Shown here: piece after piece, positions 1-64,000 of the stretch
Layout of the letters: each line of letters opens with the position of its first letter
How positions within the stretch are numbered: the stretch's first letter is position 1
Source of the DNA: Thermodesulfobacteriota bacterium
GTDB lineage: Bacteria; Desulfobacterota; Desulfobacteria; Desulfobacterales; Desulfosudaceae
DNA length: 64,000 nucleotides
Assembly (NCBI GenBank): GCA_040753795.1
Contig: JBFMDX010000001.1
Location: forward strand, 372,001-436,000
Reading direction: 5' to 3'
Made by a program: the position numbers and the translations under genes
The notes under the pieces: generated by a model
The model's database searches: none
Told to the model about the DNA's origin: nothing
What the model saw: only the letters and a program-made list of their open reading frames with translations

Positions 1-23
1 TCCGACAATCATGGGCTGACGTT

Positions 24-1841
24 ATGGACGATGAACTTCAAAAAATATTGCCACCCAAGAAAATCTGCCAGCTGCTTCTCAAAAAAGGGGTAATCAGCCG
101 GAGCAGCGCCGAAGAAATCCTCAAAAACCAGCACAGTGTCAGGGAATCGCTGGAAAAACGGAGAAGCGTCCGGGCGGCTTCGGCGCCATCGGGTATCCGG
201 ATTAATAACCCGGTTACCATCGTGGATGTTATCGTGGCCATGAATCTGCCCCGGAGCGACAAGGAGATCGGGCAGGTGGATGAGGAGCTGATTTTTCAGC
301 TCCTGGCCGACGAATGGGGCATCCCCTACAAGAAGATCGATCCGGTCAAGCTCGATCTGGAGCTGGTCACCAACACCATCCCTCGTTCCTTTGCCATGAA
401 CTATCTGGCGGTTCCCATTGCTATTGAAAAGAACAGCCTGATCGTCGCAACTCCCAACCCGTTTAACATGGAAGTCCTCAACGATATCGCCCGCGTGGCT
501 CATAAGCGGGTGGCCCCGGTGGTCAGCACCAAATCGGATATCATCCGCACGATCAATGAATTTTTCGGTTTCAAGAGGTCCATCGCGGCGGCGGCGATTC
601 AGTTTGAAGCGCCGGCCGTGGATCTGGGCAATCTGGAGCAGTTCGTCAGCATGGTCGGCGAGGATGAACTTCCCTCCAACGACAGCCATATCGTCAACGC
701 CGTCAACCATCTTTTCGCCTATGCCTTTGACCAGCGCGCCAGCGACATTCATATCGAGCCGAAACGGAACGTGACCGAGATCCGGATGCGGATCGACGGT
801 GTTCTGCATTCGGTGTATAAAATCCCCAAAAAAGTTCATTACGCCATCGTCAGCCGCATCAAGAACATGGCCCGGATGGACATGGCGGAAAAACGGAAAC
901 CCCAGGACGGTCGCATCAAGATGGAACGGGATAAAACCGAGGCGGAAATCCGCGTGTCCACGGTACCCGTCGCTTTCGGCGAAAAACTGGTCATGCGCGT
1001 CATGGACCCGGAAATCCTGATGCAGAATGTGGAAGGACTCGGCTTTGCCAAGGATGAACTGGCCGCGTATCAGCAGATTATCAACAAGCCCAACGGGGTC
1101 CTCCTGGTCTGCGGTCCCACGGGAAGCGGCAAGTCCACGACCCTGTATTCCACCCTGCGGTACCTGTCTACGCCGGACGTGAATATTGTGACCGTGGAAG
1201 ATCCCATCGAAATGATTCATGAACAGTTCAACCAGATCGCGGTTCAGCCCCTGGCCGGCATCACTTTCGGGTCCATTCTGCGGCATATCCTGCGCCAGGA
1301 CCCGGACATCATCATGATCGGTGAAATGAGAGACCTGGAGACGGCCCAGAACGCGGTTCAGGCGTCGTTGACCGGTCACTTTGTCATGTCCACGCTGCAC
1401 ACCAACGACGCGCCGTCGGCCATTGTCCGGCTGCTGGACATGGGGATTCAGCATTTTCTCATTCAGGCCACCCTGGCCGGCGTGATGGCCCAGCGCCTGG
1501 TCAGGCGGATCTGCAATGACTGCCGGGAATCGTTCGAGATGGACGCGCATGAAATGGAAGCAATGGGCATTCAGACCGGGAAGGTCGGACATATCCGGCT
1601 GTATCACGGCCGGGGGTGCGTCAAGTGCCGTAACACGGGCTATCGCGGAAGAATCGGTATTTTTGAACTGATGCCTTACAGTGAGGCCATCAGAAAGGTG
1701 ACGACGGCGCGGGCCGATCTGCACAAAATACAGGCCATCAGCCGGGATGAGGGCATGCACACCCTGCGGGAGGACGCCATCAGAAAAATGCTCAACGGCG
1801 ACACCACCTATCAGGAGGTCCTCCGGGTGACCTGGGAATAG
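24..1841 (+). CDS. PilB/GspE-family secretion or pilus assembly ATPase
   Basis: Cytoplasmic hexameric ATPase of the type II secretion/type IV pilus family, which powers pilin or pseudopilin assembly at the inner membrane. The 605-residue protein has an N-terminal MshEN/GspE_N-like region (about 60-180). The ATPase core follows, with Walker A GPTGSGKST near residue 364, a degenerate Walker B DPDIIMIGEMRD near 426 and a conserved His-rich STLHTND segment. Near the end, paired CxxC motifs (CNDC and CVKC) form the zinc-binding element usual in GspE and PilB. The ATG at 24 follows a TGA at 17-19, perhaps the end of an upstream gene. No pilin or secretin gene is visible, so PilB and GspE cannot be separated here. 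The pilC-like gene at 40881 is a possible partner but lies 39 kb away. It is convergent with the LysM gene, with only 6 bp between the stop codons. Confidence 0.9.
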   Translation: MDDELQKILPPKKICQLLLKKGVISRSSAEEILKNQHSVRESLEKRRSVRAASAPSGIRINNPVTIVDVIVAMNLPRSDKEIGQVDEELIFQLLADEWGIPYKKIDPVKLDLELVTNTIPRSFAMNYLAVPIAIEKNSLIVATPNPFNMEVLNDIARVAHKRVAPVVSTKSDIIRTINEFFGFKRSIAAAAIQFEAPAVDLGNLEQFVSMVGEDELPSNDSHIVNAVNHLFAYAFDQRASDIHIEPKRNVTEIRMRIDGVLHSVYKIPKKVHYAIVSRIKNMARMDMAEKRKPQDGRIKMERDKTEAEIRVSTVPVAFGEKLVMRVMDPEILMQNVEGLGFAKDELAAYQQIINKPNGVLLVCGPTGSGKSTTLYSTLRYLSTPDVNIVTVEDPIEMIHEQFNQIAVQPLAGITFGSILRHILRQDPDIIMIGEMRDLETAQNAVQASLTGHFVMSTLHTNDAPSAIVRLLDMGIQHFLIQATLAGVMAQRLVRRICNDCRESFEMDAHEMEAMGIQTGKVGHIRLYHGRGCVKCRNTGYRGRIGIFELMPYSEAIRKVTTARADLHKIQAISRDEGMHTLREDAIRKMLNGDTTYQEVLRVTWE

Positions 1842-1847
1842 CGGCTT

Positions 1848-2990
1848 TTACAGGGTGCTTTTAAACAAATCCCCGCTGCTGATAGGCTTTATCGATTTGG
1901 TGATGATGGCGGTCGCTGTTGTCTCTTTGGTGAGCAGCACAATGGCTTCGCCGAAGACAAACTGGTCAAGCATCACTTCTTTCCCGTCGATTTCTCCCCT
2001 GTCCTGATGGTAAATCGCAAATCGCTGTCCCGGCTTGACCCCGTCCTTTTCTCCCTTGTTGAGAAACACAATTGAGTATTCGCTGGACATTTCGGTATGG
2101 TCCTCGTCCAGGAGCAGTTCGCCGGTCAACCCCTCGGGGGCGGGTATGATCGCGATTTCCTTGTCCCGTTTTTCCATCGGCATGACAAAACATCCGGCAA
2201 AAATGGTGTCGAAGGACTTGATGATTTTCGCCTTTACATATTGTTCCGTAACAGCCGTGACTTCCGCCGCGCCGATGATTTGATACTGGTGCCCGGCATA
2301 GTCTCCGGTCCTCGGGTCCTTGACCAGTGTCAGTGGGGCGTAGATGCAATAAAGATTGCCGATGATAAAGGCGTTGTCCGCTCCGGGCGGAGACACGGGA
2401 TCAATATAAACCGTATCGTCCTGGCTGATCATCTCTTTGGCTTCCCCTTCGGCTTTCATGATCCTGCCGATGGCCAATGGATCCTTGACCGGGTTGTCGG
2501 TAAGTGATTCGGGCCGATCGAGTTTGAGGACAAATCCGAGGTAGGAGATCCCGGGAAACATGTAATAAACCGTGAGGGCCGGCGACTCGGCGGGGGCCGC
2601 CTGGGGTTCGGCCGCCGGTTGTTCGGCCGCCGCCATCGGCGCCTCCTGGACTGCCGGCTGGCGAATGGCGTCCGTGCGCTGATACAGCCGGATGCGTTGT
2701 CCCGGATAAATCCGGTGAGGGTTGGTAATGTCCTTGTTCTGTCCCCACATGGCCGGCCACTGCCATTCTGAATCATAAAATTTTCGGGAAAGGTCCCAGA
2801 GGGTATCCCCTTTTTTGACCGTATAATAGAATCCCGGGTTATACTCATCCTGTTGCAGGCCTTCTTCGACGATCGGCTCGTTTTGCCCGGCGGTCGGCTG
2901 ATTTTCCTCGGCAACAGCCAGAAAGGTTAAGAAAAAGCAACCGGCCAGTATGATAACCAATGATGAAACACGCGTTTTTCTGCCTGCCAT
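1848..2990 (-). CDS. Secreted LysM-domain protein
   Basis: Exported protein of 380 residues that probably binds peptidoglycan. Residues 1-28 form a signal peptide (basic start, then a hydrophobic stretch ending in FLAVAEE). A single LysM domain covers about 55-104 (YTVKKGDTLWDLSRKFY through YPGQRIRLY). A Pro/Ala/Glu-rich linker (about 112-138) leads to a C-terminal region of roughly 240 residues that I cannot assign to a family. The signal peptide contains a Cys (GCFF), but it is not in a convincing lipobox, so secretion rather than lipidation is the better guess. The start is supported by an AAGGTGAG-like site upstream. The gene is monocistronic as far as can be seen. The function of the C-terminal part is unknown. 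Confidence 0.85.
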   Translation of the reverse strand: MAGRKTRVSSLVIILAGCFFLTFLAVAEENQPTAGQNEPIVEEGLQQDEYNPGFYYTVKKGDTLWDLSRKFYDSEWQWPAMWGQNKDITNPHRIYPGQRIRLYQRTDAIRQPAVQEAPMAAAEQPAAEPQAAPAESPALTVYYMFPGISYLGFVLKLDRPESLTDNPVKDPLAIGRIMKAEGEAKEMISQDDTVYIDPVSPPGADNAFIIGNLYCIYAPLTLVKDPRTGDYAGHQYQIIGAAEVTAVTEQYVKAKIIKSFDTIFAGCFVMPMEKRDKEIAIIPAPEGLTGELLLDEDHTEMSSEYSIVFLNKGEKDGVKPGQRFAIYHQDRGEIDGKEVMLDQFVFGEAIVLLTKETTATAIITKSIKPISSGDLFKSTL

Positions 2991-3119
2991 AGCTCACCTT
3001 TTGGGTTTTGGATTATTTTTTGAATGCTGAACCGATAGGGCAAATGTATAGCCGGCCAGGTGTTTTTGTCAAGACTTTAGTTTTCCAGAGGATTTTGAAA
3101 CCGACTCGTTCCGGCCGGT

Positions 3120-4844
3120 TCAGTCCGCCATGCTGGCGGCATCTCCTCCGGGAAGTCCCAGTTCCCAGGCGCGAAGAACCCGGCGGAGAAGTTTGCCGGT
3201 GCGGGTTCGGGGAAGCGTTTCGACGAACGAAATATCGTCGATGTGGATGTCCGGAGCGATGCTGGCCTTGAGAAACAGTTTGATCTCCTGGTTCAGGCGC
3301 CGGGACGGACGCTGGTCTTTTTTGACGATGACAAAGGCTTTCAGGGCCGACGTGCCCGTTTCCCGGTTTTCTCCCTTGGTGATTACCGCCGCTTCCGCCA
3401 CCGCCGGGTGACGGCACAGGGCCTGTTCGATTTCGAACGGTCCGACGGTCCGATTTTCAGCGGTTTTGAGAATGTCGTCCAGGCGGCCCTGGTGATAGAA
3501 GTATCCTTCTTCGTCCTGCAGGGCGATGTCGCCGGTCACGAACCAGCCGTTGACAAAATAGGCCTCGTATCGTTCCCGGTCCTGCCATAGCCCCCGCATC
3601 ATTCCCGGCCATCCGGGTTTGAGCGCCAGTTGTCCCAGGGAGAGAAACGGCAGTTCATCGCCGTTGTCGTCCAGAATGGCGGCGGTGATACCGGGCAGCG
3701 GTTTTCCGATGGCGCCCGGCTTGATATCCAGGGCCGGCAGATTGGCCAGGCAGATGATGCCGGTTTCCGACATCCACCAGTTGTCATGGGGGCTGTTCCC
3801 CAGGTGCTGTCTGACCCAGTAGAACAGATCCGGCATCAGCGGCGATCCCACCGTGGCCAGGTGGCGCAGGGCGCTCAAGTTGTAGCGGGAGGGCAGGTCG
3901 TCGCCGGCATCCATGAGCGTCCGGATGGTGTGGGGGGTGGTGTACCAGACGGTGATCCGGCTGGTTTCCAGCGTCCGGAAGCAGCCGGCGGCGGTAAGCG
4001 GGGATTCGGAAATCACCGAGGTGACGCCGCACAGCCAGGGCGCAAAGGCGCCGTAGACCGTGCCGGTCACCCAGGCCGGATCGGCGTCCGTCCAGAGGAC
4101 ATCCCCGTCGGACAGATCCAGGGCCCACCGGGCCGAGGCGTAAATGCCGATCAGGTCGCCGTGACTGTGGATGATCCCTTTGGGCGGCCGGGTGGAACCG
4201 GAGGTGTAAATGATGTACAGCGGCGCGTCCCCGGACAACCGCCGGGGGGGATAGTCGGCCGGGAGTGCGTCTGGTAAGTTTCCGACCTCTATTTCGTTGC
4301 GGTAGATGCCGGGGCCGGTTCCGGTGAGGAAAATCAGGCCGGCGGCGGCGGCGTCATCCGGTGGTATGTTTTCGACTAAATCCGGGGTGGTCAGGATGGC
4401 CCGGGGCGAGATGTCGGCCAGCCGGGTTTCCAGCTCATGATATCCGGAACTGGCAAAGACCGGGCAGAAAACGATACCGGCCCGGGCGCAGGCGGCGACG
4501 GCAAAAAAGAATTCCCGGCAGGGGGGCAGGTAAATCATCAGGCGGTCGCCGGCCGCCAGCCCGTTTCGGGTAAAAAAGACCGCCCAGCGGGCGGACATGT
4601 CCCGGAGCTGACGGTATGTGAAGACCGTGGTGCGGCCGTTTTTTTCAAAGATCAGGGCCGGCCGGCTGTTTTTTTCCGGATGGGCGGCCCACTTGTCAAG
4701 GGATTCGCCGATGATATTGACACCGATCCCCGCGTCCAGTCCCAATTCGATATCGATGTCCGACCAGAGAAACGACTGGCGCATCTTTTCATAATGGCGC
4801 AGGTTGGCGCCGGGATTCTGGGCCGGTACCCGGGCTTTGATCAT
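3120..4844 (-). CDS. AMP-forming acyl-CoA synthetase (acetyl-CoA synthetase-like)
   Basis: Activates a carboxylic acid to its acyl-CoA through an acyl-AMP intermediate. The 574-residue protein has the ANL-superfamily signature YIIYTSGSTRPPKG (P-loop, about residue 210), a WWMSETG motif in the adenylation core and the C-terminal PRTRTGKLLRR motif with the catalytic lysine (about K551). It is shorter than the canonical acetyl-CoA synthetase upstream (654 residues), so its substrate may be another short-chain acid. Its ATG overlaps the stop codon of the deacetylase gene by 4 bp, so translation is probably coupled. The PxxxxGK context of the lysine is the one targeted by Pat/AcuA-type acetyltransferases in other bacteria. 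Its location beside a deacetylase and a GNAT fusion suggests control by reversible acetylation; that is inference. Confidence 0.88.
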   Translation of the reverse strand: MIKARVPAQNPGANLRHYEKMRQSFLWSDIDIELGLDAGIGVNIIGESLDKWAAHPEKNSRPALIFEKNGRTTVFTYRQLRDMSARWAVFFTRNGLAAGDRLMIYLPPCREFFFAVAACARAGIVFCPVFASSGYHELETRLADISPRAILTTPDLVENIPPDDAAAAGLIFLTGTGPGIYRNEIEVGNLPDALPADYPPRRLSGDAPLYIIYTSGSTRPPKGIIHSHGDLIGIYASARWALDLSDGDVLWTDADPAWVTGTVYGAFAPWLCGVTSVISESPLTAAGCFRTLETSRITVWYTTPHTIRTLMDAGDDLPSRYNLSALRHLATVGSPLMPDLFYWVRQHLGNSPHDNWWMSETGIICLANLPALDIKPGAIGKPLPGITAAILDDNGDELPFLSLGQLALKPGWPGMMRGLWQDRERYEAYFVNGWFVTGDIALQDEEGYFYHQGRLDDILKTAENRTVGPFEIEQALCRHPAVAEAAVITKGENRETGTSALKAFVIVKKDQRPSRRLNQEIKLFLKASIAPDIHIDDISFVETLPRTRTGKLLRRVLRAWELGLPGGDAASMAD

Positions 4845-5887
4845 GACAGGACTCCTAGTGGCCGATGGGTCGCAAAAACCGATTCCAGCAGTTCGTGGAC
4901 CTGCTCCGGATGGGCCGGGACGGAATCGCCGACGGCCGCCGCTTCATCCGCCGTCACCAGGGCGTTCAGGACGGCCCTGACCGAGGCGGCGTTGGCTCCC
5001 GGGTCATATCCGCCCTCGAGCGACAGCAGCACGGGAATACCGCCGGCCCTGTCAGTCAGCCGGACGATCAGGCTTGTCAGGAGAAAATAGGCGTTCTCGG
5101 TCCAGAGAAAGCGGCCGAGCGGATCGTCGGCATGGGCGTCGAATCCGGCCGCCACCAGAATCAGTTCGGGGTTGTATCCCTCAAAAACCGCCGGCAGGAC
5201 GGCGCGGTAAAGGAAGTCCACGTCTGCGTCCGTCAGGTCCCGGGGCAGGGGCATATTCAGAGTGAATCCCCGGCCCCGGCCTTCGCCGGTATCGGCGATT
5301 CCCCCGGAGTATGGAAACATGGCCGGGTCGTGGGACGACAGATAAAACACTTCCTTTTCCCCGTAAAACACCTGCTGTAGCCCGTTGCCGTGGTGGGCGT
5401 CCCAGTCGATAATCAGAATCCGTCTCGGGGAGTATCGCATCTGGGCATAACGGGCGGCGATGGCCAGGTTGTTGAGCAGGCAGAAGCCCATGGTCCGGTC
5501 CGGCAGGGCGTGGTGGCCGGGGGGGCGGACCAGGGCGAAAAACGCCCGGCAGTCGCCGTTCATGAGATGATCGATGCCCTGAACGCAGGCGCCGGCCGCC
5601 AGCCAGGCCGCCAGATAGGACTGGCTGCTGACCGGGCTGTCCGGCGCCAGGCTGGTGACTTTCTGCTCCGCGGTTTTCAGCAGTTTTCTGACGTGACCGG
5701 GGGTATGGACCAGCTCCACCTGGTCCAGGGTGACCGGCCGCGGAGTCACCGTCAGCAATTGCCCGTCGAAGAACTGGTCGAGCATCCGGTAGATGGAACT
5801 CAACCGGGTCGGGCTTTCCGGATGGGAATGGCCGGTTTTGTGCAGCAGAAAGCGGTCGTCCCTGGCGACGGCGATGGTTCGGCTCAT
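4841..5887 (-). CDS. AcuC-like histone deacetylase-family lysine deacetylase
   Basis: Zinc-dependent amidohydrolase of the arginase/deacetylase fold, 348 residues, close to AcuC and class II-like bacterial deacetylases. Visible motifs are RPPGHHALPDRTMGFC (tandem catalytic histidines), DWDAHHGNG (zinc-binding Asp and His) and AAGFDAHADDPLG (second zinc Asp). A C-terminal EGGYDPGA follows. It sits 26 bp downstream of acs and overlaps the next acyl-CoA synthetase gene by 4 bp. In Bacillus, AcuC deacetylates acetyl-CoA synthetase; the same role is likely here because the gene lies between two AMP-forming synthetases. Polyamine or acetoin-related deacetylation is an alternative that sequence alone cannot exclude. 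Confidence 0.9.
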   Translation of the reverse strand: MSRTIAVARDDRFLLHKTGHSHPESPTRLSSIYRMLDQFFDGQLLTVTPRPVTLDQVELVHTPGHVRKLLKTAEQKVTSLAPDSPVSSQSYLAAWLAAGACVQGIDHLMNGDCRAFFALVRPPGHHALPDRTMGFCLLNNLAIAARYAQMRYSPRRILIIDWDAHHGNGLQQVFYGEKEVFYLSSHDPAMFPYSGGIADTGEGRGRGFTLNMPLPRDLTDADVDFLYRAVLPAVFEGYNPELILVAAGFDAHADDPLGRFLWTENAYFLLTSLIVRLTDRAGGIPVLLSLEGGYDPGANAASVRAVLNALVTADEAAAVGDSVPAHPEQVHELLESVFATHRPLGVLS

Positions 5888-5913
5888 AAGCGGGGCCTTT
5901 TTGCTGAATCCGG

Positions 5914-7874
<1,961 letters not shown>

Positions 7875-7878
<4 letters not shown>

Positions 7879-9755
7879 GATTCGTCTCCTTGGAATCTGC
7901 AGGTTAATACCAGCATATCCCCGTCCCGCCGGGTCTTTACGGAAAAGGGCAGGGTGGCAAACAGTTTTTTCATGGCGGTGTTGGTCGGTTCGGTATAGGC
8001 CACCAGCCCGGCGATGCCCTTTTCCTGGGCGGCTTGAGCCAGCTTCTTTAAAAGGGTGGCCGCGATTTTTTTCCCCCGCCACTGCCGGTTTACTGAAAAG
8101 GCGACCTCGGCGATGTTGCCGGCGGACTCCATCATGTAGGCGCCGATGCCGATGACCTCGCCGAACCCGAACTCGCCGGTGACCGCCAGGAGGGTGAGGT
8201 TCTTGATATAGTCGATCTCGCACATCCCTTCGATGTCGTTACGGAAAAAGCAGGTCTTGTGCTGAAAGAACCGGGCCAGGATGTCCGGTTTGTCCAGGCT
8301 GTAAAAGTGCTCCTGGATACGGCGGTCATCGACCGGTTTGGCCGGGCGGAACATAATGACCCGGTTGTCGATGGTCCGGGTTTCCTCCAGCCCGGCCGGG
8401 TAAACGCCGCGAAGCGCTTCCCCCAGCCTGCGGCCGGATGTCAGCAACCCCAGACGCCGGGCCTGATCGAAGAGCTCTTCCCGGAAATCAGGATGGGCCA
8501 GGCTGATCATGGCCGTGGCCCGTTCCTGCAGGTTTTTGCCGAACAGGTTGACCGCTCCGTATTCACTGACCACGTAGGCCGCGTCGTTCATGGGCACCAC
8601 CACGTTGCCGGTCAGCCGCGGCACGATCCGGCTGGTTTTTTTGTCCACGGAAGTGCTGGGAATCAGGAGAATGGATTTCCCCCCGGGGGCCGCTGCCGTC
8701 CCGCGGACGAAATCCAGGATGCTGGAAACGCCGGCAAAATAATTATGGGGCAGGGCATCGACCGACGCCTGTCCGGTCAGATCCATTTCCTTGACCATAT
8801 TGACGGCGATCATCCGGTTATGGCGGGCGATGATCGCCGGATTGCTGACGTAATCCGCCGGGAAGAATTCAATGGAGGGATTGTCGTGGACGAATTCGTA
8901 CAGGTTCTGTGTTCCCACCGCGTTGCTGGCCACGATTTTACCTTCATTCAGCCCTTTGTAACGGTTGGTGATGACGCCGCGGGAAACCAGGTCCATGATG
9001 CCGTCGATAACAAACTGGGTATGGACGCCCAGATCGTTTTTTTCCGAAAGGGCCAGCAGAATGGATTTGGGCGTGGCGCCCAGGCCCAACTGGAAAGTGG
9101 CGCCGTCTTCAACGAGGTTGGCGACCAGTCGGGCGATTTTATGAGCCGATTGAAGTTCGGGAAGATCGGTTACCGTCAGCAGGGATTCCTCTTTTTCCAC
9201 AATAAAGTCGACATCATTGACATGAATAAAGCTGTGGCCCAGGACCCGGGGCATGCGGGGGTTGACCTGGGCGATAACGATATCGGCGGCGTCGGCGGCG
9301 GCAAGCCCCACGTCCACTGAAACCCCCAGGCTCATCCAGCCGAAGTCGTCCGGTGGTGAGGTTTGAATCAGGGCCGCGTGAAGGGGAAGCTGCCTTTTAC
9401 GGAACAGGTCGGAAACGGCCGATAAATTGATAGGGGTTATAAACGGCCGGCTGGGTTCCAGATGCCTGGCATTCCCGGAACCATGGTAGATGTTCCGGAT
9501 GTGAAAACTGTTCAGCTGGTTCTGATTGGCCAGTCGGGTAATGGGAGAGTTTTCCAGTCCCATCAGCCGGACGATTTCCAGGTCAGAAAAATGATCGGCT
9601 TTATTCACCAGGGTGTCGACCAGATGCTGCGGCTCGCCGCATGAAGAGCCGATAAAAATCCGCCGCCCGGATTTGAGCAGCGATACGGCTTCGTCAGCGG
9701 TCCTTTTTTTTCGAACGTATTCGTCAGGCCAGTAACTGGTTTGCATGAGATGCAC
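7875..9755 (-). CDS. Acetyl-CoA hydrolase/CoA-transferase fused to GNAT acetyltransferase
   Basis: Two-domain protein of 626 residues. Residues 1 to about 470 match the acetyl-CoA hydrolase/4-hydroxybutyrate CoA-transferase family, including the KEMDLTGQ segment whose Glu is the likely CoA-thioester-forming residue and a typical VVVPMNDAAYVVSEYGAVNL region. Residues about 478-626 form a GNAT domain with the acetyl-CoA binding loop QWRGKKIAATLLKKL. It heads a four-gene operon (this gene, acs, deacetylase, acyl-CoA synthetase) joined by ATGA overlaps. The CoA-transferase part may move CoA between acetate and other acids. By analogy with AcuA and Pat, the GNAT part may acetylate Acs. No strong ribosome site precedes the ATG at 9755; the second Met (9746) is an alternative. 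Confidence 0.88.
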
Positions 9756-9895
9756 TTATTTTAAGTTCCGTCGGGGCCGGCCCGGGTGACGGAGAAGTAT
9801 GCCGTGCCGTCCCTTCGGTATTCAGGCTGTTCTTTAAAATTATGATATCATATGAATAATTCAGGGAACAATACCTTTTATCGGCAATTATTAGC

Positions 9896-9924
9896 TTGAC
9901 AGGCTGTTTTTTTTATCTTATATA
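9896..9924 (+). promoter_or_regulatory. Sigma70-type promoter of tRNA-Gly
   Basis: TTGACA (9896-9901) is followed after 17 bases by TATATA (9919-9924), with an overlapping TATAAA two bases further on. Transcription would start about 15-20 bases before the mature tRNA 5' end at 9950, as expected for a tRNA gene. The 9756-9895 interval to the left also separates this promoter from the divergent acetate operon; I see no clear promoter for that operon. Confidence 0.75.
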
Positions 9925-9949
9925 AATAAGGTCATTAAAAAGACAGGCA

Positions 9950-10025
9950 GCGGGCATAGCTCAGTTGGTAGAGTACAAGCTTCCCAAGCTTGGTGTCGCG
10001 AGTTCGAGTCTCGTTGCCCGCTCCA
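9950..10025 (+). tRNA. tRNA-Gly(CCC)
   Basis: Complete cloverleaf. Acceptor stem GCGGGCA pairs with TGCCCGC, the D-arm is GCTC/GAGT, and the 5-bp anticodon stem CAAGC/GCTTG encloses loop TTCCCAA with anticodon CCC. The T-arm is GCGAG-TTCGAGT-CTCGT. The 3' CCA is encoded (10023-10025). It reads GGG glycine codons. A consensus promoter lies just upstream and a rho-independent terminator about 100 bases downstream. Confidence 0.96.
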
Positions 10026-10126
10026 GACTTCGGGCGGAATCCGTTGTTTCGGTCTTTTTGTTTGACGGCAGTAAGGGCTGGTTCGGAAGCCGGGATCGAC
10101 CGTAAACAGAGAGGTGGTATCAGGGA

Positions 10127-10149
10127 AACGGGCAACTGCCCGTTTTTTT
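10127..10149 (+). terminator. Rho-independent terminator between tRNA-Gly and rimP
   Basis: Stem AACGGGC / GCCCGTT (10127-10133 with 10138-10144), loop AACT, then a run of seven T from 10143. It ends the tRNA transcript, but it also lies only 40 bases before the rimP start. With no separate promoter obvious between it and rimP, it may act as a leaky terminator or attenuator for the rimP-nusA-infB operon. Confidence 0.8.
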
Positions 10150-10188
10150 GTTGTAAAGGTTGTAAAAAAGAGACGCGAGGGAGCGGCA

Positions 10189-10728
10189 ATGGGATCAGCC
10201 GACACACAGGCCGGTAAACCGTCTCAAGCCGGAGAAGGCTTCCGGTTGCGGGACGGCGACGAAGCTGGCATTGAAGCGGTTCGGCGGCTGGTAGAGCCGG
10301 TGTGTGAAGCGGAAGGGCTGGAACTGGCACTCATTGAGTTTCGCCGGGAGCAGGGCGGGCGCGTTCTCCGGCTTTATCTGGACCGGGCGGGCGGCGTATC
10401 CCTGGATGATTGCGCCCGGGTCAGCCGCCAGGTGGACGCCATCCTGGATGTTTACTGCGGCGACAGTGATGCCTATACGCTTGAGGTTTCCTCGGCGGGT
10501 ATAAACCGGCCGCTGTGGCGGCAGGGCGATTATGAGCGGTTCAAGGGAAGGGCGATAAGGATAAAGGCCCGGGCCCCCATCGACGGGCGGAGAAACTTTA
10601 AGGGCGTATTGCTTGGCCTCTCGGAAGGAATGGTCAGGCTTGCGATAGATAACCGGGAGTTTGCCGTTCCTTTTAACGGGATCGCCAAAGCGCAACTTGT
10701 CAATGACGATGGAGTTAACGGATGGTAA
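10189..10728 (+). CDS. rimP: Ribosome maturation factor RimP
   Basis: Cytoplasmic factor for 30S subunit assembly, 179 residues from the ATG at 10189. The family core is visible: LVEPVCEAEGLELALIEF, the VLRLYLDRAGGVSLDDCARVSRQVDAILD segment and the EVSSAGINRPL signature. The frame is open 25 codons upstream, but that stretch covers the terminator hairpin, and a GAGGGAG ribosome site precedes the chosen ATG, so the shorter form is preferred. The protein carries about 25 extra N-terminal residues relative to short family members. It overlaps nusA by 7 bp, the classic rimP-nusA arrangement. Confidence 0.95.
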   Translation: MGSADTQAGKPSQAGEGFRLRDGDEAGIEAVRRLVEPVCEAEGLELALIEFRREQGGRVLRLYLDRAGGVSLDDCARVSRQVDAILDVYCGDSDAYTLEVSSAGINRPLWRQGDYERFKGRAIRIKARAPIDGRRNFKGVLLGLSEGMVRLAIDNREFAVPFNGIAKAQLVNDDGVNGW

Positions 10729-12065
10729 TAAACGATATTAAACGGGTTGTCGATCAGGTCAGCCGGGATAAGGGGATTGATCGTGACGTCCTTATCAAGG
10801 CGCTGGAGGAAGCGTTGAAGTCCGCTGCCAGGAAAAAGCTCGGCGCGGTCACCGACATTGAAACCATGTACGATGATAACACGGGTGAAATAGAAGTGTT
10901 TCAGTTTAAAGAAGTGGTTGAAACGGTGACCGATCCCAGTCTTCAGATCAGCATTGAAGAAGGGCGCCTGCTCGATTCGGAATGTGAGGTCGGCGACAGC
11001 CTGGGGGTCAAGATGGATACCAGCAGCTTCGGCAGGATCGCGGCTCAATCCGCCAAGCAGGTGATTATACAAAAGATTAGTGATGCCGAACGCAGCATGG
11101 TCTATAAAAATTTTATCGACAAGGAGGGCGATATCATCAACGGCATCGTGCAGCGCATTGACCGCGGGAACGTCATCGTCAATATCGGTGAGGCCGAGGC
11201 GATTCTTCCCTCCCGCGAGCAGATCCCCGGCGAGCACTTTCGGCGCGGAGACCGGTTGAGGGCCAATATCATGAAGGTCCAGCAGGAAGGCCCCGGCCCC
11301 CAGATCGTGCTGTCGCGGGCGCATCCGGATTTTGTGGTCAACCTGTTTAAAACCGAGGTGCCTGAAATCAGCGAAGGGATTATTTCCATCAAAGGGGTGG
11401 TCAGAGAACCCGGCGCCAGAACAAAAATCGCGGTGGCGTCCAATGACGCCGATATCGATCCGGTCGGTGCCTGCGTGGGCGTCAGAGGAAGCCGGATTCA
11501 GAACGTTGTCAAGGAACTGCGGGGGGAGAAAATCGACATTGTCCCCTGGAACATCGATACGGCCAAATTCGTCTGCAACGCGTTGTCGCCGGCTCAAATT
11601 TCGCGCGTCATCATGGATGTGGAAAATTCCAGCATGGAGGTCATTGTTTCCGATGATACCCATTCCCAGGCCATCGGGCGCCGCGGTCAGAACGTCAAGC
11701 TGGCCTCGAAGTTAACGGGCTGGCACCTTGATGTGGTGAGTGAGTCTATATATAATAAAACCATGGAAAAGGGGTATGGCTCTCTCCTGGAAATTCCGGG
11801 CGTTGATGAAAAGATCGCGACCGCCTTGTGTGAAGCGGGGTTCTTTTCCGCTGAAGATGTCAGCAATGCCAAAGCCGATGACCTTCTGGAAGTTGAAGGT
11901 ATTGATGAGGAAACCGCCTCGCTGCTGATAGAAAAGGCCGCTCTTCTGGTGGAGAAGGAGAAGGCGGACGGCGGGGGCGCATCGGAGGCGGAGGACGGCG
12001 GGACCGGGTCCGGCGATGGAAATGAATCGCCCGGTTCGGATTCCGGTCATGGCATTGTGGAATGA
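10722..12065 (+). CDS. nusA: Transcription termination/antitermination factor NusA
   Basis: RNA polymerase-binding elongation factor, 447 residues. The order is the NusA N-terminal domain (1 to about 125), the S1 domain (about 130-200, GDIINGIVQRIDRGNVIVNIG), and KH1 and KH2 (about 220-345, with VGACVGVRGSRIQ and AIGRRGQNVKLA). A C-terminal helix-hairpin-helix segment follows (LLEIPGVDEKIATAL, LLEVEGIDEETASLL) and then an acidic Gly-rich tail. The tail after residue 415 is low complexity and probably disordered. It overlaps rimP and lies 61 bp before infB. The YlxR and L7Ae-like genes often found between nusA and infB are absent here. Confidence 0.97.
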   Translation: MVINDIKRVVDQVSRDKGIDRDVLIKALEEALKSAARKKLGAVTDIETMYDDNTGEIEVFQFKEVVETVTDPSLQISIEEGRLLDSECEVGDSLGVKMDTSSFGRIAAQSAKQVIIQKISDAERSMVYKNFIDKEGDIINGIVQRIDRGNVIVNIGEAEAILPSREQIPGEHFRRGDRLRANIMKVQQEGPGPQIVLSRAHPDFVVNLFKTEVPEISEGIISIKGVVREPGARTKIAVASNDADIDPVGACVGVRGSRIQNVVKELRGEKIDIVPWNIDTAKFVCNALSPAQISRVIMDVENSSMEVIVSDDTHSQAIGRRGQNVKLASKLTGWHLDVVSESIYNKTMEKGYGSLLEIPGVDEKIATALCEAGFFSAEDVSNAKADDLLEVEGIDEETASLLIEKAALLVEKEKADGGGASEAEDGGTGSGDGNESPGSDSGHGIVE

Positions 12066-12126
12066 TGAAGGACGGGCAGGGTAAGGCCGGTGGGAAGCGT
12101 AGTGTGGGGAAAAAACAGGAGGCCGA

Positions 12127-14799
<2,673 letters not shown>

Positions 14800-14811
14800 G
14801 ATTATTGGATA

Positions 14812-15099
14812 ATGGTAGTCGGTGTCGGTGTTATCGTCATTAGAATAGAAGGTTGCCGCTCTCTAAAGGAAAAAAGGCGGGTGGTGAAATCCATGATCGC
14901 CCGGTTGGCCAACGCTTTCAACCTTTCCGTGGCGGAGGTCGGTGCCAATGATCTCCACCAGCGGGCGGAAATAGGCTTTGCGGTGGTCGGCAACGATCAC
15001 GGGGTGATCAACTCCAAAGTGGATAAGATTTTCAATATGGCCGAAGACATGGCCCTGGCCCAGGTTGTCGATACAAGGATGGAAATTTTATCATTATGA
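14812..15099 (+). CDS. DUF503 family protein (YlxP-like)
   Basis: Small cytoplasmic protein of 95 residues, in the usual position between infB and rbfA. Family features are the opening MVVGVGVIVIRIEGCRSLKEKRRVVK, read here as a beta strand and the SLKEKR signature, and the central VAEVGANDLHQRAEIGFAVV. The molecular function is not established; its place in the translation-factor operon suggests a link to ribosome or RNA metabolism. It overlaps rbfA by 4 bp (ATGA). Confidence 0.9.
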   Translation: MVVGVGVIVIRIEGCRSLKEKRRVVKSMIARLANAFNLSVAEVGANDLHQRAEIGFAVVGNDHGVINSKVDKIFNMAEDMALAQVVDTRMEILSL

Positions 15100-15461
15100 A
15101 AACCTATCCACGATCGTCACGGATCGGGAAAAATATCCAGCGGGGCATTTCCGAATATCTTCGAAACAACCTGCGGGACCCGAGAATCCGGATGGTCACC
15201 ATTACAGGCGTCACCATGTCCCCGGATTTGAGTGTCGCCTATATTTACTACAACGTAAACGGCGGCGAGCGGGAGCGCAAGGACGCCCGGGCCGGCTTCA
15301 GGAGAGCGTCCGGCTTTATCCGGAAATCCCTGGCCGCTGGATTGAAGATGAAATACATGCCCGACCTCCGGTTTACCTATGACCAGTCCCTGGATTACGG
15401 TATGTCGGTTGATCGGCTGCTGGAAGAGATAAAATCGGAACATGTACCAGGAAACGAGTAA
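15096..15461 (+). CDS. rbfA: Ribosome-binding factor A
   Basis: 30S maturation factor that binds near helix 1 of 16S rRNA, 121 residues. The KH-like core is recognisable from DPRIRMVTITGVTMSPDLSV and the following YIYYNVNG strand. The C-terminal LRFTYDQSLDYGMSVDRLLEEI is typical. It overlaps both neighbours, by 4 bp with the DUF503 gene and by 20 bp with the DHH phosphoesterase gene. Confidence 0.95.
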   Translation: MKTYPRSSRIGKNIQRGISEYLRNNLRDPRIRMVTITGVTMSPDLSVAYIYYNVNGGERERKDARAGFRRASGFIRKSLAAGLKMKYMPDLRFTYDQSLDYGMSVDRLLEEIKSEHVPGNE

Positions 15462-16425
15462 TCAGCTCAAACAGAGTCAACATATACTGATCGCTTCTCA
15501 TATTCATCCGGACGGGGATGCCATCGGCGCCGCCCTGGCGCTCGGAAATACGATGCGGTCCCTGGGGAAACAGGTCGTTATTTATAACGAGCACACGGTT
15601 CCTCCGGCCTATCGTTTTCTGCCCGGCAGCGAAAAAATGGTCACCGCCGTGGGGCCCGTCTCCGACTATGACGTGGTGGTCGTCATGGACTGCACCCGGC
15701 TGGATCGGATCGGCGCCCTGTCGGTCCGGATCGGCGATGTCCCGGTAATTAACATCGATCACCACCTTTCCAACGATCATTTCGGCCTGTTCCGGATAGT
15801 GGAACACACGGCCAGCGCCACTGCGGAGATTGTCTACCGGCTGATCAAACGCATGATGGGGATTCCCATCACCCCGGAAATCGCTTACCCCATTTATACG
15901 GGAATTATCACGGATACCGCTTCATTCAGCTTCAGCAACACGACATCGGCCGCTTTTACCATCTGCGGCGAGATGGTGGCAGCGGGTGTTGACCCGGCGG
16001 AGGTCGCCCGGAGGATTTACATCACTTATTCCTCCGAGCGGATCAAATTCATGCGGATGGTCCTGGACACGTTTGCGCTTTCGTCCAATCGTAAAGTCTC
16101 TTTCATGATGGCGACCCAGGAGATGATTCGCAAAAGCGGCATGCAGCCGGAGCATGTCGGTCGGTTTGTGAACTATGCCAAGCACATCGAAGATGTAAAA
16201 ATATCGGCTCTGGCGCTGGAATCGGATCAGCGCCGGGAAGGGCTGCCGGAAGACGTTACGGATTTTCACGTCAGCCTGCGCTCGGACGGCAGTATCGATG
16301 TCGCCGAGATAGCGGCTGCTTTCGGCGGCGGCGGCCATCACCGGGCGGCCGGTTTCAACATATCCACTACACTGCAGGGCATCAGGGACACCATCCTCGG
16401 CCTGGCGGATGATTTTGACGGTTGA
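15442..16425 (+). CDS. DHH/DHHA1 phosphoesterase, NrnA-like (oligoribonuclease/pAp phosphatase)
   Basis: Predicted to degrade nanoRNAs and/or dephosphorylate pAp, releasing 5'-nucleotides. The 327 residues include SHIHPDGDAIGAALAL (metal site), VVMDCTRLDRIG, the DHH motif in NIDHHLSNDHFG and a C-terminal DHHA1 domain with GGGGHHRAAGF. Length and motif set fit NrnA rather than RecJ. Its place between rbfA and truB is common across bacteria and suggests co-expression with ribosome biogenesis. Which substrate dominates cannot be read from sequence. Confidence 0.9.
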   Translation: MYQETSNQLKQSQHILIASHIHPDGDAIGAALALGNTMRSLGKQVVIYNEHTVPPAYRFLPGSEKMVTAVGPVSDYDVVVVMDCTRLDRIGALSVRIGDVPVINIDHHLSNDHFGLFRIVEHTASATAEIVYRLIKRMMGIPITPEIAYPIYTGIITDTASFSFSNTTSAAFTICGEMVAAGVDPAEVARRIYITYSSERIKFMRMVLDTFALSSNRKVSFMMATQEMIRKSGMQPEHVGRFVNYAKHIEDVKISALALESDQRREGLPEDVTDFHVSLRSDGSIDVAEIAAAFGGGGHHRAAGFNISTTLQGIRDTILGLADDFDG

Positions 16426-16443
16426 AAAGGCCTGCGAAGACCA

Positions 16444-17373
16444 TTGGACGGAATTATCGTTGTCGACAAGCCGCCGGACCTCACGTCCGCGAAACTGGTT
16501 TCCCGGGTAAAAAGAATACTGAAAGCGGAGAAGGCCGGGCATGCCGGGACCCTGGACCCGTTTGCCACCGGCGTGATGATCTGCCTGATCAACCGCGGGA
16601 CACGGCTGGCGGAGTTTTTTCTGCACGGCAATAAAACATACCGCGCCACCCTTTGCCTGGGGATTGAAACGGACACCGACGATTTTACGGGAAATGTCGT
16701 GCAGACACGGGAAGTGCGCCCGGGGGATTATTCGGAAACCGACATCCGATCCGCCTGTGGCGCTTTTGAGGGAAACATTCAGCAAACGCCGTCCTGTTTT
16801 TCCGCCCTGAAGCATCAGGGTAAACCCTTATACCATTACGCCAGGAAGGGTATAAAGGTGGAGAAACCGCCGCGGCCCGTCCATATATTTTCCCTTGCCG
16901 TCGAGAGTATTAATTTGCCGTTTATCGACTTTACCGTGCGCTGCTCCGCCGGTACCTACATCCGGACGCTGTGCCGGGACATCGGCCGGGTCCTGGGCTG
17001 CGGGGCGCACCTGACGGTCCTGCGCCGGACGGAAGCCGGCGGTTTCGGGCTGCCCGATGCCGCGGGATTGCCGGAACTGGAACAACTGGCGGCGGAGGGC
17101 AGTGCCGCCGGCCGGCTGATCGGAATGAGTGAGGCTTTGCGGGACATGCCCGCTTATGTCGCGGATGACGGTCTGGCCGCGCTGGTGGGGCATGGCCGGT
17201 CCCTGGAAGAGGACACACTCCCGCCGGACCTGCCGGTTGACGCCGGCTGCTGCTGCAAGCTGGTTGACGGCAGCGGCCGCCTTCTGGCCGTGATCCGCAG
17301 GCAGGGGGGAACCTTCCGGTATGGTTGCGTTTTCCCGCAAGCGGAAAAAGGCAGGTCGCCGTCGCCTTTTTAG
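16444..17373 (+). CDS. truB: tRNA pseudouridine(55) synthase TruB
   Basis: Converts U55 of tRNA to pseudouridine. The 309 residues have the family start MDGIIVVDKPPDLTSAKLVSRV, which fixes the initiation codon as TTG at 16444. The catalytic motif GHAGTLDPFATGVM carries the nucleophilic Asp. RCSAGTYIRTLCRDIG and a C-terminal PUA-like region (from about 240) follow. The ribosome site is weak (GAAGA), and the gene starts 18 bp after the DHH gene stops. It is the last gene of the rimP operon as far as can be seen. Confidence 0.95.
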   Translation: MDGIIVVDKPPDLTSAKLVSRVKRILKAEKAGHAGTLDPFATGVMICLINRGTRLAEFFLHGNKTYRATLCLGIETDTDDFTGNVVQTREVRPGDYSETDIRSACGAFEGNIQQTPSCFSALKHQGKPLYHYARKGIKVEKPPRPVHIFSLAVESINLPFIDFTVRCSAGTYIRTLCRDIGRVLGCGAHLTVLRRTEAGGFGLPDAAGLPELEQLAAEGSAAGRLIGMSEALRDMPAYVADDGLAALVGHGRSLEEDTLPPDLPVDAGCCCKLVDGSGRLLAVIRRQGGTFRYGCVFPQAEKGRSPSPF

Positions 17374-17428
17374 CCGCGATGGCCGGTTGCGTTCCGATCC
17401 GACTTTTTACGGAGCCGTCAAATTATAA

Positions 17429-17457
17429 TTGACTTGTAAATGAAAAAGATTTGTAAT
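17429..17457 (+). promoter_or_regulatory. Sigma70-type promoter of rpsO
   Basis: TTGACT (17429-17434), a 17-base AT-rich spacer and TGTAAT (17452-17457). The predicted start lies about 40 bases before the rpsO ATG at 17507, which itself has a GGAAGGAG ribosome site. This separates rpsO-pnp from the upstream rimP-truB operon. Confidence 0.65.
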
Positions 17458-17506
17458 ATATCACTTTTAAATTAAAAGAACTAAAATTAAGGAAGGAGTT
17501 TGCTCA

Positions 17507-17779
17507 ATGGGCAGTTTTACGACGGAAGACAAGAAAGAGTTAATACAAAAGTTCAGGATGCATGATACCGACACCGGATCACCGGAAGTCCAGGTGGCGC
17601 TGTTGACGCATCGGATTGCCTACCTGACCGAGCATGTCAAGGTACACAAAAAGGACCACCATTCCCGCAGAGGACTGCTGATGCTGGTCGGTCAGCGCCG
17701 AAAGCTGTTGAATTACGTGAAAAACAAGGATGTCAACCGGTACCGGACGATTATCAAGGATCTCGGGCTGAGAAGGTAA
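17507..17779 (+). CDS. rpsO: 30S ribosomal protein S15
   Basis: Primary 16S rRNA-binding protein of the 30S platform, 90 residues (family 88-90). Signature stretches are [44 protein letters not shown] and the C-terminal [13 protein letters not shown] good AAGGAG site lies 10 bases upstream of the ATG. It is followed by a hairpin and then pnp, the conserved rpsO-pnp pair. Confidence 0.98.
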
Positions 17780-17853
17780 GTGAGACTTCTCCTTACCGGA
17801 TGTTTTTTAGACGTTATCCTTATTTATAAAAATACCAGTGAACAACAGACAAT

Positions 17854-17894
17854 GCGGCTGACTGCGAATGACAGTTGTGGTTAGCCGCTTTTTT
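17854..17894 (+). terminator. Hairpin with T run between rpsO and pnp
   Basis: Outer stem GCGGCT / AGCCGC (17854-17859 with 17883-17888), an interrupted inner stem (CTG/CAG) and then six T. It lies 20 bases before the pnp start. It could be a partial terminator for rpsO. It could also be a processing hairpin like the one cleaved by RNase III in the E. coli pnp leader; the latter is analogy only. Confidence 0.6.
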
Positions 17895-17908
17895 ATTAGG
17901 AGAGAAAA

Positions 17909-20089
17909 TTGCAAGAATACATTCAGGAAACACTCATCAACCATAAAACCTTTTCCATTAAAACCGGCAAGATCGCCAAGCAGGCCTCGGGATCCGCGGT
18001 GGTCCAATACGGCGAAACCATTGTCCTGGTCACCGTGGTGGCCGATGAAACACCCCGTGAAGGCGCCGATTTTCTACCGCTTTCCGTGGAGTACATGGAA
18101 AAGATTTACGCTGCCGGGAGAATTCCCGGAAATTATTTCAGGCGGGAAATGGGACGTCCCAGCGAGAAGGAAACCCTCACCTGCCGTCTGATTGACCGGC
18201 CCATTCGGCCGCTGTTCCCGAAAGGATACAATCTGGAAACGCAGGTCGTTGCCACGGTTTTATCCATGGATCGCGAAAATGATCCGGATGTGCTGGCGAT
18301 CGTGGGCGCTTCCGCAGCCCTGGAACTTTCGGATATCCCTTTTGACGGGCCCATCGCGGCGGTCCGGGTCGGTCGTCTGGAGGGCCGGCTGGTGGCCAAC
18401 CCGACCAACACCGATCTGGAAAAGTGCGATTTATCCATCGTCGTGGCCGGATCGAAATCCGGCGTGGTCATGGTGGAGGGCGGGAGCAGAGAGGTCAGTG
18501 AGTCGGAAATGGTCGAAGCCATCTATTTCGGTCATCAGGCCCTGCAGCCGATGATCGAGATGCAGGAACGGCTGAAAGCCCAGTGCGGCAAGTCGAAGCG
18601 AGTCGTTGCCCTGCCGGAAACCGATCAGGTGCTGATGGCGATGATCCGGGAGACGGCCAGCCATGATATCCGCCGGGCACTGGGTGAGGCAGCCGATAAA
18701 ATGTCCAGAAAAGACGCCTTGAAAAAAGTCCGGACGGCGCTGCTGGAAAAACTGGGGGAAGCTTACGCCGAGCGCGCCGGCGAGGTGAAAGCGATATTTT
18801 CCGACCTGGTCAAAGCCGTCAGCCGGGACATCGTGCTGACGGAAAACAGGCGCATTGACGGCCGGGCGTTTGACGAAGTCAGGAAGGTGGAATGTGAAGT
18901 GGGCGTCCTGCCCCGAACCCATGGCAGCGCCCTCTTTACCCGGGGAGAAACCCAGGTCATGGGGGTGATGACCCTCGGTTCCGGTCAGGATGAACAGCGG
19001 GTGGAAACGTTAGGCGGGGACGAATCCCGGCCGTTTATGCTGCATTACAATTTCCCGCCGTTTTCCGTGGGCGAAACCAAGCGGATGCTGGGACCGAGCC
19101 GCCGGGACATCGGCCACGGCAACCTGGCCCATCGGGCGATTCTGCCCATTCTGCCGGACAAAGCGGATTTTGATTATACCATCCGCCTGGTATCGGAAGT
19201 GCTGGAGTCCAACGGCTCCTCTTCCATGGGAACGGTCTGCTCCTGTGTCCTGGCCCTGATGGACGGGGGCGTTCCCATCAAGGCACCGGTATCCGGAATT
19301 GCCATGGGTCTGGTCAAGGAAGGTGACCGGGTCGCGGTCCTGACCGATATCCTCGGCGACGAGGACCATTTCGGCGACATGGACTTCAAGGTGACCGGAA
19401 CCGATAACGGGATTACCGCCCTTCAGATGGATATCAAGATCAAGGAACTTCCCCGGAACATTCTGGAGAAAGCGCTGGAGCAGGCCAGAGCCGGCCGCCT
19501 TTTTGTCCTGAATAAAATGCTGGAAGCCTTGGGCAGTTATCGCGAAGATATTTCACCCCACGCTCCGCGCATTTACCTGGTCAATATCCACCCGGATAAA
19601 ATCCGGGAGTTGATCGGCCCGGGCGGCCGGGTGATCCGGGAACTTCAGATGACGACCAGCACCCGGATTGAAGTGGACGACAGCGGACTGGTAAAGATCG
19701 CGGCCGAAACCGAGGAAAATGCCCGGCGGGCCGTGGCGGCGGTAGAGGAAATCGGCAAGGTTCCGGAAGCCGGAGAAATTTACGAGGGGCCGGTGGTCAG
19801 AATAACCGACTTCGGGGCGTTTGTGCAGTTAAAAGAAGGTACCGACGGTCTTTGCCATATCTCCGAGCTGGCCCATCATCATGTCAAGAGCGTTACCGAT
19901 ATCATCAAGGTCGGAGAAATGATGAAGGTCAAAGTGCTGGAAGTCGATCCTTCCGGCAAGATCCGGTTAAGCCGCAAAGCCCTGCTCCCGGTTCCGGAAA
20001 ATATGGAAGAGGGCGATCGCAAGGAACATTTCCACAAGAAACCCGGCAACGGACCGAGAAAAGGTCATCCCCCCCGAAACCGGTCATAA
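17909..20089 (+). CDS. pnp: Polyribonucleotide nucleotidyltransferase (PNPase)
   Basis: 3'-5' phosphorolytic exoribonuclease of RNA decay, 726 residues. It has two RNase PH-like domains (about 10-230 and 310-540), the conserved [25 protein letters not shown] and a second-core motif [19 protein letters not shown]. The KH domain (about 555-615, [12 protein letters not shown]) precedes the S1 domain (about 620-690, [18 protein letters not shown]), and the tail is basic and His-rich. The start is TTG at 17909, supported by AGGAGAG 5 bases upstream and the family N-terminus. Confidence 0.97.
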
Positions 20090-20122
20090 AGAAAAACGGA
20101 ACAATCGGTTTGAGGAGTGGTG

Positions 20123-20581
20123 ATGCCAGATATGCCGGTGGTCAAGTTCATCCGGGTCAGGCCTGAAACCGACGGCGACATCGCCCTGCCGGAATACATG
20201 ACCCCGCATGCCTCGGGAATGGACTTGCGGGCCGCGGTGGCAGAGGACCTGGCCATCGCTGCCGGCGCCGTTGCCCTGATTCCGACCGGGTTCGCGGTCG
20301 AACTGCCGGTCGGGTTTGAGGCCCAGGTCCGGCCGCGGAGCGGTCTGGCCATCAGGCATGCCATCGGCATCGTCAACGCTCCCGGCACCATCGACGCCGA
20401 TTACCGCGGCGAAATCAAAGTCGCCCTGATCAATTTCGGGAAAAATCCCTACACCGTCCGCCGGGGAGATCGGATCGCGCAGATGGTCATCCAGTCCGTC
20501 TGCAGCCCCACAATCATGCTGGTCGAGGCCCTTTCTTCCACCAGCCGTGGAGAGGGCGGTTTCGGCCATACCGGGTTTTGA
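20123..20581 (+). CDS. dut: Deoxyuridine 5'-triphosphate nucleotidohydrolase (dUTPase)
   Basis: Hydrolyses dUTP to dUMP and pyrophosphate. About 152 residues with the five trimeric-dUTPase motifs: ASGMDLRA (1), RPRSGLA (2), GIVNAPGTIDADYRGEI (3), RRGDRIAQMVI (4) and the C-terminal RGEGGFGHTG (5). A GTG-GTG-ATG run allows three starts; the ATG at 20123 is preferred because GAGGAG ends 5 bases before it. It follows pnp by 33 bp. Confidence 0.95.
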   Translation: MPDMPVVKFIRVRPETDGDIALPEYMTPHASGMDLRAAVAEDLAIAAGAVALIPTGFAVELPVGFEAQVRPRSGLAIRHAIGIVNAPGTIDADYRGEIKVALINFGKNPYTVRRGDRIAQMVIQSVCSPTIMLVEALSSTSRGEGGFGHTGF

Positions 20582-20645
20582 GGAGAATACGGCGGGCCGG
20601 ATGGTGTCAGGCAATGGTCAAGAAGACTTTATCAGGGGGAGGGCG

Positions 20646-21449
20646 TTGATAACATCGGCAGCAGACATTGAAAGCCCCACCGGCCTTTCCGTTTGCGTCC
20701 TGGCCAGCGGCAGCCGGGGCAATAGCCTGTTTATCTCGGATGGTCAAACTTCTCTCCTTATCGACGCTGGTCTTTCCGGTTCCGAAATAGAACGCCGCCT
20801 GGCGTCCCGGGGGATCGATCCCCGGGTATTAACGGCCCTGGTGGTTTCCCATGAGCACCAGGATCATGTCCAGGGAGTCGGGGTGATGGCCCGTCGTTAT
20901 CGCCTGCCGGTGTACATCAGCCGCAAAACATGCCTGGCGGCCCGGTCATGCCTGGGACGAATAGAATCGTATCGTTATTTTGAGTGCGGTGAGGCCTTTC
21001 ATATCGGTCAGATCGATATCCATCCTTTTTCCCTGTCCCATGACGCGGCAGATACGGCCGGTTTTACCTTCCGCCGGGACACAGCCAAAGTGGGGCTGGC
21101 AACGGACCTGGGGGTGGCCACGGCCGTTGTCAGGGAAAACCTCAAAGGTTGTCAGCTTCTGATTCTGGAGGCCAATCATGATCCGCATATGCTGATCGAC
21201 GGGAGCTATCCCTGGCCCGTTAAACAGCGTATCAAGGGAAGAACCGGTCACCTCTCCAATAACGATTCCAGAGAGCTGCTGCTGGCGGTAAACCATGACC
21301 GTCTGGCCCATGTGGTCCTGGCCCATCTGAGCCAGGAAAACAATACCTGTGAAAAAGCCCTTGCCATGGTGGGGCAGGCGCTGACGTCTTCCCGCGCCAC
21401 CCTCTCGGTAGCGACACAGCATCAGTGTGGTGATCTGATCCGCATCTGA
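20646..21449 (+). CDS. Metallo-beta-lactamase-fold hydrolase (YycJ/WalJ-like)
   Basis: Dinuclear metal hydrolase of the MBL superfamily, with the opening SVCVLASGSRGNSLFI strand, the HxHxDH motif VSHEHQDHVQGV, and later AHLSQENNTCEKA. The LSxxNN-type segment HLSNNDSRELL is typical of the YycJ subgroup, which is linked to nuclease or phosphodiesterase activity. The start is uncertain: the frame opens at 20547 (overlapping dut), an ATG lies at 20601, and a TTG at 20646 has a GGAGG site close by. The TTG gives the shortest extension before the family start and is used here with low certainty. Confidence 0.85.
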   Translation: MITSAADIESPTGLSVCVLASGSRGNSLFISDGQTSLLIDAGLSGSEIERRLASRGIDPRVLTALVVSHEHQDHVQGVGVMARRYRLPVYISRKTCLAARSCLGRIESYRYFECGEAFHIGQIDIHPFSLSHDAADTAGFTFRRDTAKVGLATDLGVATAVVRENLKGCQLLILEANHDPHMLIDGSYPWPVKQRIKGRTGHLSNNDSRELLLAVNHDRLAHVVLAHLSQENNTCEKALAMVGQALTSSRATLSVATQHQCGDLIRI

Positions 21450-21463
21450 CCCGTGTATTATTC

Positions 21464-21492
21464 TTGCCGTAATCGTCGGAATTGAATATAAT
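21464..21492 (+). promoter_or_regulatory. Sigma70-type promoter of the kinase-like gene
   Basis: TTGCCG (21464-21469), a 17-base spacer and a perfect TATAAT (21487-21492). It is in the 89-bp gap before the kinase-like gene, so that gene is probably transcribed independently of dut and the MBL gene. The predicted 5' UTR is about 40 bases with no clear ribosome site. Confidence 0.65.
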
Positions 21493-21538
21493 ATTTATAA
21501 TTATTGGGTTTTTATCAATGAAGATGGCGTAAAGCACA

Positions 21539-23491
21539 ATGCCTGATATGATTGAACAGAATCCGGGCGATGTTGAGGTTTCGCCCAAGGCCGACAATGA
21601 ATTGACGCTGGAAGAAAAAGTCATTAATTGTTTTGCCGATCTGTTTAAAAAGCAGCTGGGTCTTAAAAAAAGAGCCGGTGCCGAAATAGCCTTCCTGGAA
21701 TCCAGTCGTTTCAACCCCAAGGTGAAAACCTATACGGCAAAAGTCAAGACCGGCCTTAACGCCTGGAGGTCCCGACGGTTCACCGTCGGACCTATCGGCG
21801 AGGATTCCGGCGCTAAAAGCAAATGTTTTCTGGTTATCTACGACAACAAGATTGTCGTGAAAGTCCCGCCCACGCCTGTTACCGATTTTGATGCCTATAT
21901 CAACAGCATGAAAAAGGAGCGGCGGATTGTCGACAAGCTCCATCCGCGGGAATGTATTATTCCCAGCCTGGGGGTTATTCTCAATAAATACCAACCGTTT
22001 CTTGAGGCTACGGCTTCCGCTGAAGGGACGATGGAGGAAAGAGACCAGGAAAAGGTATGCGAGGCGTGGCTCAGGGAAAATCCGGAGTTCCAGGAATATT
22101 TTATGATCAACGGTGGTTTCGCCTATTTCATGGATCTGGCCAAGTATGTATTTCTGGCGGACGCCGTATCCCTGTTTCATAATATTGAAGGCGGCCTTCA
22201 GGATGAACTGTTAAGAGACCCTACTATTATTGATGACTTTGATAAATTCGAGGGCCGCTACGGCCTGGAAAACGTTCAGATCGCAATGGATCTGAAAAGT
22301 GTTTATGCCGAATTCGAGACGCTTCTGCGCAAAATGATGATCCGGTCCAGCGTCTCGCCGTCATTGCTGCTGTATAAAACCCAGGAGTGGTTTTTTGTGC
22401 ATGTGGCCGGGCTGCAGGTCGACAAGGACGAGAGGGATTTGACCCCGGACTTTGTCGCGCAGCTCAACGCGCTGCTCAAGGATATCATAGGGAAAAACCG
22501 GGACGTGATTGACGAATACCGGCAGATGGTCGGCGAGTCGATCCAGGCGGTGAATTTTTCCCAGCACAAGATGTATATGGAGGGACTTGTCACCAACGCC
22601 CTTGAATTGCTGGCCTGGCTGAAACACAAGGGGGTGGCCATCCGCGACATTAAGCCCGACAATCTGCTGGTTGCCGGCGACCCGGACCGGTATCCGTCCT
22701 TTCTGTCTTTTCCGGCGACTTATAAGATCGGATTGATCGATGTTGAAACCGCCGTTGATTTTAATCCTGAAGACGGAAAGATCGTCCAGCCCCAGCTGGG
22801 CGGCACCCCGTTTTACGCGACGCCGGCGAACATGTTCGCCAACAAGACCCTGCTGGCGGGTTACGGTGATCTGCCCCGGGCGCTTTTTTTGCAGGACTGG
22901 TTCGCGACCATGGCCATGATCTATGGTATTATCATCAATGATTACCTTTTTAACCGTACGGCCAAGCAGCTGGTGGTGCTGACCCGGAAAATTCAGCTGG
23001 CCCTGAAGGCCAAGCAGCCGCCGGAGGCCATTCTCAAGGAGGCGAACAATATTTTCTGGGCCGCCGCCGAAGAAGAATTCCAGGAAAATTTGAGCAAAAA
23101 CGCCAAACGATTGCGAAACATCCGGGTCGCCCTGCAGGACAATGTCCGGCAGTTGTTTATCACGGAATTTTCTCTGGAGAGCAAAAGGGCCGACAAGGCG
23201 ATCAAAAAACTTATACTCCAGCAGGCATTATTCAAAAGCCAGCAGAATCAGGAGCAGTTGTATCTCGGGTCGGCCGATCGGATCAGGGAAGTCATCGACA
23301 AAATCAAAAACAAGCCTGATGTCAATCCCCGGTCCCTGGACCAGCTTCAGCAGATCATGGAGTTAAAACAGAGCGTGGCCGGTTATAAGGAAATTATCGG
23401 TCTGATCCAGGGGAAAGGCAGCGAAATGCCCGCCCATTATCTGCTGGAGGTCATGTTCCAGCTGGCCTGCGATTTTATGAGACGTCTGTAG
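21539..23491 (+). CDS. Divergent eukaryote-like protein kinase domain protein
   Basis: Soluble 650-residue protein with a recognisable but split kinase domain. K108 in IVVKVPP matches the ATP-anchoring lysine. IRDIKPDNLL (D370, N375) is the catalytic loop with Ile in place of the HRD His. LIDVET (D401) replaces DFG, and GGTPFYATPAN matches the activation/P+1 segment. About 262 residues separate K108 from D370, against roughly 95 in a standard kinase, so about 165 extra residues are inserted. Residues 460-650 are predicted helical and charged, with no transmembrane segment. The key acidic residues are kept, so activity is possible. It has its own promoter. Its 3' end overlaps the convergent nitrilase gene by 55 bp. 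The function is unknown. Confidence 0.8.
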   Translation: MPDMIEQNPGDVEVSPKADNELTLEEKVINCFADLFKKQLGLKKRAGAEIAFLESSRFNPKVKTYTAKVKTGLNAWRSRRFTVGPIGEDSGAKSKCFLVIYDNKIVVKVPPTPVTDFDAYINSMKKERRIVDKLHPRECIIPSLGVILNKYQPFLEATASAEGTMEERDQEKVCEAWLRENPEFQEYFMINGGFAYFMDLAKYVFLADAVSLFHNIEGGLQDELLRDPTIIDDFDKFEGRYGLENVQIAMDLKSVYAEFETLLRKMMIRSSVSPSLLLYKTQEWFFVHVAGLQVDKDERDLTPDFVAQLNALLKDIIGKNRDVIDEYRQMVGESIQAVNFSQHKMYMEGLVTNALELLAWLKHKGVAIRDIKPDNLLVAGDPDRYPSFLSFPATYKIGLIDVETAVDFNPEDGKIVQPQLGGTPFYATPANMFANKTLLAGYGDLPRALFLQDWFATMAMIYGIIINDYLFNRTAKQLVVLTRKIQLALKAKQPPEAILKEANNIFWAAAEEEFQENLSKNAKRLRNIRVALQDNVRQLFITEFSLESKRADKAIKKLILQQALFKSQQNQEQLYLGSADRIREVIDKIKNKPDVNPRSLDQLQQIMELKQSVAGYKEIIGLIQGKGSEMPAHYLLEVMFQLACDFMRRL

Positions 23492-24387
23492 CGATAATAC
23501 CATTTTCCGTGAAAGTTCTGATACCACCAGGCCAGGCGGATCGGCGCCGGGAGATCGGCTATCCAGAACCGCCTGGAGAGATTTTCGGAAGGCGGCTGCC
23601 GCTTCACGGCGATATCAGCCATGACGAACCCTTCACCCTCTTCGCGTTTCATTCTCGCCAGGACCGTTCCGGTGGCGTCCACGATCTGTGTCTCTCCCAG
23701 ATAAAAAGAGTCGTAGGGGAAACCGGGCAGCAGGGGCGTCTGGCCGTGAAATGTTCCCGCGTGCGCCGCGTGGATCACCGGGCAACCGGTCAGGCGGGCA
23801 AACCGGGCCGGTGTTTCCGCCATGATCGATCTATTCTCTTCCTCTACGGATTTGGAAAAACCGGGCAGGCGTTTTTCCGGCAGGGACCACCAGCAGGATC
23901 CGCTTACGATCAGATCCACCTGGTTGATTAGCCGCCGAACGGTCCGGGAGCGGACCAATTCCCAGCACATGGCCACGCCGATGTCCCCGACCGGGGTGTG
24001 TAGCACTCCGTCGTCGGATCCCCCCCGGTAGTAGCAGTTTTCCCACATGGTGGGCTGGTCTTTGTCGTGCCGGAAGGTCTGTCGATCCGGAAAGACCAGA
24101 AAAAAAGTATTGCGATGGTGCCTCCCGGTCTTTGTGATCAGAGAGCCGCCGATGATGCCGTTGTGTTTTGCGGCAAGTTCGTGGAGCATTCGCTGGGCAG
24201 GCCCTCCGGGGCCCTCGGCAACGGTGTTCATGACCGGATGAAACCCCATGGCGGAAGGGAAAAATTCGGGCAGAATGACCAGTTCCGCCCCCTGTACAAA
24301 TGCCTTCCCGGCCAGGTGCCGGGCGGATCGGATGTTTTTCTCCCCATCGCCAAGCGCCGCGGTCATCTGAACGGCTGCCACCCGCAT
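23437..24387 (-). CDS. Carbon-nitrogen hydrolase (nitrilase superfamily)
   Basis: Amidase/nitrilase-fold hydrolase of 316 residues. The catalytic triad is visible as Glu in ILPEFFP, Lys in RHDKDQPT and Cys in VAMCWELVRS. The start is the ATG at 24387, preceded by a strong AAAGGAGG site; the frame is open further upstream but without homology. The substrate cannot be told; an amide or ureido compound is likely. The C-terminal tail (about 35 residues, rich in Arg, Tyr and Trp) lies partly inside the convergent overlap with the kinase-like gene. It is divergent from apbE across a 245-bp intergenic gap that has no clear promoter by eye. Confidence 0.88.
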   Translation of the reverse strand: MRVAAVQMTAALGDGEKNIRSARHLAGKAFVQGAELVILPEFFPSAMGFHPVMNTVAEGPGGPAQRMLHELAAKHNGIIGGSLITKTGRHHRNTFFLVFPDRQTFRHDKDQPTMWENCYYRGGSDDGVLHTPVGDIGVAMCWELVRSRTVRRLINQVDLIVSGSCWWSLPEKRLPGFSKSVEEENRSIMAETPARFARLTGCPVIHAAHAGTFHGQTPLLPGFPYDSFYLGETQIVDATGTVLARMKREEGEGFVMADIAVKRQPPSENLSRRFWIADLPAPIRLAWWYQNFHGKWYYRYRRLIKSQASWNMTSSR

Positions 24388-24632
24388 TTTCCGCCTCCTT
24401 TCATTGACAAACAGTGCATTTATTTTACCGTCTTGCCATAGCAAACCAGAGCCATATTTTTTTGTAAAGGCGATTTTGAAAAGTGGCAAAGGGTTCCGGC
24501 GTTCAAGATTAATTATTTTTATTCCCCTTAACTTCTCAACCCTCGACCTCTTTTCATTTCTTGCGGTTTTCTGATCGATCGCATACACTTGGCAGCCTGA
24601 AAAGGAATTATATAACGAATGAAAAAAGGGAA

Positions 24633-25670
24633 ATGATGGTTATCGGAAAAAGACGATGGGCCATCGCTGCCATCGTGGTTTTTTTCGCTGTCGCTGCTTT
24701 ACTGATGGTCGCCTGCGGAAGCCGGCGACGCGTCACGATCACCGGAAAAACCATGGGGACCGTCTATCATATCGCCGTTATGGTGCCCGTAATGACCAGC
24801 GCGAATCAATTGCAGCGGGATGTTGACGTCAGGCTGGCGGAAGTAAACAGCAGCATGTCAACCTACATTCCGGGCAGCGAGATCAGCCGCTTCAATGCCC
24901 TGAATATGTCGGAACAACCGTTTCCGGCGTCCAGTGACTTTATGAATGTTTTGCGGGTTGGACAGCGGATATTCTCACTGACCGGCGGTGCCTGGGACGG
25001 GACGGTCTGGCCCCTGGTCAGACTGTGGGGTTTTCATCTTCCGGTGGAGAAGCGCAATGGTATACCCACCCGGGAAGAGGTCGGCGTCGCTCTGGACTGC
25101 GTCGGATATGATAAAATCCGGCTGACGGAAGATGCTGTCGTCAAAAAAGTCAATTGTGTCTCATTAGATCTGGCTTCCATCGCCAAAGGCTACGGGGTGG
25201 ATCAGATTGCCGCTCTGCTGAAGAAGAAAGGGCTGAATGACTTTCTGGTGGAAATCGGCGGCGAAATCGTCGCTTCCGGAACCAAGGAGAAGGGCGCTGC
25301 CTGGAATGTCGGCATCAATATGCCGGAGGCCTACGCGCCTGTGGACCAGGTACGCCGGGCGTTGACGCTGACCAACCAGGCCATTGCCACCAGCGGCGAT
25401 TACCGGAATTTTTTCGTCCGTGACGGCAGGGAATACTGCCATATCATTGATCCGCGCACCGGCTATCCGGTGACGACCGGAATTGTCAGCGCCTCGGTGA
25501 TCGCTGATTCCTGCACCTTTGCCGACGGTCTGGCCACGGCCCTCATGGTCATGCCGCCCCGGGAAGGATTGGCGCTGGTGAACTCACTGGAAAATGTGGA
25601 GTGCCTGATCACCGTCCGGGAACCGGACGGTCAGTTGAAGGATTATTATTCCGATCATTTCATTGAATAA
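24633..25670 (+). CDS. apbE: FAD:protein FMN transferase (ApbE family lipoprotein)
   Basis: Attaches FMN covalently to Ser/Thr of target flavoproteins such as NqrB/RnfD-type subunits, acting outside the cytoplasmic membrane. An N-terminal hydrophobic segment ends in the lipobox LLMVACGS, so it is probably a lipoprotein. Family motifs: GKTMGTVYHI, GGAWDGTVWPLVRLWGF, ASIAKGYGVDQIA, VEIGGEIVASG, HIIDPRTGYPV and ADSCTFADGLATALMV (metal site). Tandem ATGs at 24633 and 24636 follow an AAGGGA site; the start is one of these. The frame opens 24 codons earlier without signal-peptide character. No Rnf or Nqr genes are in the window. Confidence 0.93.
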   Translation: MMVIGKRRWAIAAIVVFFAVAALLMVACGSRRRVTITGKTMGTVYHIAVMVPVMTSANQLQRDVDVRLAEVNSSMSTYIPGSEISRFNALNMSEQPFPASSDFMNVLRVGQRIFSLTGGAWDGTVWPLVRLWGFHLPVEKRNGIPTREEVGVALDCVGYDKIRLTEDAVVKKVNCVSLDLASIAKGYGVDQIAALLKKKGLNDFLVEIGGEIVASGTKEKGAAWNVGINMPEAYAPVDQVRRALTLTNQAIATSGDYRNFFVRDGREYCHIIDPRTGYPVTTGIVSASVIADSCTFADGLATALMVMPPREGLALVNSLENVECLITVREPDGQLKDYYSDHFIE

Positions 25671-25680
25671 GGAGCCGCTT

Positions 25681-26502
25681 ATGTCAGCCTATGAATTCTA
25701 TCTGGTAGAAAAAGAACCCCCGCTGGCCTGGGTCTATCTCAACCGGCCGGAAAAGAAAAACGCCATGAACCCTCCGGCCTGGCGGGAAACTGTCCCGATC
25801 TTCGAGGATCTGGACGCGGACGGGGATATCCGCGCCATCATCATTGCCGGCAAGGGCGCCGCTTTTTCGGCCGGAATCGACCTGGTGGGCATGGGGACCG
25901 AGCTTCCGGAAATCACCGATCCTCAACAGCGGGGCGGGGTCAAGCAGAAGATGATCAAAAAGATCATGAAACTTCAGGACGCCATCAGCTGCATCGAGTG
26001 GTGCACCAAGCCGGTCATCGCCGCCATACACGGCTATTGCATCGGCGCCGGTCTGGACATGGCCACCGCCTGCGATATCCGGCTGTGCAGCGAGGACGCC
26101 GTGTTTTCGCTTCGGGAAGCGGCCGTGGCCTTTGTGGCCGATGTCGGTGTTCTCCAGCGCATTCCCCACATTGTCGGCCAGGGCATTGCCCGGGAACTGG
26201 CTTATACGGCCAAAAACATCGACGCCCGCCGGGCCCGGGAAATTCTTCTGGTCAATGCCGTCTTTAAAGACAAAGAGGCCTTGCTGACCGGCGCCCGGGA
26301 AATGGCCCTGGAGATCGCGGCCCAGTCGCCCCTGGCCGTACAGGCCACCAAGGACGTTCTCAAACACGGCATCGGCAAATCCATCGATGACGGTCTGGCC
26401 TATGTCGCCAGCCGGAGCGCCAATATTCTTCCCTCCGATGATTTTATGGAAGCCGTCAGTGCCTTTATTGAAAAACGAAAGCCTTCTTTTCCGGGGAAAT
26501 AA
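25681..26502 (+). CDS. Crotonase-family protein, delta3,5-delta2,4-dienoyl-CoA isomerase-like
   Basis: Enoyl-CoA hydratase/isomerase fold, 273 residues, start at the ATG behind AAGGAG. The oxyanion-hole segments are GKGAAFSAGIDL and GYCIGAGLDMATACDIR. Three acidic residues match those of ECH1-type dienoyl-CoA isomerase in spacing: Asp in GAGLDMA, Glu in SLREAAV and Asp in VADVGVLQRIP, separated by 20 and 8 residues as in the mammalian enzyme. VADVGVLQRIPHIVG is also characteristic of that subgroup. It probably acts in beta-oxidation of unsaturated acyl-CoAs. Hydratase activity remains possible. It is 10 bp after apbE and 6 bp before rimO. Confidence 0.88.
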   Translation: MSAYEFYLVEKEPPLAWVYLNRPEKKNAMNPPAWRETVPIFEDLDADGDIRAIIIAGKGAAFSAGIDLVGMGTELPEITDPQQRGGVKQKMIKKIMKLQDAISCIEWCTKPVIAAIHGYCIGAGLDMATACDIRLCSEDAVFSLREAAVAFVADVGVLQRIPHIVGQGIARELAYTAKNIDARRAREILLVNAVFKDKEALLTGAREMALEIAAQSPLAVQATKDVLKHGIGKSIDDGLAYVASRSANILPSDDFMEAVSAFIEKRKPSFPGK

Positions 26503-26508
26503 ACGATT

Positions 26509-27825
26509 TTGAACGTGCATCTGACCAGTCTGGGCTGCGCCAAAAACCAGGTGGACAGCGAGTGGATGCTGGGCCTTTTCCTGGCGCGAGGGCATCGGCT
26601 GTGCCAGGCGCCGGAAGAAGCGGAGGCCATCATCGTCAATACCTGCGCGTTTATTGAATCGGCCGTTGAAGAGGCTATTGATGCCATTCTGGAGCTGTCC
26701 AAAGCCAGGCGCGGCGGCTGCCGGCTGATCGTGTGCGGCTGCCTGCCGGAACGGTATGGCCGGGACCTGGCCGCATCCCTTCCGGAAGTCGATTTTTTTT
26801 TCGGTACAGGTGCCTATGACCGGGTGGTTGATGCCCTGGAGGCGGATACCGATACCCTGGACCGGTGTACCCTGCCGCCACCGGAAAGCGTCCGTCTGGA
26901 CCGGGCTTTTACCGGCAGGATATGGCCGCGGACCGGGTTCGCTTATCTGAAGACAGCGGAAGGCTGTGACCGGCACTGCACTTACTGCATTATTCCCAGG
27001 CTGCGCGGCCGGCAGATGAGCCGTCCTCTCCGGGATATTGTTTCAGAGGCGTCGGGCCTGGCCGCGTCGGGTGCCAGGGAACTGGTGCTGGTCGGTCAGG
27101 AGACGTCCGCCTACGGCCGGGATCTGTCTCCCGGCCGGAACCTGACGGAACTCCTGGCGACGCTGTCCGACCGCCTGCCGTCGGTCTGGCTGCGAGTCCT
27201 TTACCTGCATCCGGAGACCGTGACCCCCGACCTGATCCGGCTGGTGTCTGAACGGGACAATATCTGCTCTTATTTCGACATTCCCGTGCAGCATGCCGCG
27301 GACAGCATATTAAAACGGATGAGCCGGCGTCACCGGTCGGCGGATCTGCGGCGGCTGTTTAACGACATTCGCCGGGTCATTCCGGAGGCGACCCTGCGCA
27401 CCACCGTCATGGTGGGCTTTCCGGGAGAAAGCGAGGCGGACATGGACGAGTTGATGAAGTTCATTCAGGAGATAGAATTTGACCATCTGGGCGCCTTTCG
27501 ATATTCTGACAGCGAAGATATCGCCTCCCACAAGCTGACCGGTCATGTGCCTGATAACGTGGCGGCGGAACGGTTTGATCGGCTGATGGCCGCCCAGGCC
27601 CGGATCTCATCCGTCCGCAATCGGCGGCACGTGGGCAAAACCTTTCCGGTGCTGCTGGAGACAAGGGCCGGCGACCGGATTTTTGAGGGCCGGACCATGT
27701 TCCAGGCGCCGGAAGTGGACGGCATCATCCGGGTCGAGTGCCGACACCCGGCGGCGGCCGGCGATGTGGTCTTGGCGCGGGTAACCGGCGCCGGCGAATA
27801 TGATCTGACGGGAAAGACCGTATGA
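26509..27825 (+). CDS. rimO: Ribosomal protein S12 methylthiotransferase RimO
   Basis: Radical-SAM enzyme that methylthiolates the conserved Asp of ribosomal protein S12. The 438 residues show the UPF0004 domain with three cluster cysteines (LTSLGCAKNQVDSE, NTCAFIE, CGCLPERYG), the radical-SAM motif EGCDRHCTYCIIPRLRG and a C-terminal TRAM domain (about 370-435). LGCxKNxVDSE distinguishes RimO from MiaB. The start is TTG at 26509, directly after the crotonase gene. It overlaps the prenyl synthase gene by 4 bp. Confidence 0.95.
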   Translation: MNVHLTSLGCAKNQVDSEWMLGLFLARGHRLCQAPEEAEAIIVNTCAFIESAVEEAIDAILELSKARRGGCRLIVCGCLPERYGRDLAASLPEVDFFFGTGAYDRVVDALEADTDTLDRCTLPPPESVRLDRAFTGRIWPRTGFAYLKTAEGCDRHCTYCIIPRLRGRQMSRPLRDIVSEASGLAASGARELVLVGQETSAYGRDLSPGRNLTELLATLSDRLPSVWLRVLYLHPETVTPDLIRLVSERDNICSYFDIPVQHAADSILKRMSRRHRSADLRRLFNDIRRVIPEATLRTTVMVGFPGESEADMDELMKFIQEIEFDHLGAFRYSDSEDIASHKLTGHVPDNVAAERFDRLMAAQARISSVRNRRHVGKTFPVLLETRAGDRIFEGRTMFQAPEVDGIIRVECRHPAAAGDVVLARVTGAGEYDLTGKTV

Positions 27826-28805
27826 ACGATAACCTGAAACAATCCATTCTGGCGGCGGTAGCCCCTGACCTGGCGAGAATTGAACAGGCCCTGGCCGACA
27901 ATCTGAATCCCTATCTGGAACGGGTCCGGGAAATCGCCGGGCATATTCTTTTCTGTGGCGGCAAACGGATCCGACCGCTGCTGATGATATTAAGCGCCAG
28001 AATCTGCGGCTACGACCGGCCCGATGCCGCGACTTTCGCCGTTCTGTTCGAGTATCTTCATACCGCCACCCTGCTGCATGACGATCTGGTGGATGAGGCG
28101 ACCATGCGCCGGGGCAAGCGCGCGGCCAACCTTATCTGGGGAAACTCCGCCGCGGTTCTTACCGGAGATTATCTGCTGGCCCGTTCCAGCAGCCTGGCGG
28201 TGAAAACGGGAAAAATGGAAATCCTGGACATTCTGGCCAGAATCACCGAAGACATGTCTCAAGGCGAAATCCACCAGCTGGACAAAAAGGGTGATCCGGA
28301 ATTATCGGAAGAGGAATACTTTCATATTATCCGGAACAAGACCGCGGTGCTGATGCAGGGGGCCTGCCTGTCCGGCGCCATTCTGGCCGACGCCTCCGAA
28401 GACCGGAAGAGGGCCCTGGCCGTTTACGGCCTGAATCTGGGGATGGCTTTTCAGATGGCGGATGACCTGCTGGACTATGTTTCCGACAGCGAACAACTGG
28501 GCAAGACCGTGGGCGCTGACCTGAGGGAAGGCAAATTCACGCTGCCGCTGATTGTCAGCCTGGCCCGGGCCGGCCGGGAGGACGCCGACACCATAAAAAG
28601 AATCATGCGCGACAGGGAGTTTTCGGACGAAGACTTCAAATTCCTGAACCGGCTTCTGGAGCGATATGGCGGTATTGATTACACCCGCGACCGCGCGGCC
28701 GCCCATATCGCCAGCGCGAAAAACGCTCTTGACTCCTTCGGGCCGTCGCCCGTCGGAGAGACGATGGCCATGCTGGCCGACTATACCCTGGTCAGGAACA
28801 GTTGA
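27822..28805 (+). CDS. Polyprenyl diphosphate synthase (long-chain, IspB-like)
   Basis: Condenses isopentenyl diphosphate onto an allylic diphosphate to form the prenyl tail of a quinone or similar lipid. The 327 residues include GGKRIRPLL (binding loop), the first Asp-rich motif LLHDDLVDEA and the second QMADDLLDYV. The residues before the first motif (LHTATLLHDD) are those of long-chain synthases. In an anaerobe this probably supplies the menaquinone side chain. It starts within the rimO stop codon (ATGA). Confidence 0.92.
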   Translation: MNDNLKQSILAAVAPDLARIEQALADNLNPYLERVREIAGHILFCGGKRIRPLLMILSARICGYDRPDAATFAVLFEYLHTATLLHDDLVDEATMRRGKRAANLIWGNSAAVLTGDYLLARSSSLAVKTGKMEILDILARITEDMSQGEIHQLDKKGDPELSEEEYFHIIRNKTAVLMQGACLSGAILADASEDRKRALAVYGLNLGMAFQMADDLLDYVSDSEQLGKTVGADLREGKFTLPLIVSLARAGREDADTIKRIMRDREFSDEDFKFLNRLLERYGGIDYTRDRAAAHIASAKNALDSFGPSPVGETMAMLADYTLVRNS

Positions 28806-28827
28806 TTTTTTATCGAGGACGGTTGTT

Positions 28828-29547
28828 ATGTCCATACGTATTTCCGCCTGGTTCCGGATGGCGGTACCTGTGGCATTGATGTGCCTGGTCGTGATAACCG
28901 TTTTAACGGCCGCGGAAGTCGTGCCAACACCGGGAGACGTCCTTGTCATCGAAACCACCGGAACCGGAACGGTCAACCGGGAAAACCCCGCCGCCGCCAA
29001 ACAGGAAGCCGTTAAAAATGCGTTGAGGCTGGCGGTGGATGAAGCCTTGAAAACCATGCTGCCGCCGGAAGTGCTGGCCGATCATGCCGGTGAGATCAAG
29101 GCAATTTTTAGCGCCAGGGCGGAGGAGTATGTGTTGAGTTACACCACACTTTCCGTAACCGACGAAGGCGATTTCTGCCGGGTGAAGGTGCGGGCATCGG
29201 TCCCGGCCGGCGGTGTCCGAGACCGTCTCCGGAAGTCAGGAATCTCTGCCGCGATGGAAATGCCTCGAAAACAGATCCATGTTTTTTATATCCAGGTCCG
29301 GGGAGCGGAGTATCTGTCCGGTCTGCATAACTTCCGCCGGATAATCGACGGCATGGATGGCATTACCCGGCCCCTGCTCCATGAAATGACGGCTGACGGG
29401 GCGGTCATGAGTGTGGATTTTCCGGGAAATGCCCGGGAACTGGCCACAACACTGGCCAGCGCTCCATCCGATCTTCTGGTGGTAACAGTCACGGATGTTC
29501 AGGAAGATGGCGTCGTGATCGAGTTGCGCAAGGCGGGGGGGCAATAA
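28828..29547 (+). CDS. Secreted protein of unknown function
   Basis: Protein of 239 residues starting at the ATG at 28828 (GAGGA ribosome site), with a signal peptide (about 1-28, ending in TVLTAAEV). The mature part contains a segment NPAAAKQEAVKNALRLAVDEALKTML. This resembles the N-terminal alpha-beta motif seen in FlgT- and LPP20-like periplasmic proteins, where a conserved run of Ala and Arg precedes a long helix. The rest is mixed alpha-beta with no recognisable catalytic motif and only one cysteine. It follows the prenyl synthase gene by 22 bp and may be in the same operon. I do not assign a function. Confidence 0.7.
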   Translation: MSIRISAWFRMAVPVALMCLVVITVLTAAEVVPTPGDVLVIETTGTGTVNRENPAAAKQEAVKNALRLAVDEALKTMLPPEVLADHAGEIKAIFSARAEEYVLSYTTLSVTDEGDFCRVKVRASVPAGGVRDRLRKSGISAAMEMPRKQIHVFYIQVRGAEYLSGLHNFRRIIDGMDGITRPLLHEMTADGAVMSVDFPGNARELATTLASAPSDLLVVTVTDVQEDGVVIELRKAGGQ

Positions 29548-29598
29548 AAACGTTTAACCTTATGAGAAGTGCAAACGCAGCCGTCCCGGGGATGAAAA

Positions 29599-30429
29599 AT
29601 GAGTATCAGAGATGAAATTTTACGGGCCGCCAGCATCCTGGCGGAAGCTGAAAACGCCGTAGCCTCTACCGGTGCCGGTATTTCAGCGGAAAGCGGCATC
29701 GCCACCTTCCGGGATCCCGGCGGGGTCTGGGAGCGATTGAACCCGGCCGAGGTGGGCACTACCTACGGGCTGGTCAGCGCCCTGAACCGTCATCCGGAAA
29801 AATACGTGTCGATTTTTATCGAACTGCTGGAATCCCTTGAGCAAGCGGAGCCGAACTCCGGGCACCGAGCCCTTTCCGATCTGGAATCGCTGGGCATTGT
29901 CAAGACCATTATTACCCAGAACATCGACAACCTGCATCAGGAGGCCGGCAATACCCGGGTCATCGAAGTGCACGGCAATGGTTTCCGGCTCTGCTGTACG
30001 TCATGCGGTATCCGGGAGGAGAAAGACCGGAAAGCGTTGTTGAGGGAAACCAGGGACAGAATTCGTTCGCTGACGAGTTATTCTCTTGAGGCTTTTATGG
30101 AAGTGATGCCCCGGTGCGAAAGCTGCGGGGCCATGATGCGGCCGGACGTGGTCATGTTCGGAGAAGCCGTTCAGGGGCTGCCCGCCGCCTTTGATGCCGT
30201 CCGGACCTGCCAGGTTATGCTGGCCCTGGGCACATCCGGCGTGGTCTATCCGGCGGCTTATTTCCCCTTTGAGGCCAAGCAGGCCGGGGCATACGTCATC
30301 GTAGTCAATCCCAGGGAAAATCCCTTTTACGCCGTTTCCGACGTTTATCTGCCCATGAAGGCCGGCGAAGCCCTGCCGGAAATCGTGGCGGCGGTCAGAA
30401 AAATCAGAGGGGCCGATCAGGTTTTTTAA
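29599..30429 (+). CDS. Sirtuin-family NAD-dependent protein deacylase
   Basis: Removes acyl groups from lysine using NAD+. The 276 residues have STGAGISAESGIATFR (NAD binding), TQNIDNLHQEAG, the catalytic histidine in VIEVHGN, two zinc pairs (CTSC and CESC) and a C-terminal NPREN segment. It is somewhat longer than the usual 235-250 residues because of an insert near the zinc module. It lies 40 bp upstream of a large acyl-CoA ligase gene, so that ligase is a plausible target. Deacetylase versus longer-acyl specificity cannot be decided by eye. Confidence 0.93.
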   Translation: MSIRDEILRAASILAEAENAVASTGAGISAESGIATFRDPGGVWERLNPAEVGTTYGLVSALNRHPEKYVSIFIELLESLEQAEPNSGHRALSDLESLGIVKTIITQNIDNLHQEAGNTRVIEVHGNGFRLCCTSCGIREEKDRKALLRETRDRIRSLTSYSLEAFMEVMPRCESCGAMMRPDVVMFGEAVQGLPAAFDAVRTCQVMLALGTSGVVYPAAYFPFEAKQAGAYVIVVNPRENPFYAVSDVYLPMKAGEALPEIVAAVRKIRGADQVF

Positions 30430-30469
30430 CCGGCAGCATAATTGACGAAGTGATTAACAGGAGGGGGAC

Positions 30470-32173
30470 ATGGGAAGTAATCGTTTCTGGACCAAATCCT
30501 ACGACACCGGGGTCGGCGATCTGTCGCCCGATAAATGGGAAATCAGTTATGTAGACGCCATCAGGCCAGCGTTCGAGAACTTCGCGGACAAGACGGCCTA
30601 TGCCTTCATGGGCACGCATATCAGCTTCGAGGATTTGAACCATTACGCCAACCGTTTCGCGCACCAGCTGCTTGATCACGGCCTGACCAAAGGGGATGTG
30701 GTCGGCATCAACCTGCCCAACATCCCGGAATACGGCATTGCCTGGCTGGGCACGCTCCGGGCCGGATGCGTGGTCTCGGGTGTTTCACCGCTGCTGTCCG
30801 CCCCTGAAATGAAGCACCAGTTGAGCGATTCGAAGGCCAAAGCCCTGGTCACCCTGGACGCTGTCTTCGCGGCTACGGTCGTCAAGATTGCCGACGAATT
30901 ACCGGACCTGAAACTGGTCGTCGTGGCCAGTGTGGGCGGATTTCTGCCGCCGCTCAAGCGGTTTCTGGGAAAAAAGCTGGGCAAGATCCCCCAGGGCAAG
31001 ATCACGCCCCTTGAGGGAAAAACCGTGGTAAGAATTGAAACGGCCATCAAGGAAGGCGCCTATGGCGACATGGATCCCGGCATCAAGATCACGCCCGACG
31101 ACATCGCCTATATCCAGTATACCGGCGGCACCACCGGCCTGCCCAAGGGAGCGCAGTTGAGCCACCGCAACGTGGTGGCCGACGTGCTTATCGTTCAGCA
31201 CTGGCTGCACTGGGAAAAGGGCCGGGGCCTGGCCCTGTCCGGATTCCCCTTTTTCCATATCGCCGGTTTATTCTTCAACAAGAACTGCATCTATCTGGGC
31301 TGGACCCAGGTGCTCATTCCCAACCCCCGGGACACGGACCACATCTGCAAGGAAATCGCCAAATACCGGCCGTCGGTGCTGGTCAACGTGCCGTCCCTGT
31401 TTCAGATGCTGATCGCCAACCCCAAATTTAAAAATCTGGATCATTCCGGCCTGGAGGCCTGCATCTCGGCGGCTTCACCCTTTCCGGAGGAATCCCAGCG
31501 CCAGCTGGAGCAGATCGTCGGCCAGGGCAAGCTCCTGGAGGTGTACGGCATGACCGAGACATCGCCCCTGACCACCATGACGCCCGTCAACGGCAAGAAG
31601 AAGCTGGGCCATATCGGCCTGCCCCTGCCTAATACCGACATCTGCCTCAAGAGTACCGATACCGGCGAGCCTGTATCGCTGGGTCAGCCCGGCGAGATCT
31701 GCGTCAAGGGCCCCCAGGTCATGGTGGGCTATTTCAACAAGCCCGAGGAGACCGCCCGGGTGATGGACGCCGAGGGGTATCTGCATACCGGGGACGTGGC
31801 CATTCAGGACGAGGAGGGGTATCTGCGCATCGTCGACCGCACCAAGGACATGATCATCGTCAGCGGGTTCAAGGTCTTTTCCCGCCGGGTGGAGGATCTG
31901 CTCTCCGAGCATCCGGCCATCGACATGATCGCCACCATCGGCCGGCCCAATCCGGAGCGGCCCGGATCCGAGCTGGTGGAGGCCTATGTCAAGCCGCGGC
32001 TGGGGCATCCCCTGGCCGCGGACAAGGCGGCCCTGGAAAAGGATATCCTCGCCTTTGCCAAGGAGAAACTGTCGCCCTACGAAGTGCCCAAGCGGGTGCG
32101 TATTCTCGATGAGCTGCCTCTGACCACCGTCGGCAAGGTGGACAAGAAGGTGCTGCGAAAAAGGACGGATTAG
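30470..32173 (+). CDS. AMP-dependent acyl-CoA synthetase/ligase
   Basis: ANL-superfamily ligase of 567 residues, of the long- or medium-chain fatty acid/aryl acid type. Motifs: IQYTGGTTGLPKGAQLSHRN (P-loop), YGMTETSP, GDVAIQDEEGYLRIVDRTKDMIIVSGFKVF (hinge) and a C-terminal lysine in TTVGKVDKKVL. The start has a strong AGGAGGGGG ribosome site. It follows the sirtuin gene closely, and the C-terminal lysine is a possible site for acylation control. The exact acid substrate is not determined. A perfect 13-bp hairpin belonging to a repeat begins 4 bp after the stop. Confidence 0.92.
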   Translation: MGSNRFWTKSYDTGVGDLSPDKWEISYVDAIRPAFENFADKTAYAFMGTHISFEDLNHYANRFAHQLLDHGLTKGDVVGINLPNIPEYGIAWLGTLRAGCVVSGVSPLLSAPEMKHQLSDSKAKALVTLDAVFAATVVKIADELPDLKLVVVASVGGFLPPLKRFLGKKLGKIPQGKITPLEGKTVVRIETAIKEGAYGDMDPGIKITPDDIAYIQYTGGTTGLPKGAQLSHRNVVADVLIVQHWLHWEKGRGLALSGFPFFHIAGLFFNKNCIYLGWTQVLIPNPRDTDHICKEIAKYRPSVLVNVPSLFQMLIANPKFKNLDHSGLEACISAASPFPEESQRQLEQIVGQGKLLEVYGMTETSPLTTMTPVNGKKKLGHIGLPLPNTDICLKSTDTGEPVSLGQPGEICVKGPQVMVGYFNKPEETARVMDAEGYLHTGDVAIQDEEGYLRIVDRTKDMIIVSGFKVFSRRVEDLLSEHPAIDMIATIGRPNPERPGSELVEAYVKPRLGHPLAADKAALEKDILAFAKEKLSPYEVPKRVRILDELPLTTVGKVDKKVLRKRTD

Positions 32174-32176
32174 GGC

Positions 32177-32435
32177 GTACTTTTCTTTGGCGCAAAGAAA
32201 AGTACCAAAAGAAACATTGCCCGGCAGCGCCGGTCACGCCACGGCGTGACTTCCCTCGCGCGAACGCTTTTTCCGGCGCGGTCAGAAACTCGCTTGAGAA
32301 ACGGCCTTAAAGCACGTTTCCCGGTTCGAGCACTGTCTTCCCTTTTGCGTATTTTTACCGGGAACCGGCGCTCAAACAGTCTGCCCGCTTTCTCCGGAAA
32401 AATCGCCCGCGCTCGGCGGCGCTGCAATAGGCGGG
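32177..32435 (+). repeat. Palindromic repeat copy A
   Basis: Begins with a perfect 13-bp inverted repeat (32177-32189 with 32193-32205) and an 8-bp hairpin (32233-32240 with 32243-32250). It then forms a long imperfect palindrome. Conserved motifs AACTCG (32287-32292) and CTCAAACAG (32371-32379) are flanked directly by complementary arms (32278-32286 with 32380-32388, one mismatch). Further out, GCGCG...CTTTTTCCGG pairs with CCGGAAAAATCG...CGCGC near 32394-32412. An inner hairpin pairs TTCCCGGT (32318-32325) with ACCGGGAA (32357-32364). The same two motifs occur in the copies at 33262, 57201 and 58226. With copy A-prime it fills most of the 446-bp gap between the acyl-CoA ligase and the toxin gene. 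No gene was found inside. Confidence 0.75.
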
Positions 32436-32489
32436 GATCATCGGTATCTGTTCAGTCCGTCATGATGAGTTCAGGGGGGATCAATATAA

Positions 32490-32530
32490 TCGAACTTCGC
32501 TCACCAAAGGTTTGTTATTCCGGTCGATTC
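32490..32530 (+). repeat. Truncated right end of the palindromic repeat (copy A-prime)
   Basis: CGAACTTCGCTCACCAAAGG (from 32491) and the following bases resemble the right end of copy B at 33404-33442 with a few substitutions. No matching left end is seen, so it is a solo end or a remnant. It lies 55 bp upstream of the toxin-antitoxin promoter. Confidence 0.55.
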
Positions 32531-32584
32531 GATATCCTTTTAGGCGGCGTAGGCAAGGCCAGTGCCAGGTTCAGATAACATTTC

Positions 32585-32613
32585 TTGACATACCAAAGAG
32601 TGGATAGTATATA
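32585..32613 (+). promoter_or_regulatory. Sigma70-type promoter of the toxin-antitoxin operon
   Basis: TTGACA (32585-32590), exactly 17 bases, then TATATA (32608-32613). The toxin ATG is at 32620, only 6 bases after the -10 box, so transcription should start at or within a base or two of the A of the ATG. Confidence 0.75.
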
Positions 32614-32619
32614 TTTGAT

Positions 32620-32901
32620 ATGTGGACAGTCTATGAGCATCGCAACGCGGCCAGAAAAATAACCAGACTTCCTCAGGAGATCTTAAAGCGATATGAAAAA
32701 TGGAAGGATATCGTTAACATTTCCGGGCCTGAAGGATTGAAACTGATAAAAGGTTTCCACGACGAATCGTTGAGCGGACAATGGGCCGGCCATCGATCAT
32801 CACGTCTCGGGCTTCAGTACCGCGTGATCTACCGGGTGGAGAAGGATAAGATTTTCATCGAGGTGATTGACATTACGGCTCACGACTACAGGAGAAAGTG
32901 A
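32620..32901 (+). CDS. RelE/HigB-family toxin of a type II toxin-antitoxin system
   Basis: Small basic protein of 93 residues with the RelE-fold pattern: N-terminal helices followed by a beta-sheet containing SRLGLQYRVIYRVEKDKIFIEVIDITAHDY. The basic and aromatic residues near the C-terminus (H, D, Y, RRK) fit a ribosome-dependent mRNA interferase. The toxin gene precedes the antitoxin gene, the order typical of HigBA. No ribosome site is present before the ATG, and the promoter spacing predicts a leaderless message. The pair sits between palindromic repeat copies A and B, consistent with acquisition. Confidence 0.88.
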   Translation: MWTVYEHRNAARKITRLPQEILKRYEKWKDIVNISGPEGLKLIKGFHDESLSGQWAGHRSSRLGLQYRVIYRVEKDKIFIEVIDITAHDYRRK

Positions 32902-32902
32902 A

Positions 32903-33163
32903 ATGAAAAACTACCGGCTGGCGAAAAAAACCGTGGATGTTTCCGTGGGAGAATCCGTGCGGATTATCCGGGAACTTCAGGGGTTGAGTCAGAACGACTT
33001 GGCGGTCGTGACCGGCATCCCCCAATCCACTATATCCGCCATTGAGAACGATCGCATCCGGCTTGGCGTCGAACGGGCCAAAGTTCTGGCCCGGGCATTG
33101 AAATGCCATCCGGCGGTGCTTGTCTTCCCCGGCTGGAATTCCCATGAGCAATCCGCGGCCTGA
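32903..33163 (+). CDS. HigA-like XRE-family antitoxin
   Basis: Cognate antitoxin, 86 residues, starting 1 base after the toxin stop codon with AGGAGA 7 bases upstream of the ATG. A helix-turn-helix of the XRE/Cro type covers about 25-75 (LSQNDLAVVTGIPQSTISAIENDRI, then VERAKVLARAL). The N-terminal 20 residues are basic and may contact the toxin. It presumably represses the promoter at 32585. The strong ribosome site contrasts with the toxin's lack of one, which would favour an excess of antitoxin. Confidence 0.9.
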   Translation: MKNYRLAKKTVDVSVGESVRIIRELQGLSQNDLAVVTGIPQSTISAIENDRIRLGVERAKVLARALKCHPAVLVFPGWNSHEQSAA

Positions 33164-33261
33164 CGATCGCCTATGACGACAAGGTTTGGGCGCAGGGGGC
33201 AAGGTACAAGGAGCAGGGTAAAAGATACGGGGTGCGGGGGGCCAAGTGCGGGGCGTCGGGG

Positions 33262-33430
33262 CAAAAAACCATTTTGTTCGCTCGGCGATTATTTTGGGAG
33301 CGCTCGGCTCCCCCGGCTGAATCTCTCGAACTCGGGCTGACGCCCTCAGACAGCGAGAGATTCTTGACGCCGGGGTCGCCTCGCGCTTTTCCCCCAAAAC
33401 AATCGAACCTCGCTCACAAAAGGCTTTTTG
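33262..33430 (+). repeat. Palindromic repeat copy B
   Basis: A 169-bp imperfect palindrome. The outer ends are CAAAAAACCATTTTGTTCGC and CGCTCACAAAAGGCTTTTTG, complementary with a few mismatches. The middle arms pair CGATTATTTTGGG with a matching CCCAAAACAATCG. The inner arms GAATCTCTCG (33319-33328) and CGAGAGATTC (33354-33363) are perfect. The apex holds AACTCG, the short stem GGC/GCC and CTCAGACAG (33345-33353). It occupies most of the 350-bp gap between the antitoxin and the lipoprotein gene, in which I see no other feature. Confidence 0.85.
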
Positions 33431-33513
33431 ATCCCGGCCGATCCGGTCTGACCATTCGCTGATTCGCTGAAGGCAGCGGATGATATTATATATCGCTGGA
33501 CGACAGAGGAAGT

Positions 33514-33897
33514 ATGAGACGAATATCTTTTATTCCATTATTATTCGGATTATTGTTTTGGGTAATTGGATGCACATCAACTGACTTGTGTGCCCAGAAA
33601 AACCTGTTGAAAGTTCGCACAGCGTTAGATCTTGTGGAAAACTCGCCAGCTGGCAAAGATTTTGAAGCGCCCTGCACTGGTTGCCCTCAAGATGCTAAAT
33701 TGCTCGGACTGACTTTAGAGCAGATAGAATCTTGCCTTGGTCCGGCTGAACAATCCTACGATGGTAATGGCGGTTATTATTTCCATTACGTATTTTATAA
33801 ATTTGCAAAGCCATCGGAGGGAGGAGGTCCTGAACTACACCTTCGATTCGGGCAAGATAGTATATGTACATCGGCGAAGTGGGTGTACACACAGTAA
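33514..33897 (+). CDS. Small predicted lipoprotein
   Basis: Protein of 127 residues with a lipoprotein signal peptide (hydrophobic 8-18, lipobox WVIGCTS). The mature part carries a segment LGLTLEQIESCLGPAEQSYD followed by aromatic-rich beta strands and a C-terminal AKWVYTQ. This is loosely reminiscent of the small SmpA/OmlA fold, though too diverged to claim. It has several cysteines (Asp-Leu-Cys, CTGC, SC, IC) that could form disulfides. The ribosome site AGAGGAAG is good. Base composition is more AT-rich than in neighbouring core genes, and it lies between repeats, suggesting accessory origin. Function unknown. Confidence 0.75.
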   Translation: MRRISFIPLLFGLLFWVIGCTSTDLCAQKNLLKVRTALDLVENSPAGKDFEAPCTGCPQDAKLLGLTLEQIESCLGPAEQSYDGNGGYYFHYVFYKFAKPSEGGGPELHLRFGQDSICTSAKWVYTQ

Positions 33898-33993
33898 AGG
33901 TTAAACGGTTAACCCAAAAGCGTAGCACAGATGAGCATGGTGAACTGTAGCATCATCCTTATTTCTCGGTCAATCAATGGAGGTAAAGCCTAT

Positions 33994-34104
33994 ATGACCT
34001 CACAAAAAGCTTTTTGCGAGAACACCTCCGTGGGGTTAGGCCGTAAGCGAACCCCGAAAGGTGAAAAACAGAACGGGGGTTGTGGCCTTTCACAACCCCC
34101 GTAA
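33994..34104 (+). CDS. Possible 36-residue ORF overlapping hairpins
   Basis: ATG at 33994 with a strong GGAGG site 11 bases upstream opens a 36-codon frame ending at 34104. It has no recognisable domain, and the frame runs through two hairpins, one of which is the terminator of tRNA-Val on the other strand. It may be a chance frame inside repeat-like DNA. It is listed because the ribosome site is good. Confidence 0.2.
   Translation: MTSQKAFCENTSVGLGRKRTPKGEKQNGGCGLSQPP
34062..34102 (-). terminator. Rho-independent terminator of tRNA-Val
   Basis: Perfect 12-bp stem ACGGGGGTTGTG / CACAACCCCCGT (34073-34084 with 34091-34102) with a 6-base loop. Read on the minus strand it is followed by a T-rich stretch (about 34062-34070), 10 bases after the tRNA 3' end. 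On the plus strand it is followed by AAATTTTTA, so it may also stop transcripts from the lipoprotein side. Confidence 0.75.
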
Positions 34105-34111
34105 ATTTTTA

Positions 34112-34186
34112 TGGTGGGCGATACAAGATTTGAACTTGTGACTTCTACCGTGTGAAGGTAGCACTCTCCCGCTGAGTTAATCGCCC
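34112..34186 (-). tRNA. tRNA-Val(CAC)
   Basis: Complete cloverleaf on the minus strand. The acceptor GGGCGAT pairs with ATCGCCC, the D-arm is ACTC/GAGT, and the anticodon stem CTACC/GGTAG encloses loop TTCACAC with anticodon CAC. The T-arm is ACAAG-TTCAAAT-CTTGT, and CCA is encoded at the 3' end (34112-34114). It reads GTG valine codons. Confidence 0.95.
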
Positions 34187-34215
34187 TTAACGTCTTTTGT
34201 TCGTTGCGTGTATTT

Positions 34216-34244
34216 TGATACCAAAAACCGTTGCCCCGGTCAAC
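34216..34244 (-). promoter_or_regulatory. Sigma70-type promoter of tRNA-Val
   Basis: On the minus strand, TTGACC (34239-34244), a 17-base spacer and TATCAA (34216-34221). The predicted start is about 23 bases before the mature tRNA end at 34186. Confidence 0.65.
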
Positions 34245-34263
34245 AAACATTTTATGCCGGTTT

Positions 34264-34323
34264 CGAAAAAAAGTCTTTTGTGAGCGCCCCCGGCATCGTT
34301 GGGGAACGGACAAAAGGTTTTTC
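34264..34323 (-). repeat. Short (internally deleted) form of the palindromic repeat, copy C
   Basis: About 60 bp. The left end CGAAAAAAAGTCTTTTGTGA and the right end GGACAAAAGGTTTTT are imperfect inverted repeats of the same type as the ends of copies B and D. The interior is reduced to a small CCCC/GGGG hairpin without the AACTCG and CTCA(A/G)ACAG motifs. It sits between the scpB stop and the tRNA-Val promoter. Next to it a perfect 9-bp hairpin (AAGGTTTTT/AAAAACCTT, minus strand, about 34316-34335) may help end the scpAB transcript. Confidence 0.55.
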
Positions 34324-34350
34324 TAAAAACCTTCCATATTATATAAGATA

Positions 34351-35406
34351 TTAGGTGTTGTTTTCGTCTTCGGGAACCGGCGGTTCTTCCGTGCCATCGG
34401 TCGGCGGGGTAGCCACCCCCTGGTCCGGGGGAACCATTGTGTCGGGTTCATGGCCATCCGCTTCCTGTTCCGGCATATCCTCTTTCCGGTCAGGGGAGAC
34501 TGTTTCATCGTATTCCGGGCTGTCCATACCCGGTTCCGGCATATCCGAAACTTCGCCATCAACAAGATGTTCGACCCCGGACGCCGCTGCACCTTCGTCC
34601 CGGAAAACGGAATCCGCCTCGTCCTCCGCTATATAATCGTCCTTAACATCTGAATCCGCCTCAACGTCCGATGCCTCTTCGTCCGGTTCCGCCTCGCCCA
34701 CCGATAAGTCCCCGTCCTGATCTGAATAAACGGCCTCTTCGGTTCCCTGGGTTTCCGGAAGCTGATCCGTGATAGCCGAACCGTCTTCGCCGACCATTTC
34801 CGCGCCTTCACCCGGGGGCACGTCGTCTTCGGCCGGAGCCACCTCGACCCCTGTCCCGGCGGCGAACTGCTGGGCTATTCCCTCCTTGCCGAACGCCTGA
34901 ATCTCTTTCAGGCTCGGCATGTCACTCAGATTTTTAAGGTTGAAGATTTCCAGGAACCGCCGGGTGGTGGCGTAGATCAGGGGTCGGCCGGGTATCTCCT
35001 TTTTCCCCAGAATGCGGATCAGTTTCCGTTCCAGCAGGCTGCGCATGATGGCGCCGGAATCCACCCCCCGGATCCGCTCCACGTCGGCCCGGATGATGGG
35101 CTGGTGATAGGCGATAATGGCCAGGGTCTCCAGGGACGCCTTACTCAGGCGGACGGGAGCGGGCTTGACCAGTTTCCTGATCCACTCCTTGTACTCGGGC
35201 CGGGTCCGGAACTGGAACCCGCCGGCCACTTCATAGAGCAGAAAGCCGCCCTGCCGGTCCTCGTATTCCCCCACCAGTTCGGCGATGGCCAGTCGGATAT
35301 CTTTGGGGTCGGCCTCCGGAATGATCTGCTTGAGGGCCCGGACATCGACCGGATTGTCCGAGATAAACAGCAGACTTTCGATGGTGTTTTTCAAATCGTT
35401 CTGCAT
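34351..35406 (-). CDS. scpB: Segregation and condensation protein B
   Basis: Kleisin-associated subunit of the SMC-ScpAB condensin, with tandem winged-helix domains. Residues 1 to about 190 match the family (NTIESLLFISDNPVDVRALKQI, LSKASLETLAIIAYHQPIIRADVERIRGVD, LIYATTRRFLEIFNLKNLSDMP). The protein is 351 residues, far longer than the usual 180-220. Residues about 205-351 form a very acidic Pro/Asp/Glu-rich tail, and a 22-residue imperfect tandem repeat beginning DMPE lies near the end. It follows scpA by 17 bp. Confidence 0.93.
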   Translation of the reverse strand: MQNDLKNTIESLLFISDNPVDVRALKQIIPEADPKDIRLAIAELVGEYEDRQGGFLLYEVAGGFQFRTRPEYKEWIRKLVKPAPVRLSKASLETLAIIAYHQPIIRADVERIRGVDSGAIMRSLLERKLIRILGKKEIPGRPLIYATTRRFLEIFNLKNLSDMPSLKEIQAFGKEGIAQQFAAGTGVEVAPAEDDVPPGEGAEMVGEDGSAITDQLPETQGTEEAVYSDQDGDLSVGEAEPDEEASDVEADSDVKDDYIAEDEADSVFRDEGAAASGVEHLVDGEVSDMPEPGMDSPEYDETVSPDRKEDMPEQEADGHEPDTMVPPDQGVATPPTDGTEEPPVPEDENNT

Positions 35407-35423
35407 GAGAAATCACTTTCGTT

Positions 35424-36170
35424 TTACAGGTAGAACAACCGGATAACCCCGCTATCCACGTGCTGCCGGATGGAGACCAGCTGCATTTTGACCATTTCCA
35501 GCAGGGCCAGGAAAAAGGCGATCACCTCGCGTTTTCCGGAAACGTTCTCCAGCAGTTCGGCAAAGGTGATGGATCGTTTCTCCTCCAGCCGTTCCACGAT
35601 TTCCGCTATCTTATCCTTGATCGAAATCTCTTCCCTGGCCAGCATCATTTTTGAAGAGTCGGGGAGCCTGTCAATCACTTTCTGAAAGGCGTCAATCAGC
35701 TCGAACAGACCCACTTCGATCAGGTCGGCATCGGCCTCCTGCCGGAAGGCCTTCTTGTCGGTGGTCCGGACAAAGATGTCCTCATTTAAAATCGGCCGGG
35801 TGTTCAGGCCTTCGGCCGCTGACTTGATTTTCAGGTACTCTTCCAGCGCCCGGGTGATTTCGGCTCGCGGGTCCTCATCCTCGTCTCCGGCGGCGGAGTG
35901 GGACGGCAACAGGGTGCGGGATTTGATGTTGGTCAGAATGGCCGCCATATAGAGGAATTCACCGGCCAGATTGATGTTCAGGCTTTTCATCCACTCGATA
36001 TAATCCAGGAATTGCCTGGTGATGCTGGCGATGGGAATGTCATAGATGCTGACTTCGTTCTTCTTGATCAGGTAGACCAGAAGGTCCATGGGACCTTCGA
36101 AAATTTCGGTCTTGACCTTGTAAGGCCCGCCGGTTTCCGGTGCCTCTTCTATGATTTCCTCTTCCTGCAT
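35424..36170 (-). CDS. scpA: Segregation and condensation protein A
   Basis: Kleisin subunit that bridges SMC heads, 248 residues. The N-terminal family signature is EIFEGPMDLLVYLIKKNEVSIYDIPIASITRQFLDY, then EFLYMAAILTNIKSRTLLP, and a C-terminal winged helix (about 175-248) with ITFAELLENVSGKREVIAFFLALLEM. It follows trpS by 39 bp and precedes scpB, the usual order. Confidence 0.96.
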   Translation of the reverse strand: MQEEEIIEEAPETGGPYKVKTEIFEGPMDLLVYLIKKNEVSIYDIPIASITRQFLDYIEWMKSLNINLAGEFLYMAAILTNIKSRTLLPSHSAAGDEDEDPRAEITRALEEYLKIKSAAEGLNTRPILNEDIFVRTTDKKAFRQEADADLIEVGLFELIDAFQKVIDRLPDSSKMMLAREEISIKDKIAEIVERLEEKRSITFAELLENVSGKREVIAFFLALLEMVKMQLVSIRQHVDSGVIRLFYL

Positions 36171-36209
36171 GAGCGCTGTTCAAACTTGATGGTTGCTAAA
36201 ATTAAATGG

Positions 36210-37196
36210 TTAAATCCCTACGGCACGACGGACTTCGGCCATGGTCTGCCGGGCCACCTCTTGCGCCCGGGCCGTTCCTCTGGCGACAATCTCCTCCACC
36301 AGTTCCGGCCGCTGGACATAGTATTCCCGCCGTTCCCGGATGGGCGCCAGCCCTATCGCCAGGCTGGCGGCCAGTTTCTTTTTACATTCGATGCAGCCGA
36401 TGCCGGCCTTGCGGCAGTCCTGATTGATGGCGACCACGGTCCCCGCTTCCGAATAAAGCTTATGGAAGGAAAACACGTTACAGATATCCGGATCCCCGGG
36501 ATCGCTTTTCCGGGCCCGCTGGGGATCCGTGATCATTTTCATGGTCGTTTCCATGATCTTTTCCGGGGAATCGGCCAGGAAAACGGCGTTGTCATAGCTT
36601 TTGCTCATTTTCCGACGGTCGATGCCGAGGATCCGCGGGGTCTCCGTCAGTTTGGCCTGAGGCTCCGGGAAGACCGGGCCGTAAAAATGGTTGAATCGCC
36701 GGGCGATTTCCCGGGTGATTTCCACATGGGGTACCTGGTCTTCCCCAACCGGCACAAAGTCGGCTTTGTACATGATGATATCGGCCGCCTGAAGCACCGG
36801 ATACCCGAGAAAGCCGAAGGTGGATATGTCCTTGTTGCTTAACTGGGACATCTGGTCTTTGTAAGTCGGGTTCCGTTCCAGCCATCCCAGGGGGGTCAGC
36901 ATGGACAGGATCAGAAACAGTTCGGCATGCTCCTTGACCCGGGACTGGACAAACAGGGTGCATTTTTCCGGAGAAAGCCCGACGCTCAGCCAGTCCACCG
37001 CCATCATCCGGGAAAATTCGGAAAGGTTGCCGGGATTCTCATAATCCGTGGTCAGGGCGTGCCAGTCGGCGATGAAGAAAAAACAATCAAATTCATCCTG
37101 AAGGCCAACCCAGTGGTTCAGCGCGCCGTGAAGATTGCCCAGATGAAGCGGACCCGTGGGCCGCATACCGCTTAAAATTCTCTTTTTTGACGTCAT
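36210..37196 (-). CDS. trpS: Tryptophanyl-tRNA synthetase
   Basis: Class I aminoacyl-tRNA synthetase charging tRNA-Trp, 328 residues from the ATG at 37196 (GGGAG site upstream). An in-frame TTG 7 codons earlier is less likely. HIGH-type motif GPLHLGNLHGAL, tryptophan-pocket region, and KMSKSYDNAVF for the KMSKS loop. A Cys-rich stretch (CRKAGIGCIECKK) near residue 265 is as found in many bacterial TrpRS. Confidence 0.96.
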   Translation of the reverse strand: MTSKKRILSGMRPTGPLHLGNLHGALNHWVGLQDEFDCFFFIADWHALTTDYENPGNLSEFSRMMAVDWLSVGLSPEKCTLFVQSRVKEHAELFLILSMLTPLGWLERNPTYKDQMSQLSNKDISTFGFLGYPVLQAADIIMYKADFVPVGEDQVPHVEITREIARRFNHFYGPVFPEPQAKLTETPRILGIDRRKMSKSYDNAVFLADSPEKIMETTMKMITDPQRARKSDPGDPDICNVFSFHKLYSEAGTVVAINQDCRKAGIGCIECKKKLAASLAIGLAPIRERREYYVQRPELVEEIVARGTARAQEVARQTMAEVRRAVGI

Positions 37197-37246
37197 GAAA
37201 TAGCTCCCGACACTCAAATCCGTTAATCAATAAATATGGTGTAATA

Positions 37247-37954
37247 TCAGGGTGAACTGCCGGCAATAAAATTCAACCCCCCGCTGCCGAGCGCAAGATG
37301 AACCAGCGGCATGATTACAAACCAGATCGCGTTAAAGAACCAGTCCGCCTTGATCGTCAGCAAAAAAAGCAGCAGTATTATACCGAAGCGACCCATAGAT
37401 GCAAATCGTTTTCGCATGGCCGGCGGCAGGAAAACCAGCAGGATGTTGCTGCCGTCCAGTGGCGGGATGGGGATCAGATTGAAGACCGCCAGAACGGCGT
37501 TAATCAGCACGAAGTAGCCGAGCATCAGCAGCAGGTCCGTCACCAGAAACAGAGCCAGGGGGCTCATGGGCAGGGCGGCCTGGGCGGCAATCAGCAATAT
37601 CCGAAAGCAGACACCGGCCATCATCATAAACACCAGATTGGCCAGAACGCCGGCCGACGACACCCACAGGGTTCCTTTTTTCCAGTTGCGGAAAAGGGCG
37701 GGATTGACCGGTACCGGCCGGGCGTAACCAAAGACAAAAGGCGCGTTGAATACCGCCAGCAACAGCGGCAGAACCACCGATCCGACCGGGTCCACGTGCC
37801 GGATGGGATTGAGCGTGATCCTGCCGGCGCGGGCGGCGGTATCATCCCCCATTTTAAGGGCGGCGTATCCGTGGGCGGCCTCATGAAGGCTTACCGCGAA
37901 CAGGAGCGGGGTCACCATGACGACAATCCGGTTGATATCAAATTCGGGCAGCAT
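37247..37954 (-). CDS. Site-2 protease family (M50) membrane metalloprotease
   Basis: Multi-pass membrane zinc protease of 235 residues. HExxH is present in SLHEAAHGYAAL in the first membrane segment, the third ligand in NLIPIPPLDGSNIL, and NPIRHVDPVGSV is a hallmark of the short Rv2869c-unrelated YwhC-type group. No PDZ domain is seen. The start at 37954 gives the family N-terminus MLPEFDINRIV; the frame extends upstream only inside the neighbouring gene. It overlaps that gene's end by 17 bp. The substrate is unknown. Confidence 0.92.
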   Translation of the reverse strand: MLPEFDINRIVVMVTPLLFAVSLHEAAHGYAALKMGDDTAARAGRITLNPIRHVDPVGSVVLPLLLAVFNAPFVFGYARPVPVNPALFRNWKKGTLWVSSAGVLANLVFMMMAGVCFRILLIAAQAALPMSPLALFLVTDLLLMLGYFVLINAVLAVFNLIPIPPLDGSNILLVFLPPAMRKRFASMGRFGIILLLFLLTIKADWFFNAIWFVIMPLVHLALGSGGLNFIAGSSP

Positions 37955-40613
37955 ATTTCGCGGCAAACTCCATCTCGTCTTTTTTGGTGGCGACAAGTCC
38001 GTCCAGCCTGGCGTGCAGGACCGCCTTGAGGACACGGCTGTAATCAGGACCGGACGGAATGCCCAATTGCCTCAAGTCCTCCCCCTTAATCATCGGGCGG
38101 ATGTTTTTAAGTTGAAGAATATAGTGGGAAATCTGTTTTTTGATTTCATCCCTTTCCGCCAGGGCCATGATAAACAGCACCAGTTCCGTGCGGAACGGCT
38201 TCAGGCTTTCGTAAAGGGCGCTGTTTTTAATGGGAAAGTCCCGGTTGATCCGGGAGAGGGCGGCGATGGCTTCAAACCGTTCAGTGGTGAAAAGCGACTG
38301 GTATTTCCGGTTTAATTCAAAATTGCCGCAGATCTCCAGCGTCGTCGCCTGATCACAGCGGTTGACCAGCACCAGAAAGTAGACCGCCCATTTCATGTAT
38401 CTTTCTTCAAAGAAAAGCAGGTCATACCAGGAGATCACCTCCCGGACCGAATTCAGCCTTGTCAGGATCGTTTTGCTGATGCGGATGGCCGGGTGAACCG
38501 CGGCCAGCAGTTTATATTCCGCCAGCCGTTGAACCGCCGGGACCGGGTTGTCCTCTTCCAGGATCAGGCTCATTTCCCCGAATACCCGCCGCCCGCTCAA
38601 TTTTTTGAAGAAATTCATTTTAACGGCGTTGTTGATCAGGCCCGAAGTCATTTTACCGATGGTAAAGCCGAATCGCTGTTCAAAGCGGATGGCGCGGAAG
38701 ACGCGGGTGGGGTCTTCCACGAAGCTCAGATTGTGAAGGACGCGGATTGTCTTGTCCTTGATGTCACGGTGGGCCGAGAAAAAATCGATCAGTATGCCGA
38801 ATTTTTCCGGGTTCAGGCATATGGCCATGGTGTTGATGGTAAAGTCCCGCCGGAACAGATCCAGCTTGATGGAACTCATTTCGACGGTGGGCAGGGCCGC
38901 CGGAAACTGGTAATACTCGAGCCGTGATGACGCCACGTCGATTTTAAAGCCATCGGCGAAGGTAATCACGGCGGTTCCGAATTTGCTGTGATAGTGAACG
39001 CGGGCGCCCATTAGACCGGCGAACTGTTTGGCGAAGGCGATGCCGTCTCCCTCGATGACCAGATCGACATCTTCCGTGTCGCGCAGGAGAAACATGTCCC
39101 GGACAAATCCGCCCACTACATAGGCGCTGTATCCAATGGCCGCGGCGGTTTCCCCGGCGGCTTTGAGCAGGTCCATTATATGACCCGGCAGCCGCTCCGT
39201 CATCAACCGGGTAATATTTTTTGTCTTGGCGTCGATGCTGGCCTCAACCAGTTGGGGCTGTTGCTCCTTTTCCCGTTTGTTGCGGGAAACCAGCAGATTC
39301 AGCAGATCGGTCCGGGTGATCACTCCCAGAATGGCGTCGTCCCGGACCACCGGCAAAATTCGCTGATGGCCGTCGATGATTCTTTCCTGGATCCCGTACA
39401 AATCATCATCCGGATCCACCCGCAGGACTTCCGACGTCATGTATTCGGAAACGGCCGTGTCGCCCAGGTTGTGATAGAGGGCCTTTTCGATGACCTGCCG
39501 GGTGATAAATCCCAGCAGTGCCCCGCCCGCGTTTTCCTTTTCCGTGATCAGCAGGGCATTGATGTTATATCGGGTCAGTAGTTCCCCGGCCTGTCGGCAG
39601 GTCATGTCCGGGGTCGTGGAAATAGCGGGCGAGGACATCAGGTCCCGGGCGCATATCCTGGACTGGATCTGCCGGTTCAAAACGGTCAGCAGTTGCTGTT
39701 CGGCCTGGGGCAGGGTCATGTTTTTGATGCTGGCGGAAGCGGCGTAGGCATGTCCTCCGCCGCCGAAGGGGAACAGCGCGCCGGCGGTATCGACCTCCGG
39801 CAGTCCGGACCGGCCGACGATATAGATCCTGTTGCCCATCTGGGCCAGGGCGAACACCACGCCCAAGTTCTTCATCCGCTGCATTTTATGAACCAGGAAG
39901 GCGAAATCCGGCACATACTCATCCAGGCAGATGGAGGTGATCACCACCGCGGTCCCGTTGATATCATGGACCTGGGCATTTTTGATCATGCTGTTGAGAA
40001 TATCCACCTGCTCCGGCGTCATTTCCTTGGATATCATGTTGGCGATGGTATTCAGACTGGCGCCCCGGGACACCAGAAAGGCGGCGGCTTCAAAGTCTTT
40101 GGGGGTGGTGGAGGTGAAAGTAAAGGAGCCGGTGTCTTCATAAATCCCCAGGCACATGACGGTGGCTTCGTCCGGAGAAACCGGGATGCCCTTTTCCCGG
40201 ATTTTTTCCGTCAGAATAGAGACCGTGGCACCGCTTGATTCATTGACCTGCATGTCGGCGGCAATATCATTGTCTGATACGGGATGGTGATCATAAATGT
40301 GGATTTCCATCGACGGGTCATCGAGCAAATCGGCCAATGGCCCGATGCGGTTCTTCTGCTTGGTGTCAACGATCACCAGCCGCCTGATCCCGGGAAGATC
40401 AATATCCTGGATGCTTTTCATGTTAAAAAGATAAGCCATTGAACTTACAAAAAAATCCCTTAAGTTCTTTTCGTTGGAGCCCGGCAGGACCACAACGGAA
40501 CCCGGATACAGTTTCTGGGCCGCGAGGACGGATGCGATGGCATCAAAATCAGCGTTGACGTGGGTTGTGATCACCGTCAACGGGTTTTTTTGAGGCGGCT
40601 TTTTTCCCGGCAT
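37938..40613 (-). CDS. DHH-CBS-tRNA nucleotidyltransferase/poly(A) polymerase fusion
   Basis: Multidomain protein of 891 residues. Residues about 10-310 form a DHH/DHHA1 phosphoesterase (THVNADFDAIASVLAAQKL, YDHHPVSDND, FGGGGHAYAAS). Two CBS domains (about 318-440) follow. The C-terminal half is a class II nucleotidyltransferase (YVVGGFVRDMFLLRDTEDVDLVIEG, then RRDFTINTMAICL and the RNA-binding helices with EDPTRVFRAIRFEQRFG). Such fusions are known as A-adding or CCA-adding enzymes in Aquificae and Desulfobacterota. The DHH part may act as a 3' exonuclease. Both tRNAs in this window encode CCA, so repair or partial addition is likely. It heads the M50-trpS-scpAB operon. Confidence 0.93.
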   Translation of the reverse strand: MPGKKPPQKNPLTVITTHVNADFDAIASVLAAQKLYPGSVVVLPGSNEKNLRDFFVSSMAYLFNMKSIQDIDLPGIRRLVIVDTKQKNRIGPLADLLDDPSMEIHIYDHHPVSDNDIAADMQVNESSGATVSILTEKIREKGIPVSPDEATVMCLGIYEDTGSFTFTSTTPKDFEAAAFLVSRGASLNTIANMISKEMTPEQVDILNSMIKNAQVHDINGTAVVITSICLDEYVPDFAFLVHKMQRMKNLGVVFALAQMGNRIYIVGRSGLPEVDTAGALFPFGGGGHAYAASASIKNMTLPQAEQQLLTVLNRQIQSRICARDLMSSPAISTTPDMTCRQAGELLTRYNINALLITEKENAGGALLGFITRQVIEKALYHNLGDTAVSEYMTSEVLRVDPDDDLYGIQERIIDGHQRILPVVRDDAILGVITRTDLLNLLVSRNKREKEQQPQLVEASIDAKTKNITRLMTERLPGHIMDLLKAAGETAAAIGYSAYVVGGFVRDMFLLRDTEDVDLVIEGDGIAFAKQFAGLMGARVHYHSKFGTAVITFADGFKIDVASSRLEYYQFPAALPTVEMSSIKLDLFRRDFTINTMAICLNPEKFGILIDFFSAHRDIKDKTIRVLHNLSFVEDPTRVFRAIRFEQRFGFTIGKMTSGLINNAVKMNFFKKLSGRRVFGEMSLILEEDNPVPAVQRLAEYKLLAAVHPAIRISKTILTRLNSVREVISWYDLLFFEERYMKWAVYFLVLVNRCDQATTLEICGNFELNRKYQSLFTTERFEAIAALSRINRDFPIKNSALYESLKPFRTELVLFIMALAERDEIKKQISHYILQLKNIRPMIKGEDLRQLGIPSGPDYSRVLKAVLHARLDGLVATKKDEMEFAAKYAARI

Positions 40614-40767
40614 GACGACATTTTCCGAATTGTTTTAACCAGGTCAGTACAGCAAATCCCACCATATGATACGCCGTTTTATTTATCAAGCATTGCGGCG
40701 GCCGGAAAAATAAAAAATCTGATTTAATTGACACTATCATTTAAACCCGTTTTTAATATATAATTAC

Positions 40768-40785
40768 TTGAATAATATTATTCAA
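40768..40785. promoter_or_regulatory. 18-bp perfect palindrome, possible operator
   Basis: TTGAATAATATTATTCAA lies in the 267-bp gap between the divergent nucleotidyltransferase fusion and pilC genes, 4 bases after a TATAAT (40759-40764). It would cover the transcription start of a rightward promoter. It could bind a dimeric regulator; nothing in the window identifies one. The rest of the gap holds no gene that I can see. Confidence 0.4.
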
Positions 40786-40880
40786 TTGCCTATACTGGCA
40801 ACGGTGATTCAAAACTACCGTTAAGGCGTCTTGTGCGCCGGCGCCGGTGAAGAACCATTCTAACATACAAGGGGGATAAT

Positions 40881-42092
40881 ATGCCGGTCTACCTCTGGGA
40901 AGGCAAACGCCGGAATGAAAATGTGAATGGGGAAATGGATGCGGCGGATGAAGCTGCGGTAAGGGCTCAACTGCTACGAATGGGTATTACGGCCCAGAAA
41001 GTCAAAAAAAAGCCCAAGGATCTTTTCGCCAATGTCGCTTTTTTACAACCGGGGGTAACCCAGCAGAATATCATTATTTTCGCCCGGCAGTTTTCGACCA
41101 TGATTGATGCCGGTCTGCCCATCGTCCAGTGCCTGGATATTTTGCAGGCCCAGGAGCAGAACAAAACATTTCAGAAAATTCTGAAGACCATCAAAGCGGA
41201 TGTGGAAGGCGGTTTGACCCTGGCCGAAGCCTTGAAAAAACATCCCAAGCAGTTTGACGCCCTGTTCGTGAATATGATCGCGGCCGGTGAAGCCGGCGGT
41301 ATTCTGGACAAGATTCTGCAGCGGTTATCCACCTACATGGAAAAAAACGCCAAACTGAAACGGCAGATCAAGGGCGCCATGATGTACCCGCTTATTACCT
41401 TGAGCATCGCCGTTCTGGTTGTTATAGTTATTCTCGTATTCGTTATTCCGGTTTTCCAGCAGATGTTCGCTGATTTCGGTAAGGCACTGCCGTTGCCCAC
41501 CCAGATCGTTGTTACCGCCAGCGAAATCGTAAAAAGCAAAATCCTGTTTATCATTGCCGGAATGGTTCTGTTGAGTATGGCTTACCGGCAGTTTTACAAA
41601 ACCGAAAAGGGCCGGCTGGTCATGGACGGTATTTTTCTGAAATTGCCGGTCATCGGTGTCGTCATCCGGAAATCAGCCGTGGCCCGGTTTACTCAAACAA
41701 TGGGCACCATGCTTTCCAGCGGCGTCTCCATCCTCGACGCCCTAGACATTGTCGCCAAGACTGCCGGCAACAAGGTCATCGAAAACGCCGTTTATTTTAC
41801 CCGGGCCGGTATCTCCGAAGGCCGCACGGTGGCAGATCCGCTTTCAGAAACCGGCGTGTTTCCTTCCATGGTCTGTTCCATGATCGCGGTCGGTGAGTCT
41901 ACCGGCGCTCTGGACGCCATGATGGAAAAAATCGCCGCCTTCTATGAAGAGGAGGTGGACGCTGCCGTGGAAGCCATGACCTCGGCCATTGAACCGCTGA
42001 TGATGGTTTTCATGGGCGGGTTGATTGGTGGTCTGGTGGTCGCCATGTATCTGCCCGTTTTCCAGATGGCGGGAGCTATTTCCGGCGGTTAG
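40881..42092 (+). CDS. pilC: Type IV pilus/type II secretion inner-membrane protein (PilC/GspF family)
   Basis: Integral membrane platform protein of 403 residues. Two T2SSF domains (about 70-190 and 270-395) share the pattern of ARQFSTMIDAGLPIVQCL and RFTQTMGTMLSSGVSILDAL, and membrane segments lie around 170-190, 220-240 and 375-395. The N-terminal YLWEGKRRNENVNGEMDA matches PilC more than GspF. AAGGGGG precedes the ATG. The next gene is a PilS-like kinase, which supports a type IV pilus role. No pilin or pilB is adjacent. Confidence 0.92.
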   Translation: MPVYLWEGKRRNENVNGEMDAADEAAVRAQLLRMGITAQKVKKKPKDLFANVAFLQPGVTQQNIIIFARQFSTMIDAGLPIVQCLDILQAQEQNKTFQKILKTIKADVEGGLTLAEALKKHPKQFDALFVNMIAAGEAGGILDKILQRLSTYMEKNAKLKRQIKGAMMYPLITLSIAVLVVIVILVFVIPVFQQMFADFGKALPLPTQIVVTASEIVKSKILFIIAGMVLLSMAYRQFYKTEKGRLVMDGIFLKLPVIGVVIRKSAVARFTQTMGTMLSSGVSILDALDIVAKTAGNKVIENAVYFTRAGISEGRTVADPLSETGVFPSMVCSMIAVGESTGALDAMMEKIAAFYEEEVDAAVEAMTSAIEPLMMVFMGGLIGGLVVAMYLPVFQMAGAISGG

Positions 42093-42149
42093 AAACCCTG
42101 CCTGTTCCGGAGGGCAGACAAACCGACATCTGAAAACCGCAGGCTGGTG

Positions 42150-43454
42150 ATGCCCGTTGACGTGCAACAAACAGAGGAATTCAATCGCCGCCTGCGATGG
42201 CTGATTGCCTTTCGGGCGCTTTTCGCCGTTTTCCTTCTCGGCTCGACACTTTTTTTTACCAGAACGAAAGATTCGCATTACGCCGAAGGCGCTATCCTTC
42301 TGCTTTATGTGATTTCCCTCTCGACCCTGGTCCTTTCAGCTGGTTACGCCATCCTTCTGCGGTTCGTGAAGCGGAAAATCTTTTTCACCTATTTTCAAAT
42401 CTGTGTTGACACTTTTGCCGTCACGCTGATTGTGTATGTCACCGGTTGCTATTACAGCGCTTTTACATTTCTCTATCTGATCGTTATTATCAGCGCCTGT
42501 TTTTTTCTGTTCCGCCGGGGGGGGATGATCGTTGCCGCCCTCAGCAGTATTCAGTACGGTGTCATGATTGATCTGGAATATTACGGCCTGATCGGCCCCG
42601 CGGACATCAATTTTATCGTGACGGACGCCACGTTGAGCGGCCCCAACGTTTTGTATAAGACCATTATTATGATGATGGCCTGTTTTGCCGTGGCTTTTCT
42701 GACCAGTGTGCTGGTGGAACAGGAGAGGACAGCCCGCGGTGAACTGCTGGTCATGCGGAAATATGTCCGGCGCGTAGAGCGGATGGCGGCGGTGGGGGAG
42801 ATGGCCGCCGGACTGGCGCACGAGATTAAAAATCCTCTGGCCGCCCTGACCGGGGCCATAGAAATGCTCGAAGGCGACGGGGTGGTTACCAGCCCGGATG
42901 ATGTCCGTCTGATGAAGATTATTCAACGGGAAGCCAAACGGTTGAATTCCCTGGTAACCAATTTTCTACTGTTCGCCAAGCCGCACAAAGGAAACGTGAA
43001 GACAATCCCTCTGGATCAGATTCTCAAGGACACCCTGGATCTTTTTGAAACCGGGTTGAAAGGCAGAGGAGAAGTCCAGTGCGTGGCAAATATTTCCCCC
43101 GGCATCAAAATTGACATGGATCCGGAATACCTGCGCCAGATCCTCTGGAACCTTCTGCTAAACGCTGCCGATGCGATCAGTGAAAAGGAGACACCGGCAG
43201 GAACCATAACGGTCAATCTGTATCCGGCCAGAAACAGGATGGCCCGGCTGGAAATCATTGACGACGGCTGCGGCATGCCGCCGGATATAGCCGACACCAT
43301 ATTTGATCCGTTTTTCACAACCAAATCCAAGGGAACCGGTCTCGGCCTTTCCGTTGTTCACCGGCTGGTGGAATTGTACGGGGGGAAGATCGATTTTGAA
43401 AGCCAACCGGGAAAGGGCACCCGCTTCATCTTATATTTGACGCGAACGGACTGA
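42150..43454 (+). CDS. PilS-like membrane sensor histidine kinase
   Basis: Two-component sensor of 434 residues. The N-terminal half has about six membrane segments (20-185). A HisKA domain with phospho-acceptor His in GEMAAGLAHEIKNPLAAL follows, and an HATPase with N box NLLLNAADAI, DDGCGMP and GTGLGLSVV. The arrangement matches PilS. A PilR-like NtrC-family regulator usually follows pilS, but here lysS comes next, so the partner must lie elsewhere. A GTG directly before the ATG is an alternative start. Confidence 0.88.
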   Translation: MPVDVQQTEEFNRRLRWLIAFRALFAVFLLGSTLFFTRTKDSHYAEGAILLLYVISLSTLVLSAGYAILLRFVKRKIFFTYFQICVDTFAVTLIVYVTGCYYSAFTFLYLIVIISACFFLFRRGGMIVAALSSIQYGVMIDLEYYGLIGPADINFIVTDATLSGPNVLYKTIIMMMACFAVAFLTSVLVEQERTARGELLVMRKYVRRVERMAAVGEMAAGLAHEIKNPLAALTGAIEMLEGDGVVTSPDDVRLMKIIQREAKRLNSLVTNFLLFAKPHKGNVKTIPLDQILKDTLDLFETGLKGRGEVQCVANISPGIKIDMDPEYLRQILWNLLLNAADAISEKETPAGTITVNLYPARNRMARLEIIDDGCGMPPDIADTIFDPFFTTKSKGTGLGLSVVHRLVELYGGKIDFESQPGKGTRFILYLTRTD

Positions 43455-43595
43455 TTGCCGGGGTGTTGACCTGGCCGGCCGGCTCCCGAAAAATCCAGTA
43501 TCCTGTTGCACTTCATTGCCGATAATCATGAGACAATCGGTTGCTTCGGTCCAGGCTGCGGCTAACCTTGTAAAAACCCAACCTGTAACTTAACC

Positions 43596-43625
43596 TTGAC
43601 TATCTTTTTAAAGTTTTGCTATTTT
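43596..43625 (+). promoter_or_regulatory. Sigma70-type promoter of the lysS-lpx operon
   Basis: TTGACT (43596-43601) and TATTTT (43620-43625), 18-base spacing (CTATTT at 17). It lies about 60 bases before the lysS ATG, in a 228-bp gap with no other feature. It may drive the whole lysS-lolCD-bamA-lpx run, since no gap larger than 60 bp follows until after lpxB. Confidence 0.55.
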
Positions 43626-43682
43626 AAATGATTTGAAAATAATTTACTGTTGCTGACGACATGAAACGGATGATGGAGCCCA

Positions 43683-45167
43683 ATGGAAAAATCCGAGACC
43701 CTGCTTGATGTACGAAAACAGAAAATTCAGGCCCTGCGGGAGAGCGGGATCAATCCCTTCCCCTCCTTTTTTCCTGTTTCGCATACCGTTGCGGAAGTGT
43801 TGCGCCTTATTGAACAGGATATGGCCCCCGGGCCGGACGACATCCCGGGAATGACCCTTGCCGGGCGGATCATCGCGATTAATAAATTCGGTAAATCATC
43901 GTTTATCCGCCTCCGGGACCGCACGGAAACGATCCAGGCCTACCTGCAGCAGAATACCGTTGGAGAGGATCCATACACGCTGTTCAAACAACTGGATATT
44001 GGTGATTTTATTGGTATTACCGGCGGTGTTTTCAAGACCAGAACCGGTGAATGGACGGTACTGGTAAAGGAGTTTAAGCTGTTATGCAAGGCAACCCGGC
44101 CGCTGCCTGAAAAATTTCACGGGTTGAAAGATCCGGAAAAGCGATACCGCAAGCGCTATCTGGATCTGATCATGAACAGTGGGGCGCGGGATATTTTTAT
44201 TCAACGGAACCGGACGGTTCAGGCTGTCCGGGAGTTCCTCTGCCAGCGGGATTTCATGGAGGTGGAAACGCCCATGATGCAGCCGATCCCGGGAGGGGCC
44301 GAGGCCAAACCGTTCATTACCCATCACAACGCACTGGACATGGACCTCTTTTTGAGAATAGCCCCGGAGCTTTATTTGAAACGGCTGGTCATCGGCGGGT
44401 TTGAAAGAGTGTTTGAAATCAACCGGAACTTCCGGAATGAAGGCGTTTCCTCCCGGCATAATCCGGAATTTACCATGCTGGAATTCTACCAGGCTTATGC
44501 CGACTATGAAACGCTCATGGCAACGACCGAGGAAATGTTCCAGCATGTTTTTTCGAAAGTAAAAGGGACGTTGCAGATTGAATACCAGGGGAATGCCATC
44601 GATTTCTCGCCGCCCTGGCGGCGGATGACCCTGGCGGCGGCGATGAGCGAGATCGGTGGCCTGGCGCCGGACCGGCAGCGGGACAAGGAAAGTCTCCTGG
44701 CGTTTGCGGCGGTTCACGGTATTCATCTCACCAAGACGGAAAATTTCGGGAAAATCATGACCAAGCTGTTTGATGTTCTGGTAGAGCCGAAACTCATTCA
44801 GCCGACTTTTATCACCGGATATCCGGTTGATGTGTCGCCGCTGTCGAAATCCAGCGAGAAAAATCCGCAGGTCGTCGACCGGTTTGAACTGTTTATCGCC
44901 GGGAATGAAATCGCCAACGGGTTTTCCGAACTTAATGATCCCGAAGATCAGCGCAGCCGGTTTCTGGCTCAGGTTAATGCCAGGCAGGCGGGTGACGAAG
45001 AAGCGCATTTCATGGATGAAGATTATATTGAAGCCCTTGAGTATGGGATGCCGCCGACGGCCGGCGAGGGGATCGGCATCGACCGGCTGGTGATGCTGGT
45101 GACGGATTCCCCTTCCATACGGGAAGTCATTCTGTTCCCTCATATGAAAAAGATCCCCGGGGAATAA
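43683..45167 (+). CDS. lysS: Lysyl-tRNA synthetase (class II)
   Basis: Charges tRNA-Lys, 494 residues, the normal length. An OB-fold anticodon-binding domain (about 55-145) precedes the catalytic core with motif 1 (YRKRYLDLIMN), motif 2 (NFRNEGVSSRHNPEFTMLEFYQAY) and motif 3 (GIGIDRLVMLVTD). GGAG lies 5 bases upstream of the ATG. Placement ahead of lolC is common in this lineage. Confidence 0.97.
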   Translation: MEKSETLLDVRKQKIQALRESGINPFPSFFPVSHTVAEVLRLIEQDMAPGPDDIPGMTLAGRIIAINKFGKSSFIRLRDRTETIQAYLQQNTVGEDPYTLFKQLDIGDFIGITGGVFKTRTGEWTVLVKEFKLLCKATRPLPEKFHGLKDPEKRYRKRYLDLIMNSGARDIFIQRNRTVQAVREFLCQRDFMEVETPMMQPIPGGAEAKPFITHHNALDMDLFLRIAPELYLKRLVIGGFERVFEINRNFRNEGVSSRHNPEFTMLEFYQAYADYETLMATTEEMFQHVFSKVKGTLQIEYQGNAIDFSPPWRRMTLAAAMSEIGGLAPDRQRDKESLLAFAAVHGIHLTKTENFGKIMTKLFDVLVEPKLIQPTFITGYPVDVSPLSKSSEKNPQVVDRFELFIAGNEIANGFSELNDPEDQRSRFLAQVNARQAGDEEAHFMDEDYIEALEYGMPPTAGEGIGIDRLVMLVTDSPSIREVILFPHMKKIPGE

Positions 45168-45223
45168 CAAGCAGCAGAAAAAATTGCCGTGAACAACACG
45201 GCAGCGGCCACTGTCAAACCATT

Positions 45224-46457
45224 ATGATATACGAATTATTGATCAGCCGGCGCCATCTGATGGCGCCCCGTCGCAACGCCTTTGTTTCTTTTATCACCCT
45301 GCTGTCGGTGGTCGGGGTGGTTATCGGCGTTATGGCGTTGATTATCGTGATCGCGGTAATGTCGGGATTTGAAAACGATATTAAAAAACGAATACTCGGC
45401 GTGGAATCGCACATCGTTCTGTTTCACCACAGCGGAGAGATCTATGATTTTGTTCAGGTGGTGGATGAAATTGAACGGATGGATCAGGTTGTCAACGCCC
45501 AGCCGTTTATTGTCACTCAAGTCATGCTGCGTTCAGCATCGGGGGTTACCGGAGGGGTCCTGAGAGGCATTGACCCCGGGCGGGCGGGCGCTTCCATGAG
45601 CATTTTTGAGTCGATCCGGCCCCTTGACGATAAATTAACGCGCAGCGGCGATAACGAGGAAAACGCCGGGAAGCCGCCGGGCATCATCCTGGGGAAAGAG
45701 TTGGCCGGCCGTCTGGGTGTTAAAACAGGGGACGTGGTTTACCTGGTCCTGTCTATGGGCGCGTTGTCCCCGGTCGGCCATATGCCGGCGGTCAAGCGGT
45801 TCGAGGTGACCGGCATTTTTGAGGCCGGCATGCATGATTTTGACAGCACCTTCGCCTTTGTTCACTTGTCTGAGGCGCAGCGCGTTCTTCACATGAACAA
45901 TACCGTCAGCGGAATTGAGATACGCGTCAAGGATATTTACAAAGCCCGGTCAGTCGCCGAGGCGATTATTTCCCGGCTGGGGTATCCGTATTATGCCAGG
46001 GACTGGATGACCATGAACCAGAACCTGTTCGCGGCGCTGAAACTGGAAAAAACCGTCATGTTCATCATTCTGACCCTGATTGTGCTGGTGGCGGCCTTTA
46101 ACATCGCCAGTTCCCTGATCATGATCGTAATGAACAAGAAAAAGGAAATCGGCATTTTAAAAGCTATGGGCGCTACCCGGAAAAGCATCCGCCGGATATT
46201 CGTGTTCGAGGGCATGCTCATCGGCGGGGTGGGCACCCTGCTGGGTGTTGCCCTGGGCGTCGTCGCCTGTCTTCTGCTTAAACGTTATCACTTTATTGAG
46301 CTGTCCAGCGATGTTTATTACATCACCACCCTGCCCGTTCAGCTGGAATGGCTGGATGTTTCCATCATTGCCGGAGCCGCGCTGACTATTTGTTATCTGG
46401 CGACCCTCTATCCTTCGTCTCAGGCGTCCAAAGTCAATCCGGTGGAGGCGATCCGTT

Positions 46458-46465
<8 letters not shown>
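45224..46465 (+). CDS. Lipoprotein-releasing ABC transporter permease (LolC/LolE family)
   Basis: Inner-membrane subunit that extracts lipoproteins for transfer to LolA. The 413 residues have one N-terminal membrane segment (about 22-44), a large periplasmic MacB-like domain, then three C-terminal segments with the FtsX-type motif KKKEIGILKAMGATRKSIRRIFVFEGMLIGGVGTLLG. Only one permease gene is present, so it may act as a homodimer or pair with a gene elsewhere. It overlaps the ATPase gene by 8 bp. Confidence 0.93.
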
Positions 46466-47201
<736 letters not shown>

Positions 47202-47205
47202 TCGT

Positions 47206-49950
47206 ATGAGGGGAATAGGAAAGCATGGCAGCGGTTGGACGTTTCCCTTGAAGCGCGCGGGATCTTCCCCGCGGATAGCTGCCGCACTGGTCATAGCCAT
47301 CGCCCTGTCTTTCGTTTTCCCGGGATGGGCGCAGGACAAGCCGGATGGAACCGTTGCCCGGATCATGTTGTTCCCGTTTACCGTGAATGCGGATAATGAT
47401 GTGGGGCTATCTCTCACCGCCGGGTTGGATACTGTTCTGACCGACCGTCTGGCCGATTATGGCACAGCCGTGATCAGTGACGTTCAGGCGAGACAACCGG
47501 GCCTGTCCGTTGGCCAGAGAAGACGACTCGCTCTTGAAAAAGGAGCTGGCGCCGCGCTCTGGGGCAGCGTTACCGTCCAGGGAGAGCAGTTCAGCATCGA
47601 AGCCTCCCTGACTAAAACACCTGCGGACGCCGTCATACAGCATTTTACCGGCGAAGGAAAGTCCCTTTCACGGGCCGTCGAGAACCTGGCGAAGAATATT
47701 TTCGGAACCATTTCGGGGAAAATCCTTGTCTCCGACATCCAGGTGCGCGGTAATGTTCGTATCGAAGCGGAAGCCATCAAGAAAGTAATCGGCACCAAAG
47801 CCGGCGATGCGTTCAGCAAAGAACAACTTTCCGATGACTTGCGATCGATTTATCAGATGGGTTATTTCGAGGATGTCCGGGTCTCGGTCGATGATACCGC
47901 TGCCGGGAAAATCGTTTATTTTGACGTCAAGGAAAGACCGACGGTAAGGAAAATTCTCTTCAAGGATAATACCCTGTTTGATGACGAAGAGTTGACCAAA
48001 GAGATTACCATCAGTCGCGGCTCCATCATCAATACGCTGGAAATACAGCGCAACATCAGGAAGATGGAACAGTTATACAAGGATAAGAATTATCACAGCG
48101 TCAAGATTACCTATGCGATTCTTCCCGAGGACAACAACCAGGCGGATATTGAATTCACCATTGCGCAGGGGGATAAATACCGGATTCGGAAAATTACGTT
48201 TGAAGGCAATAAGGTATACAGCGACAAGCAATTGAAAAAGGTCATCGAGACTTCTGAAAAAGGTCTGATCATGTGGATGATTTCCTCCGCCGGTGACCTG
48301 AAGATGGATCAGTTGTATCAGGATGTCGCCCGGTTGACCGCTCACTACCAGGACCACGGGTATATGAACGCAAAAATCGGGGATCCGGAAATTACTTACG
48401 GTGACGTGCCGGGAACGGAAACAGGGGAAAAGAAAAAAAAGGGCATCACCATCACCTTCAAGATTGAAGAGGGGCATCAGTACAACATCGGGAAAATCCG
48501 TATTTCAGGGGATCTGATTGATGATGAGCAGGTACTGCGCAGTAAACTCACCATTGCCGAGAACACGGTTTTTAATCGTTCCGGCGTCCGCACGGATTTG
48601 ATGACGCTGAGTGATTTTTATTCCGACAAGGGCTATTACTATGTTGATGTTTATCCGGAGACCGTAACCAGCGAAGCCGATCGAACGGTGGATATCGATT
48701 ATAAGATCAGCAAGGGGAATCTGGTTTATTTTGATGAAATCATCATTTCCGGAAATTCGAAGACCCGGGATAAGGTAATCCGGCGGGAACTGGATATTTA
48801 CGAGCAGGAGCTCTACAGCGGTCAGAAGCTGAAAAGGGGGATCGGCCGGTTGTACCGACTCAATTATTTTGAAAACGTGAACGTCGATACCATAGAGAAA
48901 GAAGCCGAAAACAAGGTCGACCTGAAGATAGAAGTGGAGGAAAAGTCCACCGGGGAGTTTTCCTTCGGCGGCGGATACGGCAGCATCGAAAAGTTTTTTG
49001 CCACCGCCTCCATTTCTCAATACAACCTTTTCGGCCGCGGGCAGGTATTGCAGGTCCAGGGTCAGGTCGGCGGCACCACCACGCAGTATAAACTCAGTTT
49101 TACCGAACCCTGGCTGTTTGACATCCCCCTGTCCGCGGGTTTTGATCTGTACAACTGGGGAGTCGATTATGATACGTACGACATGGATACTACCGGAGGT
49201 GGCTTGCGCTTCGGCTATCCCGTTTTCAAGGATACCCGGTTATACCTTTCAAATACTTACGAACAAAATCATCTTACGGATGTTTCCGTGTTCGCCCCCA
49301 TATCCATTCAGGAGATGGAGGAGGACAGCATTACCAGCAGCGTGTCCGCCTCGCTGGTGTATGATACCCGGGATAATACCATGAACCCCCGCAAAGGCGC
49401 CAAAAATTCGTTTACCATCGAAAACGCCGGCGGTATGCTCGGTGGAGACGTGGCTTTTACCAAGTACACCACCGAACTGGGCTGGTACGTGCCGCTGTTC
49501 TGGAAAACATTTACCTTCCTCCACTCCGAAGGCGGCTATGTCCATGAAAATTCAGGCGGGTATCTACCGGACTATGAGTGCTTTTATCTGGGCGGCATCA
49601 ATTCGTTGCGGGGGTTCGACTGGCGTGATATATGCGTTTATGAAACCGATGAAACCGGTCTGGTCATCGAAAAAGGCGGGGATAAATATGTGCAGTTCAA
49701 CCTGGAATTGCTGTGTCCCCTGTTCGGCGAGAAAATCGGCCTGGTTGGACTATTGTTTTATGACACCGGTAATGTTTATGATGTGGGCGAAAGCATCGAT
49801 CTTGGAAATTTGAGAGAAACGGCGGGGTTCGGTATCCGGTGGTTTTCACCCATGGGGCCGATCCGCCTGGAAAGAGGGTATATACTGGATGCCAAGGACG
49901 GGGAAGACTCAAGCGGACGGTGGGAATTCAGTATAGGAACAGCCTTTTAA
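47206..49950 (+). CDS. bamA: Outer membrane protein assembly factor BamA, with extra N-terminal domain
   Basis: Omp85-family insertase of the outer membrane, 914 residues from the ATG at 47206 (GGGGTGA site). A signal peptide (about 20-43, ending in PGWAQ) is followed by an extra domain (about 48-165), then POTRA domains (from about 170, SDIQVRGNVRIEAEAIKKVI) and the 16-stranded barrel (about 590-914) with the NSLRGFDW loop-6 motif and C-terminal Phe. The extra domain (RIMLFPFTVNADNDVGLSLTAGLD) resembles TolB/CsgG-type alpha-beta domains. It probably sits in the periplasm; its role is not known. Confidence 0.95.
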   Translation: MRGIGKHGSGWTFPLKRAGSSPRIAAALVIAIALSFVFPGWAQDKPDGTVARIMLFPFTVNADNDVGLSLTAGLDTVLTDRLADYGTAVISDVQARQPGLSVGQRRRLALEKGAGAALWGSVTVQGEQFSIEASLTKTPADAVIQHFTGEGKSLSRAVENLAKNIFGTISGKILVSDIQVRGNVRIEAEAIKKVIGTKAGDAFSKEQLSDDLRSIYQMGYFEDVRVSVDDTAAGKIVYFDVKERPTVRKILFKDNTLFDDEELTKEITISRGSIINTLEIQRNIRKMEQLYKDKNYHSVKITYAILPEDNNQADIEFTIAQGDKYRIRKITFEGNKVYSDKQLKKVIETSEKGLIMWMISSAGDLKMDQLYQDVARLTAHYQDHGYMNAKIGDPEITYGDVPGTETGEKKKKGITITFKIEEGHQYNIGKIRISGDLIDDEQVLRSKLTIAENTVFNRSGVRTDLMTLSDFYSDKGYYYVDVYPETVTSEADRTVDIDYKISKGNLVYFDEIIISGNSKTRDKVIRRELDIYEQELYSGQKLKRGIGRLYRLNYFENVNVDTIEKEAENKVDLKIEVEEKSTGEFSFGGGYGSIEKFFATASISQYNLFGRGQVLQVQGQVGGTTTQYKLSFTEPWLFDIPLSAGFDLYNWGVDYDTYDMDTTGGGLRFGYPVFKDTRLYLSNTYEQNHLTDVSVFAPISIQEMEEDSITSSVSASLVYDTRDNTMNPRKGAKNSFTIENAGGMLGGDVAFTKYTTELGWYVPLFWKTFTFLHSEGGYVHENSGGYLPDYECFYLGGINSLRGFDWRDICVYETDETGLVIEKGGDKYVQFNLELLCPLFGEKIGLVGLLFYDTGNVYDVGESIDLGNLRETAGFGIRWFSPMGPIRLERGYILDAKDGEDSSGRWEFSIGTAF

Positions 49951-49983
49951 AAACAATTCAAGCAGTAAGGAGTCCATAAAGAA

Positions 49984-50523
49984 ATGAAACGGATAATTTT
50001 CTGGATTGCAGGGATAATGGCGGGGGTGGCCTTGTTCGCAGGTCCCGGCGTTGCCGAGGATGTCGCTAAAATCGGGGTGGTCGATTTTCAGCGCTTTTTA
50101 ACCGAATCCAATATCGGCAAAGCGGCCCAGTCGGAGATCGAGGCAGAAGGCGCTAAGATGGAAAGCGATCTTAAGGGACAGGGAAGCGCCATCGAAGCCC
50201 TGGAAAAAAAGATGGAAGCGGACGCCATGGTACTCAGCGAAGAGAAAAAGGAGGCCCAGCTCCGCGAATACAGGATCAAGATCGGAGATTTGAAGGCGCT
50301 GCAGCAGAAATATACGGTGGCGTTAAAGAAGAAGGAGCAGCAGCTGATCGGTAGTGTGCAGCAGGAAGCTTCCGCTCTGGCTGCCGAGCTGGGCAAGAAA
50401 GAGGGATACCTCCTGTTGATAGAAAAGAACGCTGTCATCTATTATCCCACGGCCATAGATGTCACCGACCACCTGATTCAGTATGCCAACGAGAAAAAGA
50501 CCGCTCCGCCCAAAAAACAGTAA
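49984..50523 (+). CDS. OmpH/Skp-family periplasmic chaperone
   Basis: Trimeric holdase for unfolded outer membrane proteins, 179 residues. A signal peptide (1 to about 24, ALFAGPGVAEDV) is followed by the short beta strand KIGVVDFQRFLTESNIGKA. A long charged coiled coil (about 45-125) and a C-terminal strand (YLLLIEKNAVIYYPTAIDVTDHLI) complete the fold. It lies between bamA and lpxD as in most diderms. Confidence 0.92.
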   Translation: MKRIIFWIAGIMAGVALFAGPGVAEDVAKIGVVDFQRFLTESNIGKAAQSEIEAEGAKMESDLKGQGSAIEALEKKMEADAMVLSEEKKEAQLREYRIKIGDLKALQQKYTVALKKKEQQLIGSVQQEASALAAELGKKEGYLLLIEKNAVIYYPTAIDVTDHLIQYANEKKTAPPKKQ

Positions 50524-50565
50524 TCCCTTCCACCCGGTTTAATCCGGCATAATGGTGGTCAGGAT

Positions 50566-51615
50566 ATGAAATTATCCCTGGGGGAAATAGCCGTTATGAT
50601 CGGCGGTGTGGTGAGGGGAAATCCCGATCTACGGATATCCGGAGCGGCTCCTTTTGAACGGGCCGGACAGGAGGACATCACCCTGGCCGGCAGCCCGGTA
50701 TACTGGAATGCCGCCAGCCAAACCCGGGCCGGCGCTCTCATCGTTCCAGCGGGGGTAAGCTGCGATCATGAGAACTGTATTGAAGCGGCTGATCCTCAAG
50801 TTGCTTTTACCCGGCTGATCAACCTGTTTGCCGATCGCCACCCGCCGACGCCGGGGATCGATCCTCAATCCGTCATCGGCCTGAATTTCTCCTGCGGCGC
50901 AGCAGTGACGATTTTTCCTGGCGTGGTGATCGCCGATAACGTCATCCTGGGTGATCGGGTCGTTCTTTATCCGGGGGTTTATCTGGGTGACGGCGTTACC
51001 ATCGGCAGCGACGTGGAGATTCATGCCCATGTGTCCATTTTGTGGGGATGCATTATCGGCAGCCGCGTGACCATCCAGGCCGGAACGGTAGTCGGCAGCG
51101 ACGGGTTTGGATACACCCGTGACGGGGATCGCTACCTGAAAATCGCGCACACCGGTATCGTCCGGATCGATGACGACGTGGAGATCGGGGCCTGCAACAC
51201 CATCGACCGCGGTAAGTTCGATCGAACCTGGATCAAGAGCGGGGTCAAAACGGACAATCTGATTCACATCGCCCATAACGTGACGGTCGGGGAGAACACC
51301 ATTATCGTGGCCCAGGCCGCCGTGGCCGGCAGCGTCACCATCGGCCGGAACGTCATCCTGGCCGGCCAGGCGGGTATTTCCGGGCACCTCACCATCGGAG
51401 ACCACGCCATCATCGGCCCTCAAGCCGGAATAGCCAAATCCGTGGCCCCCGGCGACGTGATATCCGGAACCCCCGGAATGCCCCATAAATTATGGCTGAA
51501 GACGAGCAGTCTGATCACCCGTCTTCCGGATTTGAACCGGAAAGTAAAAGAGATGGAAAAACGGCTGGCTGAACTGGAAAGCCGGTTGGGGAAAAACGGA
51601 TCCGATGACCATTGA
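50566..51615 (+). CDS. lpxD: UDP-3-O-acyl-glucosamine N-acyltransferase
   Basis: Third lipid A step: N-acylation of UDP-3-O-acyl-GlcN. The 349 residues have an N-terminal LpxD domain (about 1-95) and a left-handed beta-helix of hexapeptide repeats (about 100-300, for example VILGDRVVLYPGVYLGDGVTIG). The catalytic His lies in NLIHIAHNVTVGENT, and a C-terminal coiled helix (VKEMEKRLAELESRLG) follows. It overlaps fabZ by 11 bp. Confidence 0.96.
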   Translation: MKLSLGEIAVMIGGVVRGNPDLRISGAAPFERAGQEDITLAGSPVYWNAASQTRAGALIVPAGVSCDHENCIEAADPQVAFTRLINLFADRHPPTPGIDPQSVIGLNFSCGAAVTIFPGVVIADNVILGDRVVLYPGVYLGDGVTIGSDVEIHAHVSILWGCIIGSRVTIQAGTVVGSDGFGYTRDGDRYLKIAHTGIVRIDDDVEIGACNTIDRGKFDRTWIKSGVKTDNLIHIAHNVTVGENTIIVAQAAVAGSVTIGRNVILAGQAGISGHLTIGDHAIIGPQAGIAKSVAPGDVISGTPGMPHKLWLKTSSLITRLPDLNRKVKEMEKRLAELESRLGKNGSDDH

Positions 51616-52066
51616 CATCAATAAAATTCTTTTGCTGCTGCCCCAGCGGTACCCGTTTATTCTGATCGACCGGGTGATCGATTATGTGCCGGACGAGCAT
51701 ATCACTGCCATCAAAAATGTTTCCGCCGGCGACCCCTGGATGGCCGGCCATTTTCCGGGAAATCCCGTAATGCCCGGCGTGCTGATTCTGGAGGCCATGT
51801 GCCAGGCCGGCGGTGTGCTGGTGAATCTGTCCCGGAACGAAAAAAACAATCAATCGGCCAGATATCTGGCCGGCCTGGATAAAGTGCGTTTCAGAAGAAG
51901 AGTTGTTCCCGGAGACCAGTTGATCATTCGCGGGAAGATTATCAAGAGAAAGCTCAATATCATCAAGATGGAAGTGACCGCGACGGTCGAGGGTGTACTG
52001 GTCGCGGAAGCCCAGATCATGGCCAGCACAGGAGTGGAAAATGATACATCCGACGGCGATCGTTGA
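51605..52066 (+). CDS. fabZ: 3-hydroxyacyl-ACP dehydratase FabZ
   Basis: Dehydrates 3-hydroxyacyl-ACP in fatty acid synthesis and competes with LpxA/LpxD for the same substrate. The 153 residues show the hot-dog fold: [17 protein letters not shown], the active-site helix with His in [23 protein letters not shown] (catalytic Glu included) and [13 protein letters not shown]. It overlaps lpxD by 11 bp and lpxA by 26 bp. Confidence 0.96.
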
Positions 52067-52811
52067 CCCCGGTGTCCGTATTGAACCGGGTGTCGAGGTC
52101 GGTCCTTACAGCTGCATCTCCGGTAATGTCTTTATCGGATCGGGAACGAAGATCGGTCCCCATGTAGTCATCGAAGGCCATACCACCATCGGGCCGGAGT
52201 GCCGGATTTCAGCGTTTGCTGCCATCGGCGGGCCGCCCCAGTCGGTTAAATATGCCGGCGAGGACACCTGCGTCAAGGTCGGGCGCAAATGCGTCATCCG
52301 GGAGTTTGTCACCATTCATCGGGGGACGGCTTTCGGCACCGGCCTGACCCAGGTCGGGGACAACTGCCTGCTCATGGCCTACACCCATATCGCCCATGAC
52401 TGCCAGGTGGGCAATCAGGTGATTTTCGCCAACAACGCCACCCTGGCTGGACACATTACCGTGGAAGACAACGCCACCATCGGCGGTCTGGTGGCCGTTC
52501 ACCAGTTCGTCAACATCGGCCGGCATGCCTTTATCGGCGGCAAATCGGCGGTGGTAAAAGATGTCCCGCCTTATGTCATCGCCGCCGGGGACCGGGCCAA
52601 ACTGTACGGGCTTAACCTGGTCGGATTAAAGCGCAGCAATTTTCCTCCGGCCGTCTTAAACAGCCTGAAGAAAGCCTACCGGATTATTTTTCGCGTCGGC
52701 CTGACCCTAAATGAAGCCATTGAAAGAGCAAACGCCGAAGTAGAGCAAACCCCGGAGGTCGTCCATTTTCTGGAATTTATCAAATCTTCCCGTCGGGGTA
52801 TTACGCGGTAA
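52041..52811 (+). CDS. lpxA: UDP-GlcNAc acyltransferase
   Basis: First lipid A step. The 256 residues start [22 protein letters not shown], which fixes the ATG at 52041 (AGGAG upstream). A left-handed beta-helix covers about 1-185 with catalytic His in LLMAYTHIAHDCQVG. A C-terminal helical domain (GLNLVGLKRSNFPP) follows. Whether it uses UDP-GlcNAc or the 3-amino analogue cannot be told by eye; the neighbouring oxidoreductase makes the question worthwhile. Confidence 0.96.
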   Translation: MIHPTAIVDPGVRIEPGVEVGPYSCISGNVFIGSGTKIGPHVVIEGHTTIGPECRISAFAAIGGPPQSVKYAGEDTCVKVGRKCVIREFVTIHRGTAFGTGLTQVGDNCLLMAYTHIAHDCQVGNQVIFANNATLAGHITVEDNATIGGLVAVHQFVNIGRHAFIGGKSAVVKDVPPYVIAAGDRAKLYGLNLVGLKRSNFPPAVLNSLKKAYRIIFRVGLTLNEAIERANAEVEQTPEVVHFLEFIKSSRRGITR

Positions 52812-52850
52812 ACACACCCGGGCGTTGTCCGACGGGATAAGGACAGGGCA

Positions 52851-53669
52851 ATGAAAATCGGACTGATTGCGGGCGGAGGCGATTTCCCCCTGCAGTTCGC
52901 CGAGGCTGCCGGAAAATCCGGCAACCAGGTATACGCGGTTGCGTATCATGGCGCGGCGGCGCCTGAAATCGTCGACCGGGTGAAGGCCGTCCAGTGGCTT
53001 TACCTCGGGGAGTTGGAAAAGCTGGTCCGTTTTTTCCACGACAATGGCGTCCGGGAGGCGGTCATCATGGGCGGAGTCAACAAACGCGCCATGTTTTCCG
53101 ATTTCCGGCCTGACGCGGCCGCTCTGTCCCTGATCGCCGGGCTGACCGATACCCATGACGACGCCCTGTTGCGGCGTTTCGCGGCCTTCCTGGAGGAAAA
53201 CGGCATCGCCGTGCGCTCGTCGACTTACCTGCTGCCGGAACTGCTGGCACCGGACGGATGCTGGACAAAGGTTGAGCCGGACCCGAACCAGTTGCGGGAT
53301 ATCGCCATCGGCTGGAAGGCGGCCAAAGCCGTCGGCCTTCTGGATATCGGTCAGTGCGTGGTGGTGGAAAAGGGCTCGGTGCTGGCGGTGGAGGCCATTG
53401 ACGGGACCGATGCCACCATTGCCAGGGGCGGCCGCCTGGGCGGCGGCCGGGCCGTGGTCGTCAAGGTCTGCAAGCCCCAGCAGGATACGCGCTTTGACAT
53501 TCCGGCGGTGGGACCGGCGACGATTGACACCATGCGCGCCGCCGGCGTCAGCACCCTGGCCGTGGAATCCGGTCGGACCGTGGTCTTTGACCGGGAAAAA
53601 ATGATTGCCATGGCGGATGAGTCCGCCATGTCCATAATCGCTTTCGGAGAGGACAGATGGGCAGATTGA
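52851..53669 (+). CDS. lpxI: UDP-2,3-diacylglucosamine pyrophosphatase LpxI
   Basis: Hydrolyses UDP-2,3-diacylglucosamine to lipid X, replacing LpxH in this lineage. The 272 residues begin KIGLIAGGGDFPLQFAEAA and contain GGVNKRAMFSDFRPD, the DTHDDALLRRFAAFLEENGI segment and a C-terminal domain with VVVEKGSVLAVEAIDGTDA and AGVSTLAVESGRTVVFDRE, the DUF1009 pattern. It overlaps the next gene by 13 bp. Confidence 0.95.
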   Translation: MKIGLIAGGGDFPLQFAEAAGKSGNQVYAVAYHGAAAPEIVDRVKAVQWLYLGELEKLVRFFHDNGVREAVIMGGVNKRAMFSDFRPDAAALSLIAGLTDTHDDALLRRFAAFLEENGIAVRSSTYLLPELLAPDGCWTKVEPDPNQLRDIAIGWKAAKAVGLLDIGQCVVVEKGSVLAVEAIDGTDATIARGGRLGGGRAVVVKVCKPQQDTRFDIPAVGPATIDTMRAAGVSTLAVESGRTVVFDREKMIAMADESAMSIIAFGEDRWAD

Positions 53670-54613
53670 AAGTAGCCGTGATCGGGTGCGGGTATCTGGG
53701 AAAATTCCATGCTGAAAAATACGCGGCCATGGACGACGTCATTCTGGCCGGCGTGGCCGATGTGAACAAAGACGCGGCGGAAAGCGTGGCGCAGCGCCTG
53801 GGGACCGTCGCTTACACGGATTACCGGCAACTCCTCGGCGCGGTCGACGCCGTCAGCATTGTCGTGCCCACGATTGATCACTGCCGGGTGGGCCTGGATT
53901 TTCTGGAAAGCGGCGTCGACATCATGATGGAAAAGCCCATGACCGCCACCCTGGCGGAGACGGACCTGCTGCTTTCTCTGGCGGAGAAAAAAAAGAAGAT
54001 TATTCAGGTCGGTCACCTGGAGCGATTTAATCCGGCCGTTCATCCTTTAAAAGACATCGTCGACCGGCCTCAATACATTGAAGCGCACCGTTTGAGTATT
54101 TACAAGGAACGGGGCACGGACGTCAGCGTGGTGCTGGACCTGATGATTCATGATATCGACATCATCCTGAACCTGGTCGGGTCCGAGATCGTCGATATCC
54201 GCGCGGCGGGTCTGGCCATCATTTCCGATCATGTGGATATCGCCAACGCCCGCTTGGAATTTGCCAACGGCTGCGTCGCCACCATTACCGCCAGCCGGGT
54301 TTCCAACCGGAGCGAGCGGCGGCTGCGGGTGTTTCAGGAGAATGCCTATATTTCCCTGGATTTCGCCAATTGCGGCATCACGGTGGTGTCCAGGAACGAA
54401 GCCGGCAACGGCAACGGCCCGGTCCCGCACATGAACACGCAGCAGCTGGCCTTTGAAAAATGGGACGCCCTGGAACAGGAGCTCAAATCCTTTGTCGACT
54501 GCGTCCGCAGCCGCCGGACGCCCGTGGTGTCCGGCCGGGAAGGCCGTGAAGCCCTGCGGACGGCCCTGGCCGTCATGGATCAGATTCAACAAACGGGAAA
54601 ACGGTTTGAATAA
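53657..54613 (+). CDS. Gfo/Idh/MocA-family oxidoreductase in the lipid A operon
   Basis: NAD(P)-dependent dehydrogenase-fold protein, 318 residues. The Rossmann motif VIGCGYLGKFHAEKYA is at the N-terminus, EKPMTATLAE is the conserved Lys-Pro motif, and VGHLERFNPAVHPLK and LDLMIHDIDIILNLVGSE follow in the C-terminal domain. Its position between lpxI and lpxB with overlaps on both sides indicates lipid A biosynthesis. GnnA (UDP-GlcNAc 3-dehydrogenase) is of this family and is the obvious candidate, but no GnnB-like aminotransferase is adjacent. Confidence 0.88.
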   Translation: MGRLKVAVIGCGYLGKFHAEKYAAMDDVILAGVADVNKDAAESVAQRLGTVAYTDYRQLLGAVDAVSIVVPTIDHCRVGLDFLESGVDIMMEKPMTATLAETDLLLSLAEKKKKIIQVGHLERFNPAVHPLKDIVDRPQYIEAHRLSIYKERGTDVSVVLDLMIHDIDIILNLVGSEIVDIRAAGLAIISDHVDIANARLEFANGCVATITASRVSNRSERRLRVFQENAYISLDFANCGITVVSRNEAGNGNGPVPHMNTQQLAFEKWDALEQELKSFVDCVRSRRTPVVSGREGREALRTALAVMDQIQQTGKRFE

Positions 54614-55817
54614 CCCCATTCCGATCCCATCTCTGCCGCCGTCCCCCCGCTGCGTCATGATATCGGCGGGGGAGGCCTCCGGCGACCTGCACGGCGCCAA
54701 CCTGGTCCGGGCCATGCGCCGGGAGTGCGGCTCTCTTTTCTTCTGCGGCATCGGCGGCAGCGCCATGAAGGCGGCCGGCGTGAAAATTATCGTCGACGCC
54801 GACCGGTTGTCCGTGGTCGGTATCACCGAAGTTCTGGCCCGGCTTCCTTCCATCTTAAACGGCATGTCCGCCGCCCGGAAGATTCTCCGTTCCCGGGTTC
54901 CGGACCTGCTTATCCTGATCGATTTTCCCGATTTCAACCTTAAGCTCGCGGCCGTGGCCCGGGAGCAGGGCATCCCGGTTTTCTATTACATCACCCCCCA
55001 GGTCTGGGCCTGGCGTCAGGGTCGGATCCACACCATCAAGCAACTGGTGGATCGGGCCGCGGTCATCCTTCCCTTTGAAGACGGCTTTTTCCGGAAACAC
55101 AACATTCCCGTCTCCTTTGTCGGCCATCCCCTCCTGGATGCGGGCTACGGGATTTCACCGACAGCCGCTCAATGGCGGCCCGGAGAGACGCCGGTCATCG
55201 GTTTTCTGCCGGGCTCCCGCAACAAGGAAGTCCGCCGCCTGCTGCCGGTCATGCTGGAAACCGCCGAGGTCATCAGCCGAAAGAACCGGCAGGCCCGGTT
55301 CCTGGTTTCATGCGCACCGTCCGTTTCCCGGGAGCTGTTCGACCGGATCGCGGCGCCTTTTGCCGGCCGGGTAGATTGTGAGACGGTCACCGACAAGGTG
55401 GAATCATTTTTACAGCGGACCACGCTGGTGGTGGCGGCCTCGGGCACCGTTACCCTGGAGGCGGCGCTGTCTGCAACGCCTGCCGTCGTCGTCTACCGGG
55501 TGTCGCTGCTAAGCTACTGGCTGGGCCGGATGCTGATCAATCTCCAGCATGTCAGCCTGATCAACCTGATCGCGGAACGGGAAGTCGTGCCGGAACTGCT
55601 TCAGGCCGCGGCCGCGCCCGAAACCATCGCCTCCGAAGCCATGGGCATCCTGGAGGATGCACAAAAATTCAACGCCATCCGGGATGGCCTGCTGGAAGTG
55701 CGGCGGCGGCTGGGCGACAGCGGCGCCTCCGGCCGGGCCGCCGGCATCGCCCTGGAGATGCTGTCCGGAGGGCAGGCCGTTCTTCCGGCCGGCGATAGTC
55801 TCAAGCAGCTTACCTAG
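54606..55817 (+). CDS. lpxB: Lipid A disaccharide synthase
   Basis: GT19 glycosyltransferase joining lipid X and UDP-diacylglucosamine. Family motifs: VMISAGEASGDLHGANLVRAM, IDFPDFNLKLA, YYITPQVWAWRQGRI, FVGHPLLD, GFLPGSRNKEVRRLLP and SGTVTLEAALSATPAVVVYR. The frame is open from 54453 in the preceding gene. TTG at 54606 is chosen because the family needs a strand before SAGEASGD; the ATG at 54657 would remove it. It overlaps the oxidoreductase gene by 8 bp. No lpxK is adjacent. Confidence 0.94.
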   Translation: MNNPIPIPSLPPSPRCVMISAGEASGDLHGANLVRAMRRECGSLFFCGIGGSAMKAAGVKIIVDADRLSVVGITEVLARLPSILNGMSAARKILRSRVPDLLILIDFPDFNLKLAAVAREQGIPVFYYITPQVWAWRQGRIHTIKQLVDRAAVILPFEDGFFRKHNIPVSFVGHPLLDAGYGISPTAAQWRPGETPVIGFLPGSRNKEVRRLLPVMLETAEVISRKNRQARFLVSCAPSVSRELFDRIAAPFAGRVDCETVTDKVESFLQRTTLVVAASGTVTLEAALSATPAVVVYRVSLLSYWLGRMLINLQHVSLINLIAEREVVPELLQAAAAPETIASEAMGILEDAQKFNAIRDGLLEVRRRLGDSGASGRAAGIALEMLSGGQAVLPAGDSLKQLT

Positions 55818-55831
55818 TCAACGGTGTCATC

Positions 55832-57070
55832 ATGAAGAAGAAAAAATCCGGAAAATCCTCCGCAGTGCCCGTGGAAGAATCACCCCCCGCTTTTAATGCA
55901 AACCTGAAGTTTGACAGCATGGAACTGGCCGGCTCTTTCGGCGACCTGGGGACTCTCCTGCCCATCGTTCTGGGGATGATCCTGATCAACAAGCTGAGCC
56001 CGTCGGCCGTGTTCCTGTCCTTCGGGCTGTTTTATCTCCTGGCTGGATATTACTACCGGCTGCCGGTCCCGGTCCAGCCGCTGAAGGCCGTGGGCGCCAT
56101 TGCCATCGCCTATCCGGCCGTTGTCTCCGAACCGGTCATCGCCGCCGCCGGGATTCTTTTCGGGTCGCTCCTGCTGGTTTTCTCGCTGACCGGTCTGGTG
56201 GACCGGTTGGCGAAGCTGTTTACGCAGCCGGTTGTCCGCGGCATCCAACTGGCCCTGGGCCTGGTGTTTCTGCGCAAGGGGATCGAGCTGATCGTCAAGA
56301 AAGACCTGTTCCTGTCCGGCGGTTCGCCGGACCTGGCCGGGTTCAACGTGAATTTTATTCTCGGCATCGTTGTTTTCGTGGCGGTGCTGATGCTGCTGGA
56401 CAACAAGAAAGTGCCGGCGGCCATGGCGGCGGTGGGCCTGGGGATCTTAACGGGTTTTATCTTCGGCGGTTTCAAGGGGCAGAACTTTTCGCTGGGGCCG
56501 ACGCCGGTCCGGTTCATCCTGCCTTCGGCCCATGATTTCTGGATCGCCTTTTCCATGCTGATCCTGCCCCAGATGCCCCTGACCATCGGCAACGCCTGCG
56601 TCGGAACGGCCGACACCTGCCTGTCGCTTTTCCCGGGCAGCCCCCTGCTGAAGAAGGCCGGGGCGGGCAACTTCGCCCTGACCATGGGGATGGCCAATCT
56701 GCCGGCGGGGTTTATCGGCGCCGTGCCCATGTGCCACGGCACCGGGGGGCTGGCGGCTCATTACCGTTTCGGCGCCCGGACCGGCGGCGCGCCGGTGATG
56801 ATCGGCGCCGTGCTGGTGGTCATGGCCCTGGGGTTCGGGGAACTGGGCTTTTCGCTCCTGTCCATGATCCCCAACGCGGTGCTCGGGGTCCTGCTCATTT
56901 TCGCCGGCCTGGAACTCTGCCCCCTGATCCGCAGCCTGAAAACCAACGAGGAGTATTTCGTGGCCCTGCTGATCAGCGGCATTTCCCTGGCGGTTCCCAA
57001 TATGGGCTGGGCCTTCGGCATCGGCATGGCCGTTGATTTCTTCATCCGGAAAATCAAAATCAGGATATAG
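55832..57070 (+). CDS. MOT1-family molybdate/sulfate transporter
   Basis: Multi-pass membrane protein of 412 residues, about ten hydrophobic segments, related to SulP carriers but without a STAS domain. Hallmarks are ELAGSFGDLGTLLPIVLGMI, RLPVPVQPLKAVGAIAIAYP and the late MCHGTGGLAAHYRFGARTGG, as in MOT1. The substrate is probably molybdate, an oxyanion needed by many anaerobes; sulfate is an alternative. It begins 14 bp after lpxB but is likely a functional outsider to that operon. Confidence 0.9.
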   Translation: MKKKKSGKSSAVPVEESPPAFNANLKFDSMELAGSFGDLGTLLPIVLGMILINKLSPSAVFLSFGLFYLLAGYYYRLPVPVQPLKAVGAIAIAYPAVVSEPVIAAAGILFGSLLLVFSLTGLVDRLAKLFTQPVVRGIQLALGLVFLRKGIELIVKKDLFLSGGSPDLAGFNVNFILGIVVFVAVLMLLDNKKVPAAMAAVGLGILTGFIFGGFKGQNFSLGPTPVRFILPSAHDFWIAFSMLILPQMPLTIGNACVGTADTCLSLFPGSPLLKKAGAGNFALTMGMANLPAGFIGAVPMCHGTGGLAAHYRFGARTGGAPVMIGAVLVVMALGFGELGFSLLSMIPNAVLGVLLIFAGLELCPLIRSLKTNEEYFVALLISGISLAVPNMGWAFGIGMAVDFFIRKIKIRI

Positions 57071-57200
57071 CGGCCGGATTGAAATACTGTGGTTTCTCGA
57101 TTGAGAAGGCCGGAGTTGAGTTGTTTTATTGGCGATGATTTAAATGAGGCAGGGGGCGGTTGAGCGGAAGGGGCCCTCGCGGTAATGTCGGGCCGGGCGG

Positions 57201-57402
57201 CGAAAAAAGCCGTTTTGTTCGCTCTCCGACCATTCCGGGCGGTCTCAAAGCCCCCGGCTGAATTTCTCGAACTCGGGCTGTTCAATATTTCTGAAAAATG
57301 TCGGGATTTCGCCCTCAGACAGCGAGAAATTCTTTTCGCCGGGGGGCTTTGACACCGTACTTCCCGGAATGCTCGCAGGTCGCTCACAAAAGGCTTTTTT
57401 CG
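57201..57402 (+). repeat. Palindromic repeat copy D
   Basis: A 202-bp imperfect palindrome. The ends are CGAAAAAAGCCGTTTTGTTC and, inverted, CGCTCACAAAAGGCTTTTTT. Middle arms carry CATTCCGGG and CCCGGAATG, and a CAAAGCCCCC/GGGGGCTTTG pair. The inner arms GAATTTCTCG (57260-57269) and CGAGAAATTC (57323-57332) are perfect. AACTCG (57270) and CTCAGACAG (57314-57322) are the same motifs as in copies A, B and F. About 30 extra bases are inserted in the apical loop compared with copy B. It fills most of the 423-bp gap after the transporter gene; the rest has a lone TATAAT at 57445. Confidence 0.85.
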
Positions 57403-57493
57403 AGTCCGGCCGCGGGCAGCGATTCGGTGGTAAACGGCAGTCGATATAATAACAATGTTGGGCATATAAATCAGGCACAAGCAAATACTATAA

Positions 57494-57994
57494 ATGACAA
57501 AATCAATACCAAAAACGTCTCAATTATATTTCTTTCTTATGCCTGACGAAACCAAGATCATATTAAAATTTTTAGTTGATCAAAATTGCATTATCATTGG
57601 AGATCGTTCAGAAAGCATTGAACCAAATGAAATCAAAATATTTAATGAAATTTCAAAGGTATATATTTGTCCTTCAGAATTAAAAGACAAAATACAAATG
57701 ACCAAAGTTTCCAACGAAATCTATGTTGTCGATGAAACGACCTCCCCAGTCATTGAATTTAGCTGTTCGATTTTACGGAAATCAGAACTTTCAAGAGGGA
57801 GAATCTATTTTCGGGGAGGATACTTTGGGCGAGATCAATGGATGCCCTATCCTGACGTTTTATTCGATATTTATAAGAAGGTTACATCATTAATGAATAG
57901 AAAATTTCTCACAAAGAATCGTGAATATAAGGCATATATCAGCAAGGGTAGTCAGAATTATATTTCTGAAGGAGGCGTAATGAGCCAATTCTGA
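57494..57994 (+). CDS. AT-rich orphan gene, unknown protein
   Basis: Soluble protein of 166 residues with no recognisable domain. It is strikingly AT-rich and rich in Lys, Ile, Asn and Ser against G+C-rich neighbours, which suggests recent transfer. The central part contains beta-strand-like stretches (KIILKFLVDQNCIIIGD, ISKVYICPSEL), a conserved-looking RGRIYFRGGYFGRDQWMPYPD and a Lys-rich C-terminus. No signal peptide or membrane segment. The start at 57494 has no clear ribosome site; the next Met (57542) is an alternative. It lies between repeat copies D and F in opposite orientation. After its TGA the same frame stays open for another 56 codons without any recognisable similarity. Confidence 0.65.
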   Translation: MTKSIPKTSQLYFFLMPDETKIILKFLVDQNCIIIGDRSESIEPNEIKIFNEISKVYICPSELKDKIQMTKVSNEIYVVDETTSPVIEFSCSILRKSELSRGRIYFRGGYFGRDQWMPYPDVLFDIYKKVTSLMNRKFLTKNREYKAYISKGSQNYISEGGVMSQF

Positions 57995-58225
57995 CTGACA
58001 AATATACTAAAGGGCTTTGCCCAATTCAGCGCAAAAGGATCGCCAGGGCAGGCTTTGTTGAACGGCTTGGTTGAAGAACTGTACCCACCTTTATGTCAAC
58101 CAGTGGAAGCCCTGGCTGCCGCCGTTAATAACAATAGAAGCACGACATGGGCGCCTTATTTGTGATATAGCAGATAACAACCATTAGAGCTGATTTGAAA
58201 GATCGGAAGAAACGGGCAGAACTTT

Positions 58226-58404
58226 AATGGGCGGGGATGGTTTTGGGAGCGACATTGATGGTTTTCGGGAAAGAATTCAGCAAAGGCCGGAGCGCAGAAA
58301 CTTCAAACTGTTTGAGGCCGCCAGGCCGAGTTTTTGAAGTTTCAGCGGAGGCGTTTGCTGAATCCCGAAAGCCATCAGTCGCGAGCAAATCATCCCCGCC
58401 CATT
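58226..58404 (-). repeat. Palindromic repeat copy F, inverted orientation
   Basis: A 179-bp palindrome. The outer arms are a 14-bp perfect stem (58226-58239 with 58391-58404, ATGGGCGGGGATG). The middle arms pair TTGATGG-TTTTCGGGA with TCCCGAAAGCCATCAG. The inner arms GAAACTTCAAA (58297-58307) and TTTGAAGTTTC (58333-58343) are perfect. Read on the minus strand the apex gives AACTCG (58327-58332) and CTCAAACAG (58308-58316), matching the other copies, around a GCC/GGC stem. The arms share no sequence with copies B or D. It lies in the 596-bp gap between the orphan gene and msbA; no other feature was recognised there. Confidence 0.85.
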
Positions 58405-58590
58405 TTCATACTCTGAAAGCATACTGCTCAGATCGGACGACAATTGACGGCAAGGTGGCGATAGCAGTATTAAAGGGTTAACAATACGAAGCCAAAGAGA
58501 TGCAGAAGGTGGCATAGTTTTATCTCTGGTGAGGAACAAAACAATCGCGCCGCACGGTTCAACGCTAAAGGGCGCTGGAAATAGGACAAG

Positions 58591-60327
58591 ATGAAAATCG
58601 ATAAACGCTACCGGGACCTGCTGGGATATATCAAGGCCAACCGCTTCCGACTTTATGTGGCCATGCTGTGCATGCTGCTTACATCCGGCACCACCGCCGC
58701 CCTGGCCTATCTGGTCAAGCCGGCCATCGACCAGATTTTCATTACCGGCAACGAGGCCATGTTGAAGCTGATCCCCGTGGCGGCCGTCGCCGTGTCCCTG
58801 TGCCGGGGTGTCGGCATGTTCGGCCAGGACTATTTCTTAAGCCGCGTGGCCCAGGGGATCGTCAAGGAACTGCGCGACCGGCTCTACACCCGCATGTCGG
58901 CCCTGCCGTTGTCCTTCTTCCACGAGAAAAAGACCGGGGTGCTCATGTCCCGCATCACCTATGACGTCAACCTCATCCGCATGGTGGTGTCCAATTCCAT
59001 AACCAGCCTGGTCAGCGATATCGGGACCCTGGTCTGCCTGCTGGCCGTGACCTTTTACCAGATCTGGGAGCTGGCCCTGGTGGCCTTTGTGGTCCTGCCC
59101 GTGGCTTTTTACCCCATCGCCACCCTGGGCCGGCGGGTGAGGAAGATCACCCGGCGTTCCCAGGAGCGCGTCGGCGACATGAACTCCTTCCTGCACGAAA
59201 CCTTTTTCGGAAACAAGATCGTCAAGGCCTTCGGCCGGGAGGATTATGAGATCGCCCGCTTTCATAAAAAATCGGCGGCATTGTTCGCCAATGAAATGAA
59301 AAACACCATCGTCAAGGCACTGACCTCGCCCATCGTGGAAACCCTGTCGGGCCTGGGGATTGCCCTGGTGATCTGGTTCGGCGGCTCCCAGGTGGTCAAG
59401 GGCGTTTATACCACCGGCACTTTCATGTCGTTCATGGCCGCGGTCATGATGATGTATTCCCCGGCCAAGCGCCTGTCCAAGCTCAACGCCCAGATCCAGC
59501 AGGGGTTGGCGGCCTTTGACCGGGTGTACGAGATCCTGGAAACGGAGTCGGATATCCGGGAGGCGCCGGACGCGGTGGAGATCGAACGGAAAAACCACCG
59601 GGTGGTCTTCCGGGATGTCTGTTTCTCCTATGAGGACGGTGAGCCGGTGCTGACGGACATCAACCTGGATGTCGCCCCCGGCGAGGTGATCGCCCTGGTC
59701 GGGGCAAGCGGCGGGGGCAAGACTACCCTGGTCAACCTTATCCCCCGGTTCTATGATGTTTCATCCGGCGCGGTCCTGATCGACGGGCTGGACATCCGCC
59801 GGTCAACCATCGCCTCCCTGCGCCAGCAGATCGCTATCGTCACCCAGGAGCCGATTCTGTTTAATGACACCATCCGGGCCAACATCGCCTACGGCAATTC
59901 CGAGGCCACGGAAGCGGATATTGTCCGGGCGGCCGTGGACTCTTATGCCCATGAGTTCATCACCGGTTTCCCGGAGCAGTACGATACCGTCATCGGGGAA
60001 CTGGGGGCGCGACTTTCCGGAGGGCAGAAGCAGCGGCTGTGCATCGCCCGGGCTCTGATCAAAGACGCGCCGATTTTGATCCTGGACGAGGCCACGTCTT
60101 CTCTGGACACCGAGGCCGAGGCCATCGTTCAGAAAGCCCTGACCAACCTGATGAAGGGCCGGACCACTTTTGTTATTGCCCATCGACTTTCCACCGTCAG
60201 CCATGCCGACCGGGTCATTGTCATCTCGAATGGAAGAATAGTAGAACAGGGGAAACACGACGAGCTGCTCGCCCTGGGGGGCGACTACTGTCGTCTTTGC
60301 CAGATGCAGTTCGGCAATGGCCCTTAA
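58591..60327 (+). CDS. msbA: Lipid A export ABC transporter MsbA
   Basis: Homodimeric flippase moving lipid A-core across the inner membrane, 578 residues. Six membrane segments lie in the N-terminal half (about 15-310). The ATPase domain (about 340-578) has Walker A GASGGGKTT, signature ARLSGGQKQRLCIARALI, Walker B ILILDEATSSLD and H-loop AHRLST. GGACA is the only ribosome-site-like element before the ATG. It lies near the lipid A operon. It converges on the LOG-family gene with 2 bp between stop codons. Confidence 0.92.
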   Translation: MKIDKRYRDLLGYIKANRFRLYVAMLCMLLTSGTTAALAYLVKPAIDQIFITGNEAMLKLIPVAAVAVSLCRGVGMFGQDYFLSRVAQGIVKELRDRLYTRMSALPLSFFHEKKTGVLMSRITYDVNLIRMVVSNSITSLVSDIGTLVCLLAVTFYQIWELALVAFVVLPVAFYPIATLGRRVRKITRRSQERVGDMNSFLHETFFGNKIVKAFGREDYEIARFHKKSAALFANEMKNTIVKALTSPIVETLSGLGIALVIWFGGSQVVKGVYTTGTFMSFMAAVMMMYSPAKRLSKLNAQIQQGLAAFDRVYEILETESDIREAPDAVEIERKNHRVVFRDVCFSYEDGEPVLTDINLDVAPGEVIALVGASGGGKTTLVNLIPRFYDVSSGAVLIDGLDIRRSTIASLRQQIAIVTQEPILFNDTIRANIAYGNSEATEADIVRAAVDSYAHEFITGFPEQYDTVIGELGARLSGGQKQRLCIARALIKDAPILILDEATSSLDTEAEAIVQKALTNLMKGRTTFVIAHRLSTVSHADRVIVISNGRIVEQGKHDELLALGGDYCRLCQMQFGNGP

Positions 60328-60329
60328 GA

Positions 60330-61022
60330 TTAAATGATGACCAGCCGCTTGATGGTCGCCACGATTTTTTCCGGGTCATCCATGATCTGCATGATATCCA
60401 TGTCCGAGGGGGATATCAGTTTCTGGGCCAGCAACTGCTGCTTGATCCAGTCGATCAGCCCAGACCAGTAATCCGTGCCGACCAGAATAACCGGCAGGGG
60501 TTTGATGCGCCGGGTCTGAATCAGGGTCACCGCCTCAAACAGTTCATCCAGGGTGCCGAGTCCGCCGGGCATGATGATATAGGCTTGGGCATATTTGACG
60601 AACATGACCTTGCGGATGAAGAAATATTCGAATTCATGCCTGACGTTGGCAAAGTCGTTGGGCTTCTGCTCGAAGGGGAGTTCGATGTTCAGACCCACGG
60701 AAATCCCGTTGTTTTCGGCGGCACCCTTATTGGCGGCTTCCATGACGCCGCCGCCGCCGCCGGTAATCACGGCGAAGCCATTCTCCGCGAAAAGCGCGGC
60801 GATCCTTTCCGCGGTCCGGTAGACCGGTGTGTCCGGCGCCAGCCGCGCCGAGCCGAAAATACTGACCGCCGGGCCGATATCGTGAAGCGCTTCGACGCCG
60901 TCCACGAATTCACCCATTATTTTAAATAATCGCCAACTCTCTTCCAGCTTAAAGTCATCAATAAGGTACTGTCTTCTCATTCCGCGCTTTCCATTCAAGT
61001 TTGATCCGATTTTTTCCATCAC
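60330..61022 (-). CDS. LOG-family protein (lysine decarboxylase-like fold)
   Basis: Rossmann-fold protein of 230 residues. The family motif PGGLGTLDELFEAVTL is present, with FGSARLAP and VITGGGGGVMEAANKGA. LOG proteins hydrolyse nucleoside monophosphates (cytokinin-activating activity in plants); the bacterial role is usually purine-ribonucleotide hydrolysis. The N-terminal 40 residues are an extension. The gene may belong to the same minus-strand run as the phosphatase and kinase genes, separated by 91 bp. Confidence 0.9.
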   Translation of the reverse strand: MMEKIGSNLNGKRGMRRQYLIDDFKLEESWRLFKIMGEFVDGVEALHDIGPAVSIFGSARLAPDTPVYRTAERIAALFAENGFAVITGGGGGVMEAANKGAAENNGISVGLNIELPFEQKPNDFANVRHEFEYFFIRKVMFVKYAQAYIIMPGGLGTLDELFEAVTLIQTRRIKPLPVILVGTDYWSGLIDWIKQQLLAQKLISPSDMDIMQIMDDPEKIVATIKRLVII

Positions 61023-61113
61023 CGATTCCGAACCGTAACCCGGGGGCGATGCCTGTCCTGCAGACTCTGGGAGGCAGCAGTCGCTGCTCAGAAAGTTATA
61101 GAATTCATCCGGG

Positions 61114-61929
61114 CTATGGCTTAATTATTTGACGAATTGATTTCTGGAATCGGGAGAGAAGGCCCACGTTTTTTGCCACTTTTTTGATTTTAATCACAAT
61201 GACCGTGATGTTATCCAGTCCGCCCATCAAATTAGCCAGCTCCACCAGTTTCTGGCAGGCGCCAACCGGTTTTTCAACGGTGACCGTGTCCCGGATCTCA
61301 TCAAGAGACAGCATGTCGGTCAGACCGTCCGAACTGATGACGATGGTGTCGCCTTCCTGACATTTCCTTTCAACGGTGTCCGGTGCCACACTGGTTTTCG
61401 TGCCCACAGCCTGTGTCAGCATGTGCTTGAATTCATTATCCAGGGGCTCCCCGTCCGGATTGGCCGCCGCGGCTGCGGAGGCGACCGTATGGAGCGTGGA
61501 CACCATCTCGATCTGATCGTCGCGGACGAGAAAAATCGGGCTGTCGCCCACATTGGCGGTGATAAATGTTCGGCCGGTCAAGAGAACCGCTGAAATGGTC
61601 GTCCCCATCCCGGCGTAGCGGGGGTTGTTGGAGGCCAGGTCATATACACTCCGGTTGGCCAGATGCAGGCCGGCCAGAAGCCGGTTGGCCTGCCTGGAAA
61701 CTCCCCGGATTTTTATCGGCAGTTCTTCGGGATGTTTTTGTGACAGATTCCGGATATAACTGGAAATGGTTTCAACGGCCACGCGACTGGCGACTTCTCC
61801 GGCCGCGTGCCCGCCCATGCCGTCCGCCACGACATAAAGGTTATGCGCGTCGTCAACGACAAAACTGTCCTCATTGGCTTTTCTTTTTCTGCCGGTGTCG
61901 GTCAGACCCGCGGACTCAACAATCAGCAT
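61114..61929 (-). CDS. PP2C-family Ser/Thr protein phosphatase
   Basis: Metal-dependent phosphatase of 271 residues. The conserved metal and catalytic motifs are RKANEDSFVVDD, VVADGMGGHAAGEVAS, ANVGDSPIFLV, ISSDGLTDMLS and LMGGLDNITVIVI. It ends 14 bp after the CHASE2 kinase gene starts its tail in the same orientation, so the two are probably a kinase-phosphatase pair. A basic C-terminal tail of about 20 residues follows the domain. Confidence 0.93.
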   Translation of the reverse strand: MLIVESAGLTDTGRKRKANEDSFVVDDAHNLYVVADGMGGHAAGEVASRVAVETISSYIRNLSQKHPEELPIKIRGVSRQANRLLAGLHLANRSVYDLASNNPRYAGMGTTISAVLLTGRTFITANVGDSPIFLVRDDQIEMVSTLHTVASAAAAANPDGEPLDNEFKHMLTQAVGTKTSVAPDTVERKCQEGDTIVISSDGLTDMLSLDEIRDTVTVEKPVGACQKLVELANLMGGLDNITVIVIKIKKVAKNVGLLSRFQKSIRQIIKP

Positions 61930-61943
61930 ATGTCGCTTTCCGG

Positions 61944-64000
61944 TTATTTGCCATCCTGCGCTTTCTTGGTTTTGGCAGCGTCAATTTTCTGGCCGAGTAT
62001 TTTCAAGTGCTGCGCCATCTGGCCGGCGGTCTGGTAGCGCGCTTCTGTCTTTTTGGACATGGCCTTGTTGATGATCGCCACCAGCGGTTTGACGATTTTG
62101 GGGTTGATCTGCTGCGGGTCCGGGTGCGGCTCGTTTAAAATTTTGTGCATCAGTTCCGCCGGGCTGCTGCCCTTGAAGGGAACTTCACCCGTGAGCAGTT
62201 GAAACATCATGACGCCCAGGGAAAAAATGTCGCTGCGGCCGTCCACTTTTTTGCCGGTGATCTGTTCCGGCGACATGTAATAGGGAGTGCCCTTGATGAT
62301 GCCGGTCTTGGTTTGAGACGAGGCCGTGATCCGGGCGATGCCGAAGTCGGTGATTTTGATCTTTTCGCCTTTAAGCAGCATGACGTTGGCCGGCTTAATG
62401 TCGCGATGAACGATTCCCTTCTGATGGGCATAGTCCAGGCCGTCGGCTATTTCGGCGATGTACTGGATCACCTTGCGCATGGGCAGCAGATTTTTTTTCT
62501 TGGTGTATTTATCCAGGTCTTCGCCTTCCAGGTACTCCATGGCGATGTAAGCCAGGTCATGCTCCTCTCCGGCATCGTAAATGGTTACGATGTTGGGGTG
62601 GGACAGGGTGCCGGCGCTTTCGGCTTCGCGGAAGAATTTGGCTTTCATCTGTTTAGCCTCTTCCTCGTCAAAATCTTCCGAGAACTTCACGGTCTTGATG
62701 GCCGTGGTCCGGTTGATCCGCGGATCCTGGCCGAGATAGACCGTGCCCATGGCTCCCTTGCCCAGCTGCTTGAGGATTTCATAACGTCCCAGGGTCGGCC
62801 GGACGCCCGCCGACGCGGTGGCGGCCAGGTTGTCTCCGCCGCCGCCGAAGTCGCCGCCGAAGACCATGGTTTCACTGGCGATGTTCAGCTTTTTCTTTTT
62901 TTCCGCCACGTCCTTGAACTTGCCGTCGTGGTCTTCGATGTAGCCGAATACCGCCGCCGCCTTGTTGAATTGCCTTTTGCGCTCGTAATCCAGGGCAAGG
63001 TTATAAAGGATATCCTTCATTTCGCTATCGACCGGTACTTTTCTGAATTTGTCGAAGGCCATGTCCAGCATTCCCTGGGACTGGAACGATATACCCAGCA
63101 TGCGGTTGGTCTGGGCGGATTCGCCCTCGACCTTTTCCTTGCCGGTTTCGGCCATGAAATAACTAATCGTGACCACGCCGATATAGCCGATGACCAGCAG
63201 CAGGAGCGGATAGATTAACTGGACCCATATTCCCTGGATCAGGAAGAGGTAAGCGGATCCGCCGATCAGCAGGCACAGAACCCCAAAAAACGACGCGCCG
63301 GCAATGACGGCCTTGAGCCGGGGGAGGATTAGCGCCACAAACAGACCCAGTATCAGAACGGCGATCAGTTCGCTGACCATTGCCAGCGGCATTTCTTTGA
63401 TAAACTGTCCGTTTAGAACGGACCAGATCACATTGGCGCTGAAATCACCGAAAGAAGTGTCCGGAGAGACCGGCGTGCTCAAGGTGTTGGCCAACCCCTT
63501 GGCCGAAAGAGACAGCAGGACGATTTTCCCTTTGAATATATTCAGGGGGATCTTATCGTTGATGACATCGAAGAAGGAGTAGTGCTTGAAGGCGTCCTCC
63601 CCGGCGCTGTAATTGATCAGCATTTCGGAATAGGCCGTGAGCGGGATAACCATGTCCTTTATTGCTAATGATGAGCCGATGTCGGCCGTAATATCGGCAG
63701 GCATGACTTTCAGGTACCTGGCGGCAATGACCAGGTAATAGGAGGGGATGTATAGGTCATTGAACTGATAAAAGAGCCGCTCCCGGCGATAGGTTCCATC
63801 CAGGTCCGGCGCGCTGTTGATGTGTCCCATGCCCGCGGCCGCCTGCCTGAATGCCGGGATCGGCAGGGTCGCCTCGCTGGCCCGGGGGCAGAGAATGCCG
63901 GCATCGGGCTGAGTGACGGTGATCGCTTGGGCGGCCAGAACCGGATCAATTTGCGTTTCACCGGCTCCGGGGATCAGGTCGTCTTTGAAGAAAACGGGCA
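61944..64000 (-). CDS. CHASE2-domain transmembrane Ser/Thr protein kinase (5' end beyond window)
   Basis: The gene runs off the right edge. In the reading frame upstream of the first internal Met (63830), 56 more codons are open and encode typical CHASE2 sequence (for example LPIPAFRQAAAGMGHINS across the Met), so that Met is internal. About 684 residues are visible: an extracellular CHASE2 sensor, three membrane segments and a short helical TPR-like region (MLDMAFDKFRKVP). A Pkn-type kinase domain follows with GKGAMGTVYLG, AIKTVKF, HRDIKPANVML, DFGIAR and GTPYYMSPEQ, and then a short Lys-rich tail. All catalytic residues are present. It lies 14 bp upstream of the PP2C gene. Confidence 0.93.
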   Translation of the reverse strand, partial: PVFFKDDLIPGAGETQIDPVLAAQAITVTQPDAGILCPRASEATLPIPAFRQAAAGMGHINSAPDLDGTYRRERLFYQFNDLYIPSYYLVIAARYLKVMPADITADIGSSLAIKDMVIPLTAYSEMLINYSAGEDAFKHYSFFDVINDKIPLNIFKGKIVLLSLSAKGLANTLSTPVSPDTSFGDFSANVIWSVLNGQFIKEMPLAMVSELIAVLILGLFVALILPRLKAVIAGASFFGVLCLLIGGSAYLFLIQGIWVQLIYPLLLLVIGYIGVVTISYFMAETGKEKVEGESAQTNRMLGISFQSQGMLDMAFDKFRKVPVDSEMKDILYNLALDYERKRQFNKAAAVFGYIEDHDGKFKDVAEKKKKLNIASETMVFGGDFGGGGDNLAATASAGVRPTLGRYEILKQLGKGAMGTVYLGQDPRINRTTAIKTVKFSEDFDEEEAKQMKAKFFREAESAGTLSHPNIVTIYDAGEEHDLAYIAMEYLEGEDLDKYTKKKNLLPMRKVIQYIAEIADGLDYAHQKGIVHRDIKPANVMLLKGEKIKITDFGIARITASSQTKTGIIKGTPYYMSPEQITGKKVDGRSDIFSLGVMMFQLLTGEVPFKGSSPAELMHKILNEPHPDPQQINPKIVKPLVAIINKAMSKKTEARYQTAGQMAQHLKILGQKIDAAKTKKAQDGK

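Follow-up and report, generated by a model that had tools for sequence, protein, structure and literature searches.

A divergent, largely Desulfobacterales-specific family of candidate Ser/Thr protein kinases combining ePK-type loops with an Asp-x-Glu metal loop

Introduction

Bacterial receptor kinases that are anchored in the membrane and have FHA proteins as partners form a known class, and in the PknB and PrkC types the kinase comes first. The choline/methylthioribose kinase group has no activation segment of the ePK kind. In PKA numbering the F-helix Trp of the Hanks-type kinases (ePK) stands at D+2 of the helix-F Asp, while K72 lies 19 residues before E91 and 94 residues before D166. The parts of PMC4702295 dealing with consensus residues count this Trp and the HRD-Arg among those of ePKs. 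According to the same source, in its treatment of small-molecule kinases, these enzymes carry a substrate insert that follows helix E and precedes the catalytic loop, the Glu of the DPE motif in methylthioribose kinase (MTRK) coordinates MgATP, and replacement of the DFE-Glu of choline kinase (ChoK) by Ala lowers kcat 10-fold. The portion of PMC1821047 concerned with kinase-like families beyond the ePK cluster reports that the DFG Gly is missing from most of them, with Glu in its place in ChoK/FadE, where the DxE change accompanies that of K72 to Arg, and that HRD His or DFG Gly can be absent in working kinases.

Here we analyse a kinase-family gene within a stretch of 64,000 nucleotides from a Thermodesulfobacteriota bacterium (GenBank assembly GCA_040753795.1, contig JBFMDX010000001.1, positions 372,001 to 436,000), which we call the window. 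The best reading of the encoded protein is an active Ser/Thr protein kinase that would join ePK-type catalytic and P+1 loops to the Asp-x-Glu metal loop of choline and methylthioribose kinases.

Results

The kinase-family gene and its surroundings

The open reading frame proposed in an initial annotation is borne out as a real gene encoding 650 amino acids at the place claimed (Table 1). A codon check finds K108, D370, N375 and D401 at the positions given there (codons at 22640-22648 for I368-R369-D370 and from 22661 for N375; the codons of K108 and D401-V402-E403 are in Table 1), and the translation reads IRD for HRD (368-370) and DVE for DFG (401-403), again as described. A promoter of its own had also been claimed. 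The corresponding consensus match ends 46 bases 5' of the ATG; since the interval 21300-23700 contains four promoter-like sites compared to a mean of 1.4 (sd 1.0) in shuffled sequence, we regard it as weak evidence.

Directly 5' of the kinase gene lies a metallo-beta-lactamase-fold gene (Pfam; 20547-21449, + strand), and the counterpart of the kinase gene in genome G032 (L114) is preceded by a gene whose product has an N-terminus similar to that of this neighbour. On the other side a convergent carbon-nitrogen hydrolase reading frame (23437-24588, - strand) overlaps the 3' end of the kinase gene by 55 bases. The same window also harbours an ordinary kinase/phosphatase pair at 61114-63998 (- strand), in which the gene of a PP2C phosphatase comes immediately after that of a CHASE2 Ser/Thr kinase of canonical type (Pkinase 203 bits).

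Table 1. Positions of the features of the kinase-family gene, in window coordinates unless a locus is named
Feature	Residues	Position	Strand	Remarks
Kinase-family gene	1-650	21539..23491	+	ATG start, 650 codons before stop, no N-terminal membrane segment
Sigma-70-like promoter TTGCCG-17-TATAAT		21464..21492	+	consensus match only, 10/12
Gly/Ser-rich loop, presumed nucleotide loop	84-96	21788..21826	+	G87 78/80, S94 79/80
K108, beta-3 lysine	108	21860..21862	+	80/80 rows; strand 104-109 in model
E127, helix-C acidic residue	127	21917..21919	+	E 59, D 18 of 80; helix 117-134
Extra region, mostly helical, hinge/helix D to helix E	~206-344	22154..22570	+	boundaries inferred from secondary structure
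Catalytic loop IRDIKPDN	368-375	22640..22663	+	R369, D370, K372, N375 80/80
Metal-binding D401-V402-E403, DFG equivalent	401-403	22739..22747	+	D 80/80, E 80/80; function predicted
P+1 loop QPQLGGTPFYATP	417-429	22787..22825	+	G422, T423, P424 80/80
Presumed helix-F start D453-W454	453-454	22895..22900	+	both 80/80
Helical C-terminal part	472-647	22952..23479	+	AlphaFold2 model
FHA gene beside kinase (other loci)		L105 6689-7435; L108 6754-7500; L112 6473-7219; nine other loci		FHA homologue

Catalytic residues and motif conservation

Conservation was analysed in an alignment of 80 proteins, comprising the window protein and 79 relatives, with a mean column identity of 43%. One further family member (L071, from 3235) was excluded because its gene is broken by an in-frame stop; it may be a pseudogene or an assembly error. 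Invariant in all 80 rows are K108, R369, D370, K372, N375, D401, E403 and T404, and likewise G422, T423, P424, D453 and W454. Position 127 is Glu or Asp in 77 of the 80 rows and is spaced 19 residues from K108 in every one. The family loops RDxKPxN and GTPx(Y/F) are of the Ser/Thr protein-kinase type throughout the alignment.

Other kinase motifs are altered. The position of the HRD His is occupied by Met (44 rows), Ile (20), Leu (15) or Val (1) and never by His, that of the DFG Phe by Val (68), Phe (10), Leu (1) or Ile (1), and that of the DFG Gly by Glu in all 80 rows, with Gly in none. Of the activation-segment pattern GTxxY...APE, GTPx(Y/F) is kept, and the APE Glu is missing from every row. 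At D+2 of helix F (position 455) we find Tyr (28), His (20), Gln (19) or Phe (13) and no Trp; the invariant W454 sits at D+1 and not at the position of the ePK F-helix Trp. The canonical kinases of the same genome also do without the D+2 Trp (for example SDIFSLG and TDLYSLG). Because HRD and DFG are changed in all 80 rows, the alterations are fixed traits of the family and not as the decay of one copy; going by the alignment, the IRD and DVE of the window protein are not decay.

Predicted fold and extra residues

An AlphaFold2 model computed with the 80 sequences has a pLDDT of 90.3 and a pTM of 0.88, the sole segment below 50 being residues 1-19, and displays a two-lobed protein-kinase fold. 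Its N-lobe runs through strands 48-55, 63-71 and 75-86, the Gly/Ser loop 87-94, strands 95-100 and 104-109 and the helix 117-134, which carries E127; we take the strands 48-55 and 63-71 of the model as preceding a putative beta 1. Residues 84-96 are the presumed nucleotide loop by their place between strands 75-86 and 95-100. Structure prediction had been suggested as a check, with a missing N-lobe or a K108 far from the active site counting against a kinase. In the model an N-lobe is present, K108 follows two strands joined by the Gly/Ser loop, and the next helix bears the acidic residue 127 at the spacing of 19 seen in all 80 rows.

The model was also compared with solved structures. The best PDB match in Foldseek reaches an E-value of 6.3e-3 (prob 1.00) with none at E<=0.001 and with low TM-scores, and the best 50 of 736 matches (E<=10) are all protein kinases or complexes containing one. 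VIA-align places CDK2 on top (Z 14.4, 240 residues aligned at a high rmsd of 4.6 A), with other protein kinases tied behind.

From K108 to D370 the window protein spans 262 residues, and compared to the 94 of PKA this leaves ~168 extra residues, in agreement with the insertion of about 165 residues initially reported. The model suggests that these do not form one block: helix 117-134 is followed by an extra segment, a hinge strand 196-199 (F197-M198), further helices, the helix 321-364, the catalytic loop, and a strand 396-400 leading to D401, which would place part of the extra residues at ~139-190, from helix C to the hinge, and most of them at ~206-344. Helix 321-364, under a tentative helix assignment, continues up to the catalytic loop with no insert in between. 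D401 and D453 are 52 residues apart, a stretch that includes the ePK-like P+1 loop. The helical C-terminus of 190 residues that the initial annotation had described is helical in the model over the range given in Table 1; it is not all extra, since part of it should correspond to the usual G/H/I helices.

Profile and database matches

The Pfam Pkinase profile (PF00069) matches the window protein over residues 348-494 with 17.6 bits, below the cut-off of 31.7, while the paralog in its own genome passes the same gathering cut-off with 35.6 bits. Of 24 family members scanned, 23 match Pkinase at E<=0.01 (best 8.7e-9); together with the catalytic residues invariant in 80 rows this argues for a kinase likeness exceeding chance. 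The match to six further kinase domains from this genome, compared profile to profile, reaches 96.8% (E 3.1e-10) and spans residues 343-474, the C-lobe only. A single-sequence search of the PDB with the window protein yields nothing convincing (best E 0.25), and the profile search reaches 4.6e-5, within the C-lobe.

Pkinase and LanL are the frequent matches among the 24 members. LanL is the most frequent NCBIfam similarity (18 of the 24 at E<=0.001, best 6.3e-9); on the window protein it covers residues 328-436 only and, as its 18.3 bits are far under the cut-off of 650, we rejected an identity as lanthionine synthetase. An anti-phage kinase was likewise rejected, since the PADLOC matches to PglW and PD-T4-6 are weak and confined to the catalytic loop, and the weak PADLOC matches to ZorA (506-611) and Csf1 (149-270) are taken as chance. 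Across Pfam, NCBIfam and PADLOC no family lies above its curated cut-off or extends over the length of the window protein. The Pfam-A scan of this protein contains no APH or choline-kinase family and, within the limits of HMMER filters that drop most weak matches, no SelO family at E<=10.

Distribution and tree of the family

The genome of the window (4.75 Mb, 41 contigs) encodes one paralog, 69 kb off and 43% identical. On the 3' side of this paralog (G000:C1:466593-473168), frames of 278 and 506 aa show weak Pkinase matches of 20.9-24.7 bits, below the cut-off. At E<=1e-10 the family is found in 85 of 192 sampled genomes of the class, own genome included, and in 74 of the 161 more complete ones. 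Across the phylum the family profile matches 4 of 297 genomes, namely its own, two more of its order and one outside the order; in the class of that outside genome, a second class of the phylum, 7 of 55 genomes match, all within one family. Scanning 84,980 species genomes with profile-derived patterns confirmed 170 relatives, the best 80 of which are labelled with Desulfobacterales genera or families, as unclassified Deltaproteobacteria or Desulfobacterota or, in a few cases, only as 'Proteobacteria'. A single-sequence scan of a genome contig collection found no relative. We rejected a phage or plasmid origin: tblastn at E<=1e-3 gives no match among 50,697 records of phages and 72,556 of plasmids, and no relative was confirmed in viral contigs.

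Two proteins of Desulfococcus sp. 4484_241, L082 and L033 (the latter 52% identical), cluster with the window protein in the tree. Their clade comprises 8 proteins, all lacking membrane segments, and has an SH-aLRT of 92, below the star level of the tool. The nearest relatives of the window gene are L033 and L114 of G032, those of the paralog L082 and L115 of G032. As the two copies each pair with a different protein of these genomes, the duplication looks to predate their split. The distinct kinase group that had been proposed is upheld: the family is conserved, confined largely to one lineage and modelled with a kinase-like fold. Judged against the profiles of Pfam, NCBIfam and PADLOC, it is apparently uncharacterised, and it is found mainly in one order. 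PMC12599244 tells of 42 families of bacterial Ser/Thr kinases already published. Among the literature matches listed, no title describes such kinases in these bacteria.

Membrane-anchored relatives and a barrel domain

Membrane segments were predicted with 19-residue hydropathy windows, assuming the furthest-upstream ATG, which may overextend some N-termini. On this basis the 79 relatives have no hydrophobic segment before the kinase in 21 cases (one of which, L102, starts at a contig edge and has no assignable class), one in 9, two in 40 and three to five in 9. Most of the compared family members therefore look membrane-anchored by sequence, with at least one segment in 58 and at least two in 49 of the 79. 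The solubility proposed for the whole group thus holds for the window protein and its clade of eight rows and does not extend to the family.

The N-termini of 32 sequences, led by L062 (7485-8000) and otherwise 12-40% identical to the lead, were aligned and modelled. Ahead of the kinase the model has, in this order, a first transmembrane helix (TM1), a barrel of six strands (29-71), a stalk helix and a second transmembrane helix (TM2). Its overall pLDDT is 78.8, with ~87-97 for the barrel blocks, and its pTM is 0.48. With Foldseek, Hfq barrels rank first for the barrel (best E 8.9e-3, a weak match). Of the top seven of VIA-align, three are ygdR, a DUF903 lipoprotein and a putative lipoprotein, and the other four are similarly sized structural-genomics proteins without a name, at Z 5.0-5.6, a level below that excluding a merely common arrangement. 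The likeness of the modelled barrel to small lipoproteins would be consistent with an extracytoplasmic location and is no proof of it.

FHA genes next to the kinase

We surveyed the neighbourhoods of 84 loci (80 named loci, the window and three more) with 1006 mechanically called ORFs, some flanks ending at contig edges. The only functionally telling neighbour to emerge from clustering is a gene for an FHA (phosphothreonine-binding) protein. Homologues of one such protein occur in the flanks of 13 of the 84 loci, all among the 80 named, and in 12 of these 80 the FHA gene is immediately adjacent and on the same strand, 10 times upstream and twice downstream. Pfam FHA was confirmed in all four neighbours tested (72.7-88.2 bits, cut-off 20.7). 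The neighbour proteins have a second, similar half, and, on inspection of their alignment by eye, 12 of the 13 have a Thr-Met/Ile motif between the halves (L110 is without it). These sequence features make a phospho-switch adaptor a possible role for the double-FHA-like neighbours.

The twelve FHA-linked kinases fall into two parts of the tree, making up 10 of 12 rows of one clade and 2 of 3 of another, and hence do not represent twelve independent events. Neither the window gene nor its paralog has an FHA neighbour; the genome has two FHA genes at other places, one near a canonical kinase. Being restricted to two tree parts and absent at the window and paralog loci, the FHA link supports the family and not the window copy.

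Discussion

Proposed function

Taking sequence and model together, the window protein probably belongs to a divergent bacterial family of Ser/Thr protein kinases and is itself competent for catalysis. This explains the data best, because the catalytic set is intact, the RDxKPxN and GTPx loops are kept and FHA partners accompany part of the family. ATP and Mg would be held between the lobes via K108-E127 and N375/D401, with D370 as the presumed catalytic base. E403, at the place of the DFG glycine, may help to hold metal or substrate in the manner of the DxE Glu of choline and methylthioribose kinases. R369, K372 and T423 would maintain the ePK character of the catalytic loop, the activation segment and the P+1 loop, so that the acceptor would be a protein Ser or Thr.

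In the commonest relatives, a small extracytoplasmic barrel held between TM1 and, via the stalk helix, TM2 could relay a signal to the cytoplasmic kinase, and in some relatives the double-FHA adaptor encoded next door, which bears the Thr-Met/Ile motif in its linker, may read the kinase output or itself be that output. The window protein would be a soluble version with neither ectodomain nor FHA neighbour gene; its input is therefore probably cytoplasmic, at the helical extra region or the C-terminus. Tentatively, and with more doubt than confidence, the family may be seen as an undescribed and largely Desulfobacterales-specific group of receptor kinases, in which ePK loops are combined with a choline-kinase-type Asp-x-Glu centre, a YgdR/LSm-like barrel between two TM helices drives the commonest form and some members have an FHA output.

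If the enzyme is active, a protein kinase can function with its regulatory DFG glycine exchanged for Glu and its HRD histidine lost, both changes being natural and fixed across the whole family. The receptor-kinase reading, if true, would add an architecture in which the extra domain precedes the kinase to a widespread group of environmental bacteria, and offer a natural test case for the roles of the two residues.

Alternative explanations

Several observations stand against an ePK: His at HRD, Gly at DFG and Glu at APE each occur in 0 of 80 rows, the D+2 Trp is not kept, the Pfam score of the window protein is below the cut-off, the profile-profile match is confined to the C-lobe, the Foldseek matches stop short of E<=0.001 and the CDK2 match of VIA-align has a high rmsd. 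The Asp-x-Glu motif is otherwise found in small-molecule kinases, and an enzyme of the choline, aminoglycoside or methylthioribose type, with the helical extra region and C-terminus forming a substrate pocket, has to be weighed. DxE replaces DFG in all 80 rows, as in ChoK and MTRK (described in sections of PMC1821047 and PMC4702295), and large inserts with a helical C-terminal subdomain are usual there (same part of PMC4702295). The DxE loop and the missing F-helix Trp speak for this explanation, which we consider unlikely: in the model the extra region apparently precedes helix E and does not separate it from the catalytic loop, none of the 80 rows departs from the HRD-Arg, K372 or the GTPx P+1 loop, the Pfam scan of the window protein is free of APH and choline-kinase families, and FHA neighbours and membrane forms fit protein signalling.

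A nucleotide-binding pseudokinase serving as scaffold could account for HRD and DFG motifs altered in every member and for the lost APE Glu. Pseudokinases as defined in PMC12599244 have lost the beta-3 Lys, the HRD-Asp or the DFG-Asp; none of the three is lost in any of 80 rows, and on this ground the explanation was rejected as improbable. The AMPylase-like activity raised in the initial annotation, of the SelO type or as another non-phosphoryl transfer, gained no positive support. Kinase-like folds can run other chemistry, as the passages of PMC12599244 on SelO and SidJ describe, and the DxE and lost HRD His do amount to some active-site change, but the canonical K, E/D, D, N, D set and the Ser/Thr-type catalytic and P+1 loops are intact and FHA genes lie beside 12 of the 80 named loci. 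With the SelO family absent from the Pfam scan (E<=10, within the HMMER filter limits), we rejected this activity as very improbable.

Comparison with known kinase systems

Read as a probable Ser/Thr protein kinase, the window protein and its family resemble Hanks-type kinases (ePK, PF00069) in the model fold, the beta-3 Lys, the helix-C Glu/Asp at spacing 19, the xRDxKPxN loop, the DFG-type Asp, the GTPx P+1 loop and the helix-F Asp. They differ by Met, Ile, Leu or Val for the HRD His, Glu for the DFG Gly, the lack of the APE Glu and D+2 Trp, the ~168 extra residues before the catalytic loop and, for the window protein, a score under the Pfam cut-off. Like the choline/methylthioribose kinase group (small-molecule ELKs), they have a metal loop of the DxE type, large inserts and a C-terminal part that is helical, whereas the ePK-type catalytic and P+1 loops and the extra region apparently before helix E set them apart. 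As the family keeps the beta-3 Lys (K108), which is Arg in ChoK/FadE, this parallel is only partial.

The kinase domain of the class III/IV lanthionine synthetases (LanKC, LanL) is also resembled, with LanL matched by 18 of 24 members, but on the window protein the match is limited to 328-436 and far under the cut-off. SelO, the pseudokinase AMPylase, shares the kinase-like fold (as described in part of PMC12599244), in contrast to the profile level, where no similarity was found (Pfam, E<=10), and to the canonical active-site set that the family keeps. Finally, hydrophobic segments by the kinase domain and, in some members, an adjacent FHA gene recall the membrane-anchored receptor kinases with FHA partners. 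Unlike in PknB and PrkC types, the membrane segments and the extra domain, a barrel weakly resembling both YgdR/DUF903 lipoproteins and Hfq, precede the kinase.
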